49,443 bases of DNA from the NCBI GenBank assembly GCA_902780935.1, contig CACZHP010000034.1:1-49443 (forward strand), in the 5' to 3' direction. Below the pieces are notes generated by a model. The model had not been told where the DNA came from. It worked only from the letters and a program-made list of their open reading frames with translations, and did not search any database. Numbering within the stretch: the first letter of the stretch is position 1; each line of letters opens with the position of its first letter. The position numbers and the translations under genes are program-made. Below, one piece after another: positions 1 through 49,443 of the stretch. The DNA is from an uncultured Bacteroidia bacterium. GTDB taxonomy: Bacteria > Bacteroidota > Bacteroidia > Bacteroidales > UBA932.

Positions 1-9
1 AGGAGCTGC

Positions 10-40
10 GCCAGACCTCCCATTTTAAGAGAGGTCTGGC
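10..40. repeat. Perfect 10-bp inverted repeat downstream of nadE
   Basis: Bases 10-19 (GCCAGACCTC) are the exact reverse complement of 31-40, with an 11-base loop. It lies 60 bases beyond the nadE stop, so it could act as an end-of-transcript hairpin, but neither strand has a following U tract. Its right part resembles the sequence at 7811-7835 (see findings). Confidence 0.6.
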
Positions 41-100
41 ACAACACTTATTCCAACACGTTAGTAATCAGCTGGTTCCGGCGTTAACCGTTCCAGGGCT

Positions 101-2236
101 CTACAGCTTTTCGAGCTCGGAGATCCAGAGCTGGACTTTGGCGTCGGATGGCATCCGGAAATCTCCTCGGGGCGAGAAGCTGACCGGACTGATCTTCGGG
201 CCGTCGGGCATGCAGGAGCGCTTGAACTGCTGTGAGAAGAATCTCCAATAGAACTTCTTCAGCCACTTGAGTATGGTCTCTTTGTCGTAAGTGTTATGCG
301 CCTGCGGCAAGACCGCTCCTGACGAGCATTTTCCCGGGTAGGGCGCGGAGCGTAGCGATGCAGGAGCTGTGCTTGCCGCAGCTGAATCGGCACCGAACGC
401 CCTGCAGGCCAGGAAGTAGATCTTGGAAGGGGAGTAGCCGTGGAGCATTAGGTTGTAGATGAAGAAATCGTGAAGCTCGTACGGGCCGATCAGATCCTCA
501 GTCTTCTGCTTGATCTCTCCCTTGGAATCCGCAGGCATAAGTTCCGGACTGATAGGAGTTTCCACTATGTCAATCAGAATCTCAGCCGCGGAACGCCCGC
601 CCGAAGGCGAAGGAGTAGTGAACACATTGCAAGCTGCCCAGCGGACAAGATGCTTTATCAAAGTCTTAGGTACGGAGGCGTTGACCCCGTACATCGACAT
701 GTGGTCTCCGTTGTATGTGCACCAGCCGAGAGCAAGCTCCGATAGGTCGCCTGTGCCAACTACCAGCCCATTCTCCTTGTTGGCTGTGTCCATAAGGATC
801 TGGGTCCTCTCACGCGCCTGGGCATTCTCATAGGTGGAATCCATGACGGTCGGGTCATGGCCGATGTCCTTGAAGTGTTGCTCCACGGCAGGTACGACGG
901 AAATCTCCCTTGAGGTGATTCCAAGGGCGTCCATCAGGTCCGTGGCGTTGGATTTTGTCCTGACGGTGGTACCGAGTCCCGGCATTGTGATCCCGATGAT
1001 TCCGGACCGGTCCAGCCCCAGCTTGTCAAAGGCCATGGCGGTCACAATCAAAGCCAGGGTGCTGTCCAGGCCTCCGGATATTCCCAGGACAGCCTTCTTG
1101 CAGCCAATGTGCTCCATCCGGGCGGCGAGACCCGTGGATTGGATTGAAAGAATCTCCCTGCACGCCTCAGCCTCCTCGATAGGATCGTCTTCCGGCAGGA
1201 AGGGATGCGGCTCGACAGGCCGGTACAGGCTCGCCGCGAAATCAGTCGGCGCGGGATCTCCGAGCTCGAAACGGCAGTAGAGGTTGGAATACTCGCAGGC
1301 CGATGTGCCGTCCGGAGCCATCCCCCTGAAAGAGTTCTTCTTCTGGCGGTGGACTCCGAGCTTCTCGATGTCGATGTCGGCGAAGGTCAGGGAGTCTTCC
1401 ATCTGGAACCTCGCGTTCTCGGCGAGCAGTTCCCCGTCCTCGCAGATGATTGCCGACCCGCCATAGACGGTGTCCATCGTGGACTCACCGTAACCTGCTG
1501 AGCAATAGACATATCCGGACACAGTTCTGCCGGACTGGTTGACCACGAACTCCCGGCGTTTGGCATGCTTCCCGGCCACCTCGTTGGATGCGGAAATATT
1601 CACGATCACCTGCGCCCCGGAAGGAGCCAGGAAAGAGGACGGCGGGACCGGAGTCCAGAAGTCCTCGCAGATCTCAATACCGAAGGTCGTCCTGCCAATC
1701 GAGAACAACAGGTTGGGGGAGAGGTTGCAGCGCTGGCCGCAGTATTTAGTCACTGAGTCGAAACCGTCTCTGTAATAATCCTTTCCGTCATCGACAAAGC
1801 GTCCGATCCTGGTGTTGGAAGGAGACAGGAAATCAGCTCCGGAGGCGAACCAGCGGCCCTCGTCGAACTCGGCGTAGGTCGGCAGGTAGATTTTCGGGAC
1901 TATTCCCTTTATCCCTCCGTTCCGGATGACAACCGCACAGTTGTACAGCCGTCCACGGTAGCGTACAGGCGCTCCCACGACCACGGTGGCCCGCTTGCCG
2001 CGGGTGTGGACCGCAATCTTCTTGACAGCTTCCTCGGAGGCTGTCAGCAGGAGGCTTTGCCCGAACAAGTCCAGGCAGGTGTATCCCGTCACCGAGAGCT
2101 CCGGGAACACCACAAGGGAGGCTTCCCGCTCCTCGGCCTTGTCGATCAGCCCTATGATCTCGTTGCTGTTGAACTCGACGTCAGCTACTCTCACACGCGG
2201 CACGGCGGCCGCTACCCTGAAAAATCCGTAATCCAT
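101..2236 (-). CDS. nadE: Glutamine-dependent NAD+ synthetase
   Basis: Two-domain NAD+ synthetase that aminates nicotinic acid adenine dinucleotide with ammonia released from glutamine. The N-terminal nitrilase-type glutaminase shows the triad Glu46 (FPELSVTG), Lys115 (VPKIYLP) and Cys190 (EICEDF). The C-terminal synthetase has the PP-loop SGGLDS at 387-392. It is the last gene of a minus-strand run after mtaD, punA and a small membrane protein. Odd feature: residues about 619-645, between RAFG and YDKETILKW, are an in-frame insertion of low-complexity sequence not expected in the family, encoded by a palindrome at 302-381. The frame is intact and the C-terminal motif FSQQFKRSC follows normally, so the enzyme is probably functional. 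Confidence 0.97.
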   Translation of the reverse strand: MDYGFFRVAAAVPRVRVADVEFNSNEIIGLIDKAEEREASLVVFPELSVTGYTCLDLFGQSLLLTASEEAVKKIAVHTRGKRATVVVGAPVRYRGRLYNCAVVIRNGGIKGIVPKIYLPTYAEFDEGRWFASGADFLSPSNTRIGRFVDDGKDYYRDGFDSVTKYCGQRCNLSPNLLFSIGRTTFGIEICEDFWTPVPPSSFLAPSGAQVIVNISASNEVAGKHAKRREFVVNQSGRTVSGYVYCSAGYGESTMDTVYGGSAIICEDGELLAENARFQMEDSLTFADIDIEKLGVHRQKKNSFRGMAPDGTSACEYSNLYCRFELGDPAPTDFAASLYRPVEPHPFLPEDDPIEEAEACREILSIQSTGLAARMEHIGCKKAVLGISGGLDSTLALIVTAMAFDKLGLDRSGIIGITMPGLGTTVRTKSNATDLMDALGITSREISVVPAVEQHFKDIGHDPTVMDSTYENAQARERTQILMDTANKENGLVVGTGDLSELALGWCTYNGDHMSMYGVNASVPKTLIKHLVRWAACNVFTTPSPSGGRSAAEILIDIVETPISPELMPADSKGEIKQKTEDLIGPYELHDFFIYNLMLHGYSPSKIYFLACRAFGADSAAASTAPASLRSAPYPGKCSSGAVLPQAHNTYDKETILKWLKKFYWRFFSQQFKRSCMPDGPKISPVSFSPRGDFRMPSDAKVQLWISELEKL
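302..381 (-). repeat. Palindromic element inserted in frame in nadE
   Basis: The arms 302-321 and 361-381 are inverted copies (CTGCGGCAAG..CTCCTG) with two mismatches and one bulge; the loop is 39 bases. The loop holds GAGCGTAGCGA at 348-358, which is identical to 8184-8194 in the second intergenic hairpin, and a CCCTACCC block on the minus strand. It is read through as about 27 amino acids of NadE. The position suggests a translated insertion of a mobile palindrome, as known for Rickettsia palindromic elements; the relation to the longer intergenic elements is inferred from the shared core. Confidence 0.75.
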
Positions 2237-2251
2237 TGTGCTTGAATATTA

Positions 2252-2482
2252 TTAAGCGTTAGCGGGATCGTTATTCCTGTCTTCTCCGGAGAGCCGCTCC
2301 CGCTCCTTGCGGTGGGCGTTGTTGACCGTGATGGCGATGCCCCTGTAGAGGAAATACAATCCGATCAGCAGGATGCAGATGTTCGCCCACAACTTCCCGG
2401 AGCCGCCGATCAGCATCGCGCCGGCGAAACCGATGATAAAAACGGCGAACACGAAATAAATGATATTCATGAACTTGACCAT
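2252..2482 (-). CDS. Small two-helix membrane protein
   Basis: A 76-residue protein with two predicted transmembrane helices, about residues 7-27 and 31-50, separated by a short Gly/Ser/Lys turn, followed by a charged, Arg/Glu/Asp/Asn-rich tail (RKERERLSGEDRNND). I do not recognise a named family. It starts 4 bases after the punA stop and ends 15 bases before nadE, so it is probably co-transcribed with both. Met5 is an alternative start. No function can be assigned from sequence; the position in a nucleotide-salvage run is the only hint. Confidence 0.75.
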   Translation of the reverse strand: MVKFMNIIYFVFAVFIIGFAGAMLIGGSGKLWANICILLIGLYFLYRGIAITVNNAHRKERERLSGEDRNNDPANA

Positions 2483-2486
2483 GACT

Positions 2487-3314
2487 CTACAGACTTTCTA
2501 TGAGTTTTGTGAATATGGCGCACATCCTGTCGGCTGCGGCGTCGGCGGCCTTGACGACGGCCTCCCCGTCGTTGACATAGTCTTCCGCGTAATCGTCGTG
2601 GGCCTCGTTGGTCACGACGGACATCCCGAACACCGCGACACCTGAGTGCCTGGCGGTTATGACCTCAGGGATGGTTGACATCCCCGTCACATCGCCGCCT
2701 ATGATGCGAATATATTTATATTCGGAAGGGGTCTCGTAGGTTGGACCGGTGCCTCCGTAGTACACGCCCTTGTGGACCTTTATGCCCATCTCGGCGGCGA
2801 TCTCCTCGGCCTTCGCGATAAGCTTCAGGTCGTAGGGACGGGTCATGTCGGGGAACCTGGGCCCGAACTCGTCCATGTTGGGGCCGATCAGAGGGTTGGG
2901 CTGCTGGCAGATATGGTCCTTGATGATCATCAGGTCGCCGACCTTGTAGTCGTAGTTGACTCCGCCGGCGGCATTGGAGACGAACAGGTACTTGATTCCG
3001 AGGACTACCATGACTCTGGTGGGGAGCGTGACGAGCTCCATCGGGTAGCCCTCATAGAAATGGATGCGTCCCTGCATCATTATGACTTGCTTCCCGCCGA
3101 CCTCGCCGACCAGGAAGTTGCCTTTGTGGCCGATGGCGGTCGATACGGGAAATCCCGGAATATTCTTGTAGGGGATCACGATAGGATCCTTGACAGCGTC
3201 AGCGAGTTTTCCCAGACCGCTGCCCAGCACTATTCCGACAAGCGGTTTCCGGTCGCCGATATGGGCCTTGACGTAGTCGGCGGCCTGGTGTATCCTTTCA
3301 ATCCTGATGTCCAT
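2487..3314 (-). CDS. punA: Purine-nucleoside phosphorylase
   Basis: Trimeric-type purine-nucleoside phosphorylase, 275 residues, the usual length. It splits purine ribonucleosides with phosphate to give the base and ribose 1-phosphate. Visible motifs: phosphate-binding GSGLG at 31-35, IGHKGN at 61-66, QGRIHFYEG at 81-89, a YETPSE segment with the base-binding Glu, GMSTIPE, and VVTNEA with the Asn typical of purine-specific enzymes. It follows mtaD by 12 bases. Together they could take methylthioadenosine through methylthioinosine to hypoxanthine. Confidence 0.96.
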   Translation of the reverse strand: MDIRIERIHQAADYVKAHIGDRKPLVGIVLGSGLGKLADAVKDPIVIPYKNIPGFPVSTAIGHKGNFLVGEVGGKQVIMMQGRIHFYEGYPMELVTLPTRVMVVLGIKYLFVSNAAGGVNYDYKVGDLMIIKDHICQQPNPLIGPNMDEFGPRFPDMTRPYDLKLIAKAEEIAAEMGIKVHKGVYYGGTGPTYETPSEYKYIRIIGGDVTGMSTIPEVITARHSGVAVFGMSVVTNEAHDDYAEDYVNDGEAVVKAADAAADRMCAIFTKLIESL

Positions 3315-3326
3315 GGTATTTGAGTT

Positions 3327-4613
3327 TTATTGTTGGTTTACAATTATTTCCAAAGCTTTCCGCCCTTCCTCCAGAATCTCCTTCTCGCCCATGACTTCCC
3401 TGTCCAGCATAACCAGACGGCCTCCGGCGATCAGCGAGGTGATACAGTCGCTGTGGGCGGAATAGATGTAATTGGCCAGGAACGGGGCGGGGGAAAGGAA
3501 GAAAGAGCTGTCGGTGTCGATGATCTGGATGTCGGCGTCCCAGCCTTCCTCGATCTTCCCGGTCTTCAGTCCCAGAGCCTTTCCGCCATTGACGGTCACC
3601 ATGTCCAGAAGATCCCCGAGCGGCAGGGCGGTGGGATCGTCCCTCCACGCTTTCTCCACGATGGCGGTGGTCTTCATCGCCTCGAGCATGTCCAGGTTGT
3701 TGGATGAGGCGCAGCCGTCGGTGCCGAGGCAGACGTTGGCTCCGGCGTCCTTGAGCTCCTCGCAGAGGAACTTGTACCCGGAAGCGAGCTTGAGATTGGA
3801 GTTGATGTTGTGGACGCAGCTGACGCCACGGCGCCCGAGAATCTCCACGTCTTTCTCCGAAAGCCAGAGGGAGTGGGCGGCTATGACATCCTGGCCCAGG
3901 AGCCCCAGCGAGTCGAAATATTCGACAGGGGAGAGGCCCCCGTGGGCGGCCTTGCAGTCTTCAACCTCTTTCCTGGTTTCGGACAGGTGAATATGGATCC
4001 GCAGCCCGCACTTCCTTGCGAAATCAGTGGCCCAGAGGATCATCGGCTCACTGACGGTATAGACAGCGTGGATGCTGACCGCGAAACGCTGCCGTCCGAG
4101 GTTGTCCTTGACCATCTCGTACATCGCGGCGCACTCGTCTTTCTGCCTGGCGGTCACCTCCGGGTCGAAGTTGTCCAGGCAGGTGTATGAGAACAGGCCC
4201 CGGAGCCCGATCTCCTCGGTAGCTTTCATGGCCATGCGGGAATGCCAGTACATGTCGTTGAATGAGGTGGTTCCGGTCTTTATCATCTCAAGGTTGGCGA
4301 CCTTTGTGGCACTATAGACGAAGGGTCTGTCCAGGTGGGACTCGATGCCCCAGATGTGGTCCAGCCAGTCGTGGAGGACCATGTCCTCGCCGATCCCCCT
4401 CATGAGGCTCATGGCGGCGTGGGTGTGGGCGTTGACGAAACCGGGCATGGCGGTCTTGCCTGTGCAGTCCAGCACAAAACACTTGTCATCCTGAGCGCAC
4501 CTCTTGTCATCCTGAGCGTCAGCGAAGGAGATCTCCGCGATCTTCCCTTCCTTGACCAGGATATCCACCTGCTTGCCGTCCAGCGTTATGTTTTTAAGAA
4601 ATATACTATCCAT
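3327..4613 (-). CDS. mtaD: Methylthioadenosine / S-adenosylhomocysteine deaminase family amidohydrolase
   Basis: Metal-dependent amidohydrolase of the MTA/SAH deaminase family. The metal site begins with His63 and His65 (NAHTHAAMS); further ligands lie in HIHLSE, AAHSLWLS and LGTDGCASSNN. The MPGFVNAHTHAAMSLMRG stretch is typical of this family rather than of guanine or cytosine deaminases. Being next to a purine-nucleoside phosphorylase supports a purine role. Residues 29-44 (SFADAQDDKRCAQDDK) are foreign to the family and come from a repeat inserted in frame between two strands of the small N-terminal beta domain. It is the first gene of its operon, with a -7 box about 18 bases upstream. 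Confidence 0.9.
   Translation of the reverse strand: MDSIFLKNITLDGKQVDILVKEGKIAEISFADAQDDKRCAQDDKCFVLDCTGKTAMPGFVNAHTHAAMSLMRGIGEDMVLHDWLDHIWGIESHLDRPFVYSATKVANLEMIKTGTTSFNDMYWHSRMAMKATEEIGLRGLFSYTCLDNFDPEVTARQKDECAAMYEMVKDNLGRQRFAVSIHAVYTVSEPMILWATDFARKCGLRIHIHLSETRKEVEDCKAAHGGLSPVEYFDSLGLLGQDVIAAHSLWLSEKDVEILGRRGVSCVHNINSNLKLASGYKFLCEELKDAGANVCLGTDGCASSNNLDMLEAMKTTAIVEKAWRDDPTALPLGDLLDMVTVNGGKALGLKTGKIEEGWDADIQIIDTDSSFFLSPAPFLANYIYSAHSDCITSLIAGGRLVMLDREVMGEKEILEEGRKALEIIVNQQ
4482..4534 (-). repeat. Tandem repeat insertion inside mtaD
   Basis: A 16-base unit (CTTGTCATCCTGAGCG) occurs at 4482-4497 and again at 4503-4518, 21 bases apart. The second copy continues as TCAGCGAAGGAGATCT. The same repeat type is intergenic at 27199-27225. 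On the coding strand it is read as SFADAQDDK RCAQDDK within MtaD. The period of 21 keeps the frame. Confidence 0.8.
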
Positions 4614-4630
4614 GGGCTATACCTATTTTC

Positions 4631-4638
4631 CAAATATA
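4631..4638 (-). promoter_or_regulatory. -7 box of the mtaD operon
   Basis: Minus strand reads TATATTTG, an exact match to the Bacteroidota -7 consensus TAnnTTTG, 18 bases upstream of the mtaD ATG. No clear -33 element was seen. Confidence 0.65.
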
Positions 4639-4650
4639 AGAAAAAATCGC

Positions 4651-4658
4651 TAATATTG
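4651..4658 (+). promoter_or_regulatory. Possible -7 box of the GH106-like gene
   Basis: TAATATTG differs from TAnnTTTG at one base and sits 24 bases before the ATG at 4683, the distance seen at other promoters here. It is divergent from the mtaD promoter 12 bases away. Confidence 0.4.
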
Positions 4659-4682
4659 TCTTAAAATCAACCACTGAGCGAC

Positions 4683-7600
4683 ATGAAGATTATCACAAGG
4701 GCGCTTTCAGCCCTCGCTATTATCGTTTCCTCCTCTGCCGCCGCGCAGGAGGGCATCACCCAGATCGAGAAGAATTTCAAGGACATTCCCTGGAGCCAAC
4801 CGACCGGGGTTTACTGGTACTGGGTATCGGGCAATATGTCCGCCGACGGAGTCGTCAAGGATCTCCAGGCCATGAAGAAGGCCGGGATCACCAGGGTACA
4901 GATCGGAATGATCGGCGAGGGCCAGGGCGCTCCCCAGGGGCCTGTGAGGATGTTCACTGAGGAGTGGTGGAATATCCTCCACACCATGTTCAAGACGGCG
5001 GGCGATCTCGGGATCGAGGTCGGTCTTTTCAACTGTCCCGGATGGAGCCAGAGCGGTGGCCCGTGGGTCAAACCCTCCCAGTCGATGCGTTATCTCGGGA
5101 GCGTGAAAGACACCTTGATAGGTCCTTCAATATTTAAAGGAAAACTTCCTGTTGTCGGAGAGAACGCTCAGGATGTCAATGTTTTGGCGTATCCTTTAAT
5201 TGAATCGGAATCTGTCTTTTCCGTCTCCGGAGACCCTGCGAGGGACACCGAGGTCACCTTTTCCTCCGGCAAGCCCGCTTCCGTGAGGACTATAATCGTG
5301 GAGCCCACCTCGACACCCGGTTCGACTGATGTCGAGTTGCTCGTCCGGAAGGACGGGGCGCTCAAGAGCGTGGAGAAATTCTATGTTGACAGAAGCAACG
5401 CCGCGATCAATGTCGGTTTCGATCCTGTCGCCCTGGTGACGATCTCAATCCCCGAGACTTCCTGTGAGACTTTTGTCGTCCGTATCGAGAAGCCCGGGGT
5501 GATAAAGAAAGTGACGCTCTCCACTGTCCCCGCTGTCGAGCGTTTCGCCGAGAAGACATTCGCGAAGATGTGGCAGACCCCGCACCCGATGTGGGACGCC
5601 TACATGTGGCGGGAGCAGCCTACCGATGAGGGCGGGCTGGTTGTCAATCCTTCGGAAGTAATTGATATTTCTGAATATATGTCCGCTGATGGGACTCTGT
5701 CCTGGAAAGTCCCGGAGGGGAAGTGGGTGGTCGAGAGAACGGCCATGCTTCCTACCGGATCCATGGATTCCCCGGCTCCGGAGGAGGGCACTGGCCTTGA
5801 GACCGACAAGATGAGCGAGAAGCACATCCGGACGCATTTCGACAATTACCTCGGCAAGATCCTGGAGAGGATTCCCGCTGAGGACAGGAAGACTTTCAAG
5901 ATAGTCGTGGAAGACAGCTACGAGACCGGCGGCCAGAATTGGACCGACGACATGATCCCCGATTTCAAGAAAGCCTACGGGTACGATCCGACCCCTTATA
6001 TTCCTGTGTTGAGCGGTGTTGTGGTGGGCAGCAGGGACATTTCCGACCGTTTCCTCTGGGATCTGAGGAGGCTCGTGGCGGACGAGGTTTCCTATAATTA
6101 TGTGGGTGGTCTAAGGGAGGTCAGCAATGAGCATGGCCTCACCACATGGCTCGAGAATTACGGCCATTGGGGATTCCCTGGTGAGTTCCTGCAATATGGC
6201 GGCCAGTCCGACGAGATCGCCGGGGAGTTCTGGAGCTTCGGAGATCTTGGAGACATCGAGAACCGTGTGGCTTCTTCCTGCGGGCATATCTACGGCAAGA
6301 AGATGGTCTGGGCCGAGAGCTTCACTTGCGGCGGACCTGATTTCACCCAGTACCCCGGTCAGATGAAACAGCGGGGAGACCGTTTCTTCACCGAGGGGAT
6401 AAACGCCTCGCTGATGCACCTTTACATCCAGCAGCCTGACGACCGGGTCCCCGGAATCAACGCCTGGTTCGGCAATGAGTTCAACCGCCACAACACCTGG
6501 TTCTCCCAGATGGATGTGTTCAGCGACTACCTCAAGCGTTGCAACTACCTTCTTCAGCAGGGACGTTATGTCGCCGATGTGGCGTATTTCCTTGGTGAGG
6601 ACGCTCCGAAGATGACGGGTATCCGGGATCCTGAGATTCCGGACGGATATTCCTATGACTTTGTCAACGCGGAGGTCCTGATGGATGCCTCAGTCCGGGA
6701 CGGGAAACTGCTCCTAAAGAGCGGGATGGAATATTCCGTGCTTGTCCTTCCCAAAATCAAGACCATGCGTCCTGAGTTGCTTGAAAAGCTGGAAGCTCTT
6801 GTCAAAGAGGGCCTTACGATTCTTGGACCGGCACCGGAGAAGTCTCCGAGCCTTGCGGGATATCCCGAGGCTGACAGAAAGGTAAAGTCGATCGCCGAGC
6901 GGATGTGGCAGACTTCAGAGGAGCCTTTCGCAACTTCCGTGGATTATGGAAAGGGCAAGATCTACCGCTCCAGCTCGCTGGAGCAGGTGCTCTCCGACAA
7001 AGAGATTGTGGCTGATTTCCGCGCTGATGATGAGGAGCTTCCGCTGCAGTTCATCCACCTGACCCTGAAAGACGCTGAAATTTATTTTGTCTCGAACCAG
7101 GGCGACAGCCCGGTGGAGTTCGACGGCATATTCAGAATTACCGGCAAGGCTCCAGAGCTTTGGAACCCCCTAACCGTCGAGACCCGGCCTCTGCCCGAAT
7201 ACAAAGCCCTGACTAAAACCACGAAGATTCCTCTCCGCCTGGACGCTTTTGAAAGCTCGTTCATTGTGTTCAGAAATGACGCTCCCGCCACCGCACCACA
7301 AGGACGTAACTATCCGGAAGAGGCCATTGTGGCTGAGGTCGCTGGCCCTTGGAAGGTGGCTTTCCAGGAAGGCAGGGGAGGCCCTGAGGCTCCAGTGATG
7401 TTCGAGTCTCTCTCAGATTGGACGACAAACGCCGATTATAGGATCAAGTATTTCTCCGGGACGGCCACATATTCAAGCTCGTTCAAGCTTAAGAAGGTCC
7501 CTTCCGGGCCGGTATATATCGATCTCGGCAAGGTGATGGTGATGGCGAAAGTGAAAGTCAACGGGGAATATGCCGGGGGAGTGTGGACCGCTCCTTATCG

Positions 7601-7808
7601 ATTGAATATCACCGACTTCCTTAAGAAAGGTTCGAACTCGATTGAGGTCGAGGTGGTGAATTGCTGGCGAAACCGTCTTATCGGCGAGAAGGAGGTTGTC
7701 CCGGAGTCAGAGCGCTTCACATTCCAGACTTCCACATATCTCGATAAAGACGACGACCTCCAATCCTCCGGCCTCCTCGGCCCCGTCAGGATCCTTTCCG
7801 TCTCTTAA
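4683..7808 (+). CDS. Secreted GH106-like glycoside hydrolase (alpha-L-rhamnosidase family)
   Basis: A 1041-residue protein with a signal peptide (residues about 1-21, ending SSAAAQ), so exported. The start of the mature protein (FKDIPW..GVYWYWVSGN.S.DGVVKDLQAMKKAGI) and the NCPGWSQSGGPWV segment match the TIM-barrel region of GH106 enzymes. Candidate catalytic acids are Glu410/Glu414 in VVEDSYETG and Glu545 in WAESFTCGG; assigning the acid/base and nucleophile needs alignment. The C-terminal 200 residues hold a galactose-binding-like beta domain (KVKVNGEYAGGVWTAPYRL). Likely substrate is a rhamnosyl-containing plant glycan, but specificity cannot be read from sequence. No SusC/SusD genes are beside it. 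Confidence 0.85.
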   Translation: MKIITRALSALAIIVSSSAAAQEGITQIEKNFKDIPWSQPTGVYWYWVSGNMSADGVVKDLQAMKKAGITRVQIGMIGEGQGAPQGPVRMFTEEWWNILHTMFKTAGDLGIEVGLFNCPGWSQSGGPWVKPSQSMRYLGSVKDTLIGPSIFKGKLPVVGENAQDVNVLAYPLIESESVFSVSGDPARDTEVTFSSGKPASVRTIIVEPTSTPGSTDVELLVRKDGALKSVEKFYVDRSNAAINVGFDPVALVTISIPETSCETFVVRIEKPGVIKKVTLSTVPAVERFAEKTFAKMWQTPHPMWDAYMWREQPTDEGGLVVNPSEVIDISEYMSADGTLSWKVPEGKWVVERTAMLPTGSMDSPAPEEGTGLETDKMSEKHIRTHFDNYLGKILERIPAEDRKTFKIVVEDSYETGGQNWTDDMIPDFKKAYGYDPTPYIPVLSGVVVGSRDISDRFLWDLRRLVADEVSYNYVGGLREVSNEHGLTTWLENYGHWGFPGEFLQYGGQSDEIAGEFWSFGDLGDIENRVASSCGHIYGKKMVWAESFTCGGPDFTQYPGQMKQRGDRFFTEGINASLMHLYIQQPDDRVPGINAWFGNEFNRHNTWFSQMDVFSDYLKRCNYLLQQGRYVADVAYFLGEDAPKMTGIRDPEIPDGYSYDFVNAEVLMDASVRDGKLLLKSGMEYSVLVLPKIKTMRPELLEKLEALVKEGLTILGPAPEKSPSLAGYPEADRKVKSIAERMWQTSEEPFATSVDYGKGKIYRSSSLEQVLSDKEIVADFRADDEELPLQFIHLTLKDAEIYFVSNQGDSPVEFDGIFRITGKAPELWNPLTVETRPLPEYKALTKTTKIPLRLDAFESSFIVFRNDAPATAPQGRNYPEEAIVAEVAGPWKVAFQEGRGGPEAPVMFESLSDWTTNADYRIKYFSGTATYSSSFKLKKVPSGPVYIDLGKVMVMAKVKVNGEYAGGVWTAPYRLNITDFLKKGSNSIEVEVVNCWRNRLIGEKEVVPESERFTFQTSTYLDKDDDLQSSGLLGPVRILSVS

Positions 7809-7810
7809 AT

Positions 7811-7835
7811 CATTTTAAAAAGAGGCTGGTGCACA
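7811..7835 (+). repeat. Short repeat shared with 21-46
   Basis: CATTTTAAAAAGAGGCTGG.GCACA here resembles CATTTTAAGAGAGGTCTGGCACA at 21-43. Both follow the end of a coding sequence. Two copies only, so a repeat family is tentative. Confidence 0.35.
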
Positions 7836-7871
7836 CCAATGCAACGAACCAAAGCTTGAGAAGACTCCTCT

Positions 7872-8048
7872 TGTCGGCGAGGTAATGAGACACCTCCGGA
7901 GGGCTTCGCTCACTACGTTCGCTCCGTACCCTCCCACTGTCTCCTGCGTCATCGCCTCAGGCGATAACTTGTATCCAGCGGGCCCCATCCCTCTTCCCGT
8001 GGCCGAGGGGGGCCACGCCTCCGAAGGTGTCTCATTACCTCGCCGACA
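7872..8048 (+). repeat. Long hairpin element, copy 1
   Basis: Outer arms 7872-7902 and 8018-8048 pair over 31 bases with a single mismatch. Inside, in order: a TTCGCT/GTTCGCTCCG-rich block, CCCTCCCA (7929-7936), a small hairpin ATCGCC-TCA-GGCGAT (7951-7965), GGGCCCC (7980-7986), and a terminal hairpin GTGGCC-GAGGGG-GGCCAC (7999-8016). The same block order with different stem sequences is seen in copies 2 and 3, which points to a conserved fold. Function unknown. Confidence 0.85.
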
Positions 8049-8051
8049 GTG

Positions 8052-8225
8052 CGGAAGAAGACTCCCACTGGAAGGCCTGTCCACCCCCGGACAGGGGCAG
8101 GGGGAGGGGCCCGACGATAGTTGGGTATGAGACGTAAGCTCGCTTACGGCGAGTGCCCAAATAGCGTTGGGAGGGGCCGGAGTGAGCGTAGCGAACGGAG
8201 TCCTGACAGTGGGAGTCTTCTTCCG
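8052..8225 (-). repeat. Long hairpin element, copy 2 (inverted relative to copy 1)
   Basis: Outer arms 8052-8070 and 8207-8225 are a perfect 19-base inverted repeat. Read on the minus strand the interior repeats the order of copy 1: TCGCTACGCTC (8184-8194), CCCTCCCA (8168-8175), small hairpin CGTAAGC-GA-GCTTACG (8133-8148), GGGCCCC (8106-8112), terminal hairpin CCTGTCC-GGGGGT-GGACAGG (8076-8095). Only three bases separate it from copy 1. Confidence 0.85.
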
Positions 8226-8290
8226 AACTGGGCGGCTAGTTGCCGGACCAGATCAGGGCTGTTGATTCTTTAAACAATAAGCGCGAATAA

Positions 8291-8320
8291 AATAAGGACC
8301 GTCTCGCGACGGTCCTTATT
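8291..8320 (-). terminator. Intrinsic terminator of the sugar-oxidation cassette
   Basis: AATAAGGACCGTC and GACGGTCCTTATT form a perfect 13-base stem around a four-base loop. On the minus strand it is followed by TTATT, 28 bases after the stop of the gene ending at 8349. Best terminator in the window. Confidence 0.9.
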
Positions 8321-8348
8321 GTAAATGTGGTTAGAGCTTACAGCTGAA

Positions 8349-9257
8349 TTACTTGGCGTAGGACTCCTTGACGAAGTCGGAGCCGAGAAGGTAATCGGCG
8401 CAAGCCTTGATGCTGGCGTTCCAATCACCCTTGGTGAAGCCCTCGAGCTCCACGATGTAGTTCTCCAGACCAGCGGTCTCGGCATTGTTGAAGATGGCGT
8501 CGAAGCCCACCATGCCGCTCTCACCGAGCTCATAGTGATCCTTGATGTGCAGCATCTTGAAGCGGCCGGGATACTTGCGGAAGTACTCGACAGGATAGGC
8601 GCGGCCCATGCAAGCCCAGTACACATCCATCTGGAAGAACACATAGTTGGGGTCGGTGTTCTCGAGCATGAAATCATAGACCACCTTGTCCTCGACCTTG
8701 TTGAACTCATGGGCGTGGTTGTGGTAGCCATACTTGATGCCGGCCTCAGCGCACTTCTTGCCGATGGCGTTGAAGTAGTCGCAATAGGTCTTGAGATCCT
8801 TCAGGTTATCGGGGACAGGGAAGCCCGGAGTCACGATGTAGGAGCAGCCGGCCGCCTTGTGGACGGCGATTGCCTTGTCCCACCACTTCATCGACTCGTC
8901 GAACTTGCCGGTCTTCAGCTCCTCGGCGGAAAGGGAGTGGCCGATGTGGCTGGAGAGGGACTTCAGTCCGGCGGCCTCCAGGTCAGCCTTGTACTGCTCA
9001 GGCTTGACACCATAGAGAAGACCTTCCTCACCATTGTAGTTGGCAGCCTCGGCGGCTGTGTAACCCATCTCGGCAAGAGCCTTGAAGACCTGCTCGTGGT
9101 TGGCGGCATACTTCTCTGCGTCGCCGATGACATTCCTAATGCTGTAGAGCTGAAGGGCGATCTCTTTCTTGACCTTGACAGGCTCCTGCGCCTTAGGCTG
9201 CTGCCCACAGGCGGCAACCATCAGAGCGCTCATCAACAGAATGCTAATTCTATTCAT
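8349..9257 (-). CDS. Sugar phosphate isomerase/epimerase-like TIM-barrel lipoprotein
   Basis: A 302-residue xylose-isomerase-like TIM-barrel protein (QLYSIRN at the start of the barrel; GYHNHAHEF, QMDVYWA and HIKDHYE segments carrying likely metal ligands). The N-terminus has a lipobox ending in Cys17 (LMVAAC), so it is probably a periplasm-facing lipoprotein rather than a cytoplasmic sugar-phosphate enzyme. It is the third gene of a cassette after a Gfo/Idh/MocA oxidoreductase and a DUF1080 protein. In that context it may act on a keto-sugar or carry out the elimination/hydration steps of oxidative glycoside cleavage; this role is inferred from known cassettes of the same make-up. Confidence 0.85.
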   Translation of the reverse strand: MNRISILLMSALMVAACGQQPKAQEPVKVKKEIALQLYSIRNVIGDAEKYAANHEQVFKALAEMGYTAAEAANYNGEEGLLYGVKPEQYKADLEAAGLKSLSSHIGHSLSAEELKTGKFDESMKWWDKAIAVHKAAGCSYIVTPGFPVPDNLKDLKTYCDYFNAIGKKCAEAGIKYGYHNHAHEFNKVEDKVVYDFMLENTDPNYVFFQMDVYWACMGRAYPVEYFRKYPGRFKMLHIKDHYELGESGMVGFDAIFNNAETAGLENYIVELEGFTKGDWNASIKACADYLLGSDFVKESYAK

Positions 9258-9259
9258 TT

Positions 9260-10120
9260 CTAGTCAAGTATTTTAATCCTGATATTACGATACCAAACAT
9301 CATTGCCATGATCCTGGAATCCGATATAACCCTCGTGGGCGTCGCCGCCAAGGTTGTTCAGGAGCTCGAAAGCGAGCGGCCAGGCCTCCTGGGAGAACTT
9401 GCTGGCCTGGAGCATCTCGGTCCACTTCGGGGTCCAGAGATGGTACTCAAGAACGTTCTCGTCGTTCTGGGCGTGGACCACGGTACCCTGATAGACCATG
9501 ATGCTGCCGGTGTTCCACTCGCCGAAAGGCTTCTGGTTCTGCGGCTTGGCAGGGATCATGTCGTACAGGGAAGCGCTCTGGCGGTTGCCGTCCTTGCCGA
9601 GCTTGGCGTCCGGGTGGTTGGCGTTGTCAAGGATCTGGTACTCAGGGGATGAGATGTAGATGGGCTCGTACTGGGTGGCGCCGGTCTCCTTGTTCTTGGT
9701 CGTTACCTCGCGGGCGAGATAGAAGACACCGGAGTTGCCTCCCTTGGAGATCTTCCAGTCGAACTTCAACTCGAAGTTCTTGAACTTCTTGGCGAAGATG
9801 ATATCGCCTCCGTCCCCGGCCTGGGACTCGCCGGCACCGGTGCCGGTGAACTTGAGGCAACCGTCCTCAATGGTCCAGCGGGCGGGAACCTTATCCTTTC
9901 CGTAGCCCCTCCAGCCATTGAGGGATTTGCCGTCGAATATCACGATGTAACCCTCGTCATCCACGGGGAAACCGGCCAGGTCAACCTGGGCGTTCTCAAC
10001 AACCTCATAAGCGGGAACTCCGCCTTCAGCAGTGTCATTGGCCGCTGCCTTCTTGTTCTTGCAAGCGGAGACTGAAAGGACAGTGGCCGCGCAAGCAACG
10101 ATAAGCAAAAACTTTTTCAT
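9260..10120 (-). CDS. DUF1080 (3-keto-disaccharide hydrolase-like) lipoprotein
   Basis: A 286-residue protein with a lipobox ending at Cys20 (SVSAC) and a DUF1080 domain, a concanavalin-like beta sandwich. Typical family segments are visible: IFDGKSLNGWRG, WTIEDGCLKF, FELKFDWKISKGGNSG, and EYQILDN. DUF1080 proteins have been linked to hydrolysis of 3-keto-glycosides after oxidation of the sugar, and this one sits between an oxidoreductase and an isomerase that would fit such a pathway. It starts 27 bases after the upstream stop and ends 2 bases before the next gene, so co-transcription is likely. Substrate unknown. Confidence 0.88.
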   Translation of the reverse strand: MKKFLLIVACAATVLSVSACKNKKAAANDTAEGGVPAYEVVENAQVDLAGFPVDDEGYIVIFDGKSLNGWRGYGKDKVPARWTIEDGCLKFTGTGAGESQAGDGGDIIFAKKFKNFELKFDWKISKGGNSGVFYLAREVTTKNKETGATQYEPIYISSPEYQILDNANHPDAKLGKDGNRQSASLYDMIPAKPQNQKPFGEWNTGSIMVYQGTVVHAQNDENVLEYHLWTPKWTEMLQASKFSQEAWPLAFELLNNLGGDAHEGYIGFQDHGNDVWYRNIRIKILD

Positions 10121-10147
10121 GTGTGTATTATTTAAGTTATAAAACTG

Positions 10148-11650
10148 TTATTCAGGCATTTCCGGGAGAGTATATCCCGCACGGTAGTCGCGCTTGATAA
10201 GTTTGGCGGCGAACTCGCGGGCGTTGACCGGATCCGAGTAAGTCTTGTGGAAGGTCGGGTGGCCGTCCTTGATAGTGAAGCCGTCGTGTATCTGGAACTG
10301 GATATTGGCTTCGGCCGGGATGTTGGTGAATTTCATGTTCGGGCCATCCCACTCGAGGATCTGGTTCAGACCCTGCAGCCTGACGGCCGCGACACCCAGG
10401 TCAACCATCTCGACGAACGGACCGGCCTGGCTGAAGTCGGAATTGGAGCGGGTGAAGTTGTCGGGATCGACCATGCACTCCTTGACGGCGCGGATCCAGT
10501 CCTGCTGATGGGACAGGGTGACTTCACGGTAGCAGCTGGGAACCTCGGGCTTGCGGCCGGAGACAAGGTAAGGCTTGTTGCCGTAGCAGCCCACGACCAT
10601 GATGTCCTTGGTGCCGTAGAAGATGCTGCAGCCACCGTCGATATTCAGGTTGACACCCTCTGGAATACCCTCGGGACGCTCAGGCTTGAAGCCACCGTCG
10701 TACCAGCGGACCTCGACCTCGGGAAGGGCGAGCTTCGGAAGGTTCTCGCGGGCGGGGAAGGTTAGCTTGATCATCTCGGCGCTAGGGCAGCAGTCGGTGA
10801 GGACCGGAGTTGAGCTGGCCTGGACCTTTGTGGGGTATCCGAGCTTGAGTCCTACAAACGGGACGTGCATGATATGGCAGGCCATGTCACCCATGGCACC
10901 TGTACCGAAGTCCCACCAGCCGCGGAAGTTCCAGGGGTGGTAGATCTCGTTGTAGTCGCGCATGGGGGCGGGGCCGATGAAAGAGTCCCAGTTCAGTGTG
11001 GAAGGAATCTCCTGGACCTCAGTGGGTTTCTCAAGTCCCTGGGGCCATATGGGACGGTCGGTGAAGCAGTCCACTCTGGTGACCTCGCCGATCACTCCGT
11101 TCCAGAGCCAGTCGATAGCCTGCTTTGTGCCGGCGCCGGAAGCGCCCTGGTTACCCATCTGGGTAGCCACCTTGTGCTTGGCGGCGAGTTTCGTGAGGAG
11201 GCGGGCCTCATAAACCGTCAGGGTGAGAGGCTTCTCGACATACACATGCTTCCCGGCGGCCATGGCCTGGGCGGCGATGATGGCATGGGTGTGGTCGGCG
11301 GTAGCGACCATGACCGCGTCGGCCTGGTCGAGCAGCTCGTCGAACATCACGCGGTAGTCGTTGTACCTCTTGGCGTTGGGATATTTCTGGAAGATATGGT
11401 CGGCATATTTCCAATCTACGTCGCAAAGACCGATGAATTCCTCTGTCTCCATCGCAGCGAGGTCGGCGGCGCCGCGGCCTCCGATACCCACTCCGAGGAT
11501 CTTGAGTTTCTCCGGGGGAGTCACCTTTTTCTTCTTCTTGTCGTTCTTGGGAGCCTCGCCGGCCATCATGATTCCAGGAGCGACCGCCAGTCCGGCAGCC
11601 ATCGCAGATCCCTTCTTAAGGAACGCGCGTCTTGAGATGTCGTTACTCAT
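10148..11650 (-). CDS. Tat-exported Gfo/Idh/MocA family oxidoreductase
   Basis: A 500-residue NAD(P)-dependent sugar oxidoreductase. The N-terminus is a twin-arginine signal (SRRAFLKKG, Arg7-Arg8, then a hydrophobic stretch to about residue 30). The Rossmann motif GVGIGGRG lies at 53-60 and the catalytic-type EKP motif is in HVYVEKPLTL. Family members with Tat signals carry their cofactor folded through the membrane. It is the first gene of the three-gene cassette ending at the terminator at 8291-8320. Likely job: oxidise a glycoside hydroxyl to a ketone. TatA and TatC are encoded at 33.8-34.9 kb. Confidence 0.92.
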   Translation of the reverse strand: MSNDISRRAFLKKGSAMAAGLAVAPGIMMAGEAPKNDKKKKKVTPPEKLKILGVGIGGRGAADLAAMETEEFIGLCDVDWKYADHIFQKYPNAKRYNDYRVMFDELLDQADAVMVATADHTHAIIAAQAMAAGKHVYVEKPLTLTVYEARLLTKLAAKHKVATQMGNQGASGAGTKQAIDWLWNGVIGEVTRVDCFTDRPIWPQGLEKPTEVQEIPSTLNWDSFIGPAPMRDYNEIYHPWNFRGWWDFGTGAMGDMACHIMHVPFVGLKLGYPTKVQASSTPVLTDCCPSAEMIKLTFPARENLPKLALPEVEVRWYDGGFKPERPEGIPEGVNLNIDGGCSIFYGTKDIMVVGCYGNKPYLVSGRKPEVPSCYREVTLSHQQDWIRAVKECMVDPDNFTRSNSDFSQAGPFVEMVDLGVAAVRLQGLNQILEWDGPNMKFTNIPAEANIQFQIHDGFTIKDGHPTFHKTYSDPVNAREFAAKLIKRDYRAGYTLPEMPE

Positions 11651-11690
11651 ACTTTTTAGTTAATTATGTGAATATTAAAAAATTCCGTTT

Positions 11691-12053
11691 TTAAAGATCC
11701 TCAAACTCCACATCAGTCTTCTGGTCCTCGGAGGCTTTCCAGGTCTCGTAGGTGTGCTCAGGGACATCTTTCAGGAGATTCTCTTTCATGTAGGCTATCA
11801 CTTCCTCGAGACCCTCGCGGAACTTGTCGAAGTCTTCTTTATAAAGGAAGATCTTGTGCTTGTCGAAGGAGAAACTTCCGTCCGCCTCCTGCCGCCTCTT
11901 GCTTTCGGTGATGGTAAGGTAGTAGTCGTTGTTGCCTTTGGTCGTCTTGACATCAAAGAAATATGTGCGTTTACCGGCCCTGACGGGCTTTGACCACACG
12001 TCATCCGAGTTGCGATCTGAATAGAATGAACGCTCGTTTTCGTCTTTATACAT
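11691..12053 (-). CDS. DUF3276 / PUR-domain nucleic-acid-binding protein
   Basis: A 120-residue protein of the Bacteroidota DUF3276 family, which has the PUR fold found in single-stranded nucleic-acid-binding proteins. Family signatures are KAGKRTYFFDVK-like (here RAGKRTYFFDVK), YYLTITESKRR and HKIFLYKEDF. I place the start at the ATG at 12053 (MYKDENERS) and not at an upstream TTG, since the -7 box TACATTTG overlaps that TTG. The gene is divergent from nusB. Likely a small RNA- or DNA-binding regulator; the target is unknown. Confidence 0.9.
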   Translation of the reverse strand: MYKDENERSFYSDRNSDDVWSKPVRAGKRTYFFDVKTTKGNNDYYLTITESKRRQEADGSFSFDKHKIFLYKEDFDKFREGLEEVIAYMKENLLKDVPEHTYETWKASEDQKTDVEFEDL

Positions 12054-12077
12054 TTGTAATGAAGGTTTGTAATCATA

Positions 12078-12085
12078 CAAATGTA
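12078..12085 (-). promoter_or_regulatory. -7 box of the DUF3276 gene
   Basis: Minus strand TACATTTG, exact TAnnTTTG match, 24 bases before the ATG at 12053. It decides the start codon of that gene. The nusB -7 box is only 22 bases away on the other strand. Confidence 0.65.
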
Positions 12086-12107
12086 AGAAAAATCTGAAAT
12101 TGTGTGT

Positions 12108-12115
12108 TATATTTG
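12108..12115 (+). promoter_or_regulatory. -7 box of nusB
   Basis: TATATTTG, exact consensus match, ends 19 bases before the ATG at 12135. It lies inside any longer reading from the GTG at 12102, which argues against that upstream start. Confidence 0.65.
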
Positions 12116-12134
12116 CATAAAAATTATCAATATC

Positions 12135-13091
12135 ATGCTAAACAGAAGAATCCTGCGGATAAAAGCCTTCAAAGTGTTGTACAGTTTCGCCGAGGATCCG
12201 TCAATGACCCTCTCCGAGGCTGAATCCCAGCTGGAGGTGTCCTGCGAGGCCACCCGTTCCCTTTACCTGTTCATGCTGGGCATCATCCCGTACCTGACCA
12301 GGGAGGCTGCCGCGAGGATCGAGAGCGCTAAGGGAAAGTTCAATCCCACGGAAGAGGAGAGGAATCCGAACATGAAGTTTGCCGAAAACGCCATAGCGCC
12401 GCTTCTGGACAACGATCCCGACCTTACCAAGCTCTTGGCTAAGAGGAAGTTGTCCTGGGAGCAGTACGACGCCTTTATCCGGGAGACCTACGACTCTATG
12501 ACCCGCAAGGATTATTTCAAGGCATATATGGCAGACCCCGAGCGGTCAGTCGCGAAGGACGCCTCCCTGTTTATAAAGATGTATGAGGAGGAGTTCGTGG
12601 ACTCGGATGCCCTCGCTGACATCCTGGAGGATATGTCCATCTGGTGGAACGATGACCTGGCATATTCCCTGACCGTCTGCTGCGACACCATGAAGTCGCT
12701 CTCGAAAGGGAATCGGTGGGAGTTTCCGCCCCTTTACCGCAGCGACATGCTTTCCCCGAAGCCTGCTGAGAGCGACAAGACCTTCGTTACGAAGCTTCTC
12801 CGCACCTCTTACACTTGCTACGGCAAGTTCTTCCCGCTGGTGGCCTCGAGTACCGACCAGTGGCAGGAGGATCGCCTTTTCACCACGGACACCGTCCTGA
12901 TAGTCATGGGCTTGTCCGAGGCCAAGGCTTTCCCTGACCTTCCCTTGAGGGTGACGATCAACGAGTATGTGGAGATCTCCAAATATTACAGCACCCCGAA
13001 GAGCCGTTCCTTCGTCAACGGTCTGCTGGATCGTCTCGCGAAAAAGCTGATTGAGGAGGGAGAGATTGTCAAGACCGGGAATTTTGATTAA
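12135..13091 (+). CDS. nusB: Transcription antitermination factor NusB
   Basis: NusB-family protein of 318 residues, about twice the length of enterobacterial NusB but normal for Bacteroidota, where an extra N-terminal region precedes the helical NusB domain. MLNRRILRIKAFKVLYSF is the typical N-terminus; the C-terminal half (DTVLIVMGLSEAKAFPDLPLRVTINEYVEISK..SRSFVNGLLDRL) holds the NusB RNA-binding bundle. The role is antitermination of rRNA operons with NusE and NusA. It heads the nusB-yajC-ybbR-coaE order common in this phylum. Start at 12135 chosen because the promoter box lies just upstream. Confidence 0.93.
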   Translation: MLNRRILRIKAFKVLYSFAEDPSMTLSEAESQLEVSCEATRSLYLFMLGIIPYLTREAAARIESAKGKFNPTEEERNPNMKFAENAIAPLLDNDPDLTKLLAKRKLSWEQYDAFIRETYDSMTRKDYFKAYMADPERSVAKDASLFIKMYEEEFVDSDALADILEDMSIWWNDDLAYSLTVCCDTMKSLSKGNRWEFPPLYRSDMLSPKPAESDKTFVTKLLRTSYTCYGKFFPLVASSTDQWQEDRLFTTDTVLIVMGLSEAKAFPDLPLRVTINEYVEISKYYSTPKSRSFVNGLLDRLAKKLIEEGEIVKTGNFD

Positions 13092-13096
13092 ATTCG
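13089..13096 (+). promoter_or_regulatory. Internal -7 box before yajC
   Basis: TAAATTCG overlaps the nusB stop codon and ends 24 bases before the yajC ATG. It is the TTCG variant of the -7 box found at several genes here, so yajC may have its own promoter. Confidence 0.45.
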
Positions 13097-13120
13097 CAAT
13101 CGATATCAATTTTTTAAAAG

Positions 13121-13456
13121 ATGAATATACTTACTGTCACATTGCTGCAGTCCGCCAATGGTGCGGGTCAGGCTCCCGCCGGAGGCGGCGGAATGTTCTG
13201 GATCATGATGATCCTCCTGTTCGTCATCATGTGGGCTTTCATGATCAGGCCCCAGCGCAAGCAGCAGAAAGAACTTGAGAAGTTCCGTAACGAGCTCAAG
13301 AAGGGAGACAAAGTCGTCACCGCTGGTGGTATCTATGGCACCGTGGATGAGATCAAGGACCGTTCCGTCCTTATCAAGGTTGATGGCGAGGTCAAGCTCA
13401 GGGTGGACAAGAACTCCATCGTGAGGGACTTCTCCGAAGACGCCCCCAAGGCATAA
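13121..13456 (+). CDS. yajC: Preprotein translocase subunit YajC
   Basis: A 111-residue single-pass membrane protein. The helix (about residues 26-44, MFWIMMILLFVIMWAFMI) is followed by the family motif RPQRKQQKE and the cytosolic domain with KKGDKVVTAGGIYGTV and VKLRVDKNSIVRD. YajC associates with SecDF and the SecYEG channel. It lies between nusB and ybbR with 4 bases to the latter. Confidence 0.95.
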   Translation: MNILTVTLLQSANGAGQAPAGGGGMFWIMMILLFVIMWAFMIRPQRKQQKELEKFRNELKKGDKVVTAGGIYGTVDEIKDRSVLIKVDGEVKLRVDKNSIVRDFSEDAPKA

Positions 13457-13460
13457 TTGT

Positions 13461-14420
13461 TTGAGAAAAAAGACCCATAGGCTCCCGGGAAGGGACATCG
13501 GAGTTTTCCTGATGTCTCTTTTGCTGGCTTTCGGCATCTGGCTGCTCCACAACCTCTCCCTGAATTATTCGGAGACGATGTCTGTCCCGGTCATCGCCGA
13601 ATGCAACCTGGAAGGTCACTCCAATGTCTCGTCCAACTCCAGCACGATTGCCGCTAGGTGCCGCACTTCGGGTTTCTCGATACTCCGCGGCCGCCACAAG
13701 GCTAAGAAGGAAGCTGTGCGGGTGCGGTTCAATTCCGCCGACATGCATCCCGCGGAAGGGGACATGTACTACATCACTTCCGCCGAGCTCGGCAATTATG
13801 TGTCGGACATATTCGGTGAGGGAGTCCAGCTGGAATCATTCCTCTCTGAGAGTTTCCAGTTCCGTTTCCCTGTCGAGAATCACAAGAAGGTGCCCGTGCA
13901 GGCCGTGACCGTATTCACATTCAAGCCGCAGTACATGGCCATGGGACCGATCCACCTCAAGCCTGATTCCGTGACCGTCTATGGCGAGCCTTACCACCTG
14001 GAGACCATCAACAAGGTCTTCACCCGGGCCGTAGAGCTGAACAACCTCAAGTCCAGCGCACACGGCTCGGTCAAGCTCGAATCCATCCAGGGCGTGAGGA
14101 TGTCCGCGGATGAGGTCGGGTACTCGCTGGATGTGACCCGTTTCGTCGAGATAGCGACCGAGGTCGCGGTGACTCCGAGGAATGTCCCTGCCGGATTGAA
14201 ACTCTCGGTTTTCCCTTCCACGGCTCGGGTGGTTTACAAGTGCAACTTCCCTTTGAGCCATGATCCGTCCGACCTGGTGAGTTTCCATATTGATTACACT
14301 GATTTCCGGAAATCGATCGGGGGGCGGTGCATGGCCATACCATCCAAGATCCCTGACGGGGTGATCGGTTATTCGATCGAGCCGGAGGTCTTCGATTGTG
14401 TCGAGGAGAGCGCCAGATGA
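13461..14420 (+). CDS. YbbR-like domain protein
   Basis: A 319-residue protein with one N-terminal membrane helix (about residues 14-31, IGVFLMSLLLAFGIWLLH) and an extracytoplasmic region with YbbR repeats (for example PVQAVTVFTFKPQYMAMGPIHLKPDSVTVYG split over two strands). The start is a TTG at 13461, 4 bases after yajC; a later ATG at Met18 would cut the membrane helix. YbbR proteins in Firmicutes regulate CdaA, but no diadenylate cyclase gene is here, so the role in this phylum is open. The stop overlaps coaE by 4 bases. Confidence 0.85.
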   Translation: MRKKTHRLPGRDIGVFLMSLLLAFGIWLLHNLSLNYSETMSVPVIAECNLEGHSNVSSNSSTIAARCRTSGFSILRGRHKAKKEAVRVRFNSADMHPAEGDMYYITSAELGNYVSDIFGEGVQLESFLSESFQFRFPVENHKKVPVQAVTVFTFKPQYMAMGPIHLKPDSVTVYGEPYHLETINKVFTRAVELNNLKSSAHGSVKLESIQGVRMSADEVGYSLDVTRFVEIATEVAVTPRNVPAGLKLSVFPSTARVVYKCNFPLSHDPSDLVSFHIDYTDFRKSIGGRCMAIPSKIPDGVIGYSIEPEVFDCVEESAR

Positions 14421-15043
14421 GGACCTTCGCAGTGACAGGTGGGATCGGGAGCGGGAAGTCCGTCGTTTGTTCCATCCTTTCCGAAAGGGGGATACCCGTT
14501 TACGACTCGGACTCTGCCGCCAAGAGGCTCTATAGAGAAGATGATGCCCTGCTGGATGCCGTGGAGGGCGCTTTCGGGCAGTCGTTCCGGACTCCCACCG
14601 GAAGTCCCGACCTGAAGAAACTGGCCTCCGTGGTGTTCTCATCCCCGGAGAAACTGCGGACCTTGGAATCTATCGTCCATCCCGCCGTAATGGCGGACTT
14701 CCGTCGCTGGAGGGCGATGTGGGCTTCGAAGTTCGAGGATATGTCCTCCGGCCCCGACTTCTTCGGTGGCGAGCCTTTCTGCGTGATGGAATCCGCGATC
14801 ATACTCCAGAAACCGGAGTTCCTGGCCGTCGTGGACAAGGTGGCGCTGGTTGACGCCCCGCTTCAATCCAGGCTTAAACGGGCTTGTGAGCGTGATAATG
14901 TTGATCCGTCTGAGGTGATAAAAAGGATGGCCGCACAGCGCTTTGATCTGTCCAAAGCTGACGCTATCATCCGTAATGACGGGACGATTGACGACCTTCA
15001 GCTGGAGGTCTCACGCGTGTTTAAGGAACTGAATGCGCGATAG
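14417..15043 (+). CDS. coaE: Dephospho-CoA kinase
   Basis: Last step of coenzyme A synthesis: phosphorylation of dephospho-CoA. The P-loop GGIGSGKS is at residues 8-15 and the DSDSAAKRL segment contains the conserved acidic residue after it. The ATG at 14417 overlaps the ybbR stop (ATGA), which fits translational coupling; upstream in-frame codons would begin in the middle of ybbR and precede the P-loop by too much. 208 residues, normal length. Confidence 0.94.
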   Translation: MRTFAVTGGIGSGKSVVCSILSERGIPVYDSDSAAKRLYREDDALLDAVEGAFGQSFRTPTGSPDLKKLASVVFSSPEKLRTLESIVHPAVMADFRRWRAMWASKFEDMSSGPDFFGGEPFCVMESAIILQKPEFLAVVDKVALVDAPLQSRLKRACERDNVDPSEVIKRMAAQRFDLSKADAIIRNDGTIDDLQLEVSRVFKELNAR

Positions 15044-15073
15044 TTTGAAGAAAAATGTTTAATTTTAACGGAT

Positions 15074-15505
15074 ATGAAAACTGATTTGTCAAAAATTCTC
15101 TCGATATCGGGCCAGCACGGGCTGTACCGTTATCTGGCCCAGGCTCGCGGCGGAGCTATCGTCGAGTCCCTCGCTGACGGGAAAAGGACCGTTGCCGGCG
15201 CCAAGAACCGCATAACCACCCTGGCTGACATCTCCATCTACACGACGGAGGGTGAGACCAAACTTAGGGAAGTGTTCCTCAAGATGAAGGAAGTTCTCGG
15301 AGACGCTCCTGCCCCCGGGGCGAAAGCCGCTCCCGAAGAGTTGAAGGGCCTGTTCGCCAAGGCGATTCCCGATTATGACGGGGACCGGTTCTATGTCTCC
15401 CACATGAAAAAGGTGGTCGAGTGGTACAACGAGATCAGGGAGAAGGCTTCCTTTGATTTCACCGATCCCGAGGAAGAAGAAGCGGGGGAGGAAAAAGCTG
15501 AATAG
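15074..15505 (+). CDS. DUF5606 domain protein
   Basis: A 143-residue protein of the Bacteroidota-specific DUF5606 family. The N-terminal block LSKILSISGQHGLYRYLAQ and the TLADISIYTTEG segment are typical; the tail is acidic (EEEEAGEEKAE). It is commonly found near coaE in this phylum, as here, 30 bases downstream. No biochemical function is known to me. It ends 2 bases before rimO. Confidence 0.88.
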   Translation: MKTDLSKILSISGQHGLYRYLAQARGGAIVESLADGKRTVAGAKNRITTLADISIYTTEGETKLREVFLKMKEVLGDAPAPGAKAAPEELKGLFAKAIPDYDGDRFYVSHMKKVVEWYNEIREKASFDFTDPEEEEAGEEKAE

Positions 15506-15507
15506 AG

Positions 15508-16818
15508 GTGAAGTCACTGCAGGTAATAACGTTAGGTTGTTCTAAAAACGCCGTTGACACCGAGCGGCTTCTCGCCCGGCTGGATGGCGTATACGAGATT
15601 CTTCCGGAGAGCCAGACCGGTCCCGCGGACATCCTTCTCGTCAACACCTGCGGTTTCATCGGGGATGCCAAGGAGGAGTCCGTGCAGGCTGTCCTAGCTG
15701 CCGCTGAGCGCAAGAAAGCGGGAGAGGTCGGCCGGCTCATAGTCTTTGGCTGCCTCTCCCAGAGGTACATGGGGCAGCTCCCGACCCTCATCCCCGAGGT
15801 GGACGCATGGTTCGGTGCCCGCGACCTGAATCCCTTGGTGAAGTCCCTCGGAGGGCGCGTCGGGGGAGAGACAGGAAGGTACAGGACCGATTCGCGCGCT
15901 TATGCCTACCTTAAGATATCCGAGGGCTGCGACCGCCGCTGCGCCTATTGCGCCATCCCCCTGATCAGGGGACCGCACAAGTCGGTCCCGATGGAGGATC
16001 TGGTCAAGGAGGCCGGACTTCTCGCCAGGGGCGGGGTCAAGGAGCTGATCCTCATCGCGCAGGACACCACGTTCTACGGTCTGGACCTTTACCGGGAGCG
16101 AAAGCTTGCCGAACTGATCCGCCGCCTGTCGGAAGTAGATGGTATTGAATGGATAAGGATACATTATTCCTATCCGGCCGACTTCCCGGAAGATGTCCTG
16201 GACGAGATGGCCTCCAACCCCAAGGTCTGCAAATACCTGGATATCCCGCTCCAGCATATCTCCGACAAAGTCCTCTCGAAGATGAGAAGGCAGGTTGACG
16301 GCGAGTGGACTCGTGAGCTCGTCCGCAAGCTCAGGGACAGGATTCCCGGAGTGGCTTTGAGGACGACCATGATAGTGGGGCATCCCGGTGAAGGGAAAAG
16401 GGATTTTGAGGAGTTGCTCAACTTTGTCCGCGAGGCCCGTTTCGAAAGGCTCGGAGCCTTCATGTATTCAGAGGAGGAAGGTACCTTCGGGGCTGAGAAT
16501 TACCGCGACAGGATTTCCAGCCGGGAAAAGCGGGAAAGGCTTTCCGAACTCATGGAGGTCCAGAGAGATATCTCCTTCGCTTTCAACCAGTCCCGCATCT
16601 CCTCGGTGGAGCGGGTGCTGGTGGACGACTATGCGGACGGGGTGCTCGTGTGCAGGAGCCAGCTTGAAAGTCCCGAGGTCGACGGGGAGATCGTGGTCCG
16701 TTATGATCCGGTTCTTTTCGGGGAAAAGGAGCCTCGTGAGCTTTGCGGCAAGTTTATTGATGTGAAGATTACCGGCGCCGATGAGTATGATCTCACAGCG
16801 GAGCCGGTAAAAAGATAA
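15508..16818 (+). CDS. rimO: Ribosomal protein S12 methylthiotransferase RimO
   Basis: Radical-SAM methylthiotransferase that modifies an Asp of ribosomal protein S12. The N-terminal domain has the auxiliary cluster cysteines Cys11 (LGCSKN), Cys48 (VNTCGF) and Cys82 (FGCLSQ); the radical-SAM CxxxCxxC is Cys141-Cys145-Cys148 (CDRRCAYC). A C-terminal TRAM domain follows. 436 residues, normal length. The start is a GTG at 15508, two bases after the previous stop. CSKN and the S12-type N-terminus separate it from MiaB. Confidence 0.95.
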   Translation: MKSLQVITLGCSKNAVDTERLLARLDGVYEILPESQTGPADILLVNTCGFIGDAKEESVQAVLAAAERKKAGEVGRLIVFGCLSQRYMGQLPTLIPEVDAWFGARDLNPLVKSLGGRVGGETGRYRTDSRAYAYLKISEGCDRRCAYCAIPLIRGPHKSVPMEDLVKEAGLLARGGVKELILIAQDTTFYGLDLYRERKLAELIRRLSEVDGIEWIRIHYSYPADFPEDVLDEMASNPKVCKYLDIPLQHISDKVLSKMRRQVDGEWTRELVRKLRDRIPGVALRTTMIVGHPGEGKRDFEELLNFVREARFERLGAFMYSEEEGTFGAENYRDRISSREKRERLSELMEVQRDISFAFNQSRISSVERVLVDDYADGVLVCRSQLESPEVDGEIVVRYDPVLFGEKEPRELCGKFIDVKITGADEYDLTAEPVKR

Positions 16819-16822
16819 ACAT

Positions 16823-17782
16823 ATGGTCAAGACTTCATTTTTCAGAGGATTGGCGCTCTCGTCAGTATTGCTGGCGATAGCGTCTTGCGCCCCCCAGGCG
16901 TTCGTCATACGGCCTGAGATGAGGACCGCCTCCAAGTCGGGTCTCAATCTCGCCGGAAAATCCATGGCTGTCGTGTATCTGACAGGCGATGAGTCCCGGG
17001 TCAATGAGTTCAACGCCTCGATCGCGGACGGGTTCGCCTCCCGCCTTGAAGAGGATTATTTCGGCGGCGATCAAGTGATAGGCCTTTTCAAAATGGAATC
17101 CGAAAAGGCGGCCGACTATTCAGCGAAAGACACTTTGGTGCGTCTGGTCATGGAATCCGGGAAAGACGTCGTCTTCCTTTTCGACTTGCCTGAGCTTGGG
17201 ACACCTACGGTCGGGACGCCGATGAAAATCGGCGGAAGGAGAAAGTCAGCTGATTCCACTTACATCACGAGCGTGACCATCCCTTTCACCACGAAGGTCT
17301 ATGTCTATGATTCCATGAACAAGGAAGACAAGGTCCTGGGCTTCAACGGGAACAAGTCCCTCTCCACGGAGGTTTACAGCGACGGCACGGTCGGCAAGGA
17401 CAATGTGGCCGTCCGATCCCTCCAGGCTATTCCGGCGATTGCCGAAAAGGCGGGATCGTTGGCTGCGAACACCTTCCTGTCCACCTGGAAGCAGGATTAT
17501 TTCCAGGTGATATACTACGACGGGGCCGAGTCGGCCTGGAACAGGGGAGCGGAATATGCCTATTCGTTCAAGTGGGACAAGGCCATCGAGGAATGGCTTC
17601 CCCTGACCAAATCCAAAAACGAGGAGAAGAGGGCCTGCGCCGCTTACGACATCGCGCTCGCTTGCTTCATGAGCGGGATGCCGGACCTGGCGCTCGAGTG
17701 GCTTGACAGGTCGGACAAGGACATGCCGGTCAGCCTTTCGAAGGATCTCAGGAGGAAGATTAAGGAATATTCAGGACGCTGA
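16823..17782 (+). CDS. DUF6340-like lipoprotein
   Basis: A 319-residue lipoprotein with lipobox ending at Cys22 (LAIASC). The mature protein begins FVIRPEMRT and has a mixed alpha/beta region (AVVYLTGDES; TTKVYVYDS) followed by a helical C-terminus with TPR-like spacing (AEYAYSFKWDKAIEEW; AAYDIALACFMSGMPDLALEW). This resembles DUF6340, a lipoprotein family of Bacteroidales with unknown function. It sits 4 bases after rimO, and its stop overlaps the glpA start (TGATG). Confidence 0.75.
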   Translation: MVKTSFFRGLALSSVLLAIASCAPQAFVIRPEMRTASKSGLNLAGKSMAVVYLTGDESRVNEFNASIADGFASRLEEDYFGGDQVIGLFKMESEKAADYSAKDTLVRLVMESGKDVVFLFDLPELGTPTVGTPMKIGGRRKSADSTYITSVTIPFTTKVYVYDSMNKEDKVLGFNGNKSLSTEVYSDGTVGKDNVAVRSLQAIPAIAEKAGSLAANTFLSTWKQDYFQVIYYDGAESAWNRGAEYAYSFKWDKAIEEWLPLTKSKNEEKRACAAYDIALACFMSGMPDLALEWLDRSDKDMPVSLSKDLRRKIKEYSGR

Positions 17783-19380
17783 TGGAAGAATTCGATGTCA
17801 TTGTGGTCGGTGGAGGGATCACCGGCGCGGGTACGGCCAGGGATTGTGCCCTGCGGGGCCTGAAGGTCCTCCTGATAGAGCGCGATGACATCGCTACCGG
17901 AGCCACCGGCAGGAATCACGGCCTGCTCCACAGCGGGGCCCGTTACGCCGTGACTGACAAGGAGTCGGCTTCCGAGTGCATCAGCGAGAATATGATTCTG
18001 AAGAAGGTCGCCCGCCACTGCGTGGACGACACTTCCGGTTTGTTCATCACCCTTCCGGAGGATGACCTGGAATACCAGGACACTTTCGTCAAGTCCTGCC
18101 TCGCCGCCGGGATCAAGGCGGAAGTCATTGATCCTAAGGAGGCTTTGAGGCTTGAGCCTTCTGTCAATCCCGACATCATAGGTGCTGTCAGGGTGCCTGA
18201 CGGCTGCGTGGATCCATTCCGGCTATGCTCTGCGAATATCGTTGACGCCAAACTCCACGGGGCCAAGATCGCCCTGCGCTCTGAGGTTGTGGGGTTTATT
18301 AAAGAGGGGGATACCGTTAGGGGAGTCAAGGTCCTGGACCGCTCCACTAAGCAGGTTAACGATTATTATTCAAAGATAGTCGTGAATGCCGCCGGTATCT
18401 GGGGACATCATATCGCCTCCCTCGCGGGAGTCAATATCGGGATGTTCCCGGCGAAAGGGGCTTTGCTGATATTCGCCCACCGGGTCAACAGCATGGTCAT
18501 AAACCGTTGCCGCAAGCCTGCCAATGCGGATATCCTCGTTCCGGGAGATACCGTTTGCGTTATCGGAACCACCTCTACCAGAGTTCCTTACGAGGAGTGC
18601 GACAATATGCGGGTGACCCCGGACGAGGTGCGTCTGCTGCTTACCGAGGGTGCGAAACTGGCTCCTTGCCTTGAGCATACCAGGATTCTTCGGGGATACG
18701 CCGGAGTGCGGCCGCTCGTCTCGGCCGACAATGATCCTTCCGGCAGGAATATCAGCCGTGGGATTGTCTGCCTGGATCACGAGACCAGGGACGGGATCAA
18801 GGGATTTGTGAGCATCACCGGCGGGAAGCTTATGACATATCGGCTGATGGCCGAGATTGCCACTGACACAGTGTGCCGCAAGCTTGGAGTTGAAGCTTCC
18901 TGCCAGACGGCCAAGCTACCCTTGCCAGGCTCAGAAGGCGGTGGTTTGGAAAAGATCGCGAAGAAAATATGGGAAGTCCCGACTACGGCCCAGAAAGCCT
19001 TGGTCGGAAGGTTCGGTGCTGGTGCCGCCCATCTTGATTTTGACGACGACAAGGGCGGAGTGGTGTGCGAGTGTGAGGAAGTGACAGTCGCTGAGGTGGA
19101 TGCCGCCGCCGAGTATTTGGATGTCAATGATCTCGTGGATCTCAGGCGCAGGACCCGTGTCGGCATGGGAACATGCCAGGGTGAGCTGTGCGCCTGCAGG
19201 GCAGCCGGCCGTCTCGCGAAGGCCAATGGCTGCGCGGCCAAGGCCAGGGAGGATTTGAAATCCTTCATGCGCGAGCGCTGGAAGGGCATGTATCCAGTCG
19301 CATGGGGAGAGACCCTACGCGAGGGCTCCTATACTCAATGGGTTTATTCTGAGGTACTTGGATTGAACGAAGACAGATGA
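17782..19380 (+). CDS. glpA: Anaerobic glycerol-3-phosphate dehydrogenase subunit A
   Basis: FAD-dependent catalytic subunit that oxidises glycerol 3-phosphate to dihydroxyacetone phosphate. The dinucleotide fold VVGGGITGAGTARDCALRG opens the protein; ATGRNHGLLHSGARY is a family block. The C-terminal domain is BFD-like with CECEE and GTCQGELCACR cysteines for a [2Fe-2S] cluster. 532 residues matches E. coli GlpA (about 540). The start overlaps the DUF6340 stop by one base. Electrons probably go to menaquinone through GlpB and GlpC. Confidence 0.96.
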   Translation: MEEFDVIVVGGGITGAGTARDCALRGLKVLLIERDDIATGATGRNHGLLHSGARYAVTDKESASECISENMILKKVARHCVDDTSGLFITLPEDDLEYQDTFVKSCLAAGIKAEVIDPKEALRLEPSVNPDIIGAVRVPDGCVDPFRLCSANIVDAKLHGAKIALRSEVVGFIKEGDTVRGVKVLDRSTKQVNDYYSKIVVNAAGIWGHHIASLAGVNIGMFPAKGALLIFAHRVNSMVINRCRKPANADILVPGDTVCVIGTTSTRVPYEECDNMRVTPDEVRLLLTEGAKLAPCLEHTRILRGYAGVRPLVSADNDPSGRNISRGIVCLDHETRDGIKGFVSITGGKLMTYRLMAEIATDTVCRKLGVEASCQTAKLPLPGSEGGGLEKIAKKIWEVPTTAQKALVGRFGAGAAHLDFDDDKGGVVCECEEVTVAEVDAAAEYLDVNDLVDLRRRTRVGMGTCQGELCACRAAGRLAKANGCAAKAREDLKSFMRERWKGMYPVAWGETLREGSYTQWVYSEVLGLNEDR

Positions 19381-20648
19381 GATTCGACACTATCATAATT
19401 GGCGGCGGGCTTTCCTCTCTTGTCTGTGGCATCAGGCTGCAGAGGGCGGGAAAGAAATGCGTGATAGTCTCCGCCGGGCAGAACGCTCTCCATTTCTCAT
19501 CCGGTACTTTCGGGCTTTTAGGGAGGCTCATTGACGGCACGGAGGTATCGGAGCCCTTGAAGGCTCTCTCTTTCCTGCCGGAGTCTCATCCATATTCGAA
19601 AATCGGCGTAGAGAAGATGACGGAATACATCGCCGAAGTCCCGTCGTTCTTCGAGTCGTGTGGAGTGCGGCTCCATCCATCGCAGGCTCCCGGCGAGGGA
19701 GGGTTCCCCGTCAACGGTTACCGCATCACTCCGATGGGTTCCCTCAAGCCCGGCTGGCTTGCTATGGATGAGGTTACTTTACTTCCATCAAAGGATAATA
19801 TGCCTTGGCATAAGGCATTGATAGTCAATTTTTCCGGATTTCTTGACTTTAACGCTGGTTTTATTGCTGAAGGACTCTCGAGGCGAGGTGTCGAATGCCG
19901 GGTCGAACCTGTCTCCATCGCTGATGTCGAGCTTCTCAGGAAGAACCCGACCGAAATGAGATCGGTCGGTATCGCCAGGGTTATGACCAAGGAGGGCAAT
20001 TGGAAAGAATTCGGATCTAAGGTCAGGGAACTGGTGAAGGGGGAGGAACTCGTGATCCTTCCCGAGGTTTTCGGACTTGGGGATCCAGTTATTATCCAGT
20101 GGCTCAGGGAGATGATCCCTGCAGAGGTGATGTTCGTGGGTACCATGCCGCCATCAGTGCCTGGCATCCGTGCCCAGATTAGGCTGAAAAAGGCTTTTGA
20201 GGCTGCCGGAGGCACCTTCCTTCAAGGAGACACCGCCGTGGATCCCTTGGTGGAAGAAGGCAGGGTCGTTTCCATCCACACTGTGAATCTCGGAAATCTA
20301 AGCCTGACAGCGGATTATTTCGTCCTTGCGAGCGGACACCTTTTCGGGAAAGGGCTTGAAGCCGCTCCTTCCAAGGTTGTCGAGCCTGTGTTCGGTCTGG
20401 ACACGGATTTTCCCGCAGACAGGTCCGCTTGGTGCGACGAGGACTTTTTCGCCCGCCAGGAATATGCCGGATTCGGCGTAGTCTGCGACCAGTCTTTCAG
20501 GCCTTCCATCGGCGGCCGCAGGATCGGGAATCTTTATGTGATCGGTTCCGAGGTCGGTGGATGTAACTCGCTGTATGAGGGCAGCGGCGCGGGAGTGGCG
20601 ATAATGACCGCCATGAATGTGGCCGACAGTATATTGGAGGAGAGGTAG
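19377..20648 (+). CDS. glpB: Anaerobic glycerol-3-phosphate dehydrogenase subunit B
   Basis: FAD-binding flavoprotein subunit with an N-terminal Rossmann motif (IIIGGGLSSLVCGIRLQRAG) and a C-terminal FAD-binding block (NLYVIGSEVGGCNSLYEGSG). 423 residues, normal length. It overlaps glpA by 4 bases and is followed by glpC after 2 bases. In the complex it passes electrons between the GlpA flavin and the GlpC iron-sulfur centres. Confidence 0.95.
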   Translation: MRFDTIIIGGGLSSLVCGIRLQRAGKKCVIVSAGQNALHFSSGTFGLLGRLIDGTEVSEPLKALSFLPESHPYSKIGVEKMTEYIAEVPSFFESCGVRLHPSQAPGEGGFPVNGYRITPMGSLKPGWLAMDEVTLLPSKDNMPWHKALIVNFSGFLDFNAGFIAEGLSRRGVECRVEPVSIADVELLRKNPTEMRSVGIARVMTKEGNWKEFGSKVRELVKGEELVILPEVFGLGDPVIIQWLREMIPAEVMFVGTMPPSVPGIRAQIRLKKAFEAAGGTFLQGDTAVDPLVEEGRVVSIHTVNLGNLSLTADYFVLASGHLFGKGLEAAPSKVVEPVFGLDTDFPADRSAWCDEDFFARQEYAGFGVVCDQSFRPSIGGRRIGNLYVIGSEVGGCNSLYEGSGAGVAIMTAMNVADSILEER

Positions 20649-20650
20649 CC

Positions 20651-21802
20651 ATGCAGGAGAAGAATCTCAGTACCAATAATTTGGACGGGGAGAGGCTTCG
20701 CCTGAAGAACAAGTTTTTCTTTGACGAGAACCTTAAATATTGCATGAACTGCAAGCGCTGCGAGGTGGCTTGCCCTTCCGGGGTGAAGATAGCCGACCTG
20801 ATCCATTCCGCCCGTCGGCGCTTCTCACGGGAGATTCCCGACCTTCGCGACAGGATTTTGGCCAACACCGATTTCATGGGCAAAGTGGCCCGCCCGTTCG
20901 CTCCGCTGGTCAATTCAGTCGTCGCTTCAGCGCCTGTCAAGGCCGTCATGGACGTGATGATGGACATCGACAAGGAGAGGACCTTCCCCAAGTACCAGAA
21001 GAAGGGCTTCAGGCGCTGGTTCAAAAAAGAGGCCGCTTCATCTCAGGATAAGTTTCCCCGGAAAGTGGCCTTCTTCCACGGTTGCTCCACTGAGTTCCAG
21101 CATCCGGAGGTGGGACAGGCTTTCGTGAAGGTTATGAATGCTGTTGGATATGGGGTGGAACTGATCGACGAGCATTGCTGCGGGGTCGCAATGATCTCCA
21201 ACGGGCTTTGGAACCAGGCCAGGCGCCACGCGGAACATAATGTGAAAGTGTTCAGAAAAGCTGTCAATGAAGGACTTCCGGTCGTGGCCGTCTCTTCCAC
21301 CTGCGCTTTCACAATGCGAGATGAATATCCAGATGTCCTTGATGTGGATAACTCCGATGTGCGGGACAGCATCACGCTTGTCGAGAAATTCCTGTTCGAG
21401 CTTCTGGACTCGGGAAAAGTCAAGCTTGTCTTCAAGGATGACTACCGTGCCCGTATCGCTTACCATTGCCCTTGCCACATGGAGAAACTGGGGTGGGGAT
21501 TGTTCACCAAGGCTCTGGTCGGTATGATTCCCGGAGTCTCGCTGACTGTGCTGGACAGCCATTGCTGCGGGATGGCCGGCACTTACGGTTTCAAGAAGGA
21601 GAATTACAAGTATTCCCAAGAGATAGGTCGGCCTCTTTTCGAGCAGATCAAGTCTCTGGCTCCGGATTTCGTCTGCTGCGAGTGTGAGACCTGCAAGTGG
21701 CAGATTGAGATGTCCACCGGTTACACGGTCCTTAATCCTATCGTCATTCTCGCCGACGCCCTCGACCTCGAGGCCACCGCCGACGCAAATTCCGCCGTCT
21801 AA
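20651..21802 (+). CDS. glpC: Anaerobic glycerol-3-phosphate dehydrogenase subunit C, lacking the first Fe-S motif
   Basis: Membrane-associated iron-sulfur subunit. One 4Fe-4S motif is visible, Cys31-Cys34-Cys37-Cys41 (CMNCKRCEVACP), followed by two CCG-type cysteine domains (HCCGV, CHMEKLGWG, HCCGMAGTYGF, CCECETCKW). Known GlpC proteins carry a second 4Fe-4S motif at the very N-terminus, before the DGERLRLK segment. Here the protein begins only about ten residues before DGERLRLK, and the upstream DNA is the end of glpB, so that motif is absent. 383 residues compared with about 400. Confidence 0.93.
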   Translation: MQEKNLSTNNLDGERLRLKNKFFFDENLKYCMNCKRCEVACPSGVKIADLIHSARRRFSREIPDLRDRILANTDFMGKVARPFAPLVNSVVASAPVKAVMDVMMDIDKERTFPKYQKKGFRRWFKKEAASSQDKFPRKVAFFHGCSTEFQHPEVGQAFVKVMNAVGYGVELIDEHCCGVAMISNGLWNQARRHAEHNVKVFRKAVNEGLPVVAVSSTCAFTMRDEYPDVLDVDNSDVRDSITLVEKFLFELLDSGKVKLVFKDDYRARIAYHCPCHMEKLGWGLFTKALVGMIPGVSLTVLDSHCCGMAGTYGFKKENYKYSQEIGRPLFEQIKSLAPDFVCCECETCKWQIEMSTGYTVLNPIVILADALDLEATADANSAV

Positions 21803-21821
21803 AAGCGGCTTAGCCTTTTTT
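21801..21821 (+). terminator. Weak terminator after glpC
   Basis: AAAAGCGGC-TTA-GCCTTTTTT forms a short stem with a bulged C and ends in a T run. It overlaps the glpC stop codon. The stem is weak, so read-through into rnpB is possible. Confidence 0.5.
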
Positions 21822-21842
21822 GCGGCCGTGAATTCTTTTTAG

Positions 21843-21850
21843 TAAATTCG
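21843..21850 (+). promoter_or_regulatory. -7 box of rnpB
   Basis: TAAATTCG, the TTCG form of the -7 box, ends 14 bases before the P1 helix of RNase P RNA. A start about seven bases downstream would give a 5' end near 21857. Confidence 0.55.
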
Positions 21851-21864
21851 CGGCACTTCAAACA

Positions 21865-22183
21865 GGTGGGGCGATCCGCCGCGCTTCGAGGCTCCGGTCT
21901 CGGGGTGAGGAAAGTCCGGACAGGTCAGGGCACCCTGCTGGGGAAAGACCAGGCGGGAGAGATCTCGCGCGGCCGTGACAGAAAACAACCGCCGCTTCGG
22001 TGGCAAGGGTGAAAACGCGGGGTAAGAGCCCACGACGCGCGGCTGGTGACAGCCCGCGGGCACGGCACCAGGGCCTGCAAAACCAAATATACTGGCAGAT
22101 GAGGGCTGCCCGCCCGATGCCAGGGGGTAGGTCGCGTAGATAAATGGCGGATTTAAAAACAGAAACCGGCTTACGGCCCCACC
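21865..22183 (+). ncRNA. rnpB: RNase P RNA (class A)
   Basis: Catalytic RNA of ribonuclease P, which trims tRNA 5' ends. The universally conserved segments are present: GAGGAAAGTCCGGAC at 21907-21921, the ACAGAAA element, GGGTAAGAGCCCACG-like P10/P11 region, and the 3' block ATGGCGGA...AGAAACCGGCTTA. P1 pairs GGTGGGGC (21865-21872) with GCCCCACC (22176-22183). A T-rich run (22184-22195) follows. Ends are set from P1 and may extend a few bases. It lies between glpC and menA. Confidence 0.95.
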
Positions 22184-22195
22184 TTTTTATTTTTT
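22184..22195 (+). terminator. T-run after RNase P RNA
   Basis: TTTTTATTTTTT directly follows the P1 3' strand, so P1 itself may serve as the terminator stem. The run ends 4 bases before the menA ATG. Confidence 0.5.
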
Positions 22196-22199
22196 ATAC

Positions 22200-23111
22200 A
22201 TGTCAATGAATCCAAAATTTCGTTCCGCTATACGGTCTTTCAGGCTCAGGACACTGCCGCTGTCCCTGGCCGGAGTGATCCTTGGAGCCATGCTGGCTGC
22301 CAGCGAATTCAAGGTGAGTGCCACCGTCATCGTATTCCTATTGATGACAACCATATTCCTTCAGATCCTATCCAATCTTTCCAACGAGCTTGGAGATGTG
22401 TTGAACGGTACAGACACGCCTGACCGTCAAGGACCTGAATACGGAATTGCCGAGGGAGGATTGAGCGTCAATGACATGAAACGCCTGATAAGCGTGATAG
22501 CGACTCTCTGCGCGATCTCCGGCTGCGCTATGGTCTGGACATCTTTCGGAACGCTTTTCAGTTTGCGCTCGGCTGGGCTTCTGATTCTTGGAGCCTTTGC
22601 GATCGTAGCGGCCATGAGATATACCCTGGGACCTTCACCGTACGGTTACAGGGGGTTAGGGGATATCGCGGTATTCATATTCTTCGGACTTGTGTCGGTA
22701 CTGGGCGGGTACTATGTCTGCGCCCACACTATCACATCTCCGATGTTGATCCTTCCTGCCGCGGCTATTGGCTGCTTCAGTGTCGGAGTGCTGAATGTCA
22801 ATAATATACGAGACATGAAGACAGACTCCGCCAACAGGGTCACAGTCGCCATCAAGCTCGGTCTCAAGGGCTCAATAATATATCAGACCATTCTTGTCGC
22901 CGCCGGATGGATCCTTCTGGCCGTCTTTACCGCCCTGTTCAAACCTTCGCCCTGGCACTGGTTGTTCCTCCTTGCCTTGCCCCTCCATCTTATTCATCTC
23001 AAGGGAATATGGACACGAACCGAAAGAGCACTTGACCCGATGCTCCCGCTGCTGGTGATGTCCACCTTCATTCTCTCGTTAATCCTCGGAATCTCATTTA
23101 TAGCTGCCTGA
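22200..23111 (+). CDS. menA: 1,4-dihydroxy-2-naphthoate polyprenyltransferase
   Basis: UbiA-superfamily integral membrane prenyltransferase that joins the prenyl chain to dihydroxynaphthoate in menaquinone synthesis. The two Asp-rich motifs are visible: NELGDVLNGTDTPDRQGP and NNIRDMKTDSANRVTVA. About eight or nine hydrophobic helices. 303 residues, normal. The ATG at 22200 has an alternative at 22206. It starts 16 bases after rnpB, so it has little room for a promoter of its own, and is followed 4 bases later by ubiE. Confidence 0.95.
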   Translation: MSMNPKFRSAIRSFRLRTLPLSLAGVILGAMLAASEFKVSATVIVFLLMTTIFLQILSNLSNELGDVLNGTDTPDRQGPEYGIAEGGLSVNDMKRLISVIATLCAISGCAMVWTSFGTLFSLRSAGLLILGAFAIVAAMRYTLGPSPYGYRGLGDIAVFIFFGLVSVLGGYYVCAHTITSPMLILPAAAIGCFSVGVLNVNNIRDMKTDSANRVTVAIKLGLKGSIIYQTILVAAGWILLAVFTALFKPSPWHWLFLLALPLHLIHLKGIWTRTERALDPMLPLLVMSTFILSLILGISFIAA

Positions 23112-23115
23112 CACC

Positions 23116-23817
23116 ATGCCCTCAAAAGAGAAAATAGAAGGGATGTTCGATAACATAGCCAAGGACTATGACTCCCTGAACCATATTATGTCGCTCTCTA
23201 TCGACAAGATCTGGAGGCGGAAAGCCATCAAGAAAATCAAGGACTCCGGCGAAGCTCCACGCGTGCTGGACGTGGCTTGCGGCACGGGAGACTTCTCGAT
23301 AGCGATCGCCAAGGCAGTCAGAAAAGGAGAGGTCATAGGCGTGGATATTTCCAAAGAAATGCTTGAGGTGATGCGCCAGAAGGTGCTGAAAAACAAGCTT
23401 GAAAGCATTATCAGCCAAGAGGTGGGTGACGGTGAGGCACTGAGGTTTCCCGATGCTTCTTTCGACCGGGTCGTCAACGCTTTCGGGATCCGGAATTTTG
23501 AGGATAGGGACAAGGGATTAAGGGAAGCCTTAAGGGTACTCAAGCCAGGCGGCCGCCTTGTCATCCTTGAACTGTCACGGCCCCAGAACAAGATCATCCG
23601 CTGGTTCTATGATCTTTATTTCCTTCATATCCTCCCGATAATCGGAGGCAAGGTCTCAGGTGACAGGGCGGCTTACGCCTACCTTCCCGCATCTGTCAAG
23701 GCATTCCCTGGGAAAAAAGAGTTCACCGCCGAACTGCGCCGGGCCGGATTCGTGAATATCACCCACAGGGCCTTCACCTTCGGTATATGCCGGATGTACA
23801 CAGGGGAGAGAGGATGA
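23116..23817 (+). CDS. ubiE: Demethylmenaquinone methyltransferase
   Basis: SAM-dependent C-methyltransferase of the UbiE/MenG family and the final step of menaquinone synthesis. SAM-binding motif I is DVACGTGDFSIAIA; later family blocks are FGIRNFEDR, EALRVLKPGG and LELSRP. 233 residues, normal length. Its position next to menA makes the menaquinone role clear; ubiquinone is not expected in this phylum. Confidence 0.95.
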   Translation: MPSKEKIEGMFDNIAKDYDSLNHIMSLSIDKIWRRKAIKKIKDSGEAPRVLDVACGTGDFSIAIAKAVRKGEVIGVDISKEMLEVMRQKVLKNKLESIISQEVGDGEALRFPDASFDRVVNAFGIRNFEDRDKGLREALRVLKPGGRLVILELSRPQNKIIRWFYDLYFLHILPIIGGKVSGDRAAYAYLPASVKAFPGKKEFTAELRRAGFVNITHRAFTFGICRMYTGERG

Positions 23818-23835
23818 CTTGGAGTGATTTTTGAT

Positions 23836-23843
23836 TATATTTG
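23836..23843 (+). promoter_or_regulatory. -7 box of the glutaminyl cyclase gene
   Basis: TATATTTG, exact consensus, ends 26 bases before the ATG at 23870. A TTG-initiated reading from 23831 would place the promoter inside the gene. Confidence 0.6.
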
Positions 23844-23869
23844 TCAGCGGAATTAAGACTATTGTTGCC

Positions 23870-24637
23870 ATGCGCTGGAAATCATTGATATTAGCCATAT
23901 TAGCTATTACGACCCTGTCTGCCTCCTCTTGCGAGGCGAAGGTCAGGCAGTACAAGGTGAAGGTCGTGAAGGAATATCCCCACGACGAGATGTCCTATAC
24001 CCAGGGACTTTTCTTCCAGGGAGACAAGATGATTGAGACGACCGGACAGTACGGTGAATCGACCTTGAAAGTTGTCGATCCGGCGACCGGAAAGGCCGTC
24101 AAGAAGTTCAGCTTCGCCAGGAAATATTTCTGCGAGGGTTCCGCTGAGATGGATGGGAATATCTACATTCTCACTTGGAGAGAGAAGGTGGCGTTCATCT
24201 ACGACGCCAAGACCCTTGAATACAAGCAGACCTACAGCTATCCCCGGGAGGGTTGGGGACTGACTACCGACGGGAAGAATCTTATAGCGAGCGACGGGTC
24301 GTCCCGTCTGTACTGGCTGGACGGGCAGTTCCGCCAGCAGAAGGCGCTCCAGGTCAAGTTGAACGGCAGACCTTTAACGCAACTGAATGAGCTTGAATGG
24401 ATTGACGGTAAGATCTGGGCGAATGTCTATATGACCGACATGATTGTCATCATCAATCCCGACAATGGCAATGTCGAGGCCACGGTCGATTGCACTGGCC
24501 TGCTACCGAGACATTTGAGAGACGAATATACCGATGTCCTGAACGGGATCGCCTATAATCCCGAGACAAAAAAGATCTATCTCACCGGAAAATACTGGAA
24601 ACGTCTATACGAAGTCGAGCTGGTAGAGAAAAAATAA
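23870..24637 (+). CDS. Glutaminyl-peptide cyclotransferase, exported
   Basis: Beta-propeller glutamine cyclotransferase of the plant/bacterial type, which forms pyroglutamate at protein N-termini. Typical repeats: YTQGLFFQGDKMIETTGQYG, EGWGLTTDG, LNELEWIDGKIWANVY and LNGIAYNPETKKIYLTGK. The N-terminus (MRWKSLILAILAITTLSASSC) is a signal peptide, perhaps with a weak lipobox at Cys21. The ATG at 23870 is used because the -7 box lies upstream of it. 255 residues. The gene ends two bases before the promoter box of the TPP riboswitch. Confidence 0.9.
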   Translation: MRWKSLILAILAITTLSASSCEAKVRQYKVKVVKEYPHDEMSYTQGLFFQGDKMIETTGQYGESTLKVVDPATGKAVKKFSFARKYFCEGSAEMDGNIYILTWREKVAFIYDAKTLEYKQTYSYPREGWGLTTDGKNLIASDGSSRLYWLDGQFRQQKALQVKLNGRPLTQLNELEWIDGKIWANVYMTDMIVIINPDNGNVEATVDCTGLLPRHLRDEYTDVLNGIAYNPETKKIYLTGKYWKRLYEVELVEKK

Positions 24638-24638
24638 C

Positions 24639-24646
24639 TATATTCG
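24639..24646 (+). promoter_or_regulatory. -7 box of the TPP-controlled transcript
   Basis: TATATTCG lies just after the preceding stop codon and about ten bases before the TPP aptamer, as expected for a riboswitch leader. Confidence 0.55.
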
Positions 24647-24655
24647 CGTACGAAA

Positions 24656-24738
24656 TAAGCGGGGGTACCGGACATAAACCCGTCCGGTTGAGATCATACC
24701 CATTGAACCTGACGCGGGTAATGCCGCCGTAGGGAAGC
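24656..24738 (+). promoter_or_regulatory. TPP (thi-box) riboswitch
   Basis: The thiamine pyrophosphate aptamer is recognised from GGGGGTACCGG, then GGTTGAGATCATACCC, GAACCTGA, and GTAATGCCGCCGTAGGGAAGCA. Stem P4 pairs GCGG with CCGC around TAATG-type sequence. It lies in the 5' leader of the TonB receptor gene 42 bases downstream. Possible expression platform: GGCGGC at 24763-24768 can pair with GCCGCC at 24723-24728 of P4, so the two folds would exclude each other (inference). Confidence 0.95.
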
Positions 24739-24770
24739 ATAATCTCAATAGTGCCTGAGTAAGGCGGCCC

Positions 24771-24798
24771 CTCGCATGAATGTTTATTATTATGCGAG
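24771..24798 (+). promoter_or_regulatory. Hairpin over the TonB receptor start codon
   Basis: CTCGCAT (24771-24777) and ATGCGAG (24792-24798) are a perfect inverted repeat around the ATG at 24780, with the alternative ATG at 24792 inside the right arm. It could hide the initiation region as part of the riboswitch response. Confidence 0.45.
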
Positions 24799-27191
24799 TT
24801 TTTCTTTTATCCGCGGCCGTTGTCGCGATGACTGTTTCCGCTGCTGTGGCCAGCGCCCAAAGCGGAAGTGACACGACGAAAGTCGAATCCTTGGAAGCTT
24901 CTGTGGTCCAGGGAGTAAGGGCTTCCAAGAGTGCTCCGTTCGCTGTCTCGAATGTGGACCGGAAGGCCCTAAAGGATTTTTCCGGGAGCGGTAAGGAGAT
25001 CCCGTTCCTTCTCTCAAGTACTCCCGGCGTCCTTTCATGGAGCGAGAACGGTGTCGGCACCGGGACCACCTACCTCAGGATCCGCGGGGCGGGGGATTCC
25101 AGAATCAACGTCACCATCGACGGAGTGCCTCTTAATTCCCCTGAAGACCAGGCCGTTTTCTGGGCCAACATGAACAGTTACAGTCACTTCCTCGAGAGCG
25201 TCCAGATCCAGAGGGGAGTGGGAACCTCCACGAACGGAGATGGGGCCTTCGGCGGCAGCGTGGCTCTTCGGACGAAGGCTATCTCTTATGATCCGTCTGT
25301 CACCGTTGACGCCTCCTACGGCAGTTTCAATACGTATAATACGGGAATATCCGTCTCTACAGGCCTGATTGGCAAGCATCTCTCCGCCGATGCGTCTTTC
25401 CACACCACAGGGACCGACGGTTACATCCATGGTACGGCCGGAAAATCCGGATCCTGGTATGGAGGCCTCACATGGCTTGGGAGAGGTTTTATCTTAAAAT
25501 ACAGGAATATAGGCAACTATGAGCAGACCGGACAGGCGTGGAACGCTGTGACCGCGGGAAATGGTGATTATAGCCTTATGGACGGCAGCTACGACGACGG
25601 CTCCTGGAGCTATACCCAGACCACCGGCATCAATACTTACAGGGACTTGTGGGAAGTCGGCCTGGGGCAGTTCAACAGCCTATATGAGCGGATAGCCACT
25701 GGGCCAGATGGCCTTTTTGTCACCCATTCAGGCGGTTACACGACTGAACGCTACACCATGCGGGACGGCTCTTTCTGGCCCAAGACCACGGACAATTTCT
25801 GGCAGGACCATAATATTCTCTCAGCTTCCTTCGGACTCGGAGACCGCTGGAACGCTTCTGTCTCAGCCCATTACACCCACGGTCACGGCTATTACGAGGA
25901 ATTCCGCCCGGACAATAAACCGAAGAAGTTCGGTCTCACATATCCAAGTGTCAAAACGACTGATTTTGTCCGCAGGAAGGGCCTGGAACAGGACACCTAT
26001 GGACTAGTCGGAAACGTGAGGTACGAGGGGGAGTCCATCGACCTCATCGGAGGTTTTTCCGTCCAGAACTTTGACGGCAACCACTACGGCTACCTGACCT
26101 ACATAAAGGACCAGGGAATGGCCGACCAGTTCCTTTCCGGAGGACACTACAAGTATTACGACTCTGACGCTTCAAAGCTTGACGGAAGCGCTTATCTGAA
26201 AGCCACTTACACCTTCGCCGGCAACTTCAAGGCATTCGCTGACCTGCAATACCGCCATGTCGGTTACAAGACCACCGGCATCAACGACAAGTTCTACTCG
26301 GAAGGGAACCGCTGGTACAACCAGAATCTCGACATCGACGAGACTTACGACTTCCTGAACCCGAAACTGGGCCTGAGCTGGGTCAAAGGGGCGAACCATG
26401 TCTATGCCTCAGCCGCCATGAGCCATCGGGAGCCTTCCAGGGACAATTTCACCGACAACTACAAATATCCATTCCCGAAGGCCGAAAGCGTGCTTGATTA
26501 TGAGGCTGGTTACAACTACACCTCGGAAAGGTTCCAGGCTGGAGCGAACCTCTATTACATGGATTATACAGACCAGCTTGTACAGACAGGTGAACTGAGC
26601 GAGATAGGGGAGCCGTTGACCACCAACATAGCCAAGTCCTACAGGGCAGGTGTGGAGCTTTCCCTCGCCCTCAGGATTCTGCCCTTCCTCTCATTGGAAG
26701 GCAACGCCGCCTTGAGCCAGAACAGGCTGAAGGACTTCACCGAGATGGCCAGTGAGAACTGGGACGATTCTTTTCGCCCCATCCATTACGACAATGCCCC
26801 GCTCGCGTTCTCCCCGTCGGCTATCTTGAATGGCTTTGTGCGGCTCAATCCGACAGGGTCTCTCAAGGGATTTGAGGCTGTCTGGCACACGAATTACGTC
26901 TCGAGGCAATATCTGGACAACACCGGCAACACCGACCGTTCCCTTCCCGCCTACACCTTCTCGGATTTCAGTGTCTCTTACAAGATGAGTTTCCCGAGAT
27001 TGTTGGTCAAGGAGCTGAAAATCAATCTCTCTGTCGGGAACATATTCAACGGGCGCTATGCCACGAGCGGTTGGGTTTATTCTTCTATCCTGGATGGGTA
27101 CAATCATCCTGATAATAACCGCTACTACCAGATCGGTTTCATCCCTATGGCCGGCCGCTCCGTCATGGGCGGCATCTCCCTGTCATTCTGA
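24780..27191 (+). CDS. TonB-dependent receptor for thiamine or a thiamine precursor
   Basis: An 803-residue outer-membrane receptor with signal peptide (MRVFLLSAAVVAMTVSAAVASA after a short lead, cut into two here only by description), a plug domain (LSSTPGVLSWSENGVGTG, LRIRGAGDSRINVTIDGVP), and a 22-strand barrel ending in an aromatic C-terminus (GGISLSF). The TPP riboswitch in its leader indicates that it imports thiamine or a related compound, as described for TPP-regulated TonB receptors of Bacteroidota. Start at 24780; 24792 is equally possible. No other thiamine genes are adjacent. Confidence 0.92.
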   Translation: MFIIMRVFLLSAAVVAMTVSAAVASAQSGSDTTKVESLEASVVQGVRASKSAPFAVSNVDRKALKDFSGSGKEIPFLLSSTPGVLSWSENGVGTGTTYLRIRGAGDSRINVTIDGVPLNSPEDQAVFWANMNSYSHFLESVQIQRGVGTSTNGDGAFGGSVALRTKAISYDPSVTVDASYGSFNTYNTGISVSTGLIGKHLSADASFHTTGTDGYIHGTAGKSGSWYGGLTWLGRGFILKYRNIGNYEQTGQAWNAVTAGNGDYSLMDGSYDDGSWSYTQTTGINTYRDLWEVGLGQFNSLYERIATGPDGLFVTHSGGYTTERYTMRDGSFWPKTTDNFWQDHNILSASFGLGDRWNASVSAHYTHGHGYYEEFRPDNKPKKFGLTYPSVKTTDFVRRKGLEQDTYGLVGNVRYEGESIDLIGGFSVQNFDGNHYGYLTYIKDQGMADQFLSGGHYKYYDSDASKLDGSAYLKATYTFAGNFKAFADLQYRHVGYKTTGINDKFYSEGNRWYNQNLDIDETYDFLNPKLGLSWVKGANHVYASAAMSHREPSRDNFTDNYKYPFPKAESVLDYEAGYNYTSERFQAGANLYYMDYTDQLVQTGELSEIGEPLTTNIAKSYRAGVELSLALRILPFLSLEGNAALSQNRLKDFTEMASENWDDSFRPIHYDNAPLAFSPSAILNGFVRLNPTGSLKGFEAVWHTNYVSRQYLDNTGNTDRSLPAYTFSDFSVSYKMSFPRLLVKELKINLSVGNIFNGRYATSGWVYSSILDGYNHPDNNRYYQIGFIPMAGRSVMGGISLSF

Positions 27192-27198
27192 TAACTAT

Positions 27199-27225
27199 TG
27201 TCATTCTGAGCGAAGCGAAGAATCT
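27199..27225 (+). repeat. Intergenic copy of the repeat found in mtaD
   Basis: TTGTCATTCTGAGCGAAGCG followed by AAGAATCT. It matches the mtaD insertion (TTGTCATCCTGAGCG..AGCGAAG) apart from few changes. It begins 7 bases after the TonB receptor stop. Confidence 0.7.
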
Positions 27226-27247
27226 TTTGAAATATGATATTATTCGC

Positions 27248-27255
27248 TAAATTCG
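27248..27255 (+). promoter_or_regulatory. -7 box of the CNNM/CBS gene
   Basis: TAAATTCG, 18 bases before the ATG. It overlaps the left arm of the inverted repeat at 27249-27273. Confidence 0.5.
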
Positions 27256-27273
27256 CGTAGCTAACGCGAATTT
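27249..27273 (+). promoter_or_regulatory. Inverted repeat between promoter and start codon
   Basis: AAATTCGCG (27249-27257) and CGCGAATTT (27265-27273) are a perfect 9-base inverted repeat with 7 bases between, ending at the base before the ATG. It could be an operator or an initiation-region hairpin. Confidence 0.5.
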
Positions 27274-28341
27274 ATGGCCTTATTGCTCACATTCCTTCTA
27301 GGGACTCTCGCTGTCTCGTTCCTTTGTTCAATCCTTGAGGCGACTCTCATGTCGACCCCTCTGTCGTTTATCACGATGAGGAAGGAACAAGGGTACAAAC
27401 TTGCCGATAAGTTCCTGAAATACAAGACCGACACTGAAAAGCCCCTCGCCGCGATCCTCTCCCTGAACACTATCGCCAACACCATCGGTGCGGCAGGAGT
27501 CGGCCGACAGGCCACCATCCTCTTCGGAAGTGCTTGGTTCGGAATCATTTCCGCTATTATGACACTCCTGATCCTGGTTTTCGCGGAGATTGTCCCGAAG
27601 ACTATCGGCACCTCTTACTGGAAACATCTGATGGGGTTCGCGACCAGGATGATCTCGCTTCTCATTGTCCTGATGTATCCCCTGGTTCTGTTGGCTACCT
27701 TGCTCAGCAGACTTTTCCCTGGCGATGAGGAGGAAACGGCCGTGAGCAGGGAAGAGGTGACAGCCATGGCGAACATCGGAGTCGAGGAAGGCGTTATTGA
27801 TTCCGACGAGAACAAGGTGATCCAGAACATCATGAAGCTGGACAATGTCCCGGCGTATGAGGCTATGACCCCGAGGATTGTGGCGATGACCGCCCAGGAG
27901 AACATGACGCTGAAGAACTTCTACAAGAACGAGCAGTACCTCCACTATTCCAGGATCCCCGTTTATGGCGATTCTCCGGAATATATTACGGGCTATATCC
28001 TTCTGTCCGACGCGCTTGAGGGGCTTGCGGACGATGAGTTCGACAAGCGGTTGAAGGAGATCAAGCGTCCGATCTCGTTCTTCAACGAGGAGGATTCACT
28101 GAGCAAGGTCTGGGAGGAGCTCCTCAAGAAGCATGAGCAGATGGCGCTGATCATAGATGAATATGGCTGTTTCCAGGGGATTGTCACCCTTGAGGATATT
28201 ATCGAGACCATTCTCGGCCTTGAGATTATCGATGAGAATGACCAGGCGATTGACATGCAGCAATTCGCCCGCGAGAGATGGGAGCGTCGTCAGAAGCGCT
28301 TCCGCGCCATCAATCTCCCGAAAGACGAGCCGGCTGACTAA
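27274..28341 (+). CDS. CNNM/DUF21 domain protein with CBS pair
   Basis: A 355-residue membrane protein of the CorC/HlyC-related 'hemolysin family', whose members are linked to magnesium or cobalt homeostasis. The N-terminal DUF21/CNNM domain has about four hydrophobic helices and the motif VFAEIVPKTIGT. The EEGVIDSDENKVIQNIMKLD block and the VMTPR-like EAMTPR lead into two CBS domains (SRIPVYGDSPEYITGYILLSD; LIIDEYGCFQGIVTLEDI, both shortened here). The C-terminal transporter-associated domain of longer members is absent, as is common in shorter family members. Ion specificity cannot be told. Confidence 0.88.
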   Translation: MALLLTFLLGTLAVSFLCSILEATLMSTPLSFITMRKEQGYKLADKFLKYKTDTEKPLAAILSLNTIANTIGAAGVGRQATILFGSAWFGIISAIMTLLILVFAEIVPKTIGTSYWKHLMGFATRMISLLIVLMYPLVLLATLLSRLFPGDEEETAVSREEVTAMANIGVEEGVIDSDENKVIQNIMKLDNVPAYEAMTPRIVAMTAQENMTLKNFYKNEQYLHYSRIPVYGDSPEYITGYILLSDALEGLADDEFDKRLKEIKRPISFFNEEDSLSKVWEELLKKHEQMALIIDEYGCFQGIVTLEDIIETILGLEIIDENDQAIDMQQFARERWERRQKRFRAINLPKDEPAD

Positions 28342-29154
28342 CTACTTTCCCTTATATTCCTTGACCCTCAAGGTTTTGCGCCCGGGCATACTCTTGTAGG
28401 CGTCGGCCATGCCTTTTTTGGTGATTTCAACTGTCCTGTCAACTGTCCTGACAGAATCGCGCAGGGAGTGCTTCAGAAGCCACTCGTAGGGCTCACTCAT
28501 GTAGAATACCCTTCCGAGGTATGAGTGGCTGACCTCCGGGTGGAGATCGTAGCGGAGCAGGGAAGTGTCGCCGGCCGCTTTCATCGCGTCTACTACGGCT
28601 TGAGACTGTTTCCAGGAGACAGCCCTGTCGGCCTTGCCGTGGATGATCCAGAACGGCACCTTGTTAAGGCCTGAGACATCCTTGATGTCCGCCCCGCCGC
28701 ACATGGCGATCGCTGCCGCGACCTTGTCGGGATAAGTGCCGACGAAATCGATGGTCCCGTAGCCTCCCATGCTCATTCCGAACACATATATCCTGTTGGT
28801 ATCCACCGGATAATGGGTTTCCGTCCAGTCGAGGACTTTCTTGACTCTGGAGGGGCTCCAGCCGCCCTGGGACTGTGGGGCGAGAATCACGGCGTCGATC
28901 TTACGCCCGAATTTAAGAGCCTCCAGCGGGCCATATTCCCGGACCTTCTCGAGGTTGGTGCCGGAGAGGCTTTTCCCGTGAAGGAAAAGGACAAGAGGCA
29001 GTTTGGTGGTATCTTTCGCCGCACGCTCCTGGGGAACATATACCCAGAAGTCATAGCCCCCTTTCACCACTCCGTGGTGGGAGATAAGCTGGGCGCCAGC
29101 CGCGGTCGGCAGGAGAGCGCAGAGGATAGATATCAACAAAAAACGGAGTCTCAT
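28342..29154 (-). CDS. Exported alpha/beta-hydrolase (esterase/peptidase-like)
   Basis: A 270-residue hydrolase with signal peptide (MRLRFLLISILCALLPTAAG). The nucleophile elbow is GMSMGG with Ser128; Asp176 (HGKADRAV) and His210 (PEVSHSYL) complete a likely triad. It resembles the PHB-depolymerase/dienelactone-hydrolase group seen in Bacteroidota polysaccharide regions. The ATG at 29154 overlaps the maf stop (ATGA); longer upstream readings run antisense-like through maf and lack a signal peptide at the N-terminus. Substrate unknown. The gene is the last of the kdsC-maf-esterase run and ends one base after the convergent CNNM gene. Confidence 0.85.
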   Translation of the reverse strand: MRLRFLLISILCALLPTAAGAQLISHHGVVKGGYDFWVYVPQERAAKDTTKLPLVLFLHGKSLSGTNLEKVREYGPLEALKFGRKIDAVILAPQSQGGWSPSRVKKVLDWTETHYPVDTNRIYVFGMSMGGYGTIDFVGTYPDKVAAAIAMCGGADIKDVSGLNKVPFWIIHGKADRAVSWKQSQAVVDAMKAAGDTSLLRYDLHPEVSHSYLGRVFYMSEPYEWLLKHSLRDSVRTVDRTVEITKKGMADAYKSMPGRKTLRVKEYKGK

Positions 29155-29732
29155 GAAATGAATTGGAGCAACTCCTCGTAGAACCGCTGGGCCGGGAAGC
29201 CCATGACATTGTAGAAAGAGCCTTCGATGCCGGTGATGCCGATGTAGCCTATCCATTCCTGGATGCCGTAAGCGCCGGCTTTGTCGAAGGGCTGATACTT
29301 GTCGATATAATAATCAATCTCGCTATCAGACAGCTCTTTAAAGAAAACATTTGAAGTAACGGAGAAGGTCTTTTCCTTCTGATTGTCCCTTATTGTCACA
29401 GCGGTTATGACCTGGTGGGGGCGTCCCGAAAGGAGCTTGAGCATCCTGACCGCGTCGGCCCTGTCGGCCGGTTTGCCGAGGATTTCGGTCCCGCAGAGCA
29501 CCATGGTGTCGGAGGTCACGAGAATCTCGTCCGGAGCCAGGGGCCTGTGGAAACCGAGGGACTTTCCCCTTGACATCAGACCGGGAACTTCCGCATGGGG
29601 TGTGTCAGGGGAATAACTCTCGACGAATGAAGTCCCGGTGTCAACTGTGAAACCGATGTCCATGGCGGCGAGAAGCTCCCTTCTTCTGGGGGAGTTGGAC
29701 GCCAGGATAATCTTCTTTCCGTGGAGATCCAT
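29151..29732 (-). CDS. maf: Maf family nucleoside-triphosphate pyrophosphatase
   Basis: House-cleaning pyrophosphatase for non-canonical or UTP/dTTP-type nucleotides. The N-terminal signature is ILASNSPRRRELLAAM; other blocks are VTSDTMV and YGIQEWIGY with the conserved glutamine/tryptophan region. The start is placed at the ATG at 29732 because AAGGA lies 6-7 bases upstream and the gene then follows kdsC by 4 bases; the ATG at 29765 lies inside kdsC and has no such site. 193 residues, normal length. Confidence 0.92.
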   Translation of the reverse strand: MDLHGKKIILASNSPRRRELLAAMDIGFTVDTGTSFVESYSPDTPHAEVPGLMSRGKSLGFHRPLAPDEILVTSDTMVLCGTEILGKPADRADAVRMLKLLSGRPHQVITAVTIRDNQKEKTFSVTSNVFFKELSDSEIDYYIDKYQPFDKAGAYGIQEWIGYIGITGIEGSFYNVMGFPAQRFYEELLQFIS

Positions 29733-29736
29733 ATCC

Positions 29737-30261
29737 TTAAAATCTATTCTTATAGACCTGGACATCGAAAGTCCAGCGTCCCTGCGCTTTCATGACCTGC
29801 TCGATGTGGCGGCGGACACAACCTTTGCCGCCAGGCCTATCTGACACAATATCAGCGGCTTCCTTCGCTTCGTCCACCGCATCGGAGGGGACGACCCCGA
29901 TCCCTGCCGCAAGGATCACCGGGATGTCCGGAATGTCGTCTCCGAAATACATGACTTGGGAACGCTCCAGGCCATGCCTGGCGCAGAAGTCGTCGAAGTC
30001 GGTGATCTTGTCCCTGGATCCGAGATAGACGTCCTCCGGCGGGATGCCGTTGCCCTTGAAACGGGCTCGGACACTTTGGGAGCGGGCACCTGTGATCACG
30101 CCCACGGGGTAGCCGTTCATCGAAGCCATCCTGACCGCGAAGCCGTCCTTGGCGTCATAGGTGCGATAAAGCTGCCCCTCCAGGTCAGCCAATATCCCGC
30201 CGTCCGTCATTACTCCGTCGATGTCGAAGGCGAATCCTTTAATATCTTTAAAATCAGTCAT
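29737..30261 (-). CDS. kdsC: 3-deoxy-D-manno-octulosonate 8-phosphate phosphatase
   Basis: HAD-superfamily phosphatase that removes phosphate from KDO 8-phosphate for lipid A/LPS core synthesis. Motif I is FDIDGVMTDG (Asp13, Asp15); VITGARS is motif II and YFGDDIPDI motif IV; GGKGCVRRHIEQ is the typical C-terminal block. 174 residues, a compact tetrameric-type member. It starts 2 bases after the DUF3467 gene and shares its transcript with maf. Confidence 0.94.
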   Translation of the reverse strand: MTDFKDIKGFAFDIDGVMTDGGILADLEGQLYRTYDAKDGFAVRMASMNGYPVGVITGARSQSVRARFKGNGIPPEDVYLGSRDKITDFDDFCARHGLERSQVMYFGDDIPDIPVILAAGIGVVPSDAVDEAKEAADIVSDRPGGKGCVRRHIEQVMKAQGRWTFDVQVYKNRF

Positions 30262-30263
30262 TT

Positions 30264-30593
30264 CTATGATTTGGCTCCGCCGGGACCGAACTGGGGAAGA
30301 TCGCCGAGGTTGAAGGTCCCGCCTTGCTGCTGCGGCTGCCCGCCGAGGGAGATCAGACCGAACTGGTTCTCGTACTTGGTGACATTGTCCATCAGGGCAT
30401 TGAGGAGCCTCTTGGCGTGCTCCGGGGTCATGATGATCCTGTTGCCGATGTCAGGCTTGGGGAGTCCGGGGAGCATGGTGGCGAAATCAATGATGAACTC
30501 GCTGTGGGAGTGGGTGATGATCGCGAGGTTGGAATAGGTGCCTTTCGCGATCTCAGGCTTGATCTCCAAGCTTATTTCCTTTTTCTCTTCCAT
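30264..30593 (-). CDS. DUF3467 domain protein
   Basis: A 109-residue protein of family DUF3467, widespread in Bacteroidota. Recognisable segments: KGTYSNLAIITHSHSEFIIDF (split here: KGTYSNLAI, HSHSEFIIDF), MLPGLPKPDIGNRIIM and TPEHAKRLLNALMDNV. The tail is Gln/Gly-rich. Function unknown. The start at 30593 (MEEKKEISLE) is used because a -7 box lies just upstream; longer reading in the same frame runs antisense into valS and has no family match. Confidence 0.9.
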   Translation of the reverse strand: MEEKKEISLEIKPEIAKGTYSNLAIITHSHSEFIIDFATMLPGLPKPDIGNRIIMTPEHAKRLLNALMDNVTKYENQFGLISLGGQPQQQGGTFNLGDLPQFGPGGAKS

Positions 30594-30613
30594 GATAGTC
30601 TGTTTTGATAGGG

Positions 30614-30621
30614 CAAAATTA
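30614..30621 (-). promoter_or_regulatory. -7 box of the DUF3467-kdsC-maf operon
   Basis: Minus strand TAATTTTG, matching TAnnTTTG, 20 bases before the ATG at 30593. It is 13 bases from the valS box on the other strand. Confidence 0.55.
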
Positions 30622-30634
30622 GTGAAAAATGTGT

Positions 30635-30642
30635 TATCTTTG
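30635..30642 (+). promoter_or_regulatory. -7 box of valS
   Basis: TATCTTTG, exact consensus, ends 39 bases before the ATG. Divergent from the DUF3467 promoter. Confidence 0.6.
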
Positions 30643-30681
30643 TAATTCTGGAATAAAGTATATAAAAGTAGATAGAAAGAC

Positions 30682-33342
30682 ATGAGCGAGAAGAAAGAGC
30701 TCTCCGCGAAGTACAATCCTGCTGAAGTGGAGGACAAGTGGTACTCCTGGTGGCTGGAACACAGGTGTTTCCATTCGGAGCCGAATGACAAGGAGCCGTA
30801 TACGATCGTGATCCCGCCGCCGAATGTGACCGGGATTCTCCATATGGGCCATGTGCTCAACAATACCCTGAACGACGTGCTGATCCGCAAGGCCCGCATG
30901 GACGGCAAGAACGCCTGCTGGGTCCCCGGCACCGACCATGCCTCCATCGCTACCGAAAGCAAGGTTGTCGCGAGGCTTAAAGAGAGGGGAATATCCAAAG
31001 AGGACCTTACCCGCGAGGAGTTCCTGAAATATGCGTGGGAGTGGAAGGAGGAGCATGGAGGTATAATTCTCCAGCAGCTCAAGAAGCTCGGAGCCTCCTG
31101 CGACTGGGACCGCACGAGGTTCACCATGGAGCCCGCCCTTTCCGACGCGGTGATCTCCACCTTCTGCTATTTCTACAAGAAGGGATTGATTTACAGGGGA
31201 GTGCGGATGGTCAACTGGGATCCTGTGGCCCTTACCGCAATCAGTGACGACGAGGTCATCCACAAGGACACCAAGAGCCACTTCTATCACCTGAGGTACT
31301 ATATTTCAGATGGTAACGGTAATCCTACCGACCAGTATCTGGTTATCGCCACGACCCGTCCGGAGACAATCATGGCCGACTCTGCGATTTGCGTCAATCC
31401 CGCCGATGAGAGGTATCACTGGCTCAAGGGGAAAAAGGTCATCATCCCGCTGATCGGCAGGGAGATTCCCGTCATCGAGGACAGCTACGTCGAGATGGAT
31501 TTCGGAACCGGCTGCTTGAAAGTGACTCCGGCTCACGATGCTCATGACTACGAAATTGGCTTGAGGCATAACCTTCCTATTATTAATATAATAGACGATC
31601 ATGGCCGCCTCACTGAGGAAGCTGTAATTCTCGTTGGTGAGGACCGTTTTGTGGCCAGGAAGAAGATAGTCGGGATGCTCGAAGAAGCAGGCAATCTGGA
31701 GAAGGTCGAGGAATATATCTCCCCGGTCGGTTATTCGGAAAGGACAGACGCTGTCATCGAGCCGAAGCTCTCGGCGCAGTGGTTCCTGAAGATGGAAGAC
31801 CTCGCTGCTTCTGCTCTTGAGAAGGTCGAGTCCGGCAAGATCAAGTTCATCCCGGACAAGTACCGCAACACTTACCGCCACTGGATGGAGAATGTTCGCG
31901 ACTGGTGCATCTCCCGCCAGCTCTGGTGGGGACAGCGGATTCCCGCTTACTATCTCCCTGACGGACAGGTGGTTGTCGAGGAGACTCCCGAGAAAGCCCT
32001 CGAGGCCGCGAGGAAGATCAATCCTTCGCTGAATGCCTCTGACATTCATCAGGACGAGGATGTTCTCGACACCTGGTTCTCAAGCTGGCTCTGGCCGATC
32101 TCGGTTTTCGATCCCGAGAGGCCCGGCCATCCGGAGCACGAGCCTAACAAGGATCTGGCATATTACTATCCTACAAGCGACCTCGTGACCGGTCCGGACA
32201 TAATCTTCTTCTGGGTCGCCAGGATGATCATGGCCGGAGGGGAGTTCATGAATGACATCCCGTTCAGCAATGTGTATTTCACCGGCATCGTCCGCGACAA
32301 GCTGGGAAGGAAGATGAGCAAGACGCTCGGCAACTCTCCTGATCCTCTTGAGCTCATCAAGAAATACGGAGCCGACGCAGTTAGGATCGGAATGCTGCTC
32401 TGCTCGTCTGCCGGCAACGACATCTTCTACGACGAGAGCCAGGTCGAGCAAGGCCGCAATTTCTGCAACAAGATTTGGAATTCCTTCCGCCTAGTACAAG
32501 GTTGGACAGTTGACGAATCGCTTCAGCAGAGCGATGTCAACTCGCTTGCAGTCAAGTGGTTCGAGAATAAACTCAATCAGACTGTCGCCCAGGTCGAGGA
32601 TTATTATTCCAAGTTCAGGATCTCCGATGCGCTGATGGCGATCTACAAACTCTTCTGGGACGACTATTGTTCATGGTACCTTGAGGCCGTGAAGCCCGCT
32701 TACGGGCAGCCTCTCGACAAGGCCACCATGGATGCCACAAATGCTTTCCTGGAGAGCCTACTCAAGTTGATCCATCCCGTGATGCCGTTCATCAGCGAGG
32801 AGCTCTGGCAGTCCCTCGGGGACCGCTCGGAGGGTGAGACCATCATGTATGAGGCCTCTCCTGTCGCCGGACCTGTGGACGAGGATGTCATCGCCGCTTT
32901 CGAGGTCGCCAAGGAGGTGGCTGGCGGTGTCAGAGCCACCAGGCAGCAGAAGAATATCTCCCCGAAGGAGACTCTCGATATCAAGGTGAAGGGTGGCTTC
33001 CCGATGGAGATGGCGCCTGTCATCGCCAAACTCGCCAATGTCGGCAAGGTGGAGATCGTCACCGAGTTCTCTGGTAACGGGCTTTCCTTCATGGTCGGGA
33101 CCGTGGAGGTCTTCATCCCTTTGGACGGCCTTGTCGATGCCGGAGAGGAGATCGCGAAGATCGAGGCCGAGCTCATCAGGCTTCAGTTATTCCTAGCCGG
33201 GGTGCGCAAAAAGCTTTCAAACGAGTCCTTCACCGCCCATGCCCCCGAGAAAGTGGTGGCTTTGGAGCGGAAGAAAGAGGCTGATGCCCTCTTGAAGATA
33301 GAGAATCTCGAAAAGAGTCTCAATGCATTGAAAAATAACTAA
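30682..33342 (+). CDS. valS: Valyl-tRNA synthetase
   Basis: Class I aminoacyl-tRNA synthetase, 886 residues. The HIGH motif is HMGH at 54-57 within PPPNVTGILHMGH; the KMSKS motif reads KMSKT at 544-548. The editing domain has TTRPETIMADSAI and the PAHDAHDYEIG block that marks ValS. A C-terminal coiled coil (about 820-886, Glu/Lys/Leu-rich) is the ValS tRNA-binding arm. Divergent from the DUF3467 gene. No T-box or other leader structure was seen. Confidence 0.97.
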   Translation: MSEKKELSAKYNPAEVEDKWYSWWLEHRCFHSEPNDKEPYTIVIPPPNVTGILHMGHVLNNTLNDVLIRKARMDGKNACWVPGTDHASIATESKVVARLKERGISKEDLTREEFLKYAWEWKEEHGGIILQQLKKLGASCDWDRTRFTMEPALSDAVISTFCYFYKKGLIYRGVRMVNWDPVALTAISDDEVIHKDTKSHFYHLRYYISDGNGNPTDQYLVIATTRPETIMADSAICVNPADERYHWLKGKKVIIPLIGREIPVIEDSYVEMDFGTGCLKVTPAHDAHDYEIGLRHNLPIINIIDDHGRLTEEAVILVGEDRFVARKKIVGMLEEAGNLEKVEEYISPVGYSERTDAVIEPKLSAQWFLKMEDLAASALEKVESGKIKFIPDKYRNTYRHWMENVRDWCISRQLWWGQRIPAYYLPDGQVVVEETPEKALEAARKINPSLNASDIHQDEDVLDTWFSSWLWPISVFDPERPGHPEHEPNKDLAYYYPTSDLVTGPDIIFFWVARMIMAGGEFMNDIPFSNVYFTGIVRDKLGRKMSKTLGNSPDPLELIKKYGADAVRIGMLLCSSAGNDIFYDESQVEQGRNFCNKIWNSFRLVQGWTVDESLQQSDVNSLAVKWFENKLNQTVAQVEDYYSKFRISDALMAIYKLFWDDYCSWYLEAVKPAYGQPLDKATMDATNAFLESLLKLIHPVMPFISEELWQSLGDRSEGETIMYEASPVAGPVDEDVIAAFEVAKEVAGGVRATRQQKNISPKETLDIKVKGGFPMEMAPVIAKLANVGKVEIVTEFSGNGLSFMVGTVEVFIPLDGLVDAGEEIAKIEAELIRLQLFLAGVRKKLSNESFTAHAPEKVVALERKKEADALLKIENLEKSLNALKNN

Positions 33343-33343
33343 T

Positions 33344-33380
33344 ATAACAAACGTGTTTTAGATATTAACATTTTTGTTAT
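33344..33380 (+). promoter_or_regulatory. Imperfect inverted repeat over the thioesterase start
   Basis: Bases 33344-33357 and 33367-33380 pair at 12 of 14 positions (ATAACAAA..TGTT / AACA..TTTGTTAT). The right arm includes the first two bases of the thioesterase ATG. Possibly a weak attenuator or initiation hairpin between valS and the next gene. Confidence 0.35.
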
Positions 33381-33792
33381 GGTATATTCTGAGACATTTT
33401 TCCCGGTAAGATACTACGAGACGGACCAGATGGGCATCGTCCACCACTCGAATTACATCAGGTACTTCGAGTGCGCCCGCAACAACATGATGCGGGAGTT
33501 CGGGTATCCGATCGAGAAATGCGAGGAGGACGGAGTCACTATCCCTATAGTGTCAGTCGAGTGCCGTTACAAGTATCCGGCGAGGATGGGAGATGACCTG
33601 CGGGTTGTCGCCACGATAGACACCCTGCCGATGGCTAAGCTGCGCATCGGCCAGGCCGTCTATAACCAGGAAGGCTCCCTCTGCGTCGAAGGCGAGGTGG
33701 TACTCGGTTTCTTGAACAAGGCCACCGGCCGTCCGACTCGCTGTCCCGAGAAATTACTGGAGGCCATAGAAAAACACATTAACGATAGATAA
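33379..33792 (+). CDS. Acyl-CoA thioesterase, YbgC/4HBT hotdog family
   Basis: A 137-residue hotdog-fold thioesterase. The active-site block [20 protein letters not shown] contains the conserved Asp16 and the HHSNY motif. It hydrolyses acyl-CoA, and YbgC-type members associate with the Tol-Pal system, though no tol/pal genes are here. The gene lies 36 bases after valS and 19 before tatA. Confidence 0.9.
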
Positions 33793-33811
33793 ACCCTTAA
33801 TATTCAAGAAT

Positions 33812-34057
33812 ATGTTAGCATTTTTCCCTTTAGGTGTCGTAGGACCCTGGCAGGTTGTCATCATCGCCTTGGTCATCCTTCTTCTCTTTGGTGGAAAGAA
33901 GATTCCCGAGCTCATGAAAGGTCTTGGAAAAGGAATGAAGAGTTTCAAGGAGGGGATGAACGAGGTCGAGAAACAGATTGAGGATGTGGACAGAGACTTG
34001 AACGCTCCCGCCAAGAGCCCCGATAAGATCGAGAAGAAAGAAGAATACCAGAAGTAG
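33812..34057 (+). CDS. tatA: Sec-independent translocase protein TatA
   Basis: An 81-residue TatA/E protein: one N-terminal helix (about residues 10-26, [20 protein letters not shown]), the hinge [20 protein letters not shown] typical of TatA, and an amphipathic/charged tail. It forms the pore of the twin-arginine export system. Two bases separate it from tatC. No tatB is present, as usual for minimal TatAC systems. Confidence 0.95.
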
Positions 34058-34059
34058 CG

Positions 34060-34854
34060 GTGGCTGAAGAAGATCTTAGGCAGGACTCTGCCGAGATGTC
34101 CTTCTGGGACCATCTCGAGGTGTTGAGAGGAACTTTGTTCCGCTCATTGCTCGCAATTTGCGTCTTCAGCGTGGCGGTGTTCTGTTTCAAAAAGTTCGTC
34201 TTCGACGATGTGGTCCTGGCTCCGACCAGGAGCGATTTCTGGGTGTACAAGCTCCTGAACATGGATGTGAAAATGGAACTTGTGAACCTGGATATCTCCG
34301 CACAGTTCTTCGTCCACCTCAAGGTCGCGTTTCAGCTTGGTTTCATCCTCTCGTTCCCGTTCGTGATCTGGGAGATCTGGAAGTTCATAGCTCCCGCCCT
34401 GTACCAGAACGAGAAGAGGACGATCAGGGGAGTGTTCGTGGCCGCATCCTTCCTTTTCTATCTCGGTCTCTATGTCGGTTATGTGCTGATAGTCCCGATC
34501 TCCCTGAATTTCTTTCTGGGCTACAAGATCAGCGAGGCTGTCGTCAACACCATATCGCTCAACTCTTACATATCCTTGTTCACCTCCACCATCCTTGCTT
34601 TCGGCATCGTGTTCGAGTTCCCGGCAGTCGTGGTGATCCTGAACAAGTTGGGCCTGGTGTACAAGGACACGATGAACAAGTACCGCAAGCATGCCATCGT
34701 GGCGATCCTCTGCATAGCCGCCATAATCACCCCGGCCGATCCTTTCTCAATGTTGATCGCTGCCGCTCCGCTCCTGCTGCTTTATGAGGCGAGCGTGATG
34801 TTTTGCAAGCCGCGGCCGGCTGAGGAAGAGTTGGCGGAAACTTCCGAAGGATGA
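34060..34854 (+). CDS. tatC: Sec-independent translocase protein TatC
   Basis: Six-helix membrane receptor for twin-arginine signals. Family blocks: SFWDHLEVLRGTLFRS at the N-terminus, then FILSFPFVIWEIWKFIAPALY and the FGIVFEFPAVVVIL helix. The start is a GTG at 34060. 264 residues. The stop overlaps the ABC-F start (ATGA). A candidate client, the Tat-signal oxidoreductase, is at 10148-11650. Confidence 0.95.
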   Translation: MAEEDLRQDSAEMSFWDHLEVLRGTLFRSLLAICVFSVAVFCFKKFVFDDVVLAPTRSDFWVYKLLNMDVKMELVNLDISAQFFVHLKVAFQLGFILSFPFVIWEIWKFIAPALYQNEKRTIRGVFVAASFLFYLGLYVGYVLIVPISLNFFLGYKISEAVVNTISLNSYISLFTSTILAFGIVFEFPAVVVILNKLGLVYKDTMNKYRKHAIVAILCIAAIITPADPFSMLIAAAPLLLLYEASVMFCKPRPAEEELAETSEG

Positions 34855-36815
34855 TATCTATCAACTCCCTGACTGTCGCATACGGCGGGTTCACCCTGCT
34901 GGATAGCATCGATTTCCATATCAGCGAGAATGACAAGATCGGGCTTGTCGGCAAGAACGGTGCTGGCAAGTCCACTATCATGAAGCTTATTTGCGGCCTC
35001 CAGAGCCCGACCTCGGGTTCTGTGGACAAGCCCAACGACATAAGGATAGGATATCTTCCTCAGATCATGGAGCATCACAAGGGGAGGACCGTCATGGAAG
35101 AAACCCTGACGGCTTTTGACCGGGTGGATGCGATTCAGCGGGAATTGGATTCGATAGGAGAGTCCCTCGCCACGAGAACCGACTATGAATCAGCTTCTTA
35201 TATGGAGCTGATCAGTCGGATGAACGACCTGAGCGATTCACTTTCCCTCATCCACGCCGAGCCGCCGGAGGTGCTCGCGCAGAAGACTCTCCTCGGGCTT
35301 GGGTTTAAGGATTCGGATTTCGGCCGCAAGACCGAGACCTTCAGCCAGGGCTGGAACATGAGGATCGAACTCGCGAAGATCCTGCTCTCCGCTCCGGATG
35401 TCATGCTACTGGATGAGCCCACGAACCATCTCGACATCGAGTCCATCGAATGGCTCGAGGATTATCTCAAGGGCCGGAAGGGATCGTTGCTCCTGGTCTC
35501 CCATGACAGGAAATTCCTGGACACGGTGACCAACAGGACGGTTGAGATAATGCTCGGCCATATTCATGACTATAAAGTCCCTTACAGCAAATATGTCGAG
35601 CTGCGAAGGGAGCGCCTCGCGCAGCAGACCGCGGCTTATGAGAACCAGCGGCGAATGATCGAGAAGACTGAGGACTTCATCAACCGGTTCCGTTACAAGC
35701 CCACCAAGTCCAACCAGGTCCAGTCAAGGATCAAACAGCTGGAGAAACTTGACCGCATTGAGATTGATGAGACTGACAATGTGAGGCTTACGGTGAAGTT
35801 CCCGCCGGCTCCCCGCTCCGGTGACATTGTCTTCAAGGCAAGCGGGATCACCGTGGGATATCCCGGGAAGGTGGTTTTCTCCGACGCTGACATCGAGGTC
35901 AAGAGAGGGGAGAAAGTCGCCCTAATCGGACGCAATGGAGAGGGCAAGACGACGCTGATGCGGGTGATTGCGGGAGAGTTGTCCCCGATCAGCGGCGAGG
36001 CGAAGAGGGGATACAACGTCTCGATGGGCTACTATGCCCAGAACCAGGAAGATATCCTGGACAGGAACCTCACTGTCTGGGAGACTTTGGACAATATTGC
36101 CGTAGGCGACATCAGGACCAAGCTCCGCGACATTCTCGCCCAGTTCCTTTTCAAGGGTGAGGACATCGACAAGAAGGTGAGTGTCCTCTCCGGTGGCGAG
36201 AGGGCCAGGCTAGGAATGGCCAAGTTCATGCTCCAGCCCTACAACCTGCTGGCGCTGGACGAGCCTACCAACCACATGGACATCAAGTCCAAGGAGATAC
36301 TAAAGGATGCCCTCAAGGCCTATGATGGCACATTGATTGTTGTCTCACATGACCGTGACTTTCTGGACGGGCTGGTGGACAAGATGTACGAGTTCAGGGA
36401 CGGGAAGGTCAAGGAGCATATCGGAGGGGTTCAGGACTTCCTGGAGAAGAGGAAGATCGAGAGTCTGCAGGAGCTGGAGAGAAGGTTCGGGCGAGAGATG
36501 GCCTATCAGGTCGGACATGACGGAAAGCTAAGCGGCCAAGACGGAAAGGATGGCAAGAAGGAGGATGCGAGGGAGGCTTTCGAGCGGAAACGGAGCGAGT
36601 CGAAGGAGATACGCAGGATAAGGCACCGGATCGAATTCCTCGAGGGAGAGATCAGCAAGCTTGAGGGGAAGATGAAGGAAATAGAGAAAGTCCTGTCCAA
36701 CCCGACGGCCGGCGACGACATCATGGAGCTCACCAGAACCTATCTCGAGGATAAGCGGGAGCTCGACCACAAGACTGCCGAATGGGAGTCGCTAATGGAT
36801 AAATTGGAAGAATAA
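34851..36815 (+). CDS. ABC-F family ATPase
   Basis: Soluble protein with two ABC ATPase domains and no membrane region, of the ABC-F ribosome-associated group. Domain 1: Walker A GKNGAGKST (34-42), signature FSQGWNMRIELA, Walker B VMLLDEPTNHLD. Domain 2: GRNGEGKTT, LSGGERARLGMA, LALDEPTNHMD. A charged linker joins them, and a C-terminal coiled coil (about 575-654) resembles the Uup-type domain. Probably works on stalled or assembling ribosomes; ABC-F proteins that give antibiotic resistance are a different subset and nothing here points to them. Confidence 0.93.
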   Translation: MISINSLTVAYGGFTLLDSIDFHISENDKIGLVGKNGAGKSTIMKLICGLQSPTSGSVDKPNDIRIGYLPQIMEHHKGRTVMEETLTAFDRVDAIQRELDSIGESLATRTDYESASYMELISRMNDLSDSLSLIHAEPPEVLAQKTLLGLGFKDSDFGRKTETFSQGWNMRIELAKILLSAPDVMLLDEPTNHLDIESIEWLEDYLKGRKGSLLLVSHDRKFLDTVTNRTVEIMLGHIHDYKVPYSKYVELRRERLAQQTAAYENQRRMIEKTEDFINRFRYKPTKSNQVQSRIKQLEKLDRIEIDETDNVRLTVKFPPAPRSGDIVFKASGITVGYPGKVVFSDADIEVKRGEKVALIGRNGEGKTTLMRVIAGELSPISGEAKRGYNVSMGYYAQNQEDILDRNLTVWETLDNIAVGDIRTKLRDILAQFLFKGEDIDKKVSVLSGGERARLGMAKFMLQPYNLLALDEPTNHMDIKSKEILKDALKAYDGTLIVVSHDRDFLDGLVDKMYEFRDGKVKEHIGGVQDFLEKRKIESLQELERRFGREMAYQVGHDGKLSGQDGKDGKKEDAREAFERKRSESKEIRRIRHRIEFLEGEISKLEGKMKEIEKVLSNPTAGDDIMELTRTYLEDKRELDHKTAEWESLMDKLEE

Positions 36816-36833
36816 CTATAACTTTAAATTAAT

Positions 36834-37751
36834 ATGAAATCCTTGATTTGTAAAGTGTTATTGGCCGCTGCTTTGATCACGGCTTCAAATATTTCGGGCC
36901 TTTCTCAGACTCGTTCAAAAGAGCATGACCTTTCACCGTTTGAAGGGATTGAAGCCTCGGATGGTTTCAAGGTTTCCATCACAACCGGCGAGAGATACAG
37001 CGCCAAGCTGACCATGGACGACGCCCTTGAGAGCTATGTCCAGTGTTATGTCAAGGCCGGTGTCCTTCATCTTGAACTCGACGGGAAGGGCATGTCCAAA
37101 GACCTGAAGAAAAGCTACAAGGGAAAGAATTCCTCTGAGCCAACCCTTGTCGCTTTGGTGACGATGCCCGCCTTGAAGGCCCTCACCCTGAATGATGATT
37201 CCCAGTTCTTCTCCTCAGGAAAGATCGAGGTCGGCGACCTTGTGATCAACATGACTGGTTCCTCAGCGGCCAACAATCTGAGCATCACGGGAAAGAGTCT
37301 GGTTCTTAGCGCCGCGAAGAACGCCAAGTTCACGAATGTCAGTGTGGATGTGGAAGACGCCCTGAGTGTCAGCACCGACGGGAAGGCTGCTGTCGCTATC
37401 GACGGGCAGGCCAAGGAGATCAGCATCATCGGTGGAGGAAGCTCGGACATCAACATCAAATGCGAGGTGGAGGACAGGATAAAGGTCGATGTCTCAAGTG
37501 GTTCCAAGATATCTTTGTCCGGAAAGGCTCCATCTTTGGAGTTGAGCGGCAAGGGTACTACCGCCGCGGTTGACGCTTCAGCTCTCAAGACAGGCAAGGC
37601 TATCGTTGCCCTTACCGGAGTGTCGGCGGATGTGAGCCCGGTTGAGTCGATCGAGCTGGATTTGGGAAGGGGAGCGGAGGTCTCTTTCTCCGGCGATCCC
37701 TCGGTCAATATTGTCAAAATCCAGTCGGCTTCAGTACTGAGGAAGCAATGA
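36834..37751 (+). CDS. GIN-domain (DUF2807) exported protein
   Basis: A 305-residue protein with a signal peptide (MKSLICKVLLAAALITASN) and a DUF2807 'head GIN' beta-helix domain: FEGIEASDGFKVSITTGE at the start, then repeated short strands with Ser/Gly/Asp turns (VINMTGSSAANNLSITGK; ISIIGGGSSDINIKC). Such proteins are common in Bacteroidota and are surface or periplasmic; their function is not known to me. The stop overlaps the next gene by 4 bases. Confidence 0.88.
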   Translation: MKSLICKVLLAAALITASNISGLSQTRSKEHDLSPFEGIEASDGFKVSITTGERYSAKLTMDDALESYVQCYVKAGVLHLELDGKGMSKDLKKSYKGKNSSEPTLVALVTMPALKALTLNDDSQFFSSGKIEVGDLVINMTGSSAANNLSITGKSLVLSAAKNAKFTNVSVDVEDALSVSTDGKAAVAIDGQAKEISIIGGGSSDINIKCEVEDRIKVDVSSGSKISLSGKAPSLELSGKGTTAAVDASALKTGKAIVALTGVSADVSPVESIELDLGRGAEVSFSGDPSVNIVKIQSASVLRKQ

Positions 37752-38695
37752 TAGTCCTTGATTCCCATTGCGACACGCCATCCCTGATGATCAGGGGACT
37801 GGATGTTGGCATTGACAACAAGGATTGTCATGTGGATATCCCCAAGCTGGAGGCAGGCGGGGTCGACGCGTCTTTTTTCGCGCTTTACACTTCGGCTGAG
37901 CTGACGCCGGAAGCCGCCCTGTCAAGGGCTCTTGAGATGATGGCCTCTATTTATGATGCCTTGGAGAGGAATTCAAGCAGGATCGCTCTCGCCCTCTCAC
38001 CTGAAGATATCGTATCCAATAAGGCCAAAGGCTTGATATCCATACTGATGGGCATGGAGAACGGTTCACCTGTTCAGAAATCCTTGCCTCTTCTGAGATT
38101 GTTCCACAGGATGGGTGTCAGGTATCTGACATTGACCCACAACGGGGACAATGAGATCGCGGACGCCGCCATGGAAGGGAAACGCTGGGGAGGACTGAGT
38201 CCCTTCGGAAGGGAGGTTGTGGAGGAGATGAACCGCCTGGGAATGATTGTCGATGTCGCCCATGCCTCTGACAACACCTTCAATGATATACTCGATTGCT
38301 CCAAAGCTCCGGTCCTGTCCACTCACTCCTGCTGCAGGGCTTTGGCCGACCATCCCAGGAACATGACTGACGACATGATCAGGAGGATGGCGGACAAGGG
38401 AGGCGTCATACAGATCAATTTCTACCCGTATTTCCTTACGACAACCGCCCAGGCCAGTGTCGAGGATGTGATCCGTCATATCGACCATGCGGTCGATGTC
38501 GGGGGGATCGAGCATGTCGGGATCGGCACGGACTTCGACGGAATCGAGATCACTCCCGAAGGGCTCGAGAATGTGTCGAAACTGCCGGTTGTTTTTGACA
38601 GCCTCTCGAAACGGGGCTACAGCGACGACCAGATAGAAAAGATAGCCTCAGGGAATTTCCTGCGGGTGTTCAGGGAAGTCATTTCCCGCTCCTGA
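37748..38695 (+). CDS. Peptidase M19 (renal dipeptidase family)
   Basis: Zinc-dependent dipeptidase. The metal site starts with His7 and Asp9 (DSHCDTP); the bridging Glu is in MGMENGSP, and later His residues in DVAHASD and STHSCC. GIGTDFDGI is the C-terminal family block. 315 residues, no signal peptide, so cytoplasmic. The ATG at 37748 overlaps the GIN gene stop. Its 3' end overlaps the convergent cinA by 17 bases. Confidence 0.93.
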   Translation: MIVLDSHCDTPSLMIRGLDVGIDNKDCHVDIPKLEAGGVDASFFALYTSAELTPEAALSRALEMMASIYDALERNSSRIALALSPEDIVSNKAKGLISILMGMENGSPVQKSLPLLRLFHRMGVRYLTLTHNGDNEIADAAMEGKRWGGLSPFGREVVEEMNRLGMIVDVAHASDNTFNDILDCSKAPVLSTHSCCRALADHPRNMTDDMIRRMADKGGVIQINFYPYFLTTTAQASVEDVIRHIDHAVDVGGIEHVGIGTDFDGIEITPEGLENVSKLPVVFDSLSKRGYSDDQIEKIASGNFLRVFREVISRS

Positions 38696-39956
38696 GATCG
38701 TTCAGGATGTAGAGTCTGAGCTCGTCCAAAGCGGCGCAGGTAAAGCGCTCGATATTCCTTTTCCTGTCGTTCTTGTAAACTTTCTTGACTGTGGTGGTGC
38801 CGGCGGGGCCTGACACCCCGATCCACACGGTTCCTACCGGATTCCACTCGTCTCCTCCTGGCCCGGCAAGGCCGGTCGTGGCGACAGAGTAGGTGCTGCC
38901 GGTGAGTTTCCTGACGCCTTCCGCCATCGCTCCTGCCACTTCGGAGCTGACCACGCCGTATCTCGCGACATATTCACCTGGCACGTCGAGGACCTGGCGC
39001 TTGACAGCCACGGCATAGGAGGTCACGGAGCCAAGGTAGTACTCGGAGGCTCCGGGAACGGAAGTGATCAGGGAGGAAATCATGCCGCCGGTACAGGATT
39101 CCGCGGCGCTCAAGGTCTTTCCAGTGCCCCTCAAAGGGGCGCCTATCGCGTTTTGCAAGGTATCATCCGAGTGGGAATATATCCTGTCGCCAAGGATAGG
39201 CTCGAGGGCAGCGAAACGCTCGTCTATGCGCCTTTCCTCCTCGGCCTTGTCACCGCCGTAGATTGAGAGGCGGAGACGGACTCCCGTCAGCTGGTTGGGA
39301 AGGTAGGCGAGGTGCATGTCCTCCGGAAGGCTGTCCTCCCAAGGCTCAATGAGTTTCGACAGGGCGGACTCGGCCATGCCAGCAACCATCACGCATTTAT
39401 GGAATATGTCGGAGAGCTGATTGTGACGCTTAATGTCCTCTATGACATCGGGTAAGGCTCCTATCGCCTCGAAGGGGACGCCCGGAAGGGAATACAGGGT
39501 GGCCGGATGGCCAAACCTTCCGTTTTCGAACCTGAAGACCATGATGGGGGCTGTCCCAAGCCGGTTGGGGATCACCTCGCAGGTGTCCGGCACCAGGGCC
39601 TGTGCCTTGTTGATGTCAAGCACATCAAGTCCTCGAGCGCTCAAGATATCATGGATGATCCGGAGCTGCGTGGCGTTCTCGACATAACCGCGGCTGCCGG
39701 AAAGCTCGGCCAAGGCCGCCTTGGTGATGTCGTCCTTAGTCGGCCCAAGTCCGCCGGTGGCGATGACTATTCCATTGGTCCGCAGCTCATTTTCAAGATT
39801 ATCAATTATTTCCCGGCGGTCGTCGCCGATTGAGAGCATCCTTGTCACCTTGATTCCGATCTCTTCCAGAGCCCTGGAAATGTTCGATGAATTGGTGTCC
39901 ACGATCTGGCCGATCAGGATCTCATCACCGATCGTGCAGATAGAAGCGTTTGTCAT
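38679..39956 (-). CDS. cinA: CinA: competence/damage-inducible protein with nicotinamide-nucleotide amidohydrolase domain
   Basis: Two-domain CinA. The N-terminal MoaB/COG1058 domain (ICTIGDEILIGQIVDTNS, ATGGLGPTKDD) has the ADP-ribose pyrophosphatase-type fold; the C-terminal PncC domain (AESCTGGMISSLITSV, TGLAGPGGDEWNPVGTV) deamidates nicotinamide mononucleotide. Role: recycling of pyridine nucleotides, which pairs loosely with nadE at the start of the window. 425 residues, normal. It overlaps pyrD by 4 bases. Confidence 0.95.
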   Translation of the reverse strand: MTNASICTIGDEILIGQIVDTNSSNISRALEEIGIKVTRMLSIGDDRREIIDNLENELRTNGIVIATGGLGPTKDDITKAALAELSGSRGYVENATQLRIIHDILSARGLDVLDINKAQALVPDTCEVIPNRLGTAPIMVFRFENGRFGHPATLYSLPGVPFEAIGALPDVIEDIKRHNQLSDIFHKCVMVAGMAESALSKLIEPWEDSLPEDMHLAYLPNQLTGVRLRLSIYGGDKAEEERRIDERFAALEPILGDRIYSHSDDTLQNAIGAPLRGTGKTLSAAESCTGGMISSLITSVPGASEYYLGSVTSYAVAVKRQVLDVPGEYVARYGVVSSEVAGAMAEGVRKLTGSTYSVATTGLAGPGGDEWNPVGTVWIGVSGPAGTTTVKKVYKNDRKRNIERFTCAALDELRLYILNDLRSGK

Positions 39957-40981
39957 TTCAGTTGCTTTAATATTCTTTTCACAGCCGAGGGACCCTCATA
40001 GATGAATCCGGTGCACAGCTCGATAAGCGAGGCGCCGGCGTCGAGCATGAGTTTGGCTTGCTCCGGCCCCATGATGCCTCCTACACCCACGATCGGCAGG
40101 CGGCCGTTGGTGTATTGGTGAATATACTTCACGAGATCGAGGCTTCTCTCGAAAAGAGGTGCGCCGGAGAGACCTCCTTTGCCGATCTTCTCGACACGGG
40201 CCTGGCTGGTCACAAGCCCTTCCCTTGAAGTCGTGGTGTTACCGGCTACAATACCGTCCACACCTGAGAGCATGCAATAATTCAGGATCTCATCCAGTTC
40301 TTCCCTCGGGATGTCAGGGGAGACCTTGACCAGCAATGGTTTATACTTGTCGTAGCATATCCTCAGATCCAAGAGAGGATCGATGATGTCGGAGAGATAG
40401 GAAACGTCCTGCAGGTTCTGGAGTCCCTCCACATTTGGGCACGAGACATTGACCGAGAACATGTCCACGAAGTCGTACATGCGGGAAAACGCCCGTTTGT
40501 AGTCTTCGATTATATCGCCATCCGAGGCGGAGGTGCTGTTCTTCGCGATGCTGGCGCAGAGGATCACCTTCGGCTTGTCCTTCATGATGTGGCCGATGGC
40601 GTAGTTGATTCCTTTGTTGTTGATCCCCATGCGGTTGATGAGAGCCTTGTCCTGGGGCAGCCTGAAGAGACGGGGCTTGGGATTGCCGGGCTGCGGCTCC
40701 GGAGTGAGCGAGCCTACCTCGATGAAGGAGAAGCCGAACCAGGCAAGCTCGTTGTAGGTCTCGGCGTTTTTGTCTATTCCGGCCGCGAGACCTACGGGAT
40801 TGGGAAAGTCAATGCCGAAAACCTCCCGCCGGAGGGACTGCGTCTTGCACCTGTAGAACAGCTTCACGAGGTTGGCGCAAAGAGGGACCTTGCGGACGGC
40901 TCGGAGAAGCTTGAGGGTCATATTGTGCACTCCCTCAGGGGAGAAGCGGAACAATATGGGTCTTATCAGCTGCTTGTACAT
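39953..40981 (-). CDS. pyrD: Dihydroorotate dehydrogenase, quinone-dependent (class 2)
   Basis: FMN enzyme of pyrimidine synthesis that passes electrons to the quinone pool. Class 2 features: an N-terminal amphipathic extension (MYKQLIRPILFRFSPEGVHN) before the barrel, FPNPVGLAAGIDKN, NRMGINNKG, and NVSCPN with the catalytic Ser. 342 residues. It follows the HTH regulator gene by 17 bases, with cinA overlapping downstream. A TATATTCG box at 40986-40993 (minus) lies only 5 bases from the ATG, so its use as a promoter is doubtful. Confidence 0.95.
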   Translation of the reverse strand: MYKQLIRPILFRFSPEGVHNMTLKLLRAVRKVPLCANLVKLFYRCKTQSLRREVFGIDFPNPVGLAAGIDKNAETYNELAWFGFSFIEVGSLTPEPQPGNPKPRLFRLPQDKALINRMGINNKGINYAIGHIMKDKPKVILCASIAKNSTSASDGDIIEDYKRAFSRMYDFVDMFSVNVSCPNVEGLQNLQDVSYLSDIIDPLLDLRICYDKYKPLLVKVSPDIPREELDEILNYCMLSGVDGIVAGNTTTSREGLVTSQARVEKIGKGGLSGAPLFERSLDLVKYIHQYTNGRLPIVGVGGIMGPEQAKLMLDAGASLIELCTGFIYEGPSAVKRILKQLK

Positions 40982-40998
40982 ACCGCGAATATAGTAAA

Positions 40999-41385
40999 TT
41001 ATACTATCTCTTGGAATGTGCCGTTGTCGTAGAAGACGACAACTTTGACGATTTTCGGGGTATCGGTTTGATTTTCAGATGTTTCCTGGGGGATTTCGAA
41101 TATGTCTCCCTCTTGTGGATCCGAAATTACGTCCGTGGGACGGGCAGGAGCTGAATTACCGTCTTCCTGACCGGTTATCTTGTACATCCGGCCTTTCCCG
41201 GCAATAAGCCATTCGAGATTGAGGTTGGGGAACTGGCGGGCGAGATTGACGATGAAATCATAACCCGGCTTGTTGCGTCCGGCGAGAATATGGGAGACGC
41301 TGGCCTTCGCTACACCGAGTCGGTCGGCAAGCTGGGTCTGGGTGAGATTCTCGGCGTTCAGGAATTGTTGGAGGCGCTGGTTCAT
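40999..41385 (-). CDS. XRE-type helix-turn-helix regulator
   Basis: A 128-residue protein with an N-terminal HTH_3 domain (about residues 13-36: LTQTQLADRLGVAKASVSHI) and a C-terminal acidic/Thr/Pro-rich region ending in VVFYDNGTFQEIV. Such short XRE proteins with a LEWLIAGKG block are common in Bacteroidota. The start at 41385 is chosen because the -7 box TAAATTTG lies upstream; an earlier in-frame codon adds residues from within the promoter. Targets unknown; the AT-rich 300 bases upstream are a candidate site. Confidence 0.88.
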   Translation of the reverse strand: MNQRLQQFLNAENLTQTQLADRLGVAKASVSHILAGRNKPGYDFIVNLARQFPNLNLEWLIAGKGRMYKITGQEDGNSAPARPTDVISDPQEGDIFEIPQETSENQTDTPKIVKVVVFYDNGTFQEIV

Positions 41386-41403
41386 GGCGGTTTTCTTTGT
41401 TAA

Positions 41404-41411
41404 CAAATTTA
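41404..41411 (-). promoter_or_regulatory. -7 box of the HTH-pyrD-cinA operon
   Basis: Minus strand TAAATTTG, exact consensus, with TTTG 19 bases upstream on the same strand, the usual distance for the -33 element. It is the most complete promoter in the window. Confidence 0.7.
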
Positions 41412-41782
41412 GTCAAATAATTCAGAAACGCAAAGTCAAAGTTTACCGCAATTAGATGTACAAGCAATGATAAAACCGCAGTAACTAACCTATAAATTAA
41501 TTAAGTTAATTTTATATAAAATACTGATAATCATGCAAATTATCCAATAATTTTCCGAATATAAAGCTTTACTTGAGGTTTGCGCCGCCGGTTTAGTAGA
41601 TAATGTTAATCTTTAAAATAAGTTAAATAATGATAAATATCTGATTTATCGCTAATTACGAGTTAATTATTTATTTATTAAAATAATTTGTTTTTACTTT
41701 TGTTAACGCACCCTTTTTTGACTTAACTTTTTACAATCTTTTAATTGAGATTTACTTTTCCGAACCATCTAGCCGCCATTTC
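41412..41782. other. AT-rich gene-free stretch
   Basis: No gene seen. The sequence up to about 41760 is far more AT-rich than the surrounding genes and repeats GTTAA/TTAAC words (for example near 41500, 41625, 41662, 41700 and 41723). It includes the upstream region of the HTH gene. No DnaA box cluster, tRNA or open frame was found. Confidence 0.6.
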
Positions 41783-41904
41783 GCCACTCGAGACTAGTCT
41801 CCCAAACCGCCGCTTCGCGGCCCCTCCCACGGCTACGCCGCGGGTCCCTCCCTCTTACGTGGCCGAGGGTGGCCACGGGTTTGGGAGGCTAGTCTCGCAG
41901 TGGC
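41783..41904 (+). repeat. Long hairpin element, copy 3
   Basis: Outer arms 41783-41808 and 41878-41904 pair over 26 bases with one G-U-type change and one bulge. Interior in the same order as copy 1: CGCTTCGCGG, CCCTCCCA (41822-41829), small hairpin CGGC-TAC-GCCG (41830-41840), GGGTCCC (41842-41848), and terminal hairpin GTGGCC-GAGGGT-GGCCAC (41859-41876), which differs from copy 1 by one loop base. The arms are unrelated to those of copies 1 and 2. It is 122 bases, about 50 shorter. Confidence 0.85.
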
Positions 41905-41936
41905 CGGAACATTTATAGAGAATCTGCGGAAATGAT

Positions 41937-41944
41937 TAAATTCG
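41937..41944 (+). promoter_or_regulatory. -7 box of queA
   Basis: TAAATTCG ends 41 bases before the ATG at 41986. It lies within a longer reading from an ATG at 41932, which argues for the downstream start. Confidence 0.5.
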
Positions 41945-41985
41945 CGGAGCGATTGATTATTTGTTATGATTTTTGCATTCTCACG

Positions 41986-43224
41986 ATGATACCGACAATT
42001 AAGATAGAAGATTATCACTACGATCTGCCTGAGGAGCGGATCGCCAAATATCCCCTTCCAGAGCGCGACTCATCCAAGTTGTTGCGCTACATTGACGGGA
42101 AAGTGGATCATTTCGTCTTCAGGGATCTTCCGGGTCTTCTCCCGGAAGGAGCGCTGATGGTTTTCAACGACACAAAAGTGGTTCCCGCCCGACTTCATTT
42201 CCAGCGCGAATCTGGTGCCCATATCGAGATTTTTTGCCTGGAACCGGTTGATCCTGTTGAATATAACACCGCCTTCGCTTCTACCGCCCGATGTGTATGG
42301 AAATGCGTGATCGGCAATGCCAAGAGGTGGAAGGGGGATATTCTCACATTGTATAATCCCGAGGATTCCAGGGTCGTCACCGAGCTCAACCTGCGGGCAA
42401 GGCTGGTTGGCCGCGACGACCGTGTGGGACAGGTCGAATTCACGTGGGATGGAGGGCATCCTTTCTCGAACGTCCTGGACATCTGCGGCTCGGTGCCTAT
42501 TCCTCCGTATCTCAACAGGGAGACGGAAGCGATTGATTCAGAACGTTATCAGACACTTTACGCCCGTGTGAGGGGCTCTGTTGCCGCCCCCACTGCCGGC
42601 CTTCATTTCACGGATCGGGTGCTGGATGAGATCAGGAACAAGGGCATAGACATACAGGATGTGTGCCTTCATGTGGGTGCGGGCACCTTCCTTCCCGTCA
42701 AAAGCGCTGAGATCTCAGGGCACCCCATGCACAGGGAACCGTTCAGCGTCAGCCTTGATTTGCTCAGGCGGCTGAGGGACAACTCCGGAAAACTTATCGC
42801 TGTCGGCACAACCTCAGTCCGCACCCTTGAGTCTTTGTACTATGTCGGGGTCAGCTGCATTGAGAAAGGCGCTCCTGAGGACGTGGGGCAGTGGGTGCCT
42901 TACGAGCGGGATTACCCTTATTCCGTCAGTGAGTCTATCGATGCGATTATCAAATATTTGGAGAAGGAGAACCTGAAAGAGGTCAAGGTCGGGACTAGGA
43001 TAATCATCGTGCCGGGATTCAAGTTCAGGCTGGTAGATGTGCTGGTTACGAATTTCCACCAGCCGGAGAGCACGCTGATCCTGCTTATATCCGCTTTCGT
43101 GGGCGGAGACTGGCGCCGGATATATAACTACGCTCTTGCCAACGGATTCCGGTTCCTGAGTTATGGCGACAGCTCGGTTCTTTTCCGCCGCGACTCTATT
43201 GCGAATGGTCATTTATTTGCTTAA
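41986..43224 (+). CDS. queA: S-adenosylmethionine:tRNA ribosyltransferase-isomerase, long form
   Basis: Transfers the ribosyl group of SAM to make epoxyqueuosine in tRNA. Typical blocks: YHYDLPEERIAKYPLPERD, MVFNDTKVVPARL, SVAAPTAGLHFTD, LHVGAGTFLPV, AVGTTSVRTLES, LVTNFHQPESTLILLISAF and YGDSSVLF. 412 residues compared with about 350 in E. coli; roughly 35 extra residues follow the RTLES block. A longer QueA type is known in Bacteroidota, so this may be the paralogue rather than the only QueA. The start at 41986 fits the promoter position. Confidence 0.92.
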   Translation: MIPTIKIEDYHYDLPEERIAKYPLPERDSSKLLRYIDGKVDHFVFRDLPGLLPEGALMVFNDTKVVPARLHFQRESGAHIEIFCLEPVDPVEYNTAFASTARCVWKCVIGNAKRWKGDILTLYNPEDSRVVTELNLRARLVGRDDRVGQVEFTWDGGHPFSNVLDICGSVPIPPYLNRETEAIDSERYQTLYARVRGSVAAPTAGLHFTDRVLDEIRNKGIDIQDVCLHVGAGTFLPVKSAEISGHPMHREPFSVSLDLLRRLRDNSGKLIAVGTTSVRTLESLYYVGVSCIEKGAPEDVGQWVPYERDYPYSVSESIDAIIKYLEKENLKEVKVGTRIIIVPGFKFRLVDVLVTNFHQPESTLILLISAFVGGDWRRIYNYALANGFRFLSYGDSSVLFRRDSIANGHLFA

Positions 43225-43233
43225 TTTTGTGTC

Positions 43234-44397
43234 ATGAGCGAATTTGACAATATATGTCCATACAATGACGAGGAAGCCGTAAAGGCTTTGGGCAAGGTGG
43301 CCAACCATCCGGCCGTCTTCGCGATCTCGGAGTATTTGTTCCCCGACAGGCCCGTCACCTACCTGCGTGACGCGCTCAAGTCCGTGAGGAGCATCGACGA
43401 ATTCCAGGAGAAGGTCATGAATGACGCCGTCTTGTGGTGTATCGAGCACACCATGGACAATTTCACCTACGACGGGATCAGCTATATCAAAGGCATCAAA
43501 GGGAAATTCCTCGCGATGTCCAATCACAGGGACATTATCCTCGACCCTGCCATCACCCAGATGGTTTTCTTCCGCAACGGAATCCCGATGACCGAGATCT
43601 GCGTCGGAGACAATCTCATAAAAGAAAGCAGGACAGTTGAATACCTTCTGCGATCTAATCGAATGATTAAGGTCATCAGGGGCATTTCCGCCCGCGATCT
43701 TTACCTCTCTTCACAGATGTTGTCCAAATACATCAGGCAGACCATCACCTCCGGCAAGGCCTCGATATGGCTTGCCCAGAGGCAGGGGAGGACCAAGGAC
43801 GGGATTGACACGACCGAGCAGGGACTGCTGAAGATGCTCGACATGAGCGGTGAGAAATCCTTCCAGGAGAACTTCATGGAGCTGAATATCGTCCCGCTTA
43901 GCATTTCCTATGAATATGAGCCCTGCGACGTAAGGAAAGCCAGGGAGATCCTGATTTCCCGTACGAAGAAATACGTCAAGAGCCGCCACGAGGACATGCA
44001 CAGCATCGTGATGGGCATCAGGCAGCAGAAGGGCAATGTCCACCTCAACTTCGGCCTTCCGCTCACCTTCGCCGAGATCGAGGTCGCGAGCCAGTGCGAC
44101 AAGAACGACCGCTACCAGGCGATTCGCCATGCCGTGGACAAAAGGGTCATAGCCGGCTACCATCTCTGGAAGACCAATTACATTGCTTACGACAAGGTCT
44201 GGCAGACGACAAAGTATTCGGATCTTTACACCAAGGCTGATGTGGAGAGCTTCGAGGCTTACACCGAACACCGTCTGGACAAGGTCGAGAAAAGGCTCAG
44301 CCGCGATGATTTGAGGGACATATTCCTCCGCATTTACGCCAATCCGGTTTTGTCCAAGGAGAAACTGGCGTCCGGTGAACCTTTAAGAACCGAGTAG
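43234..44397 (+). CDS. PlsC-like glycerol-3-phosphate/lysophosphatidate acyltransferase
   Basis: A 387-residue acyltransferase of the phospholipid-synthesis superfamily. The active-site region is SNHRDIILDPA (His98, Asp104), a His-x5-Asp variant of the classical His-x4-Asp, known to me from this Bacteroidota clade. SIWLAQRQGRTKDG resembles the second substrate-binding block. No membrane helix stands out. It starts 9 bases after queA and ends 3 bases before the antiporter gene. Acyl donor and acceptor cannot be read. Confidence 0.85.
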   Translation: MSEFDNICPYNDEEAVKALGKVANHPAVFAISEYLFPDRPVTYLRDALKSVRSIDEFQEKVMNDAVLWCIEHTMDNFTYDGISYIKGIKGKFLAMSNHRDIILDPAITQMVFFRNGIPMTEICVGDNLIKESRTVEYLLRSNRMIKVIRGISARDLYLSSQMLSKYIRQTITSGKASIWLAQRQGRTKDGIDTTEQGLLKMLDMSGEKSFQENFMELNIVPLSISYEYEPCDVRKAREILISRTKKYVKSRHEDMHSIVMGIRQQKGNVHLNFGLPLTFAEIEVASQCDKNDRYQAIRHAVDKRVIAGYHLWKTNYIAYDKVWQTTKYSDLYTKADVESFEAYTEHRLDKVEKRLSRDDLRDIFLRIYANPVLSKEKLASGEPLRTE

Positions 44398-44400
44398 ACG

Positions 44401-45372
44401 ATGGTCCTCGACACGCTTATTCTCCTTGGCGGACTCGCGCTCGTTGTTTTCGGAGCGGATTGGTTGGTAGAAGGAGCGTCTTCCATCGCCAGAAAAGCGG
44501 GATTGAGTGAGTTCCTCATCGGCATGACCATTGTCGGGATAGGAACTTCGATGCCCGAACTGGTTGTGAGCCTTACCGGCGCCCTCAAAGGCAACGCTGA
44601 CATCGCCATCGGCAATGTGGTGGGTTCCAACATTTTCAATGTCTTTCTGATACTCGGCGTCACGGCGCTGATCAGTCCCATAGCCATTACGGCGAGCAAC
44701 AAGCGGCGCGATATCCCCCTCAACATCCTCGCGACGGTGCTGCTCATCAGCTTCGGAATGCAGCACACTCTCTTCGGCTTAGGCTCGAGCGACACGATAA
44801 ACGCCATGGAAGGGGGAATATTCCTCCTCCTTTTCGCCGCTTACATGTTCTATTCTTTCAAAACCGGGAAGAGGGAGGCTGAGGATGATAGTTCTGAAGC
44901 CTCACCGAAGGCCTCTGACAGGCTTCTGGTGGCCATATTGATGGTGATAGCCGGACTTGCTGGACTGATCTTCGGAGGCGATTTTTTCGTGGACGCGGCC
45001 TGCCGTATCGCCCGCGCAGCGGGGCTCTCGGACAAATTCGTGGCTATAACGATCCTTGCGGGAGGCACATCGATGCCCGAACTGGTCACCTGCGTCGTAG
45101 CCGCCGCGAAAAAGAAAGGCGCCCTTGCCTTGGGGAATATTCTCGGGTCCAATATCTCAAATATCCTTCTGATCCTCGGGGCCTCGGCTCTGGCATGTCC
45201 GTTGTCTTTCGCCAACATGAAGACCGCGGACCTGGGTGTTATCACATTGAGCTCGGTCATGCTCCTTGTGAGTGCCTGGACTGGCAGGAATAACCGCATA
45301 GGCCGGATGGACGCGACATCATACCTGCTGATCTTCGCCGCGTACATGGCATACCTTATCATGACAATCTAA
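44401..45372 (+). CDS. Calcium/sodium antiporter (CaCA family, YrbG-like)
   Basis: A 323-residue membrane antiporter with ten predicted helices in two inverted halves. Each half has the ion-binding alpha repeat: GIGTSMPELVVS near 46-57 and GGTSMPELVTC near 221-231, each followed by NVVGSNIFN or NILGSNISN. Probably exchanges calcium for sodium across the inner membrane. It lies between the acyltransferase (3 bases) and cysteate synthase (11 bases). Confidence 0.94.
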   Translation: MVLDTLILLGGLALVVFGADWLVEGASSIARKAGLSEFLIGMTIVGIGTSMPELVVSLTGALKGNADIAIGNVVGSNIFNVFLILGVTALISPIAITASNKRRDIPLNILATVLLISFGMQHTLFGLGSSDTINAMEGGIFLLLFAAYMFYSFKTGKREAEDDSSEASPKASDRLLVAILMVIAGLAGLIFGGDFFVDAACRIARAAGLSDKFVAITILAGGTSMPELVTCVVAAAKKKGALALGNILGSNISNILLILGASALACPLSFANMKTADLGVITLSSVMLLVSAWTGRNNRIGRMDATSYLLIFAAYMAYLIMTI

Positions 45373-45383
45373 AATATCGCGAT

Positions 45384-46667
45384 ATGAAATTCCAAGCCAC
45401 TGATTACAAACTCATGAATGTCGGAACCGGCAGGATATTCGAAGATGCCGGTTGGACTTTGGCTGATCCCCAAGCTCCATCACCCTCACTGGTCAGGGCT
45501 GTCTATGCCAACGGGAAATTCACTCCGAGGGATGACCTGAAGGGGCTTTACAGGTACGCCGAATGGCTTCCTATCAGGAGGACACTGAGAAAGTCCCATG
45601 CGCCTGTGACTTACAAGAGCAAAGGACTGGGAGACCTTCTGGGAATGGAGAACCTCTACATCACCCTGTCGGGATATGTCCCGAAGAGGGGAGCCAAGAT
45701 GGAGACCTGCTCTTTCAAGGAGACCGAGGCCTTCTCCGTGTGCGCCAGGTTGCCCAAGAACGACAAGCACATCCTCGTCGTCCAGTCGGCCGGCAATACG
45801 GCCAGAGCCTTTGCGAGGGTCTGCTCGGACAATGTCATTCCGATCGTGATCTGCATCCCGAACGACAATGTCTCTGACCTTTGGTTCACCCGCAAACTCA
45901 AGCCATGTGTCAAGGTGATCGCTACCCCTCACGGGACAGATTATTACGACGCTATCGCACTGGGGGAGAAGCTCTGCAAGGATCCGAGATATCTTGCCGA
46001 GGGCGGGGCGAAGAATGTCGCCCGCAGGGACGGGATGGGAACCACCATCTTGAGCGCTGTCGAGGCCATCGGGCGTATTCCTGACGCGTATTTCCAGGCT
46101 GTCGGAAGCGGTACTGGTGCGATCGCCGCGTGGGAGAACGCCTGCAGGCTCGAGAAGGACGGTCGTTTCGGGGAGAACAAGATGAGGGTCTATTGCGTCC
46201 AGAACGCACCTTATACCCTTATGTACGATTCATGGAAGGCCGGCTCACGGGAGCTCGTTCCGATCACTCCGGAGGATTCCCGTAAGAATGCCGAGATCAT
46301 TCTCGCGAAGGTGCTTTCGAACAGGAAGCCGCCTTACGGCCTCGCCGGTGGCGTGTTCGATGTGCTGAAGGCTTCCGGCGGAGACTTCTTCAAGGTCACG
46401 AATGACGACATCGTCTATTGGATCCTTCAGGTCTATAACAAGGAGGGATATGACATTCTTCCGGCTTCAGCGTCGGCTGTCGCTGCGCTTAAGAAGGCTC
46501 TCGACGAGGGAGCGGTTAAGAAGGAAGAGACTGTCATGCTGAACATTACGGGTGCGGGTATGCTGAACGCCACGAGCCTTGGCTTCGAGCTTAAGAAGCC
46601 GGATCTCATCCTCAGCACCGACCTTTCCGCCGAGGAAGTCATCGCCTCCGTCGATCGCCTGTTCTAG
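45384..46667 (+). CDS. Cysteate synthase
   Basis: PLP enzyme related to threonine synthase that replaces the phosphate of phosphoserine with sulfite to give L-cysteate. The PLP lysine is probably Lys112 (CSFKETEAF); the phosphate-binding GSGTGAIAAW loop lies near 238-247. The N-terminus (MKFQATDYKLMNVGTGRIFEDAGWTL, given only in part) is the cysteate-synthase type, not the threonine-synthase type. Cysteate feeds sulfonolipid (capnine) synthesis in Bacteroidota and coenzyme M in archaea; here lipids are more likely. 427 residues. It meets rarA tail to tail with 2 bases between. Confidence 0.9.
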   Translation: MKFQATDYKLMNVGTGRIFEDAGWTLADPQAPSPSLVRAVYANGKFTPRDDLKGLYRYAEWLPIRRTLRKSHAPVTYKSKGLGDLLGMENLYITLSGYVPKRGAKMETCSFKETEAFSVCARLPKNDKHILVVQSAGNTARAFARVCSDNVIPIVICIPNDNVSDLWFTRKLKPCVKVIATPHGTDYYDAIALGEKLCKDPRYLAEGGAKNVARRDGMGTTILSAVEAIGRIPDAYFQAVGSGTGAIAAWENACRLEKDGRFGENKMRVYCVQNAPYTLMYDSWKAGSRELVPITPEDSRKNAEIILAKVLSNRKPPYGLAGGVFDVLKASGGDFFKVTNDDIVYWILQVYNKEGYDILPASASAVAALKKALDEGAVKKEETVMLNITGAGMLNATSLGFELKKPDLILSTDLSAEEVIASVDRLF

Positions 46668-46669
46668 CT

Positions 46670-47983
46670 CTAAGCGTAATACTTTGGCCAGCAGGCTTTC
46701 AGATAGGCTTTGAGACGGTCCTCGTGGGGATTGGGGGCAGGTTCGTAGAAGACGGTGCCTTCCAGGCCTTTGGGCATGAACTCGAGGTCCACGAAATGGC
46801 CCGGATAGTCGTGGGCGTACTTGTAGCCGTCGGCGTATCCAAGTTCTTCCATCAATTTAGTAGGCGCGTTCCTCAAGTACAGGGGAACCGCCTTCGTCCT
46901 GTCTTCCTTGACTGCCGCAAGTGCCTTTTCCACAGCCATGTAGGAGGCGTTGCTCTTCGGTGAGCTCGCAAGATAGACTGTCACTTCAGCCAGGGGAATC
47001 CTGGCCTCCGGCATGCCTATCTGGTGGACGACCTGGAAACACGCATTGGCGAGGAGCAGGGCGTTGGGATTGGCCAGACCGACATCCTCGGACGCTGAAA
47101 GGCAGAGCCTTCTGGCTATAAACAGTGGATCCTCGCCGCCGTCGAGCATGCGGGCAAGATAATAGACCGCCGCGTTTGGGTCTGATCCGCGGATGGATTT
47201 TATGAAAGCTGATATGATGTCGTAATGCATCTCGCCGTCCTTGTCGTAGATGGCGATATTCTCCTGCACGCAGTCAGTCACAGTCTTGTTGTCGATAACG
47301 ATCTTGCCAGGTTTACCAGCGAAAGAATCGACAACTATCTCCAAGATATTCAACAGTTTCCGGGCATCGCCACCGCTGTAGCGGAAGATTGCCTCCGTCT
47401 CTTTCAGCTCGATATCCTTTTCTTTAAGAAGGACATCTTTTTGCAAAGCCCGATCCAGAAGGGTCTTCAGGTCATCCACTTCCAGCGACTTGAGCACAAA
47501 TACCTGGCAACGGGACAAAAGGGGAGTGATCACCTCAAAGGAGGGATTCTCTGTCGTCGCTCCAATCAGGACAATCGTGCCATTCTCCACGGCTCCAAGC
47601 AGGGCGTCCTGCTGCGACTTGCTGAATCTGTGGATCTCGTCTATGAACAGGATGGGGGCGGCGCCTTGGGAGAACACCGAGCGGCCTTTAGCGCGTTCAA
47701 TAACATCCCGCACATCCTTCACACCGGCGCTGACGGCAGACAAGGTGTAGAAGTCCCTCTTGAGGGATGACGCGATTATCCCTGCGAGGGTGGTCTTGCC
47801 AACACCTGGAGGCCCCCATAGGATGAACGAGCTCAGGTTGCCGCTCGTAATCATATTCCGGAGGATGCATCCCTCACCCACAAGATGCCTCTGACCGACA
47901 TAACCATCGAGGTCATGGGGCCTCATTCGCTCCGGAAGGGGAGGGAGCATCGTGCTTTGGGCTATATTATAATTATCGTTCAT
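46670..47983 (-). CDS. rarA: Replication-associated recombination protein RarA
   Basis: AAA+ ATPase of the MgsA/RarA/WRNIP1 family that acts at stalled replication forks. Walker A is GPPGVGKTT (57-65), Walker B ILFIDEIHRF; the sensor GATTENPSFEV and the RMRPHDLDGYVGQ N-terminus are family marks. 437 residues, normal length. A -7 box lies 107 bases upstream, so the leader is long for this genome and contains an inverted repeat (48019-48051). Confidence 0.95.
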   Translation of the reverse strand: MNDNYNIAQSTMLPPLPERMRPHDLDGYVGQRHLVGEGCILRNMITSGNLSSFILWGPPGVGKTTLAGIIASSLKRDFYTLSAVSAGVKDVRDVIERAKGRSVFSQGAAPILFIDEIHRFSKSQQDALLGAVENGTIVLIGATTENPSFEVITPLLSRCQVFVLKSLEVDDLKTLLDRALQKDVLLKEKDIELKETEAIFRYSGGDARKLLNILEIVVDSFAGKPGKIVIDNKTVTDCVQENIAIYDKDGEMHYDIISAFIKSIRGSDPNAAVYYLARMLDGGEDPLFIARRLCLSASEDVGLANPNALLLANACFQVVHQIGMPEARIPLAEVTVYLASSPKSNASYMAVEKALAAVKEDRTKAVPLYLRNAPTKLMEELGYADGYKYAHDYPGHFVDLEFMPKGLEGTVFYEPAPNPHEDRLKAYLKACWPKYYA

Positions 47984-48018
47984 AGTCTATATGTAAATTA
48001 TTGTATATTAATGGATAA

Positions 48019-48051
48019 AACAAAATAATTAATATTGGTAACTATTTTGTT
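48019..48051 (-). repeat. Inverted repeat in the rarA leader
   Basis: AACAAAATA (48019-48027) and TATTTTGTT (48043-48051) form a perfect 9-base inverted repeat with a 15-base loop, between the rarA promoter box and its ATG. It may be an operator or leader hairpin. Confidence 0.4.
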
Positions 48052-48089
48052 AACCTCTCTTTTTGCCCTTTTGCGGGCATCGTCGAAGA

Positions 48090-48097
48090 CAAATTTA
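48090..48097 (-). promoter_or_regulatory. -7 box of rarA
   Basis: Minus strand TAAATTTG, exact consensus. It is divergent from the fprA box 22 bases away. Confidence 0.5.
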
Positions 48098-48119
48098 GCA
48101 AAAAGAGGAATAAGTTTGC

Positions 48120-48127
48120 TAAATTCG
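48120..48127 (+). promoter_or_regulatory. -7 box of the flavodiiron gene
   Basis: TAAATTCG ends 24 bases before the ATG at 48152, the same sequence and spacing as at yajC. Confidence 0.55.
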
Positions 48128-48151
48128 CGATACCATAAATATCAGTGTTGA

Positions 48152-49309
48152 ATGAGACTAAGTGAAAGAATCCGTTACGTCGGGGTGAACGACTTCCAGA
48201 CGACCCTTTTCGAGCGCCAGTGGCCGCTCCCGTATGGCGTGAGTTACAACTCTTACCTGGTGGTTGGCGAGAAGGTCGCCTTGATCGACACCGCCGCCGC
48301 TCAGTTCGGGGATGAATTCCTGTCGAACATCAAGGCAGAGATCGGTGACAGGCCTGTGGATTATCTGGTGGTCAACCACATGGAACCTGACCACAGCGCC
48401 TTGCAGTCGCTTGTCCGCAGGGAGTATCCAGCCTGCGAGATAGTCACCAACGCCAAGGCGGCCCCGATGATCGAGGGGTATCAAGGCATTACGGACAATA
48501 TAAAGATAATCAAGGAAGGGGAGACCTTGCCTCTGGGTGAGGTCAGCCTCCAGTTCTTCATGGTTCCGATGGTCCACTGGCCGGAGACCATGGTGACTTG
48601 GTGTCCTGAGGAAAATACCCTATTCAGCGGCGATGCCTTCGGCACGTTCAAGGCTGTTCCGGAGAGTGTAATTGATTCTGAATCAACTACTTTTGACGAT
48701 TATAAAGACGAGATGACCCGGTATTACGCCAGCATTGTAGGCAAATACGGCGGTCCGGCCCAGACGGCTTTGAAGAAGCTCGGAGGCCTGGAAATCAAGC
48801 GGATATGCGCCACACACGGGCCTGTGTGGCAGAATTCGATTCCCGAAGTTGTCGCGCTTTACGACAGGCTGAGCCGTTATGACGCTGACCATGGGGTCTG
48901 CCTGGCATACGGATCGATGTACGGCAACACAAAGAAAGCTGCCCTCGAGCTTGCTGAGGCAATCAAGGCCAAGGGAATCCCGTGTGCCGTACATGACCTC
49001 ACGGAGGAGAATTATTCGTTCGCTCTCCGGGATGTGTTTAAATACGACACGGTGATTCTCGGGTCACCGACTTATAACAACGGAATATTCCCGCCAGTCA
49101 GGCAGCTTATGCAGGCAATAGCGGACCGCATGGTGAAAGGCAGGAAGTTCATCGCGTTCGGATCGTTCACTTGGGCAGCGTCAAGCGTGAAATTGCTGAA
49201 CGAGATGGCTTCAGGCGCAGGATTTGAGATTCTCAGCGATGGAATAACCTTCAAACAAGGCTACACGAAGGATAAATTCGACGCTGAGGGGCTCGCTTCC
49301 CTACTTTAG
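48152..49309 (+). CDS. fprA: FprA family A-type flavodiiron protein
   Basis: Class A flavodiiron protein that reduces oxygen to water, or nitric oxide, in anaerobes. The N-terminal metallo-beta-lactamase-like domain has a full diiron ligand set: His76, Glu78, Asp80 (NHMEPDHS), His142 (MVHWPE), Asp161 (SGDAFG) and His222 (THGPVW). The C-terminal flavodoxin domain has the FMN loop YGSMYGNTKKAA. 385 residues, no rubredoxin extension. It probably protects a strict anaerobe from oxygen. It has its own promoter, divergent from rarA. Confidence 0.96.
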   Translation: MRLSERIRYVGVNDFQTTLFERQWPLPYGVSYNSYLVVGEKVALIDTAAAQFGDEFLSNIKAEIGDRPVDYLVVNHMEPDHSALQSLVRREYPACEIVTNAKAAPMIEGYQGITDNIKIIKEGETLPLGEVSLQFFMVPMVHWPETMVTWCPEENTLFSGDAFGTFKAVPESVIDSESTTFDDYKDEMTRYYASIVGKYGGPAQTALKKLGGLEIKRICATHGPVWQNSIPEVVALYDRLSRYDADHGVCLAYGSMYGNTKKAALELAEAIKAKGIPCAVHDLTEENYSFALRDVFKYDTVILGSPTYNNGIFPPVRQLMQAIADRMVKGRKFIAFGSFTWAASSVKLLNEMASGAGFEILSDGITFKQGYTKDKFDAEGLASLL

Positions 49310-49383
49310 CCCTTTTGTTACACAATTTATATTATGTTAAGTTGTGTGTATGCACAAATCCCCTGCCGTAAACAATAAAGCAA

Positions 49384-49443
49384 ATGTCACGGAAAAAGGT
49401 TGACCAGATAATCGAGAACATCACGATTGAGGCTTGCGCCGCC
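49384..49443 (+). CDS. rlmD: Start of a TrmA-family rRNA (uracil-5-)-methyltransferase, cut by the window end
   Basis: Only the first 20 codons are present (MSRKKVDQIIENITIEACAA). The beginning resembles the TRAM-domain N-terminus of RlmD/RumA-type 23S rRNA methyltransferases in Bacteroidota, where a basic start is followed by a strand of the form IENVTIEAVAAEG. The call rests on this short stretch alone. The gap of 74 bases after fprA is AT-rich. Confidence 0.5.
   Translation, partial: MSRKKVDQIIENITIEACAA

Follow-up and report, generated by a model that had tools for sequence, protein, structure and literature searches.

In the analysed window, a stretch of 49,443 nt that constitutes contig C34 of a 3.05-Mb assembly from an uncultured Bacteroidia bacterium, the gap between two convergent ORFs (4683–7808 on the plus strand and 8349–9257 on the minus strand) holds two long hairpins, and a third, related one lies at 41.8 kb. 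Their parts are as follows.

7872–7902, plus strand: left outer arm of copy 1, 31 nt, locus-specific, from complementarity
8018–8048, plus strand: right outer arm of copy 1, pairing with 7872–7902 with one mismatch (30/31)
7903–8017, minus strand (the G-rich folding strand): core of copy 1, matched by covariance model R1 at 7897–8021 minus with 114.6 bits
7999–8016, minus strand: stem S1 and loop of copy 1; the loop CCCTC (minus) pairs with GAGGG as the pseudoknot stem
7951–7965, minus strand: middle hairpin ATCGCC/GGCGAT of copy 1, flanked by the conserved GGATACAAGTT and GACGCAGGAGAC strands
8047–8070, plus strand: left outer arm of copy 2, 24 nt, from complementarity
8207–8230, plus strand: right outer arm of copy 2, pairing with 8047–8070 with one mismatch (23/24)
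8071–8206, plus strand (the G-rich folding strand): core of copy 2, matched by R1 at 8072–8207 plus with 99.7 bits
8077–8094, plus strand: stem S1 of copy 2, CTGTCC-ACCCCC-GGACAG, from the sequence
8100–8104, plus strand: pseudoknot strand GGGGG of copy 2, pairing with the S1 loop CCCCC
8186–8192, plus strand: GCGTAGC of copy 2, a GNA-capped mini-hairpin within a tandem G-A internal loop, from the sequence
41789–41808, plus strand: left outer arm of copy 3, 20 nt, from complementarity
41878–41897, plus strand: right outer arm of copy 3, from complementarity
41787–41881, minus strand (the folding strand): R1 match of copy 3, with a minimal middle hairpin, 53.3 bits

The head-to-head arrangement, the common block order and both stem exchanges quoted by the first-pass annotation (GTGGCC/GGCCAC to CTGTCC/GGACAG, and ATCGCC/GGCGAT to CGTAAGC/GCTTACG) are all present in the sequence, as are the outer arm of 31 positions in copy 1 and the third copy that it had counted; the arms of copy 2, given there as 19 pairs, are really longer. 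The left arm of copy 2 overlaps the right arm of copy 1 by 2 bases. The DNA folds of both copies beat those of dinucleotide shuffles (z = −6.7 and −6.2; 0/200 shuffles for each), and a fourth copy in the same genome adjoins upp on contig 8. Elsewhere in the window, a perfect AAGGACCGTC/GACGGTCCTT hairpin adjoining copy 2 (8294–8317) is likely a terminator, 21863–22189 is a class A RNase P RNA and 24651–24753 is a TPP riboswitch.

The fold was read from covariation among many copies. From 65 extracted sequences, which included near-duplicates and false ones (at 47.8 kb in the window and at 450 in L005), 53 were kept in alignment A1, on which R1 was built. A structure of 33 pairs has 95.1% of its cells paired in these 53 copies, as compared to 37.5–50.6% when the partners are slid by 1–3 columns; this percentage is biased towards the structure, which was drawn from the same sequences, with non-independent related rows among them. 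Changes on both sides of a pair are firmer evidence: they occur at 20 pairs and in 196 cells, against a shuffle mean of 51.6, so the stems covary beyond chance, as had been claimed from two copies. Two wobble positions stay G·T on the G-rich strand (46/53 and 31/44), and G·T mismatches in the outer arms are also in excess there (60, versus 22 on the other strand; p = 3e-5), which identifies the G-rich strand as the folding one. The conserved core has almost certainly been selected as a folded single strand of this polarity.

Within the core, 99.6% of cells show the S1 loop ACCCCC paired with a GGGGG that lies downstream, and the partners are exchanged together, as CCCGC/GCGGG or CCCTC/GAGGG. 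S1 is readable in 169 of 174 copies, with ACCCTC..GAGGG in 92, ACCCCC..GGGGA in 48, ACCCGC..GCGGG in 10 and rarer forms in the others. The G-rich strand forms a classical H-type pseudoknot, with a loop 1 of one nt, no loop 2 and a loop 3 of about 5 nt. The core also contains tandem G·A internal loops and hairpins that are often GNA-capped, and its conserved CGTC (on the C strand) falls inside a paired stem; measured from arm to arm, the unit is about 100–185 bp long. In A1, the pseudoknot letter at column 32 (G, C or A) tends to track the letters that follow the 3' GGGAGGG at columns 112–113 (GC, TC or TA), which suggests either a tertiary contact or subfamilies.

The hairpins of the window belong to a family, apparently without a name so far, of short and tightly folded mobile elements in a group of gut Bacteroidales. 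A covariance-model search of relatives, which had been proposed from the window alone, found further copies in 63 of 73 genomes of the same genus and in 1 of 47 outside it, where the 36 unlisted misses were assigned outside the genus by list order. The host genus may be Cryptobacteroides or a neighbour of it. At the family level, R1 matches 37 of the 119 genomes and 10 of the 25 genera sampled; its copy numbers, for which some 29 candidates were scored in each genome, are lower bounds, the highest being at least 29. With copy 2 as the query, 31 of 101 genomes match, its own included, and all belong to the same genus. A DNA pattern search of GTDB genomes gave at least 119 stretches, and each of the 80 titles among the matches listed has Bacteroidales, Bacteroidia, Bacteroidaceae or Candidatus Coprenecus in it, with samples from ruminant stomach or horse faeces mentioned in many. 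Carriage by phages or plasmids was considered and rejected, as the 354-base query had no match in INPHARED phages or PLSDB plasmids and one pattern had none among IMG/VR viral contigs. Rfam has nothing over the element at the gathering score (the best permissive match reaches 18.6 bits against a cut-off of 100), in agreement with the earlier remark that no named family with this layout is known, and no published description of the family was recognised in the literature searched, subscription papers being outside its scope. Thus both outcomes that the first-pass annotation had named as counting against it, a lack of further copies and a lack of covariation, were checked and neither occurred.

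The outer arms behave differently from the core. Arms that reach 14 nt and a score of 13 or more are present in 129 of 174 elements (median arm length 25 nt); 49 of these 129 arm pairs are perfect, and mismatches amount to 129 of 3189 pairs (4%). The sequence of the arms differs among loci while complementarity within each copy stays. For example, in 22 of 253 pairs of copies in genome G016 the cores are 93–98% identical yet the arms are unrelated (about 0.5 identity), 15 of these 22 pairs including the single copy L150; the same genome also has a burst of copies with one common imperfect arm pair. At upp, three arm positions distinguish G000 from G017, each with its mirror change in the opposite arm, and the copy in G042 has one mirrored and one unmirrored arm change. 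Taken together, the mirrored changes and the unrelated arms around similar cores indicate that the arms appear to drift in concert. It is conceivable, and we propose it only tentatively, that complementarity is maintained by templated renewal, one arm being rewritten from the other. In G042, the locus orthologous to that of the window still has the inner arm pair, in inverted form and with almost no cores, so the window copies would be older than the split of G000 and G042.

An origin of the arms as copies of host sequence was rejected: with the 354-base query, the arms in the window had no further copy in their own genome at E ≤ 0.001, and a 23/24 match of the copy 2 arm region to a gene of G047 is probably due to chance (E = 3.7e-4 for the single genome, about 0.04 expected over 101).

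There is very little doubt that the elements are non-autonomous miniature palindromic mobile elements. The comparison of filled and empty orthologous loci suggested by the first-pass annotation gave one clean empty site, the only one, at which a 137-nt element in G104 is replaced by 6 nt in G003, with flanks 87% and 86% identical. The entire unit, both arms included, is absent from G003, so a pre-existing long palindrome is unnecessary and insertion into long hairpins was rejected; a target-site duplication at this one site would be at most a possible 3-bp TCC repeat. Weak native inverted repeats are present at the folP and murB sites, and the element may prefer short hairpins at its target. 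Joined flanks of G016 and a near relative gave no usable empty site, and a count of compensation over homologous loci was set aside, as orthologues were mixed with independent insertions. Bursts of near-identical copies were also seen.

Copies are found both between genes and in frame in housekeeping genes, in either orientation. We listed 35 candidate in-ORF cases; the ORFs were chosen by openness, a choice which out-of-frame insertions escape. Of 15 ORFs containing the element, 14 match named families, namely KsgA, MurB (three), DHPS, TruB (three), TruA, RibF (below its cut-off, the ORF being cut at the end of the locus), YggS, YgiQ (two) and RsmH, and the remaining one (L281) has no match. 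The KsgA of the window's own genome (L344:727–1794) has an in-frame palindromic insertion that includes the element (R1, 45.9 bits). The cores themselves are unusually open, with 3.92 of 6 frames open in 166 cores as compared to 3.25 in shuffles (p = 3e-15) and stops depleted.

The same genes are occupied repeatedly. In folP, the element has one orientation in G037 and G038 and the opposite one in G019, and G045 carries it as well; among 25 folP segments 16 have the plain form of 34–37 residues (G028 included) and 5 have other longer forms. murB is entered at two places. The element occupies site 1 in G037, G034 and G007; at site 2 it is present in G037 and, reversed, in the genome of L235, and absent from G005 and G034. 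The outer-arm letters at murB site 2 match native codons, so that insertion of the arms whole is insufficient on its own as a description. The truB copies are in L170, L195 and L223, and also in L053 by similarity.

Other repeats occur near these elements. The MurB loop of site 1 also takes up other in-frame repeats (L283, L285, L287, L293 and L298), several of which code for HSERSEES-like peptides, so more than one repeat family accumulates there. L002, L014, L015 and L060 share a second repeat adjoining the element, around CTCCTAGGCCCCCTTCGGGGACG or its complement, and in L016, L020, L043 and L044 (from G023 and G047) elements lie within arrays of a repeat of about 51 bp with GTGTGCAAAACGGCC and CCCCCGGGA.

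The best explanation for these observations, to which we assign a probability of about 0.6, is a miniature element, similar to REPs and RPEs, that a RAYT-like HUH Y1 protein moves in trans in the form of folded single-stranded DNA; this protein, here called class A, has about 290 aa and a long C-terminal part. Among the three options raised from the window alone, a palindromic transposable or REP-like element moved in trans is the best supported. Within the genus, the element is present in 59 of 62 genomes with class A and in 4 of 11 without it (p = 2e-5), and the association extends to copy number (rho 0.60, p = 2e-8), statistics that ignore the tree and could reflect shared phylogeny. Three genomes with class A have no element match (G010, G031 and G043). 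On this correlative link, it is reasonably likely that the Y1 family mobilises the element. With the class-A model, Foldseek found nothing at E ≤ 0.001 (the best hit, at 3.2e-3, was the ISDra2 transposase), and the best aligned solved structure was 4er8. A second HUH family in the same genomes, class B, shows no invariant tyrosine in the expected region of its alignment (A3), and the PDB has no structure with the class-B protein sequence.

Another transposase or recombinase could instead move the element in trans, the Y1 association being due to shared ancestry only. This would fit the surroundings of class A, as none of the eight class-A genes of alignment A2 has a flanking element in 5-kb stretches covering at least 1.7 kb on each side (L360 and L361 were left out of this survey, the 'element' of L361 being a false regex match), and a REPtron arrangement for class A was rejected for these genes. 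It would also fit the weak association at the family level, where PF01797 is matched in 30 of the 37 genomes with the element and in 51 of the 82 without it (p = 0.055), so that seven element-bearing genomes have no match. However, one genome without a PF01797 match (G014, with 14 element matches) does have a class-A gene, and the strong within-genus co-occurrence, in copy number as well as presence, speaks against this alternative, which we regard as unlikely. An element does lie no more than about 400 bp from three diverged Y1 genes (L044, L113 and L223).

The intermediate is probably single-stranded DNA rather than RNA, because the commonest apical loops are C-GNA-G (21/52 and 28/53) and copies within ORFs occur in either orientation (33 with the C strand coding and 28 with the G strand coding among 114, under a loose ORF rule). 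GCGNAGC is an exceptionally stable DNA mini-hairpin, and GNA loops favour DNA. No lagging-strand preference is apparent, since orientation shows no bias against local GC skew (51/114, p = 0.30), and a replication-strand bias was rejected.

Reverse transcription of an RNA intermediate, as in a bacterial SINE-like element, is improbable. The pseudoknot, the G·U wobbles and the tandem G·A pairs suit RNA as well as DNA, but GNA triloops are the commonest and the middle tetraloops are mostly not GNRA (GNYA 7, GNRA 3). Moreover, counts of PF00078 reverse transcriptases are unlinked to the element in 37 genomes of the genus (rho 0.04), and the richest of these, G027 (at least 29 copies), G016 (at least 28), G023 (at least 24) and G004 (at least 23), show no PF00078, at a completeness of 97–98% for G016 and G023 and 72–78% for G027 and G004. 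Reverse transcription was therefore rejected as the main mechanism, and the same genomes set the element apart from group II introns and other retroelements. A conserved cis-acting RNA or terminator, arising at many loci and kept for a host function, would account for the deeply conserved core and for copies downstream of genes (upp in G000, G017 and G042), but is very improbable given the bursts, the in-gene copies in both directions, the GNA loops and the absence at one orthologous site; a structured RNA, as raised by the first-pass annotation, is the less likely nature of the folded strand.

The element can be compared with several known systems, and it fits none of their definitions in full. 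RPEs are described as short, palindromic, dispersed, CGTC-tagged elements found in frame in ordinary protein genes (PMC3733652), and by this description the present element resembles them in being short, palindromic, dispersed and in frame; it has no unpaired CGTC tag, and differs further in its locus-specific arms and pseudoknotted core and in that Rickettsia belongs to another phylum. REPs, described as 20–40 bp long with a GTAG or CGTC tag (PMC3733652), likewise form a folded single strand, and the HUH Y1 protein of the same genomes is related to TnpA-REP. The element would work like RAYT-mobilised REPs and is filed here as RAYT/REP-like miniature mobile DNA; it falls outside the REP definition on tag and length, as it is about 100–185 bp long, has unrelated arms and a pseudoknot, has no unpaired GTAG or CGTC at its ends, which are the variable arms, and was not found in a flanking REPtron with class A. 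Subclass 2.6 of TnpA-REP in Bacteroidetes is reported with 'atypical secondary structures' that have copies elsewhere in the genome, and that paper lists it at 179 aa in its table, with genes flanked by the structures (PMC6006769). By description, the phylum and the dispersed atypical structures are the same, whereas class A is about 290 aa and was not found flanked. Like a MITE, the element is short, non-coding and dispersed with inverted-repeat ends, but its terminal repeats are not common to many copies (apart from one burst in G016, which shares arms), and the loci examined showed no parent transposon that shares its ends. Unlike IS200/IS605 elements, it has no tnpA of its own, since 166 of 174 inter-arm cores are 60–160 nt, too short for a transposase gene.

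In the mechanism that we propose, the element would move as single-stranded DNA, whether as a folded G-strand hairpin, as a cruciform or on the lagging strand, and would be cut and joined in trans by an HUH Y1 transposase of RAYT/TnpA-REP type that is specific to the lineage. Less securely, hairpin-templated copying, at transposition or later, may renew one arm from the other, which would explain how the arms stay complementary yet drift freely. That the element represents a distinct class of mobile DNA, a pseudoknotted single-stranded hairpin with arms rebuilt from each other and a core recognised by shape by a dedicated RAYT-like enzyme, is a more speculative proposal that we hold to be somewhat doubtful; if true, the invariant core is enclosed in each copy by a palindrome private to it.

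The pseudoknot, the assignment of the fold to one strand, the in-frame copies and the transposase association go beyond what had been noted from the window. They describe a repeat family of a widespread gut Bacteroidales lineage whose fold, pseudoknot included, can be read from covariation, with a candidate enzyme alongside. FolP, MurB, TruB and KsgA of this lineage carry open-frame insertions of about 35–60 residues, and in FolP, MurB and TruB the sites recur. With this family, two questions come within reach of experiment: by what means RPEs and other in-frame palindromic elements are moved, and whether a transposase can use tertiary shape to recognise single-stranded DNA.
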